This document shows positions 1-21,449 of a stretch of DNA of 21,449 nt, piece by piece. The stretch lies in IMG/VR virus record IMGVR_UViG_3300046314_000160, positions 1 through 21,449 of that record; one strand, 5' to 3'. Made by a program: the position numbers and the translations under genes. The first letter of the stretch is position 1. Every line of letters starts with the position of its first letter. The notes under the pieces were generated by a model that did not search any database, was not told the DNA's origin, and saw only the letters and a program-made list of their open reading frames with translations. Source of the DNA: a virus.

Positions 1-2310
1 CCGTCCTGCTGTGGCGCTATTAGCCGAGGTATTGGCGCGAAGCCCAATTGCCGCCCCGGCCTCGTCCAGTTGCTTTTCAAGTTTAGGCCACGCATCGCCC
101 AAAAGAAGCTGCATTTTTGACCGGGCAGCGGGTGAAGACATGTTACTCCAAGCCGTCGAAGCCGCGCGGGCGTCAACATTCTGATCGGACGCAACGGCCC
201 GAACATTGGCGAGGGTTTCGTCAATCTGCGACCTCAAGCCTTGGCGAATTGCCGTCATTTCCCCCGGCGTGGAGTTTTTCACCATATCGGCAACGGTTTC
301 GCGTGTGGTTTGGGGCCGCAAGACTGTTGCCCCAAATTCTACGCCTTTAGTCCGGCTGATAGTGTCGGCCCCCGCCGCAAGGGCGTCCTTATATTCGGGG
401 CTGATTTCAGTCAGCAGATCGCGGATTTCACGCGCCCGCTTGCCTGCCTCAACGCCGTATTCAGTCTGACCACCCATGAGGCCTTGCCCCGCATTTGTCC
501 GGTTAACCTCGTCAAGCGCACGCTTGATTTGGTCAACATCACGGATGCTTTGCATCGGCACGGTATCCACCGCTTGCGCAGGGGCAGTTGGCCCGCGCGC
601 CATGGCTCGATCTTCACGGGTGAGCGCTGCACGCCGCGCCTCATATTGTGGAAAAAGTTCGTCAAGTTCTGAAAATGTGGCGCTGTCAATCATATCTTCG
701 GACGCAAGCAAAGGCTGGCCCTTGGCCTCCGAAACGATAGCCCCAATCACCGCGTTGCGGTCGGCATAATTCCCGGTCCCGTCGCCAGTCATGGTGTCTG
801 GAAACTTGGAAATGTCGAGATTGTCCAGATCACCCATGCCGCCACGACGGAACAAACCCGGCGCGGTTCTTGGGTTGATCCCCAAGGCGTAAAGCTCTTG
901 CCCTGCCGACGATGAAGGGTCAACCCCGCCCAAAGCCTTGATCGTGTGTGATGTTGGCCGCTTAAAGCGAGAACCGCCAGAAACCCGGTCATATTCCGAA
1001 AAGAAGGCGTTGAGTTCCTGCCGTTCTGCATTATTGCCAGCCAATGCCCCCGGCTTGGAAGTCACCGTGTCCGCAAATTCATCGGCATATGCGGAATCAG
1101 GCACATAAGGCGCACGGGCCTTCATGCTCGCATTCTTCGCGGCAAGTGACATCACGTCTTTGGGCGTTGTCTGCAACAGCCCGCGCAATTCCATGCCAGC
1201 AGGAGACCGCCAATCAATATCCTTGCTAAACGCTTGATCGTAGAGCCAACCTCGATTTGCCGCCGTTTCCGAACGGATAGCCGATTGCGCCGAATTCAGG
1301 CCAACAGGAGCGCCCATTGTTTCATCAAGAATGCGCGCAATGTCACCATATGCCCCCTTGGCCCGGTCATTAATCCGCTGCGACGCGATTTGAGCGCCGG
1401 GAACGGGCGTTTGCATTGCCATATCAAGCGCACCCGTGGCGCTACGGCTTGCATCGCCAAGCATTGCGCCTTGCCCTGATTTGACTAGAGCCTCTCGCAT
1501 GGCGCGGGGGTCTTCACGCCCAATCAGATCAGCCAACACACGGCCAGTCTTTCCGCTTGTCCCGACAGCCCCCCCAATCTCAGCCCCCAAACGTGACCCG
1601 CGCGCGGAATCAGACACAGATCGAACGGCCTGCCGACCGAGTGCGCCAACAAGAGGCGTCGCGCCGCCAATAACGCCGCCCAGAGTGCCGCCTATGGCCG
1701 ATCCTACCGCGCGGTTATCAGCCCCGCCTTCGCCTTCCATCCAGCCCTGAGCCGCGCCGCCCGCTGTGCCTAAGCCCATGCCGCGCAACACTGAACCGCC
1801 AAGGCTAGACGCACCTTGCATTAGATTGACGCCCAGCTTCCCTGGCGCAAGGCCGCCAAGAACATCAGCGCCGATCTGGGCAGGCAAGCCCATGCTGGCC
1901 TCTTGCGCGCGCTCATTTGCAAGCGCCCCCTCATAATCCACCCCCGGCAAAACACTTTGGACGGCGGCACGATATTCATCGCCAAGAACGCCAAAGGTCG
2001 CGCTTTCCATCGCCCGATTACCGAAGTTTGCAATAGGCTGCAAAACTCTGGCAAAGTTTTCGCCCCATTGGTCGTTAAAGCTCTTGGTCGGCTGCGCTCC
2101 CATACCCTGCATTGCGGCGGCGTCAATTTGCGCCTGCCGATCTGCATTGGCTGTTACATTGGCCGCGCGCTGATCCGTCCCAATTACAGGGGCTTGATGT
2201 TGAATGGGGGCCTTCGATACCCGCGCAAGCAAACTGCGGGCGGTCTTAACATCCCCCGCCTCATATGCCTTGCGCGCCGCTGCTTTGAATTGCTCGTCGG
2301 TGATACCCAT
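1..2310 (-). CDS. large internal virion / ejection-type protein, 3' end beyond window
   Basis: The frame is open from an ATG at 2310 to the left edge, giving at least 770 residues with no stop. It lies 2 bp after the stop of the virion transglycosylase gene. The N-terminus (MGITDEQFKAAARKAYEAGD) looks like the short helical motif seen at the start of many phage internal proteins. Residues about 170-230 are rich in Gly, Ala and aliphatic residues with GxxxG spacing (around AIGGTLGGVIGG, residues 205-216), which resembles a membrane-inserting glycine zipper. The rest is largely helical and polar. No enzyme motif was recognised in the visible part. Its place as the last of two large genes after the nozzle and fibre genes fits an ejection protein that leaves the capsid with the DNA, as in T7 and P22-type podoviruses. 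That role is inference. The ribosome binding site is weak (GGGG about 8 bases upstream), so translation is probably coupled to the upstream gene. Confidence 0.8.
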   Translation of the reverse strand, partial: MGITDEQFKAAARKAYEAGDVKTARSLLARVSKAPIQHQAPVIGTDQRAANVTANADRQAQIDAAAMQGMGAQPTKSFNDQWGENFARVLQPIANFGNRAMESATFGVLGDEYRAAVQSVLPGVDYEGALANERAQEASMGLPAQIGADVLGGLAPGKLGVNLMQGASSLGGSVLRGMGLGTAGGAAQGWMEGEGGADNRAVGSAIGGTLGGVIGGATPLVGALGRQAVRSVSDSARGSRLGAEIGGAVGTSGKTGRVLADLIGREDPRAMREALVKSGQGAMLGDASRSATGALDMAMQTPVPGAQIASQRINDRAKGAYGDIARILDETMGAPVGLNSAQSAIRSETAANRGWLYDQAFSKDIDWRSPAGMELRGLLQTTPKDVMSLAAKNASMKARAPYVPDSAYADEFADTVTSKPGALAGNNAERQELNAFFSEYDRVSGGSRFKRPTSHTIKALGGVDPSSSAGQELYALGINPRTAPGLFRRGGMGDLDNLDISKFPDTMTGDGTGNYADRNAVIGAIVSEAKGQPLLASEDMIDSATFSELDELFPQYEARRAALTREDRAMARGPTAPAQAVDTVPMQSIRDVDQIKRALDEVNRTNAGQGLMGGQTEYGVEAGKRAREIRDLLTEISPEYKDALAAGADTISRTKGVEFGATVLRPQTTRETVADMVKNSTPGEMTAIRQGLRSQIDETLANVRAVASDQNVDARAASTAWSNMSSPAARSKMQLLLGDAWPKLEKQLDEAGAAIGLRANTSANSATAGR

Positions 2311-2312
2311 TA

Positions 2313-4256
2313 TTACAACCCCAACATAGCTTTTTCTTCAGGCGTTAGATCGTCAGGGATGCCCGCCCCAGTCGGTTGCGCTGGCTGGCCTGCTGTGCCT
2401 TGCGCCGATGAAAGCGGGTTAGCGCGGGATTGAAGCGCCTCAAACGCCTGCGGGCGCGTCAACTCGCCAGACCGAAGCCGCTGCACGATGGAAGCCCCTT
2501 CCGCGTCATACTGAGCAATCGCCCGCATAGTGTCCACGATGGTCTTGTTCCCCCCCGGCTGGTTGATAATGCGGGGAAGCGATTGCTTAAACAGCGCCAA
2601 GTCAGCGTCAGACATGGGGCCGGAACCGGGTTGCCGCTGCTCAGGAACGAGAGAGTTGATAATAGCCTGCGCGGATTGCACCGCATCGAGACCCTCGGTG
2701 TTTATGCCCCATTCGCCAGCGGCCTGTGCAAGCGCGCCTTGCATCCCGGTTGGGGACTGGGACAAAAGCCCTTCAAGCTGATCAATCCGCCCCAAATTGC
2801 GCTGCGCAGACAAGCCGGAATTGTAAACAGATGCAACGGTGTCAGCATCCCCCTTGGCGAAGGCTTCCTCAAACTTACCGCCGCCGCCGATGTCATTATT
2901 GACCGTAACGCCGCCACCGCCGATCAATTGCGGTGGCTTGCCGGACTCAATCGCATATGGCCGGGTGTCAGTTGCGGGGATGCCCCACTGTTGACGCTCT
3001 TGCGGATTGAGAGGCCGGGGTGCAACCGCCTCAGGCCCGCTTGCAATCATATTGCCTTGCGCGTCATAGCGTTGCTGCCCAGCGCCGAGGGTGAACCCAT
3101 CACCGCCCGCCTGCACCCGACTATCAAAGATAGGCTGATAGGTCGTCGGATCAAGCAACACGCCGCCAACCTCAATCGGCTTAGGCGCGCCGGGGTTCTG
3201 CATTTGATCAAGCTCAATCCGCGCCTTTTGCATCTGCATTTGCTGCATAGGATCGGCGGCTTGGGTTTGCTGATCAATCATCGAGCCGATCATTGCCCGC
3301 TGTTGATCATTCATCCACGGGCTTTGCATCGCGGCGTAAAGCTCTGTCATTGGTATTTGTGGCGGGGCGTATTCGCCGCCTTGGCCACCGCCTACCTTGC
3401 TAACCCATTTGTTCGCAAACTCGCCCGCCGTCATATTGTCCGTGCCGCCGTTCAATCGCACGGCCTCAGAGCCGACAATAGCAGACGCCAGCGCGTTAGG
3501 GTTGGACAGCAGCTTAGACGCGCCGCCCGCACCCTGCTGATGGGCAAGATACAACTCGCCCGCCGTAGGCTCACGCCCCAAGACCTTGCGCAGTGAAGCC
3601 GCGTTATCCGCAGCCAGCCGCGCCGCGCCATTTGCTGCCTGCGTCGGGTCAAACCGATCAGTGACACCGTATTGCTTGGCCGTGCTGTCAATAAACTGAA
3701 ACATCCCCCCCGCGCTGGAATTGGGGTTCTGCGCGTTTGGATCGCCGCCGCTTTCGATTTGCGCGACGTTGGCAAGATAGCCCGCTGGCAATCCATATTG
3801 TTGCTCAAGACCACCGAAGTCCAGCCCGCCAGACTTTTGCGGGGGCATAGACATGCCGCCTTGCATGCCGCCAGCATCCGCAGCAGGAAGCCCAAATGAG
3901 CCGCCACCTTGCGCGCCGATCATGCCGCTATCCGCCGCTGGCATTGGCTGGCTTGTCTCTGGCGGGATGCCGAGAACCGACATGGGCCCCGCGCCGCCAC
4001 CTTGAGCAGCGCCTTGACGGCCCATCAAGCGGCTGAAAATATCATTCGCACCCGCCGCACCTTCGCCTTCGACCTTATCCAACTTGCGGTTTTGAATGCC
4101 AGTCATGACGCCATGCGCCAACTGCCCAAGACCCTCGCCTACATATTTGGCCGACCCATACCGGGGCATAAGCGCCGCAATCATTGCCCGCTTTTTGGCG
4201 ACCTGATCCGGGGTTGCTTTTTGATCAATCGAAAACATACCCTGCGCGAAAGTCAT
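2313..4256 (-). CDS. internal virion protein with lytic transglycosylase (SLT) domain
   Basis: A 647-residue protein. Residues about 145-260 form a soluble-lytic-transglycosylase-like domain. The motif QIESGGDP places the catalytic Glu at about residue 168, followed by SSAGGMFQFIDSTAKQYGV, which matches the GLxQ/MxxxxA pattern after the catalytic Glu in SLT enzymes. The domain would cut the glycan strands of peptidoglycan so the DNA-ejection channel can cross the cell wall. It is flanked by low-complexity stretches rich in Gly, Met, Gln and Ala (about 80-145 and 320-350). A C-terminal region of about 450-647 is helical and ends in DDLTPEEKAMLGL. The ATG at 4256 overlaps the upstream stop by 4 bp and has an AAGGG site 7 bases upstream. 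The lysozyme sits inside a large virion protein rather than beside a holin, so a role in entry is more likely than a role in host lysis. Confidence 0.87.
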   Translation of the reverse strand: MTFAQGMFSIDQKATPDQVAKKRAMIAALMPRYGSAKYVGEGLGQLAHGVMTGIQNRKLDKVEGEGAAGANDIFSRLMGRQGAAQGGGAGPMSVLGIPPETSQPMPAADSGMIGAQGGGSFGLPAADAGGMQGGMSMPPQKSGGLDFGGLEQQYGLPAGYLANVAQIESGGDPNAQNPNSSAGGMFQFIDSTAKQYGVTDRFDPTQAANGAARLAADNAASLRKVLGREPTAGELYLAHQQGAGGASKLLSNPNALASAIVGSEAVRLNGGTDNMTAGEFANKWVSKVGGGQGGEYAPPQIPMTELYAAMQSPWMNDQQRAMIGSMIDQQTQAADPMQQMQMQKARIELDQMQNPGAPKPIEVGGVLLDPTTYQPIFDSRVQAGGDGFTLGAGQQRYDAQGNMIASGPEAVAPRPLNPQERQQWGIPATDTRPYAIESGKPPQLIGGGGVTVNNDIGGGGKFEEAFAKGDADTVASVYNSGLSAQRNLGRIDQLEGLLSQSPTGMQGALAQAAGEWGINTEGLDAVQSAQAIINSLVPEQRQPGSGPMSDADLALFKQSLPRIINQPGGNKTIVDTMRAIAQYDAEGASIVQRLRSGELTRPQAFEALQSRANPLSSAQGTAGQPAQPTGAGIPDDLTPEEKAMLGL

Positions 4257-5236
4257 TGCAGCGCCCTTCCATAATCAACGCGAAGGAAACCGTCGCTGCC
4301 CTTGCGAACAGCCCCCGGCTTTTTCTTCTGAACCTCTTGAGCCATAAGCCCGACTTCGGTTTTCGGTGAACCTTTGTATTTGAAACTGTAAAGCCCCATG
4401 CCGTCCTTGGTTTCGCCGATCTTCTTCTTATCCGTCTTGGCGTTTTCATCGGATAGCGAGAAGAGCCCGCCGATACCGCCAAGCATAGAACCCAAGGATG
4501 CTTGTTTCTGCTGCCAAGCCGCTTGCCGCGCCGCATCGCTATTCGCAATGATCGCGCCGTTATCAGTGCCCGCAATCCCGCCAATGCCCGCCGATGTCTG
4601 GAAGTTCGGCTGCGAAACCTGCCCACCACCCAACAGCGCGGAAATCTGGTTGATCCGTTGGTTATCCTCGGTCAGCAATTCGTTCGCGGCCTGCCCGCGC
4701 CCGGTCAGCAAAAGCTGATTGTAGGCGTCATTCTGCTGCTGGCCTTGGTTGTTCATTTCGCGGTCGTAAGCCTGCGACCCGGCCTTAATGCCTTGGTTTG
4801 AAAGCCGCGTCCGCAAATCCTCATCGCGCTGCGCAAACATCGGGTCAAGCCGCTTGCGGCCCAAATCCATCAGGCGGCTTTCGATTGCCTCATTGCCAAG
4901 CGAGAAGTTGCCCGTCAACTGTTTGCCGAGGGTGCCGGAAAGGTTATTCCCCAGCGTTGCCAAGTTCAGGCTTGCCGCGTCCTGCTGCGTCTTAATACCC
5001 TGCTGCGCGGCGGAAAGCGTGGTGTTGACCGAGAAGCGAGGGACTTGGTACGTCATGCCCGTGTAGGGGTCTGTCACCGACTGCGTGCCACTTTGCGTGA
5101 ACGTGCGCGACCCATCCGGCCCCGTTTCGTCCATGTTTTGCAGCCATGCGTTGGTGATGCCAGTAGTGACATTCCCGCCCGTCGTTGCAGCGCTGGTCTC
5201 TTTAGGCGGGGTGGGTGCTGGGGCAGAAACGCACAT
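4253..5236 (-). CDS. tail fibre-like protein with C-terminal S74 (intramolecular chaperone) domain
   Basis: A 327-residue protein. The N-terminal two thirds are polar and Gln/Asn-rich with predicted helices (residues 75-205) and no long fibre stalk. The last 65 residues match a short Peptidase_S74/endosialidase chaperone domain: LFSLSDENAKTDKKKIG, then a YSFKYK strand, then VGLMAQEVQ and a final VDYGRAL. Ser262 and Lys267 have the i, i+5 spacing of the catalytic Ser-Lys dyad, so self-cleavage before Ser262 is plausible. In known proteins this domain helps trimeric fibres fold and is then released. The gene starts at an ATG 4 bases after the GNAT stop, with AAGGA 8 bases upstream, and its end overlaps the transglycosylase gene by 4 bp. 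Given its size and place, it may be a short tail appendage or a tail-tip/internal protein rather than a host-range fibre. Confidence 0.8.
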   Translation of the reverse strand: MCVSAPAPTPPKETSAATTGGNVTTGITNAWLQNMDETGPDGSRTFTQSGTQSVTDPYTGMTYQVPRFSVNTTLSAAQQGIKTQQDAASLNLATLGNNLSGTLGKQLTGNFSLGNEAIESRLMDLGRKRLDPMFAQRDEDLRTRLSNQGIKAGSQAYDREMNNQGQQQNDAYNQLLLTGRGQAANELLTEDNQRINQISALLGGGQVSQPNFQTSAGIGGIAGTDNGAIIANSDAARQAAWQQKQASLGSMLGGIGGLFSLSDENAKTDKKKIGETKDGMGLYSFKYKGSPKTEVGLMAQEVQKKKPGAVRKGSDGFLRVDYGRALQ

Positions 5237-5240
5237 ATCG

Positions 5241-5708
5241 CTAATCCTTGAAGGTGTAAGACATTAGGCTCGCCACATCAGTAAAGCCCATCCGCCGCCA
5301 TATTTTCGCCACACGAAGATCTGTAACTGGTGAAATTTGCACACGCTTAACACCGCGCGACTGAAGGTCCACAAGTATAAATTGCACGAGCTTTTTGCCG
5401 ATCCCGTTCCGATGTTCTGGAAGGATATAGATCGTATCTTCAGACGCAATTTTCTCACTGGTGTGCATGTCCGCTGTCACATAGACGTTGCTATGCCCTA
5501 CAGCCTTACCTTTAAACCTAACCACGTAATTTATCAACCATTTGCCGTCAAATGCTTCAAAATACAGGTCAAGACGTGGGTTATATCCGCCAATTTGCAC
5601 GCCGGAGGCCATCAGCCGAGCTTGCATTTCGGAGAAATGGGCCCGATAGTTTGGCTCCAATTCTGAATAGTTGTCATGGCCGTTTTCGATGCTGATTTGA
5701 TAGGTCAT
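5241..5708 (-). CDS. GNAT family N-acetyltransferase
   Basis: A 155-residue protein with the GNAT fold. Motif A is visible at residues 93-111 (IYILPEHRNGIGKKLVQFI), including the acetyl-CoA pyrophosphate loop R100-N-G-I-G-K105. A motif B-like C-terminal region follows (VAKIWRRMGFTDVASL, about 133-148). It would transfer an acetyl group from acetyl-CoA to an amine, but the substrate cannot be read from the sequence. The ATG overlaps the stop of the nozzle-like gene by 4 bp, and the next gene follows after 4 bases, so it is embedded in the tail operon and expressed with virion genes. Phage GNATs in such positions may modify a virion protein or a host protein, but both are inference. Its codons are less GC-rich and its Tyr/Asn/Lys content is higher than in its neighbours, which hints at a separate origin. 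Confidence 0.85.
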   Translation of the reverse strand: MTYQISIENGHDNYSELEPNYRAHFSEMQARLMASGVQIGGYNPRLDLYFEAFDGKWLINYVVRFKGKAVGHSNVYVTADMHTSEKIASEDTIYILPEHRNGIGKKLVQFILVDLQSRGVKRVQISPVTDLRVAKIWRRMGFTDVASLMSYTFKD

Positions 5709-7294
5709 GTCACCATCGCCCCAACATGGAAAGTTGCGTCAATACCAACAAGCTCAATCTTTGGCTTGGATATGCTGCCAAATGTAAGCTGAACCTCCGG
5801 GGCAATTGCATAGCCCGTGCGACCGATTGCTGACCAAAGCGCGCGCGTCTGCGCAATGCTAGACCCGCCCCAAGTCGCATCGCCCCAAATGGAAACACCC
5901 CAAACGGCTGCGCTTGATTCCTCAGTTGCGGCATTAGGTGGCGAGCTTATCGCAAGATCGTGGTTGACCTTGGCAGATATGAAAGGCGCAGCGGGGGTCG
6001 AAAGCTGAAACGTGACCCGCATTTGCGCAATCGTCTTTTCAATTCCCGGCGTCGCCATGGGGTCGTGCTGACCCAAATAAACGCAGGTGTATGGAATAGT
6101 GTCATCGCTACCGCCGCTTTCGAAGCGATAGATCGACCCATCCTTGCCGCCAAACATCACCGACCCGTCAAAGTAAGTCAGGCATTGAACGCTTATTCCT
6201 GTGAACCTAGACCATGCCCCCGTTTGCAGGTTGCACACAAGGCAGGACCTCTCATTGTCCCCCGGCTGCGAAACAATGATGATATTTTCAGACGGCCATT
6301 TCTCAATTTCCCAAGCCCCGGCCCCAAGCTCAAACGCCTTTTTTTGCCATAGCGGGGTAATATTCTTCGTCACTGCGCCCAATTCAAGCGCAGCGGGGTC
6401 GCGTGAAATCGCCTGCGAGATCGGCACAAGGCCAACCTGCGTTGCAATCAACAGATCACCGCCTGCCTGCATCTTGCCCTTAGAGCCAAGCGGCGGCGTG
6501 ATGCTGTAAACGCCTGCCTTATGCCAGTCCGCAGCGCTACCGGGGTTCGTGCCCTCATAAACGGCGACCTCGCCTTGATCGCTGACAAACACGCACTTAT
6601 CGTCAAGGCCGTCGCCTGCATCCATCGACCATGTAGCCCCGAATAGAAGCGACCCGCCGCGCTTGAAAATGCCAGCCAGTGAAAAACTACTCGCCAGCCC
6701 CCCAATGCTATCAACTGGCAAATACCACGCCGTCATTGTGTTTTTTTCAACGAAAAACAGCCGATTAGCGAAAGACCACACATTGGAAAACAGCGAAGTC
6801 GATACGCCAGTGATAGCTGGCACTGATAGCCCGTCAATCTGCGTCCACGTCACCCCATCGAATAGCTGCGCTTTGTCAGTGCCGTTCACCGCATATAGGT
6901 AATCGCCGCCTGCCGTGCCGAATTGCTCGTGAGAATACACGCCGCTTGTCTGGCCTGAAATGGTCACCGCAGGCGGAACAATCCCAGAAACAGAGATGTT
7001 GCTGATTGTCGTGTCGGTTGCCGCAAAGGCAATCTCCACACCGCCCGATCGGTAGACGAACATCGCCCGAACTTCACCGCCAAGAGGGACATGCAGCGCC
7101 GTGCCGCCCCGCGCCTTGATGCCCTTAGTCGTGCAAATCCAGTTGTCCAAAATCAGCGCGCCGCCGGGGGTGGGCAGCGCAATGTTTTCATTCAACACAA
7201 GCCCGCGCATAGGCGACGGAAACGAAAACGCCTGTGCTGGCTGCATTGGCGGCTGCCCCTTTGGCGGGGCTTTGCGCTTGGGAAGGACTTGCAT
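5705..7294 (-). CDS. tail nozzle-like / tail tube hub protein (beta-propeller type)
   Basis: A 529-residue, beta-rich protein. It begins with a Pro-rich N-terminus (KRKAPPKGQPPMQPAQAFSF) followed by PMRGLVLNENIA and LDNWICTTKGIKARGGTALH, the usual opening of phage nozzle or P22 gp10-like tail proteins. Repeating blade-like segments with aromatic and Gly turns follow (LFFVEKNTMTAWYLPVDSIG, CVFVSDQGEVAVYEGTNPG, VMFGGKDGSIYRFESGG). This pattern fits a beta-propeller ring that extends the short tail below the adaptor. The gene overlaps the upstream adaptor by 1 bp (TAATG) and has a TAGGAG site 9 bases before the ATG. Its place after two neck genes and before the fibre and internal virion genes supports the assignment. 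The exact role (nozzle or hub) is inferred from family resemblance and order. Confidence 0.75.
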   Translation of the reverse strand: MQVLPKRKAPPKGQPPMQPAQAFSFPSPMRGLVLNENIALPTPGGALILDNWICTTKGIKARGGTALHVPLGGEVRAMFVYRSGGVEIAFAATDTTISNISVSGIVPPAVTISGQTSGVYSHEQFGTAGGDYLYAVNGTDKAQLFDGVTWTQIDGLSVPAITGVSTSLFSNVWSFANRLFFVEKNTMTAWYLPVDSIGGLASSFSLAGIFKRGGSLLFGATWSMDAGDGLDDKCVFVSDQGEVAVYEGTNPGSAADWHKAGVYSITPPLGSKGKMQAGGDLLIATQVGLVPISQAISRDPAALELGAVTKNITPLWQKKAFELGAGAWEIEKWPSENIIIVSQPGDNERSCLVCNLQTGAWSRFTGISVQCLTYFDGSVMFGGKDGSIYRFESGGSDDTIPYTCVYLGQHDPMATPGIEKTIAQMRVTFQLSTPAAPFISAKVNHDLAISSPPNAATEESSAAVWGVSIWGDATWGGSSIAQTRALWSAIGRTGYAIAPEVQLTFGSISKPKIELVGIDATFHVGAMVT

Positions 7295-7896
7295 TAAATG
7301 CGGCTCCTATCGTCAAAGCGCGCAACGGCGGTTAGCGCCGCCTCATACTCTGCCTCATAATCCTCATAAGGCATGCCCTTTTGACGCCGCCAATGCACGA
7401 TCAGGCCCTTTACCATAAGCTCCTCATCGACCAGCGCAACGTCGGTATCCGATGCCCACTTGTTGGACCCATTGCCGCACCAATTGCGCGACTGATAGCG
7501 CACGGTCGCGCTTGCCGACAACGCCATGAACGGCCAAAGCGTAATGCTTCGGGCCTCCAGCAGGAAATAGCGGGGCACACCCACAACGGGGGGCAGCGAC
7601 GCCCATTCAGCGTTTGTGAGCGGCCTAACAGTCGCGCCCGCACTTTGCACCCCAATGCCGGGGATAATGCGTGAAAAGTCAGGGGGCAGGGTGTAAGCTT
7701 GCGTTACCCCATCCCCCGCAAGCGTCGTTGATTTGCGTAAAACGCCAAAATCCACGCGCCGTGCAATTTCATCGCCAACCGCGTTTGACATGACGACCGC
7801 CTCGGCCCATTCCCGTTTCGGCGAGGTCATGACCAAATCAGGCGATTCAAGGCCCACGCTTTTCGCCAATTCTTGACAGATTGTTAGGAAACTCAT
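7294..7896 (-). CDS. head-tail connector / neck protein, second adaptor
   Basis: A 200-residue protein. The N-terminus (MSFLTICQELAKSVGLESPD) is a helix typical of phage neck proteins. A beta-rich middle follows (TLPPDFSRIIPGIGVQSAG, then VPRYFLLEARSITLWPFMA and ATVRYQSRNWC), then a C-terminal helix (VDEELMVKGLIVHWRRQKG) and an EYEAALTAVA tail. This arrangement resembles tail-adaptor proteins of short-tailed phages in which a four-helix core is joined to a beta insertion. The ATG at 7896 overlaps the first adaptor's stop by 4 bp and has GGGGTG upstream. It lies between the first adaptor and the nozzle-like gene, which fits the stacking order portal, adaptor, nozzle. No catalytic motif is visible. 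The connector role is inferred from order and fold-like pattern. Confidence 0.68.
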   Translation of the reverse strand: MSFLTICQELAKSVGLESPDLVMTSPKREWAEAVVMSNAVGDEIARRVDFGVLRKSTTLAGDGVTQAYTLPPDFSRIIPGIGVQSAGATVRPLTNAEWASLPPVVGVPRYFLLEARSITLWPFMALSASATVRYQSRNWCGNGSNKWASDTDVALVDEELMVKGLIVHWRRQKGMPYEDYEAEYEAALTAVARFDDRSRI

Positions 7897-8480
7897 GGCG
7901 TCACCCCATAAACCCGGACCCGCGCGCGCGAATAGCGGGCGGTCATATCATCTGCCTTAGCCTCGGCAATCGCCCCATCCAGCAACGCCTTGGTGGCGCT
8001 CGCCAGATCGGCATTTTGCGTCTGCTTTGCAGCTTCAAACCCGACAGCGTATAGGTAAACCTCTGGATATTTGGACAACAGCCAATTTGTCGCCGTGATC
8101 GAAGTACCCAGTGGCGGGATCATCGCGTAGAAATCAAGTGTCAAATCGCCAGCAAAGGCCAGCGTCACGAGCTCATCGCCTTGGATGGAGTAATACCGCC
8201 CAGACCGATCTTGCGCGGCTTGCTGGACGTATTCCGCCCCGGTGGCGTCATAAAGCCCGATCACCTCCGCCAGATTGGTGGGGATTGGCGCGCGACCGTC
8301 AACAAATGTCACAGTAGCACTGGTGATTTGCGCCCGCATCCGCAGGGTTCGATTTAAGCGGCTTTCCGCAATCGCCAGCAATCGCGGGAATACGTCCGCT
8401 ATGCCGGGGTCTTTGACATGCTCAATGACCGCCGTGCGCAGGTCAATGAAGTCGGCAAACGCATCCGTTGCATAGGCCAT
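7893..8480 (-). CDS. head-tail adaptor protein (SU10 adaptor / gp11-like)
   Basis: A 195-residue protein that begins MAYATDAFADFIDLRTAVIE. It contains the adaptor hallmark IAESRLNRTLRMRAQITSAT (about 46-65), in which a helix bearing ExRLNRxLR leads into a beta strand, followed by IPTNLAEVIGLYD. A C-terminal helical bundle (LLSKYPEVYLYAVGFEAAKQ, then DGAIAEAKADDMTARYS) completes the fold. Such proteins form a 12-fold ring under the portal and receive the tail. The ATG shares one base with the upstream stop and has GAGGGG 8 bases upstream. Its downstream end overlaps the second neck gene by 4 bp. The family assignment (SU10-type adaptor) rests on motif resemblance from memory. Confidence 0.75.
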   Translation of the reverse strand: MAYATDAFADFIDLRTAVIEHVKDPGIADVFPRLLAIAESRLNRTLRMRAQITSATVTFVDGRAPIPTNLAEVIGLYDATGAEYVQQAAQDRSGRYYSIQGDELVTLAFAGDLTLDFYAMIPPLGTSITATNWLLSKYPEVYLYAVGFEAAKQTQNADLASATKALLDGAIAEAKADDMTARYSRARVRVYGVTP

Positions 8481-8803
8481 CAGACGCGCCCCTCTTTAGT
8501 GCGCCATGCGCGGTTGTCGCTATCATTTAGCCACTTTGAGACAAACTTGTCATCGCCCGCAGAATGGGCCGGGACCAACTGATCCCATGCGATTGCCTTT
8601 GGAATTGACGCGATCATATGCCAGTCGCCCTTCCAGTTATTCGCAGACATATTGCGCTGCGCCTTATTCACGTCTGCAATCGCGTCACAATGCGTGTCTG
8701 TCCGGGAGGTGATAGACCCATCATCGTTGCGGCGGGTCCAAACGTATTTACCCGCGCGAACATCCGCAGAATGAAGCGTCCAATCACCATCCCGAACAAT
8801 CAT
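8480..8803 (-). CDS. conserved small virion-region protein between capsid and neck genes
   Basis: A 107-residue protein of unknown function. The middle segment ITSRTDTHCDAIADVNKAQR followed by DWHMIASIPKAIAWDQL resembles a small conserved protein found next to the major capsid gene in many podovirus-type phages, where a TQD/TDxxxI-xxNK motif is followed by a helix and ends in WLNDxxNRAWRTxxGR. Here the C-terminus is WLNDSDNRAWRTKEGRV, a good match. The ATG has a GGAG site 8 bases upstream and lies 5 bases after the 54-residue gene. The stop shares one base with the adaptor start. A role in head completion or stabilisation is plausible from position but unproven. Confidence 0.7.
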   Translation of the reverse strand: MIVRDGDWTLHSADVRAGKYVWTRRNDDGSITSRTDTHCDAIADVNKAQRNMSANNWKGDWHMIASIPKAIAWDQLVPAHSAGDDKFVSKWLNDSDNRAWRTKEGRV

Positions 8804-8808
8804 AGAAA

Positions 8809-8973
8809 CTACTCCGTTTCGCTCGGCGCATGGGCCAAGATGCCCTTTCCCATGCCGTCAATCAACACATCTTTCGACACGTCAACAACGGCCCCGGCAT
8901 TGTGTCGCTCGCCGTTTTCATCCCAATAATCGCGCAGGATAACCGCTTTCACCGTGTTTTCTTCTTTAGCCAT
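8809..8973 (-). CDS. small conserved protein downstream of major capsid gene (54 residues)
   Basis: A 54-residue open frame (MAKEENTVKAVILRDYWDEN... ending LAHAPSETE). The ATG at 8973 is preceded by GGAGG with 5-base spacing, the strongest ribosome binding site in the window. The stop TAG at 8809-8811 lies 5 bases before the next gene. The sequence VILRDYWDENGERHNAGAVVDV resembles short beta-barrel proteins often found straight after phage capsid genes, which carry a xLxDxWDxxGxRHxxGxxVxV pattern. An in-frame ATG 15 bases upstream (8986-8988) would add 5 residues but has a poorer site. The function is unknown. A structural or decoration role is possible given the position. Confidence 0.8.
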   Translation of the reverse strand: MAKEENTVKAVILRDYWDENGERHNAGAVVDVSKDVLIDGMGKGILAHAPSETE

Positions 8974-8993
8974 GGGGGCCTCCATTAGATGAG

Positions 8994-9015
8994 GGGCGGG
9001 CCGTTAAGCCCGCCC
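8994..9015 (-). terminator. GC-rich stem-loop after the capsid gene (attenuator or mRNA-stabilising hairpin)
   Basis: A perfect 8-bp inverted repeat (GGGCGGGC / GCCCGCCC) with a 6-base loop lies 7 bases after the capsid stop codon. On the minus strand it is followed by CCTCATCTAATGG, with no U-run, so it does not qualify as a full intrinsic terminator. A partial-termination or 3'-end-protecting role that raises capsid mRNA relative to downstream genes is inferred from its position. Confidence 0.5.
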
Positions 9016-9022
9016 GGTTTCA

Positions 9023-10015
9023 TTAGCTAGCCGCAGTCATGCCGAACACGTCAGCAACCACGCCCAAGCCTTTTTCGTTCGACACTTTCAGCGCGCCCTC
9101 GCCAATGAGGACGAACTTGTTCGCATCGCCCGTGCGCGAAACCAACTTGTCCTCTTGGATTTTGTCCAGCCAGCCCCACTTGAGGAACTCAGGGTCAATG
9201 AAGAACACGTTGCGCGCCAAGGCCGCCGATCCGGACTGCACCACGTTTTCGTGGAACATGACCTTGCCGTGCGGGCCAAGATAGACATCGGCGGTCGCAA
9301 CCATCGTGTTCTCTTCGCCCTCTTTCGCCGCATAGCGGAAAGCCGCAACGTTGGCGTCGGACATGAACGTTGCGAAAACCGACTTGATATAAAGCGATCC
9401 AGAAACGTGCTTGAACTTAGCGCCGTTTTGCGCGCCCTGTTGCATCACACCGTCCATCAGCAGCTTAGTGAAAGCGCGTTGGGTGCCGTTGGTTGGGGCA
9501 GCAGTCAGGCCCGTGCCTGTGTTGTAGCCACCGTTTGCGCCAGTCGCGCCGCGCGATGCGTTGGACGCGATCCACGACGACATCGACGCGCTCTTGCGGG
9601 TTGCGCCCGCAACAGAGGCGTTTGGCGAAAGGATCGACCATTCCACATCGCGGCGAATTTCAACGCCCTTTTTGACCTTTTGGCGGCGGGTTTGTTCGTG
9701 CGAACCCGCATTGTCAACGCGGTCCTGCGTCCGCGAGATAATGCCTTCTTTGCGCAAGATTTGGGTGTAGTTACCCATGCGCACGGCTGGCGTAGTAGCA
9801 CCAAACGTATATTCATCGCCTTCCAACTGCGCGTTATCGCCCGGCGCAGCCAAGGAATCGGTTTCCCATTCAGGGTGGATGCCCGTGAAGGTTTCCTTTT
9901 CGATCATCGAATAAATCGGGGTGTCTTCCCGATCAATCATCGACACGACATTGTGCAGCGTTTCGCGGTTGCCCTTGGCGCTGGCAGACTGGAAGGTGTT
10001 TGCAATGGTAGCCAT
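9023..10015 (-). CDS. major capsid protein (DUF5309 / SU10-type, HK97 fold)
   Basis: A 330-residue protein. The N-terminus (MATIANTFQSASAKGNRETL) is followed by a DREDTPIYSMIEKETFTGIH segment and a GDEYTFGATTPAVRMGNYTQ E-loop-like region. Next comes ISRTQDRVDNAGSHEQTRRQ and a long helix with KKGVEIRRDVEWSILSP. The C-terminal part holds the A-domain-like strands (VYLGPHGKVMFHENVV, NVFFIDPEFLKW, KFVLIGEGALKVSNEKG). These features match the DUF5309/SU10 capsid family as I remember it. The length is normal for the family. The ATG has an AAGGA site about 9 bases upstream. It follows the scaffold gene by 24 bases and precedes a stem-loop, as expected for the most abundant virion protein. Confidence 0.88.
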   Translation of the reverse strand: MATIANTFQSASAKGNRETLHNVVSMIDREDTPIYSMIEKETFTGIHPEWETDSLAAPGDNAQLEGDEYTFGATTPAVRMGNYTQILRKEGIISRTQDRVDNAGSHEQTRRQKVKKGVEIRRDVEWSILSPNASVAGATRKSASMSSWIASNASRGATGANGGYNTGTGLTAAPTNGTQRAFTKLLMDGVMQQGAQNGAKFKHVSGSLYIKSVFATFMSDANVAAFRYAAKEGEENTMVATADVYLGPHGKVMFHENVVQSGSAALARNVFFIDPEFLKWGWLDKIQEDKLVSRTGDANKFVLIGEGALKVSNEKGLGVVADVFGMTAAS

Positions 10016-10039
10016 TATGCTACGTCCTTTTATGGGGGG

Positions 10040-10945
10040 TTAATCGAACTCAATCCGCAATGCGTCCTTCATGGACCCAGACCGGGCGAGCTTCTTCATA
10101 CCCTCAGCATTCCGATTCCCACCTTGAGCCTGACCGGGCCTGCGGGGGGAAACTTGCGGCGCGGCCTGAAGTTTGGCCTTTGCCGCATCGCGCGTTTTAA
10201 CCGCATCCATGCCGATCTTGGCATAGTGAGCCATGGCGAAAATTCGGTGATCAGTGACCTTCGAAAGTTCGTCATTGGAAAAGCCCATATCATTTGCGAC
10301 AGCCGCCGCATTTGAAAAGAACTTATCCCGGCCTTCCCTCGTGGCAATCGCGGGGAACCGATCTTGCAACATGCGGTTTTCTTCCGCCAATTGCGCCGCT
10401 TGGTTTTCCGCAGTGATCGCCGACTTGATTTGCTTGGGCTGTGAGCCGATCTCAACCAATGACTGGACCTGCGCCATAGCCGCCTGATGCTGCGCCAGTT
10501 GGCGCGTGTAGGCGTTAGGATCGCGCAGGGCCAAAGCATGATCGGGGGCTTCGGGCACAAGCTTAGTGAGGTGGTCAATAAACGCTTCGGTGATGCCTTC
10601 GATACGCTGAAGGTTCGCTTCCACCGCTTGACGGCTTGACGCCAGTTCTTGCGATTTCCGCGTGTAGTCGGCTTGACGTAGATTCCCTTGCAAAAGGTCG
10701 GAAACCTTGGCCGTGGTGCCGTCCGCCATCTTGACCACCGCATCAAGCGGGGCCTCAACTGCAGCGGCTTCACCGACATCGGCCTCTTGGGCCGCTTCTT
10801 CTGTCCCATCTTCGGTCGCAGCGGTTTCGGGGGCTTCTACGTTATCCTCTTCGGGGTCGTAGTAGTCCCACTCCCCTGTGGTATCGGGTGCTTGGGCGGT
10901 GACTTCTTCAGTCCCATCGTCTGGGTTGTTGATATCGTCTGTCAT
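10040..10945 (-). CDS. capsid scaffolding protein
   Basis: A 301-residue protein. It has a very acidic, disordered-looking N-terminus (residues 1-65, rich in Asp, Glu, Ala and Thr). The helical core carries the common motif SDLLQGNLRQADYTRKSQEL (about 82-101), followed by coiled-coil-like helices (ASSRQAVEANLQRIEGI, SAITAENQAAQLAEENRML). The C-terminus is basic (KKLARSGSMKDALRIEFD), fitting the capsid-binding hook of scaffolding proteins. The gene lies directly upstream of the capsid gene, the canonical position. The ATG has AAAGG 6 bases upstream. Scaffold would guide procapsid assembly and leave before packaging. No protease motif is seen. Confidence 0.83.
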   Translation of the reverse strand: MTDDINNPDDGTEEVTAQAPDTTGEWDYYDPEEDNVEAPETAATEDGTEEAAQEADVGEAAAVEAPLDAVVKMADGTTAKVSDLLQGNLRQADYTRKSQELASSRQAVEANLQRIEGITEAFIDHLTKLVPEAPDHALALRDPNAYTRQLAQHQAAMAQVQSLVEIGSQPKQIKSAITAENQAAQLAEENRMLQDRFPAIATREGRDKFFSNAAAVANDMGFSNDELSKVTDHRIFAMAHYAKIGMDAVKTRDAAKAKLQAAPQVSPRRPGQAQGGNRNAEGMKKLARSGSMKDALRIEFD

Positions 10946-10976
10946 AGTGCGCCTTTAGGCTTGGGGCGGTGCTGCA

Positions 10977-11204
10977 TTATGCAACCACCGCTTTTCGTTC
11001 GCGGTTGCTGCGAAGGAGATCCTTGCAATCGGAACGGAAAGAACGAACCGCCTGAATGCGCAGCTGGCACTCATGGCGGGCTAAGTCATTGGCGGCGTAA
11101 ACCATGCGCTCGATAGCCGATGCTTCGAGTTCATTCATGATTACGCTGAAAAGCGGGTTTGCAAGCATTTGCTCGGCGAGGGACATGCGGTCTTTGTCTG
11201 TCAT
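10977..11204 (-). CDS. small helical protein upstream of scaffold
   Basis: A 75-residue protein (MTDKDRMSLAEQMLANPLFS...) that is almost wholly helical. It includes MNELEASAIERMVYAAND and a basic C-terminal helix (QAVRSFRSDCKDLLRSNRE). The ATG at 11204 directly abuts the stop of the 280-residue gene, and GGTGG lies 5 bases upstream of the start. Similar short proteins with an N-terminal 'LAxxLLxNPLF' helix sit near portal, scaffold and capsid genes in other alphaproteobacterial phages, to my recollection. The function is unknown; involvement in head assembly is only suggested by position. Confidence 0.75.
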   Translation of the reverse strand: MTDKDRMSLAEQMLANPLFSVIMNELEASAIERMVYAANDLARHECQLRIQAVRSFRSDCKDLLRSNRERKAVVA

Positions 11205-12047
11205 TTAATCCACCAGCAGCAAAAGGGCCTCGAGATCGCGCTTGCGCCGCATTACACGACGGGCGGCTTCCACGGCCTGCATTTGTTCGGCAATATAGCG
11301 CGCAATTTCCGAATAGTCCACAGTCGGAACCGCAAGCCGCTGGGCGATACGCTGCACCGCGTCAATCTGTGGTGCAAACGCGGGCCAATCCATCAACCTA
11401 TCGCTGGCCTCGGATAGAATGTCATCGGCAACAGCTTCGCGCGCATCCTCTGACTTTGGCGCGGCGGCTTTGATCCGGTCGATGCTTTGCTCTAGCCATT
11501 CATCGGCTTTGTCGGCCCAGAATTTGCGCGCCGCCCCGGCTGACCTAAAAGCGTCATCGCCGCGACCGCCCGTTGCCGACGCGGCCCCAGATGCAATGCC
11601 CGCAAGCAGCGCATAGGCATAGGATACCGTCACTCCGCTTGCCGTGGCATTGGCCTCGCCAGACGCGGCCCCCGGCAATAGCGAGTAGGCCAGCGGCAAC
11701 GCCTGCCCCTGCGCTTGGGACGCCGCCTGCGCGGCCCCTGCAATGATCGAATAGCCGATGCCAACGGTTGCGCCGCTGGCCTGCGAAGACGCCGTTGCCG
11801 CGCCGGATATTATGCTTTCCGCATAGGATATGGTTGCGCCGTCGGCTGTCGCGTCAATAGCGCCGCCGCCAGATGCAGCGCCGGGAAGTAGTGACAGCGC
11901 ATACCCCAGACTTGCGCCGGGGGCTGTTGCGTCTACCGCCCCAGAGCCTTGAGATATGAATTCATAGCTGAACCATCCTTCATCAGTTGACAGCTTGTCA
12001 AACCAGCCTTCCGGGGCAATATCAGCACTGAAAACCCCGCCTGACAT
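11205..12047 (-). CDS. virion-region protein with five Ala/Gly-rich repeats and helical C-terminal domain
   Basis: A 280-residue protein with two parts. Residues about 36-156 hold five imperfect repeats of 22-26 residues with the pattern DATAxGAxISYAxSLLxGAAS (copies start near residues 36, 62, 88, 110 and 132). Residues about 165-280 are charged and helical (ARKFWADKADEWLEQSIDRI ... RRVMRRKRDLEALLLLVD). No enzyme motif is recognised. The ATG shares one base with the upstream stop and has GGAG 5 bases before it. The alternating small/hydrophobic pattern suggests short beta-strands packed as a solenoid or stacked hairpins, so a head-surface or appendage protein is a reasonable guess. It lies between portal and scaffold, with two other virion-like proteins. 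Confidence 0.8.
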   Translation of the reverse strand: MSGGVFSADIAPEGWFDKLSTDEGWFSYEFISQGSGAVDATAPGASLGYALSLLPGAASGGGAIDATADGATISYAESIISGAATASSQASGATVGIGYSIIAGAAQAASQAQGQALPLAYSLLPGAASGEANATASGVTVSYAYALLAGIASGAASATGGRGDDAFRSAGAARKFWADKADEWLEQSIDRIKAAAPKSEDAREAVADDILSEASDRLMDWPAFAPQIDAVQRIAQRLAVPTVDYSEIARYIAEQMQAVEAARRVMRRKRDLEALLLLVD

Positions 12048-13234
12048 TACCGCTCCGCTACCGATATTTCACCAGCAACAAAGGTTGCAGTTGGCGCGCT
12101 GGCAAGGACGCAATGCAGCAAGGCCGTGCCGTTATAAATTCTGATCCCCGGCGACCCGACAACCTTTTGCGCGGTCACGTTAACAATGGTTGTGCCGATT
12201 GTCGCAACATCGCGCGTCACCATCATGCTAACAGACCCCGTCGCCAATGAGGTGCCAAGCGTCACAGACTGGATCGAACGAACGCCACGATCCCCCGCCG
12301 CTAGGTTAAACCAAATCAGCGTTCCGTTAACAGGTGTTGCAGGGATTTGCGAACCGACAATTGCAGATAGCGTTGCCGTGCGACCAGCAACCCCGTCCGA
12401 ATTGGTATAGGAAACAGTAGTGTTGCTGATCACCGCCGCATTGGTCGCAGCCGCCGTAAACAGCATGGCGATATTGCAGCCCTCGCCGTTTGTGGTGCCG
12501 TTAATGTCGCGAGCGGGGAGCGTCGGCTGTGTGATCGCCTGCGCGGTAAGCGTTGTCACCACAAGACCACTATTCACCCAAAGCACATCAAACAAAAGGT
12601 GCGAGTGGTTAACTGATGCCGCCATTTGCAGTTCGGTGATAAAATTAGCCCCGGCTGCGGGGTTCTTAATCGGGATACACCCGAAGTCAGGCGATACCGT
12701 TCCGTCGGTGTTGCGGCCATTTAGGCCGGGTGTGCCGGGGTTCCATGCGCCCGGAAAGCCGCCATCCTTTGACGTGCAATACCAATAGCCAGCCGCATCG
12801 GGGGCGGTTGTGGATTTCATGAGGCCAACTGAAAAACCATTGTAAGCGCCAAGGCCCGCCGGGGGATATTCTGCCCCCTGCGCGTCACGGTGCGCCCATC
12901 GACCTTCCTCGTTGAAGATCATGTTTTCACCGGGCAACAAGGTGAACGCCATGAGTTCAATCGCGGTTGTCCCGTCAAAATGCTCTACAGTAACCGAACA
13001 AGACGCGCTTGCATGGTCATTGGTAATGTTGAGGTGCTTGACGTTGCGCTTCACCCCAGCGCCGGGGGATGGGACAACCGTCGTTGTTGCCGCTGTCGTG
13101 ATGTGTGGCGTGTTGACGGGATCGGGCACAGAAACAACCGTTCCGGCAATATCAACAACAGAGGCGTGTACCTCAATTTGAGCCGCTGCCGATGTGACAA
13201 TGCGAATGACTGACGTTTGGGATAGGATCAGCAT
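12047..13234 (-). CDS. beta-rich virion structural protein
   Basis: A 395-residue protein, rich in Thr, Val, Ala and Gly, predicted to be almost all beta. The N-terminal part (about 1-120) includes HITTAATTTVVPSPGAG, then KRNVKHLNITNDHAS and LLPGENMIFNEEGRWAHRDA. It resembles a domain of putative phage virion proteins that report 'ITTATTTTVVxSPxxxxxRNVKxLxIxN', as I recall. A Gly/Pro/Asn-rich loop region (AWNPGTPGLNGRNTDG, about 165-180) precedes a C-terminal beta half. No catalytic motif is seen. The ATG shares one base with the upstream stop and has AAGGA 10 bases upstream. Placement after the portal and the 139-residue protein suggests a head decoration or head-fibre protein. Confidence 0.78.
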   Translation of the reverse strand: MLILSQTSVIRIVTSAAAQIEVHASVVDIAGTVVSVPDPVNTPHITTAATTTVVPSPGAGVKRNVKHLNITNDHASASCSVTVEHFDGTTAIELMAFTLLPGENMIFNEEGRWAHRDAQGAEYPPAGLGAYNGFSVGLMKSTTAPDAAGYWYCTSKDGGFPGAWNPGTPGLNGRNTDGTVSPDFGCIPIKNPAAGANFITELQMAASVNHSHLLFDVLWVNSGLVVTTLTAQAITQPTLPARDINGTTNGEGCNIAMLFTAAATNAAVISNTTVSYTNSDGVAGRTATLSAIVGSQIPATPVNGTLIWFNLAAGDRGVRSIQSVTLGTSLATGSVSMMVTRDVATIGTTIVNVTAQKVVGSPGIRIYNGTALLHCVLASAPTATFVAGEISVAER

Positions 13235-13653
13235 TAGTTCTGCTTCCTTAGCGTCGAGGCCGTCAGCGTGAACGTGCCGACAGTGGTTGAAACATCAGCG
13301 CCGAAGTCAATCACCGCAATGATTTCATCAGCCGAAGCCGCGCCGCCCCGCGATTTGTAATAGACCGCCTTGCGCGCCGTGATCGTCGATGCCGCCCAAG
13401 TGGTGCCGCCGAGTGAAATATCAACTCGGTCGTTTGCCGTATCCACTGCGCCAACCGTCACCGTCACAGTGTTGCCGCCAGCCGTATAGCCCGCGCCGAC
13501 CACTTCGCTTGTGATGTCCGACCGCTTGGTGTGGGTGTCTTTGTTTTCGGTATACGCCGATGTTGTCAGCATAACCTTGAATGTGTCGGTGTCGTAGTCC
13601 ACCCCGCCGATTGCCTCGTCACGAAGCGCGCTGTTGAAAATCAAGGATGCCAT
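13234..13653 (-). CDS. conserved beta-sandwich virion protein (139 residues)
   Basis: A 139-residue protein with the signature of a common phage family of unknown function: an N-terminal strand, then YDTDTFKVMLTTSAYTENKD, DITSEVVGAGYTAGGNTV, ATITARKAVYYK-type strands (seen here as STITARKAVYYKSRGG) and a final IAVIDFGADVSTTVGTFTLT. It is compact and beta-rich, in line with a decoration or virion-surface protein. The start overlaps the portal stop by one base (TGATG), and its own stop overlaps the next start by one base. No function can be assigned beyond likely virion structure. Confidence 0.8.
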   Translation of the reverse strand: MASLIFNSALRDEAIGGVDYDTDTFKVMLTTSAYTENKDTHTKRSDITSEVVGAGYTAGGNTVTVTVGAVDTANDRVDISLGGTTWAASTITARKAVYYKSRGGAASADEIIAVIDFGADVSTTVGTFTLTASTLRKQN

Positions 13654-15896
13654 CAGTTCACCGCCGCGTCATAGGGTTCAAGTCCGATTATATCGCCGTT
13701 GCCATCGCGCACGATACGCTTGGGCCGTTGCGCGCCTTGCAGTTGATCACTCACCGCCCCGACCATCGCGGAAACCTGCTGCAAAACCTGCATCATCTCA
13801 TTGCCGCGCGCGTCAACGGGCGAGCCGTCCTCGCTTTGGGACATGCCAAGCTTGGTGAATTCAAGCCGCTGATTTGCCGCCAGTTCCTCGCGCTTAAACG
13901 CCAATTCCTGCGAAGCTAGCATAAGCTGCGTTTCGCGCTCCGCCTGCTTAACCGCAAGATCGGCTTCCATTTGCGCCGCCTCTTTCTGCGTGCTGGCCTG
14001 CATTTTCGCCTGTTCAAGCTGCATGGTGGATTGCAGCTTGGCCTGCTCGACCTGCATATTGGCCTGCATTTTCGCTTGCTCAATCTGCATGGTCGCTTGC
14101 ATTTTCTGCGCGTTTGGATCGGGCGCGTTCTTGGCCGCGTCCAGCTTGGCCTGCACTTCTTCGGGGTTCGGATCGGTGAAGAACATGCTTGGGTTTTTCA
14201 CGCCCGCCGCCTCGACCATCCGCACCGTCGCGTTGTAAACCTGATCAGGCTTCACAAATGGGTTATCAGGCCCAAACGCCATAATCATCTTTTCCTGCAT
14301 TGCCATGATTTGCTGCATCATCATCATGTCGCGCTCACGGGTGCCCGCGCCTAGGCCCGTGTTAACCGTGCAATCCATTTCAGAATTCCAGTCGCGCGGG
14401 TCAACCTGCACCCACTTGTTGCGAAGCCGAACCGTGCGCGGGATGTCTTGATGCCGAATAATCATGCGCAAAAGCCCACGGAACAGCCGCTTAAGCCCAT
14501 CCGCCGCCGTCTTAACCATCAGTTCAGTCTGCCCGATGCCAGCCTGTTCAATCATGGCTGACGCCTTGGCCGTCATGTTTTGTAGAGCATCAGGCGCAAG
14601 GCCAGCCGATGCGTCACTTACGCCCGTGCGGTCCTGCGCTTCCTTGTCCATGTATTCCATCATGGCGAAGGAATTGGATGCCACGAATGGAACCTGATTA
14701 AACCCAAGCGCCGCCCGAACGTCCACCCCTTGCCGAACACGGATAGGCAGGCCGAATTCAGGGTTCATCACCGCGTCCATATTGGATACAACGCCCTCTT
14801 GCACCGTCGGCTGTGGGTTGTTTTGCCAATAGATGTTATCGAGTGTTTGACGCAGCAGCACGGTTTTAACCCGCTGCAAATCCATCAGGTCGTCAGCGAG
14901 CGACACCGCTTCCCATTGGTGCGGTTGGCGCATCACGCAGATATCGGTGAATTGCACCTCATCGCATTCCTCGTCGGAAAGCAGGTGCCGCTCTGTCAGC
15001 CCGCCTGCAAAGCACATATGGTGCAATTCGGCAATGCCGTCGCCGTCCATGTCAATTCGAACAAAAAGGTCGTAGTAATCTACCTCGGAATTCGGCCCGG
15101 TTTCTTCCGCCTCGCGCGTGATATTATCGCGGCGAATGTCGCGTTCTGTGTCGTCCTCGTCAGCCGTTGGCAGATCGCGGATAAGCTCGAAGTCGTAGCC
15201 CATTGCGACAAGATCGCTCTTGCGCATGGTCGTCTTTTCGCCTGTCAGAATGCTATCGTCTAGCGTCACGGCGTCGGGGTGGATCAGGAACCGTTCGCGC
15301 GGAACCGCAGCAATGCGGGTTTTGCGGCTTGTGATTGCCCGCTTGATCTTGCAGTCATAGACGGTGACAACCTGCTGTTGCCCGCCCTCTTCAACCGTTT
15401 CTTGCCGCTCGGATCGCTCCACAACCTCAACGCCATCTTCACCGATCAGTTGCAAAACCGCGTCCTCGGTCAAGCCAGAGTGTGACGAAAATGCGGCAGT
15501 TTTCTTTTCCTCAAACCACCATTTGATCACGCCATTTCGGTGCAAAAGCGCGTCATGAATAGCGTCATAGATCGCGTTGCGGCCATCGGATTCAGGGATA
15601 ACAACGTAGTTGATGTAATCGGATGCCTGTTTAGCGGCTTCCTCGTCGCCCTCACCCACGGGCATGAATTCGACAACCTCGTCGGCATTCAAGATCGTGC
15701 GAACAATGGAAGGGAGCACCCGCTTAATATTCGCCCGAACATCGCGCGTCACCATGCTGGACTTGCCCTTGTCGCTAGGCGTGTCGGCCATAGTGCCTTG
15801 ATAGTATTCCGTCGCTCGGATGCGGTCTTTTGACTGGCTTTCCGCGTGGCGCTCGGCCTCACCCACCAAATTCGCAATGATCTTGATATCAGCCAT
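13653..15896 (-). CDS. portal protein (P22-type, with hendecad coiled-coil barrel)
   Basis: A 747-residue protein matching the P22-like portal family. It has an N-terminal helical segment (DRIRATEYYQGT), VTRDVRANIKRVLPSIVRTI with EVVEFMPVGEGDE (about 50-85), and a wing region ending in PHQWEAVSLADDLMDLQRVK (about 320-340). The RTGVSDASAGLAPDALQNMT motif (about 420-440), typical of this family, is followed by a stem/crown part. Residues about 596-650 form at least five tandem 11-residue repeats (QATMQIEQAKM, QANMQVEQAKL, QSTMQLEQAKM...), the hendecad pattern of a long helical barrel. The portal forms the dodecameric DNA gate at one capsid vertex. Its ATG shares one base with the terminase stop (TAATG), with AAGG 7 bases upstream. 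The length is normal for P22-type portals. Confidence 0.92.
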   Translation of the reverse strand: MADIKIIANLVGEAERHAESQSKDRIRATEYYQGTMADTPSDKGKSSMVTRDVRANIKRVLPSIVRTILNADEVVEFMPVGEGDEEAAKQASDYINYVVIPESDGRNAIYDAIHDALLHRNGVIKWWFEEKKTAAFSSHSGLTEDAVLQLIGEDGVEVVERSERQETVEEGGQQQVVTVYDCKIKRAITSRKTRIAAVPRERFLIHPDAVTLDDSILTGEKTTMRKSDLVAMGYDFELIRDLPTADEDDTERDIRRDNITREAEETGPNSEVDYYDLFVRIDMDGDGIAELHHMCFAGGLTERHLLSDEECDEVQFTDICVMRQPHQWEAVSLADDLMDLQRVKTVLLRQTLDNIYWQNNPQPTVQEGVVSNMDAVMNPEFGLPIRVRQGVDVRAALGFNQVPFVASNSFAMMEYMDKEAQDRTGVSDASAGLAPDALQNMTAKASAMIEQAGIGQTELMVKTAADGLKRLFRGLLRMIIRHQDIPRTVRLRNKWVQVDPRDWNSEMDCTVNTGLGAGTRERDMMMMQQIMAMQEKMIMAFGPDNPFVKPDQVYNATVRMVEAAGVKNPSMFFTDPNPEEVQAKLDAAKNAPDPNAQKMQATMQIEQAKMQANMQVEQAKLQSTMQLEQAKMQASTQKEAAQMEADLAVKQAERETQLMLASQELAFKREELAANQRLEFTKLGMSQSEDGSPVDARGNEMMQVLQQVSAMVGAVSDQLQGAQRPKRIVRDGNGDIIGLEPYDAAVN

Positions 15897-17185
15897 TAGA
15901 CCACCTTGCGCCGTTCGAATTTCGGTTCTGTCTTGCCAACGATTGGCAACTCATAGGCAACAGCAGCAAGCCCGAAAGCATCGGCCCCATGGCTTGACCA
16001 GTCATGATCTGGGCCAAGGCCGATACCGCGCTCTGCATCCCGCTTTTCATGATACCAGCCTATTGCGTCAAGTCCTGCGGAACACTTATCATTAAACCAC
16101 ATGCTTGGGAATAGGCGTCGCGCTGCCTCTACCCGGCGCATTGCCGCCCCTGCCCCTTGGTTGGCAACAACCTGCACTTCAAAGCCAGCGGCCCGCAGCG
16201 CGCTCTCATAGCTTACATCATGCACCCGGTCATTGGTTGCCCCATCATGGGGCAGGACACACAGAGCCGCGCCGTAGCCATTAGCCTGCAACCATGCAAC
16301 GTGCGTGGCAAGCGGCTGGCCTTGCGCCTCGTAGTAATCGAGGAAACGCAGTTCCCTCCCGACATACTGAACAATCCAGATTGCGCAGGCGTCAGCTTTA
16401 GCCCCGGTGCCGCCAATATCCCAGATCGCGCGTTTTGTCATGAGTGGATCAGCGGCAACCCGGCCAATGCGGCCCTCCGCGCGGGCCAACGTTAGTGCTG
16501 CTGCAAAGTATGCCCCCTCAACTACACTCACATAATCGCCTTCCCAGATATGCGGGTATTGGTCCGGCCTATCGCGCAAATCCCTCTGGCGGACACGCTC
16601 AAGAACATCAGGAAACCACGGGTTGTCTCGCCAATTGATGCGGACATATTTAACGCGCGGGTCCGTTGAATCCTTGAACCGCTTTTCGACTGGCGCATTT
16701 TTCCGCTTGGAATTCCACGTTACCCAAAGTTCGCTGTCTTCTTCCCGCAGCGTCGGGATTAGCGTTGTCCAAGCCTCATCGGTTACTGGTTCCGCCTCAT
16801 CGACCCAGCAAAGCAAAATGCGCGCCTTAGATTTGACGCTGGCAATGTTCCGGTCAAGGCCTGTAAATGTGTAGTAAACCCGCCCACTTTTCGTTTTGAT
16901 GTATTTCTCGCCAATATCAAAAGCGGCCATAAGCCAAGGCTCTGACCTGATAGCCGCCTTGACTTCCTCAAGCGATGAATCTGACAGCGAGTTCATAAAC
17001 TGGCGACCGCATAGGATTTGGCCCGACCGCCCTGCCTTGTCCCACATCATCGCCCGCACGGCTGTCATTTTTGCAAACGTGCGGGTTTTCGCGGAACCCC
17101 GCCCCCCGTCAGCCGCGCGAACGTCAGCCTCCCCCTCAAACAGTGGAACAAGCTTTTCTGGCAACTCCAATCGAACGGTTGTCAC
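15896..17185 (-). CDS. terL: terminase large subunit (ATPase and nuclease)
   Basis: A 429-residue protein with both motor domains. Walker A is GGRGSAKT at residues 27-34. Walker B is ILLCWVDEAEP, with D129 and catalytic E130. A coupling motif follows at SELWVTWNS (about 151-159). The RuvC-like nuclease has acidic residues in WDIGGTGAKADACAIW (D256), LPHDG (D314) and HGADAFG (D402). The arrangement resembles PBSX-type (Terminase_3) enzymes. It translocates DNA into the prohead and cuts concatemers. The start is a GTG that overlaps the small-subunit stop by 4 bp (GTGA) and has only a weak ribosome site (GGGCGG), so translation is likely coupled. The length fits the family (about 420-450). Confidence 0.93.
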   Translation of the reverse strand: MTTVRLELPEKLVPLFEGEADVRAADGGRGSAKTRTFAKMTAVRAMMWDKAGRSGQILCGRQFMNSLSDSSLEEVKAAIRSEPWLMAAFDIGEKYIKTKSGRVYYTFTGLDRNIASVKSKARILLCWVDEAEPVTDEAWTTLIPTLREEDSELWVTWNSKRKNAPVEKRFKDSTDPRVKYVRINWRDNPWFPDVLERVRQRDLRDRPDQYPHIWEGDYVSVVEGAYFAAALTLARAEGRIGRVAADPLMTKRAIWDIGGTGAKADACAIWIVQYVGRELRFLDYYEAQGQPLATHVAWLQANGYGAALCVLPHDGATNDRVHDVSYESALRAAGFEVQVVANQGAGAAMRRVEAARRLFPSMWFNDKCSAGLDAIGWYHEKRDAERGIGLGPDHDWSSHGADAFGLAAVAYELPIVGKTEPKFERRKVV

Positions 17186-17469
17186 TTGCCGCCCGCAACA
17201 AGTTCAATGCGAGTAATAACGTTCAGTGGGTTTTCAGGATCACCCACGACAACGCTAGGCAAAATCTTACCCAGAAGGCCCATAAATGCGCCGGGGTTTT
17301 CGATTGCCTGAAGCGTCAGATACCCGACAGTTCCGCCTTCGCCACCCGCTGCCTCTGCTGCCTCAAGGATCGCGCGGCGGATGTCAGCGGTGATCTTGTT
17401 TGGCGCGCCCTTGGGCCTGCCCATCCCCCGATTGCCCGTATTGGTGCCTTTTTTAGGCTCCTCGCTCAT
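17182..17469 (-). CDS. terS: terminase small subunit-like protein
   Basis: A 95-residue protein directly upstream of the large terminase. It begins with a basic region (MGRPKGAPNKITADIRRAIL) of a type seen in phage small terminases and related DNA-binding proteins. A helix and Gly-rich turn follow (EAAEAAGGEGGTVGYLTLQA), then IENPGAFMGLLGKILPSVVV, a helix-end motif common in this group. It would recognise packaging-initiation DNA and load the large subunit. The ATG overlaps the upstream small gene's stop by 4 bp, and its stop overlaps the GTG start of the large subunit by 4 bp. It is shorter than many small terminases, but position and motif agree. Confidence 0.8.
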   Translation of the reverse strand: MSEEPKKGTNTGNRGMGRPKGAPNKITADIRRAILEAAEAAGGEGGTVGYLTLQAIENPGAFMGLLGKILPSVVVGDPENPLNVITRIELVAGGK

Positions 17470-17660
17470 ATCGTTACCATCGGTCCAGTTCCTTGCGGAT
17501 TGTTGGCCGTCCTTATGATTTGATCACGTTGGACATGGTAGCACGGGCTGCCGGGTTTGTCCAAGGTCACGCGGCGAGATACTGGCGTTATTCCGCGCCC
17601 TTGGTGCCATGGTTTGCGCGGTATACGACAGGGCCAGCGCGCTGCACTCATAGCTTGCAT
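17466..17660 (-). CDS. small basic hypothetical protein upstream of terminase
   Basis: A 64-residue frame with an ATG at 17660 and a stop that overlaps the small-terminase ATG by 4 bp. The residues are rich in Arg, Pro and Cys (SRRVTLDKPGSPCYHVQRDQ, then IIRTANNPQGTGPMVTI). No domain is recognised. The ribosome binding site is weak. The case for a real gene is the overlap pattern shared by nearly all junctions here and the lack of any other gene in the 200-base stretch. An internal ATG at codon 4 is an alternative start. Confidence 0.55.
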   Translation of the reverse strand: MQAMSAARWPCRIPRKPWHQGRGITPVSRRVTLDKPGSPCYHVQRDQIIRTANNPQGTGPMVTI

Positions 17661-17668
17661 GGCTTCGC

Positions 17669-18166
17669 CTAGACCGCCACCGTTCCGCTGATAGGCTTGC
17701 CGTCGTGCAATGTCATGGTGACGGTGACAAGCTGCCCGGATGCTGTGGTGATGTCGTGGCGTTCCTCGGTGATCACGGGCGGGGATACGGTGCGGTATAT
17801 ATCTTCCCGATGAGGTGAAATAGTTTGCGCTATTTGCATTGGCAAAAAGCCGCGATGCCGGAAAACCTCAATAGGCATGCCTAGCGAGACCCACGCATGA
17901 AGCGCCGCCTGCTCCACATCGGTCAACAGCCCCCACGGCACGCGGTTTTGCGACATGTCGGGGGCGGTTGCTGGTTCGATATATTCTGAAATCAGGTCGC
18001 GGCTGTCAGTTTTGCCATCCGTTCGGAACTTGCCACCTTCGCACCAGCCGTGATCATCCCAATCAGCGATAACGTTTCCTCGCCACTTGCCAATCGGCGG
18101 CACATTCATAGGCCCATCTACTTCACCGAAGCGCGTATTGTAGCGCTTTCCATTCTCAATTTTCAT
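17669..18166 (-). CDS. phage hypothetical protein (165 residues)
   Basis: A protein that begins MKIENGKRYNTRFGEVDGPM and continues with a short beta-rich domain (GKWRGNVIADWDDHGWCEGG, then SRDLISEYIEP). A helical middle follows (LLTDVEQAALHAWVSLGMPI, EVFRHRGFLPMQIAQTI), then a C-terminal beta pair (QLVTVTMTLHDGKPISGTVAV). The N-terminus resembles a common phage accessory domain in which a 'GKRYxTRxGxxxGPM' strand pair precedes a 'WxxxGxxxxD' segment. The ATG at 18166 is preceded by AAGGA with 7-base spacing. A GTG at 18187 that overlaps the upstream stop by 4 bp is an alternative and would add 7 residues. Function unknown. Confidence 0.72.
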   Translation of the reverse strand: MKIENGKRYNTRFGEVDGPMNVPPIGKWRGNVIADWDDHGWCEGGKFRTDGKTDSRDLISEYIEPATAPDMSQNRVPWGLLTDVEQAALHAWVSLGMPIEVFRHRGFLPMQIAQTISPHREDIYRTVSPPVITEERHDITTASGQLVTVTMTLHDGKPISGTVAV

Positions 18167-18183
18167 TCCCATATCCTTTCCCA

Positions 18184-18420
18184 TCACAACACCACCTGCG
18201 CCAATACCCCAAGCCCCGCGATTTTCGCCGCGAGTGCATCGGCCGCCCGATCAAATGCCCGCTCTTGCGCTGCATGGGATAGCTTTGGCTTGATGCGCAG
18301 CCCTCGCACTGGCAACAGCCGGGGCGCGGTCTCGTGGCGGTCAAGCTGTTGCGTCGGCAATCCGGGGAGCGCGGCGAGGGTGACAGTTTTTGACTTGTGG
18401 TGCGGGTCGATTGTCACCAT
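18184..18420 (-). CDS. small hypothetical protein (78 residues)
   Basis: A 78-residue frame from an ATG at 18420 to a TGA at 18184-18186. The N-terminal half is polar and Pro-rich. The C-terminal half is a clear helix (AAQERAFDRAADALAAKIAG). Third-position GC is higher than in the competing 33-codon frame at 18341-18442. No good ribosome binding site is visible, so either the start is elsewhere or translation is coupled to the upstream gene (18 bases away). No domain is recognised. Confidence 0.5.
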   Translation of the reverse strand: MVTIDPHHKSKTVTLAALPGLPTQQLDRHETAPRLLPVRGLRIKPKLSHAAQERAFDRAADALAAKIAGLGVLAQVVL

Positions 18421-18438
18421 CGAGGTATGTTTCGCGTG

Positions 18439-18669
18439 TCATTCTGTTGCCTCGCGGGCGGCAATCATGGCGTCGGCCATTTGATAGGCCCGCGTCGCCG
18501 CATCTTTTGGATTTTGGTGAAACCAATCGCCATGCCCGGCCCACTTCAGCGACTGCGCGGCGAAGTAATCGCGCAAACTCATGCCGTGATGCGTAGTGAT
18601 CGATCCGCCCCCAAGAAGATGCTCTGTTGGCCGTGCCGGAAAAGCTGGCCCGCCGTTATTGGTTGTCAT
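18439..18669 (-). CDS. conserved small phage protein with GMSLRDYFAAQ motif
   Basis: A 76-residue protein with GGPAFPARPTEHL near the start, then HHGMSLRDYFAAQSLKWAG and a C-terminal helix (AATRAYQMADAMIAAREATE). The motif 'GM(S/T)LRDYFAA(Q/K)AL' followed by a terminal YxxADAMLxAR helix is widespread in small proteins of proteobacterial phages and prophages, but their function is unknown. The ATG overlaps the upstream 50-residue gene's stop by 4 bp and has AGGGAG 7 bases before it, so the start is well supported. Confidence 0.8.
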   Translation of the reverse strand: MTTNNGGPAFPARPTEHLLGGGSITTHHGMSLRDYFAAQSLKWAGHGDWFHQNPKDAATRAYQMADAMIAAREATE

Positions 18670-18818
18670 TCATTCTCTCCCTCATGCTCTGCCACCATAG
18701 CGGCGATTGTGGCCTTGATAGCCGATGCGATTGCGCCGGGAACCCATGCCCGGATTAGGACGCGCCCGTCCGCTATTTGGCGGGCGCGGTGGGCTGCTTG
18801 GTTGGCGGCGTTGGTCAT
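18666..18818 (-). CDS. short hypothetical protein, 50 residues, flanked by ATGA overlaps
   Basis: A 50-codon frame (MTNAANQAAHRARQIADGRV ... MVAEHEGENE). Its ATG overlaps the upstream stop by 4 bp and its TGA overlaps the next gene's ATG by 4 bp, the pattern of nearly every neighbour. AAAGG lies 7 bases before the ATG. The predicted product is helical with an acidic tail. Without it, the 145-base stretch between the flanking genes would be empty, out of keeping with the compact layout. No domain is recognised. Confidence 0.75.
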   Translation of the reverse strand: MTNAANQAAHRARQIADGRVLIRAWVPGAIASAIKATIAAMVAEHEGENE

Positions 18819-18988
18819 GCGGCCGCCTTTGCCCGAAGATCATCATACAGGCTATCCACAAGGCTGTCATATGCGCCGGGGAAGAGAACCGCATCAATCG
18901 CCGATTTCAGCTTTTCTTTGTTTGGCGACCCAATGTTATCGCCATAGGCGTCGAGGATCATTTTCGAGATTGCTTGAGTCTTGGTCAT
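18815..18988 (-). CDS. small hypothetical protein, first gene after the promoter
   Basis: A 57-residue protein (MTKTQAISKMILDAYGDNIG...). The ATG at 18988 is preceded by GAGGA with 8-base spacing (GAGGATTACGAAAATG). Upstream in-frame ATGs at 19015, 19024 and 19045 would start inside or before the promoter and lack ribosome sites. The product is helical, with SPNKEKLKSAIDAVLFPGAY and a C-terminal LVDSLYDDLRAKAAA helix. No domain is recognised. It is the first gene downstream of the promoter at 19022-19050 and may thus be the leader gene of the main transcript. Confidence 0.75.
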   Translation of the reverse strand: MTKTQAISKMILDAYGDNIGSPNKEKLKSAIDAVLFPGAYDSLVDSLYDDLRAKAAA

Positions 18989-19021
18989 TTTCGTAATCCT
19001 CGTTTGCGTTTCCATACACAA

Positions 19022-19050
19022 CATATACCGCCTTACGCGTAACACGTCAA
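19022..19050 (-). promoter_or_regulatory. sigma70-like promoter with palindromic operator in the spacer
   Basis: On the minus strand TTGACG (19045-19050) lies 17 bp from TATATG (19022-19027). The -35 matches the consensus TTGACA at five of six positions, and the spacing is optimal. A perfect 10-bp palindrome, TTACGCGTAA (19033-19042), fills the spacer, a classical place for a repressor to block RNA polymerase. It lies in the largest intergenic gap of the window (18989-19058). Transcription would start near 19014-19016, some 25 bases before the ATG at 18988. The promoter and operator are inferred from sequence alone. Confidence 0.65.
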
Positions 19051-19058
19051 CGCATATT

Positions 19059-19241
19059 TTACGCCCGCTTGATCTTTTTCGGATGCTGCCCCAAATGCCA
19101 AGCGCGACAGACGGGGCAGCGGTATTTCGCGCGGTTCTTGCCGTATGGTGTTGACCGCTTTGGGATCGCCACGGCCTCGCAGTATGTCAGCGCCCGCTTG
19201 CCTTGGCACATGGAAGCGTTGCGAACCTCGGCTGGGGTCAT
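19059..19241 (-). CDS. small zinc-ribbon-like protein
   Basis: A 60-residue basic protein. Possible metal ligands are C42 and C45 (RCPVC) with H49 and H53 (AWHLGQH). Further Cys residues at positions 12 and 21 could complete a C-C...C-C/H set. The YRCPVCRAWHLGQHP segment matches a frequent small phage protein type with a 'YxCPxCxxWHLGH' ending. It likely binds nucleic acid or a host protein, but that is inference. The ATG overlaps the upstream stop by 4 bp; no strong ribosome site is seen. Its stop marks the end of the right-hand cluster, before the promoter gap. Confidence 0.75.
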   Translation of the reverse strand: MTPAEVRNASMCQGKRALTYCEAVAIPKRSTPYGKNRAKYRCPVCRAWHLGQHPKKIKRA

Positions 19242-19486
19242 CTTGCTTTAATCTGTCTTTCCAACGCCGCCCAATGAATGCCTAGCTCTGCCATCGCCTG
19301 CTTTTTGCTGACATAATCCACCCCATTGACATTCACGGGCTTCAGCTTGCCGCCACGCTTAACCCCAACACTGTCGAGAGTGCCGCGGTATAGCGCCATT
19401 CCAACAGCCGATGGGGTGACATCCATAGCCCGAGCAAAAGCCGTTTGGGATGGATAATATCGGCCATCACGGAAAACTGGGTTCAT
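19238..19486 (-). CDS. small HTH DNA-binding protein
   Basis: An 82-residue protein with a helix-turn-helix-like segment near the N-terminus (YPSQTAFARAMDVTPSAVGM, about 11-30) and a second helix-turn-like stretch at the C-terminus (SKKQAMAELGIHWAALERQI, about 60-79). A short basic linker (VKRGGKLKPVNVNGVDYV) lies between. It is likely a small transcriptional regulator or DNA-binding accessory protein. The ATG overlaps the upstream stop by 4 bp. It lies about 200 bases before the promoter/palindrome gap and is a candidate binder of TTACGCGTAA, which is inference. Confidence 0.72.
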   Translation of the reverse strand: MNPVFRDGRYYPSQTAFARAMDVTPSAVGMALYRGTLDSVGVKRGGKLKPVNVNGVDYVSKKQAMAELGIHWAALERQIKAR

Positions 19487-19701
19487 TTGAGCGCATCCGA
19501 TAGCTTGAACCCACTTCCATCACATTCCCCAACGCAAATATGCACGTCTCCGATATTCAGCATCGCCATGAGCGATAATCCCCATACAAATGCAAGCCAA
19601 GGGTTATATGGCTTGCGCGGCTCATATTTCGTCAACTGGGTGCGAAGAAAATCGGCTACCTCTTTGTCGGTTGCGCCTTTGATTTCAAGTTCGATATTCA
19701 C
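19483..19701 (-). CDS. small hypothetical protein with a hydrophobic segment
   Basis: A 72-residue protein from a GTG at 19701 (MNIELEIKGATDKEVADFLR...). The GTG overlaps the upstream stop by 4 bp, and GGAGG lies 5 bases before it, so this start is preferred over an upstream GTG at 19740, which would add 13 residues. A hydrophobic stretch at about residues 34-51 (NPWLAFVWGLSLMAMLNIG) may span or touch a membrane. Cysteines near CVGEC follow. No domain is recognised. Confidence 0.7.
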   Translation of the reverse strand: MNIELEIKGATDKEVADFLRTQLTKYEPRKPYNPWLAFVWGLSLMAMLNIGDVHICVGECDGSGFKLSDALK

Positions 19702-20111
19702 AACCGCCTCCACATAATCCGCCCGTTGGTTTTCCTGCACTCGACCTTTTCATCGGAAACCATTGCCCGCAATAGCGACCGGGCGGCGGTGTTGCTGATT
19801 TCCAGCTTTTCCGCAATGCCGGGGATTGCGTCGGTGAATTCGTCCGTGAGCGATGCCAATGCAACTTGCCGCTGATTGGACATTGGCCGGGGCTTGCGTG
19901 GTGAGCCTTGATTTCCCGCTTGGTTATTCGGGGCGAGGGCGCGATGCTTATCGCCACGCTCTATCCGGTGCATGGCCTGCACTGCGGTTAGGCCCAGCGC
20001 CATGAGTTCCGCCACCCGCCCCGCATAGAGGGCAGGCTTTGGCGCGGAAACGGGCGGCAGAACGCGGGCACTGGTGGCGGTTCGGTAGGCTGTCATAGGG
20101 GTGGGTTTCAT
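19698..20111 (-). CDS. winged-helix-like DNA-binding protein
   Basis: A 137-residue protein. The N-terminal half is basic and probably flexible (ATSARVLPPVSAPKPAL), with a helix around GRVAELMALGLTAVQAMHRI. The C-terminal 60 residues look like a winged helix: ALASLTDEFTDAIPGIAEKL, then the recognition-helix-like EISNTAARSLLRAMVSDEKV and a terminal wing ECRKTNGRIMWRRL. It likely binds DNA as an accessory or regulatory protein. The ATG overlaps the methyltransferase stop by 4 bp and has AGGA 8 bases upstream. It is not a recognisable CI or Cro. Confidence 0.7.
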   Translation of the reverse strand: MKPTPMTAYRTATSARVLPPVSAPKPALYAGRVAELMALGLTAVQAMHRIERGDKHRALAPNNQAGNQGSPRKPRPMSNQRQVALASLTDEFTDAIPGIAEKLEISNTAARSLLRAMVSDEKVECRKTNGRIMWRRL

Positions 20112-20734
20112 GCTGTGATTCCTGTCAGATAATCATCTGGCATTTCAAGCTGTTTCCGACACGGTGGAATCCACCCCATATGGGTTGGGCCATTGTGCAA
20201 GTGCTTCCAAATGATCCAGCAATAAGCGGTTGCCGTGCTGCCTTTCGCTGATAGCTTGCCTTTGTGCATTACAACTCGCTCCGAAAATTGCAACACAAGG
20301 GTGGGCGGGGTTACGCTGAACAGCCCGCGATAACGGCCTACCCCCTCAAGGAAGGCACTGCGAACAATAACCGCAACTCCCTCGCGGCTTGTCTCCAATG
20401 CCCGCACGATGAATTGCTCTGCCAGTTGAAAGGGCGGGTTTGTGATTGTCCAATCGACAGTCTCAGGGTTAGGGCCGAACAGATAATCCTGAACCGGAAA
20501 GCCAGCGCCATAGTCGTGAATATCAGACGCCTCGACATTGCCGAAAAATGCGCGCAATGGCTTGACCATATGCCCACGATTCGCAGCAGGCTCACGGCAG
20601 GTTGACTTCAGCAATGGGTTTAGGCGTTGGAGCATTGCCCGTGTTGCCCACGGTGGCGTTGGGAAGTCTCCAAGCGACCCATGCGGCTCTCTGTTTTGCT
20701 GCATAACCGCCGATGACGTATTTTGCAAACTCAC
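20108..20734 (-). CDS. DNA (adenine-N6) methyltransferase-like protein
   Basis: A 208-residue class I methyltransferase-like protein. FPTPPWAT (24-31) is a common entry motif. A motif I-like segment is EPAANRGHM (48-56), and an acidic residue sits in SDIHDYG (70-76). The catalytic motif IV is TNPPF (98-102), of the (D/N/S)PP(Y/F) type that flips adenine. The rest (VAVIVRSAFLEGVGRY, then STATAYCWIIWKH) matches a small phage methyltransferase type. It may protect phage DNA from restriction or only modify specific sites. The GTG at 20734 overlaps the upstream stop by 4 bp (GTGA) and has GGAGGG 7 bases upstream. An ATG at 20704 would shorten it by 10 residues. Motif I has Asn where Gly is usual, so SAM binding needs testing. 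Confidence 0.8.
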   Translation of the reverse strand: MSLQNTSSAVMQQNREPHGSLGDFPTPPWATRAMLQRLNPLLKSTCREPAANRGHMVKPLRAFFGNVEASDIHDYGAGFPVQDYLFGPNPETVDWTITNPPFQLAEQFIVRALETSREGVAVIVRSAFLEGVGRYRGLFSVTPPTLVLQFSERVVMHKGKLSAKGSTATAYCWIIWKHLHNGPTHMGWIPPCRKQLEMPDDYLTGITA

Positions 20735-20991
20735 GCCTCGACCCTCCGCTTTAACGCCGCCCGGAGTGCTTCCTGCGCGGCCTCGGTGAATTTCCCGTTG
20801 TCGGACATGGCGCGGGTCATTTTCACGTAATAATCGCGCGCGACATGGATGGAAACATCGGCAGCTTTAGCCGCCTCTGACATCGGATAATCCAGCATTA
20901 GCCCCCTGATCACCGCATAGGCAACGGCGGGGCTTGGACACGTGGCGGCGTATGCCTCAGCGCGGGGGGTGTAGTCGATGGGGGTGGTCAT
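20731..20991 (-). CDS. small HTH-like helical protein
   Basis: An 86-residue protein from an ATG at 20991 (MTTPIDYTPRAEAYAATCPS...). This start overlaps the upstream stop by 4 bp. A longer frame from 21066 would run deep inside the upstream gene and begins with an unnatural Cys/Arg-rich stretch, so it is rejected. The segment YPMSEAAKAADVSIHVARDY (about 35-54) has helix-turn-helix character, and the C-terminal helix is EAAQEALRAALKRRVEA. The family is unknown to me. DNA binding is plausible. Confidence 0.68.
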   Translation of the reverse strand: MTTPIDYTPRAEAYAATCPSPAVAYAVIRGLMLDYPMSEAAKAADVSIHVARDYYVKMTRAMSDNGKFTEAAQEALRAALKRRVEA

Positions 20992-21449
20992 TCTGACGCC
21001 GCGCTTTCCGCCGCAAGGCGCTGCATGTCTGCCATTGCAACATCGTTGCTTTCGTAAAAACGGCATGGGCTGATTTGGTATCCGCTGGCTTTGTAGATCA
21101 ACTGCGCAGCAAGCGCCGTGTCGTGAAACCGCTCAAGTGTATACCCCGCATCTCCAGCTAAATGCACAACCCACCCAGCGCGGCAATGGGTGGTGTTGCA
21201 CGTGTGCCATGAAGCCATATCAAGCGCACCCGCATTGCTAACAGCGCCCAAAACAACCGAATGGATATTTTCAATTTTAGGCACAATTGGCGCAACAAAA
21301 TCGCCAACCTCGTCGGAGCAGTCGGAGCAGCGGGAGCAGCCAGAGCAGTCGGAGCAGCCAGAGCAGCCAGAGCAGTCGGAGCAGCCAGAGCAGCCAGAGC
21401 AGTCGGAGCAGCCAGAGCAGTCGGAGCAGCGGGAGCAGCAGGAGCAGCC
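20988..21449 (-). CDS. Cys-Ser-X repeat protein with conserved THCRAGW domain, 5' end beyond window
   Basis: The frame is open from the stop at 20988 to the right edge (153 visible residues). Residues nearest the edge are a Cys-Ser-X tripeptide repeat of 15 full units (X is mostly Asp or Gly, some Arg, one Cys). They run in frame through DEVGDFVAPIVPKIENIH into a C-terminal domain of about 95 residues with DMASWHTCNTTHCRAGWVVH and a helix with LAAQLIYKASG. Small phage proteins with this HTCxTTHCRAGW domain are common, and I recall similar Cys-rich repeats in front of it, but no function is known. An internal GTG at 21284 gives a shorter 98-residue version. The continuity of the frame makes the longer form more likely. 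The conserved Cys/His residues suggest metal or redox chemistry (inference). Confidence 0.72.
   Translation of the reverse strand, partial: GCSCCSRCSDCSGCSDCSGCSGCSDCSGCSGCSDCSGCSRCSDCSDEVGDFVAPIVPKIENIHSVVLGAVSNAGALDMASWHTCNTTHCRAGWVVHLAGDAGYTLERFHDTALAAQLIYKASGYQISPCRFYESNDVAMADMQRLAAESAASE
21312..21449 (-). repeat. 9-bp tandem repeat encoding Cys-Ser-X, continues past right edge
   Basis: Fifteen full units of a 9-base motif run in the + strand form GTCGGAGCA or GCCAGAGCA, with variants GCGGGAGCA and GCAGGAGCA. The array is still open at the window end. On the minus strand units read TGC-TCC-GAC (CSD), TGC-TCT-GGC (CSG), TGC-TCC-CGC (CSR) and one TGC-TCC-TGC. The Ser codon is always TCT before Gly and TCC before the others, so units were copied as DNA blocks. 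Units alternate in D-G-G style groups of 27 bp in the middle of the array. Confidence 0.95.

What the first reader, a model, noticed from the sequence alone, without database searches (positions are those of the whole stretch)
21309..21449. In-frame Cys-Ser-X tripeptide repeat made by a 9-bp tandem array
Fifteen consecutive CSX units (X = Asp, Gly, Arg or Cys) occupy the visible N-terminal part of a phage protein, so one residue in three is Cys. The repeat lacks stops in all six frames, but only the CSX frame leads into the conserved HTCNTTHCRAGW domain. The Ser codon is linked to the X residue (TCT with Gly, TCC with the rest), which shows unit-level DNA copying, and a 27-bp D-G-G order suggests multi-unit duplication. 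Such an array could vary in length between relatives by slippage or recombination. A Cys-dense stretch might bind metals or form a disulfide/solenoid structure, for which no function is established.
Basis: partly seen in the sequence, partly recalled or inferred. Interest (0 to 1): 0.75.

Follow-up and report, generated by a model that had tools for sequence, protein, structure and literature searches.

The report
Phage protein with hypervariable Cys-Ser-X array
A phage gene encodes a long chain of near-identical three-residue Cys-Ser-X units in which only the exposed third residue varies, and related phages put completely different repeat scaffolds on the same tail domain, which suggests a fast-evolving binding surface of a kind not yet described.

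Summary
The array is real and in frame: 15 CSX units at 21312-21446 (minus strand), cut off by the contig end. It is not the N-terminus. A contig with 100% identical flanks shows the whole gene: a 37-residue N-cap, 44 CXX units and the HTCNTTHCRAGW domain.

The family is large: 358 relatives in viral contigs, and prophages in several bacterial phyla. Within arrays the Cys and Ser codons are homogenised. Only the first two bases of the X codon vary (mean pairwise difference 0.49, wobble 0.03; 60 of 60 arrays). X is almost always an NRY codon (D, G, R, Y, N, S, H).

Arrays gain, lose or change units while 3-4 kb of flank stays 100% identical (three contig pairs). The same C-terminal domain also follows pentapeptide, hexapeptide, YdcK-type, HEAT and other repeats. 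A second C-terminal domain follows CSX or hexapeptide repeats.

Most likely this is an exchangeable solenoid (probably an in-out-out beta-helix with a Cys core) that displays a fast-evolving recognition surface, joined to a conserved effector or docking domain, in phage early regions. The solenoid is inferred; the target is unknown. Metal storage and RiPP precursor are disfavoured. No Pfam family or paper found describes the CSX repeat.

The parts
21312..21446 (-). 15 CSX tripeptide units (9 bp each), 3' part of a longer array cut off by the contig end; X = C,R,D,G,D,G,G,D,G,G,D,G,R,D,D
21291..21311 (-). linker EVGDFVA between array and C-terminal domain
20991..21290 (-). conserved C-terminal domain (PHROG_31265) with WHTCNTTHCRAGW motif; AlphaFold2 all-alpha, pLDDT 90, no PDB fold match
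20988..21449 (-). visible part of the CDS, 5' end missing (N-cap of about 37 residues and about 29 further units expected from L002)
20731..20994 (-). next downstream ORF, 87 aa, overlaps the end of the CSX gene by 7 bp; no PHROG found
20108..20734 (-). DNA methyltransferase (PHROG_799), same strand

Best explanation
The feature is the 3' end of the repeat module of a modular phage protein: N-cap, CSX array, linker, C-terminal domain. Shown by sequence: the array is in frame between conserved domains, its units are copied at DNA level, the Cys and Ser positions are fixed while X is kept diverse, arrays differ where flanks are identical, and the same C-terminal domain is carried on many unrelated repeat scaffolds. 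Inferred: the array folds into a slim beta-helix with one inward Cys every three residues (in-out-out, as in the 12-residue coil of beetle antifreeze protein) and displays Ser and X outside. The displayed X residues are an evolvable recognition surface that brings the conserved C-terminal domain to a variable target (host factor, defence protein or rival phage) early in infection or lysogeny. The target and the chemistry of the C-terminal domain are not known.
For: Positional diversity in 60 arrays: X base 1 0.51, base 2 0.47; Cys and Ser bases 1 and 2 0.000; all wobble positions at most 0.053. Ser codon heterozygosity 0.04 in the array against 0.78 in other ORFs, X residue 0.72. X is NRY in about 98% of units. 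Pentapeptide arrays show the same nonsynonymous-over-wobble excess. Array changes against flanks: window/L002 11 mismatches, all in the array, 0 in 3318 bp; L182/L185 28 and 25 units, 0 in 3030 bp; L047/L049 two units changed, 0 in 3945 bp. Two tandem copies in L025: N-cap 99.0%, C-terminal part 98.2% identical, arrays of 46 and 53 units in different order. The same C-terminal domain follows Pfam Pentapeptide, Hexapep, YdcK solenoid and HEAT repeats; tree: nine repeat types, 12 changes. A second C-terminal domain follows CSX or hexapeptides. AlphaFold2: confident N-cap and a bridge at every third residue in the first units. The antifreeze coil has exactly this in-out-out pattern (PMC8038014). 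Neighbours are repressors and recombination genes.
Against: AlphaFold2 confidence falls below 40 after about 7 units and no PDB fold matches. X order has only weak periodicity (lags 3 and 4, z about 2.7). No target, no assay. Tandem arrays are hard to assemble: 20 of 80 viral relatives break off at the contig end, as the window does, so some array differences could be assembly errors, although L049 and L050 from two metagenomes agree perfectly. CSX is close to one clade on the C-domain tree, so CSX/pentapeptide swaps were few.
Confidence: 0.5

Rival explanations
1. Inert structural spacer: the array only separates N-cap and C-terminal domain; X is free to be any turn-compatible polar residue, and the array drifts by slippage.
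For: Unit number varies from 4 to about 50 and arrays reshuffle freely. X is limited to polar or turn residues, as a surface position would be.
Against: If X changes were neutral, wobble positions should vary as much; they vary about 15 times less on average, and less in every one of 60 arrays. An inert spacer does not explain the same signature in pentapeptide arrays.
Confidence: 0.25
2. Metal or redox protein: the CxxCxxC array binds zinc, iron or copper, or forms Fe-S or disulfide ladders as its function.
For: Every third residue is Cys, and the C-terminal domain also holds invariant Cys and His.
Against: Homologues with the same C-terminal domain use repeats with few or no Cys. Diversity at X is not needed for metal binding.
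Confidence: 0.1
3. RiPP precursor: the Cys/Ser repeats are cyclised to thiazoles/oxazoles, as proposed for heterocycloanthracin (strain-variable Cys-Xaa-Xaa repeats, PMC2674419).
For: Composition-level NCBIfam hit to TIGR03601 in 2 of 57 members; strain-variable CXX repeats in both.
Against: The array is internal, between two conserved domains; no cyclodehydratase or other RiPP maturation enzyme among the neighbour families shown; scaffold swaps with repeats poor in Cys.
Confidence: 0.04
4. Localised hypermutation (for example a diversity-generating retroelement or another directed process) writes the X codons, whatever the protein does.
For: Variation is confined to two bases per 9-bp unit and to NRY codons.
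Against: Retroelement mutagenesis of AAC codons would give NNC, with T or C at base 2, which is almost absent; no reverse transcriptase among the neighbour families shown. Shuffling of a few unit types plus selection is enough.
Confidence: 0.08

Closest known systems
Pentapeptide repeat proteins (PF00805; MfpA, Qnr), review PMC8145042
   Same: Short DNA-homogenised repeats with fixed core residues and variable outward residues; in this very gene family they occupy the same place before the same C-terminal domain.
   Different: Unit of 3 not 5 residues, Cys not Leu/Ala core, no PF00805 match; the review text does not mention phages; no gyrase link shown.
Beetle hyperactive antifreeze protein TmAFP (1EZG)
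   Same: An inward residue every third position (C, S, C, A), Cys-rich core, right-handed beta-helix of 12-residue coils (PMC8038014); weak phmmer similarity, E 0.12.
   Different: Not shown to be homologous; no TxT ice face; the beetle protein is secreted and disulfide-bonded, whereas no signal peptide is evident in the phage N-cap (by eye).
Heterocycloanthracin/sonorensin bacteriocins (TIGR03601; PMC2674419)
   Same: Tandem Cys-Xaa-Xaa with unit-level indels between strains.
   Different: C-terminal core peptide after a leader, with cyclodehydratase in the genome; here an internal array between conserved domains without such enzymes nearby.
TAL effectors and variable lymphocyte receptors (from general knowledge)
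   Same: Near-identical repeats with hypervariable exposed positions joined to a constant domain.
   Different: No homology, no known ligand, unit of three residues.
PHROG_31265 and PHROG_15341
   Same: Match the C-terminal domain (57 of 57) and the N-cap plus array (55 of 57) of this family.
   Different: Catalogued as unknown function; the scaffold exchange and the X diversity are not described there.

Membership tests
PHROG_31265 (unknown function) | Profile match to the C-terminal domain | tested here: met
   E 2.7e-26 for the window protein, 57 of 57 relatives
PHROG_15341 (unknown function) | Profile match to N-cap plus CSX array | tested here: met
   L002 E 3.2e-22 over residues 9-125, 55 of 57 relatives; the window shows only the array part, E 1.7e-5
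Pentapeptide repeat proteins (PF00805) | Tandem A(D/N)LXX units, Pfam match | tested here: not met
   No Pfam pentapeptide match for the window protein; the sister protein L102 matches
Beta-solenoid proteins | Regular coils with inward core ladder | tested here: inconclusive
   Bridge at every third residue in the first units only, low confidence further on
Heterocycloanthracin-type RiPP precursors | Leader plus C-terminal CXX core, modification enzymes in the genome | tested here: not met
   Array is internal before a conserved domain; no cyclodehydratase among neighbour families shown; enzymes elsewhere in host genomes not searched
Metallothionein-like proteins | Metal bound by the Cys cluster | not testable with these tools
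   Needs purified protein
Anti-phage defence systems (PADLOC-DB) | Match to a defence model | tested here: not met
   0 of 57 members

The most novel reading that the evidence does not exclude
A phage-wide class of modular recognition proteins in which a conserved C-terminal effector domain is carried on interchangeable, rapidly reshuffled repeat scaffolds (CSX, pentapeptide, hexapeptide, HEAT and others) whose exposed residues are diversified by selection, i.e. a phage counterpart of repeat-based recognition systems, with the CSX array as a new Cys-core solenoid.
Probability: 0.35. Interest if true: 0.88.

Novelty: new variant of a known kind. Interest (0 to 1): 0.64.

Why it matters
The CSX repeat has no Pfam model and no paper was found that describes it, yet it occurs in hundreds of viral contigs and in prophages of several bacterial phyla. 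The pattern (core fixed, one exposed residue per unit diversified, units reshuffled within nearly identical phages, whole scaffolds exchanged on one constant domain) suggests recognition under an arms race. It gives a natural, minimal binding scaffold for testing and a handle on what these early phage proteins bind.

Tried and rejected
Non-coding repeat: rejected (N-cap with ribosome site, Ser kept through both TCN and AGY codons, variation confined to the X codon). GTG at 21284 as start: disfavoured, since relatives start upstream of the array, mostly with good ribosome sites. Metal storage and RiPP precursor: see rivals. PDB and BFVD fold searches gave no informative match beyond a relative and a weak Gordonia phage protein. 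Conserved gene neighbour: none recurs in more than 3 of 52 loci. Coil size from periodicity of position 2 or X: too weak. Literature searches on CSX, tripeptide repeats and phage pentapeptide repeats: nothing on this family.

Full report
OBSERVATION. The minus strand of 21312-21446 holds 15 consecutive CSX units in the ORF that ends at 20988; the ORF is still open where the contig stops. Tandem Repeats Finder reports a 9-bp array and a 27-bp, 5-copy higher-order array at 91% identity. All six frames are free of stops. In the window Ser is TCT before Gly (6 of 6) and TCC otherwise (9 of 9). The window is a virus record of 21,449 bases with terminase, portal and major head genes on the same strand.

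THE COMPLETE GENE. A 30.9-kb viral contig (L002) is 100% identical to the window over 3,318 bp after the array. It shows the whole protein: an N-cap (MDNKEITWVTDANGNKCSDAYFGTIEKAQAALDSLVD), then 44 CXX units, the linker and the C-terminal domain, with a purine-rich ribosome site before the start. The array is therefore internal. The window stops inside it, as an assembly break would: 20 of 80 viral relatives are also open at the contig end.

FAMILY. The first viral scan found 358 relatives; nearly all of the 80 fetched have the same order N-cap, CSX array, linker, C-domain as far as the contig shows it, with about 4 to 49 units. Relatives lie in genomes of Kaistia, Phyllobacterium, Bosea, Rhizorhapis, Dyadobacter, Spirosoma and others. 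The isolated Flavobacterium phage FL-1 carries a 36-unit array. The C-domain and the N-cap plus array match PHROG_31265 and PHROG_15341, both of unknown function. No Pfam family reaches its cut-off for the window protein, and PADLOC has no match.

WHAT VARIES. In 60 distinct arrays the mean pairwise difference between units is 0.51 and 0.47 at the first two bases of the X codon, 0.000 at bases 1 and 2 of the Cys and Ser codons (runs were chosen as CS-X, so this part holds by construction at residue level), and at most 0.053 at any wobble base. X exceeds wobble in 60 of 60 arrays (Wilcoxon p 1.6e-11). Ser codon heterozygosity is 0.04 in arrays against 0.78 in other ORFs of the same loci; Asp 0.03 against 0.48; X residue 0.72. 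Different phages fix different Ser codons (TCG, TCC, TCA, TCT, AGC, AGT), so Ser is kept as a residue while units are homogenised as DNA. X is NRY in about 98% of 1,670 units, mostly GAC, GGC, CGC, TAC. Neutral unit copying would homogenise X as much as the wobble bases; the excess therefore points to selection for X diversity, or to directed mutation (inference).

TURNOVER. Window and L002 differ at 11 positions in 3,459 bp, all in the array; the window array can be read as the L002 array with two blocks removed. L182 and L185 have 28 and 25 units and no difference in 3,030 bp of flank; L047 and L049 differ in two units and nowhere else in 3,945 bp; L049 and L050, from two metagenomes, are identical throughout. 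L025 carries two tandem copies with 99.0% identical N-caps and 98.2% identical C-terminal parts, but arrays of 46 and 53 units in different order. These are metagenome contigs, so assembly error cannot be excluded for each case.

SCAFFOLD EXCHANGE. Of 264 ORFs with the C-domain, about half carry pentapeptide repeats and about 40% CSX arrays; the shares reflect the queries used and are not a census. Others carry hexapeptide left-handed beta-helix repeats (L204, L216: PF00132), a YdcK-type solenoid (L274: PF18836), HEAT repeats (L221: PF02985), and further unnamed repeats (L096, L263, L267, L271). On the C-domain tree nine repeat types need 12 changes (at least 8); CSX needs 3, so it is close to one clade, and forks are poorly resolved. 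A second C-terminal domain without visible similarity (QVVCGCFxG) follows CXX arrays in viral contigs and hexapeptide repeats in Bacteroides phage BF766P1. CSX arrays are thus one interchangeable module among several solenoids. Pentapeptide arrays show the same low-wobble, high-nonsynonymous pattern.

STRUCTURE. AlphaFold2 gives a confident all-helical C-domain (pLDDT 90) without a PDB match, and a confident N-cap followed by bridge residues at every third position in the first CSX units; confidence falls below 40 further on. The beetle antifreeze coil has inward residues exactly every third position, two of four being Cys (PMC8038014). A 12-residue coil with four inward Cys is the simplest model for CSX; this is inference, and the X periodicity at lags 3 and 4 (z about 2.7) does not settle coil size.

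CONTEXT AND FUNCTION. Neighbours include repressors and Cro-like regulators, RecT, ERF and YqaJ recombination proteins, SSB and endonuclease VII, so the gene often lies in the early region; the exact neighbour is not conserved. The most economical reading is a binding protein: variable displayed surface, constant C-domain. Target and activity are unknown. Metal storage, RiPP precursor and inert spacer are the rivals; the spacer is the strongest of them.

NOVELTY. The gene family is catalogued in PHROGs without function; the CSX repeat has no Pfam entry that matches and no paper was found. It is best filed as a new variant of solenoid repeat proteins, with unusual evolutionary behaviour.

Noticed in passing
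L082 (Flavobacterium phage FL-1, KY421186.2) 1503-2316: The record's annotation calls a CDS (1612-1956) in the wrong frame across the CSX array (read as A-P-[VI] repeats). The CSX frame and the end of the C-terminal domain lie in different frames from the CETTHC motif on.
   Followed up: partly
L025 2407-5434: Two tandem CSX genes with near-identical ends but scrambled arrays, followed by a third protein with decapeptide repeats and a diverged C-domain (CGTAMCTAGH).
   Followed up: partly
L397-L424: A second C-terminal domain (NPxR..IGSR..QTT.YW..QVVCGCFxG) follows CXX arrays in viral contigs and hexapeptide repeats in Bacteroides phage BF766P1.
   Followed up: partly
L319, L337: CSX arrays followed by a short LTKEEYExK tail, a third C-terminal context.
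   Followed up: no
L041 2767-3300: The CSX array is read in another frame (AAP) before the C-domain: a frameshift, either a sequence error or a broken gene.
   Followed up: no
window 13985-14106: 33-bp tandem repeat of 3.7 copies in the C-terminal part of the portal gene (11-residue MQxEQAKxQ-like repeats).
   Followed up: no
L263 1033-1800: 22-residue repeat (HPLPAGLTSIGGSLxVxGYT) before the same C-domain; its main variable residue is again Y/C/D by TAC/TGC/GAC.
   Followed up: partly
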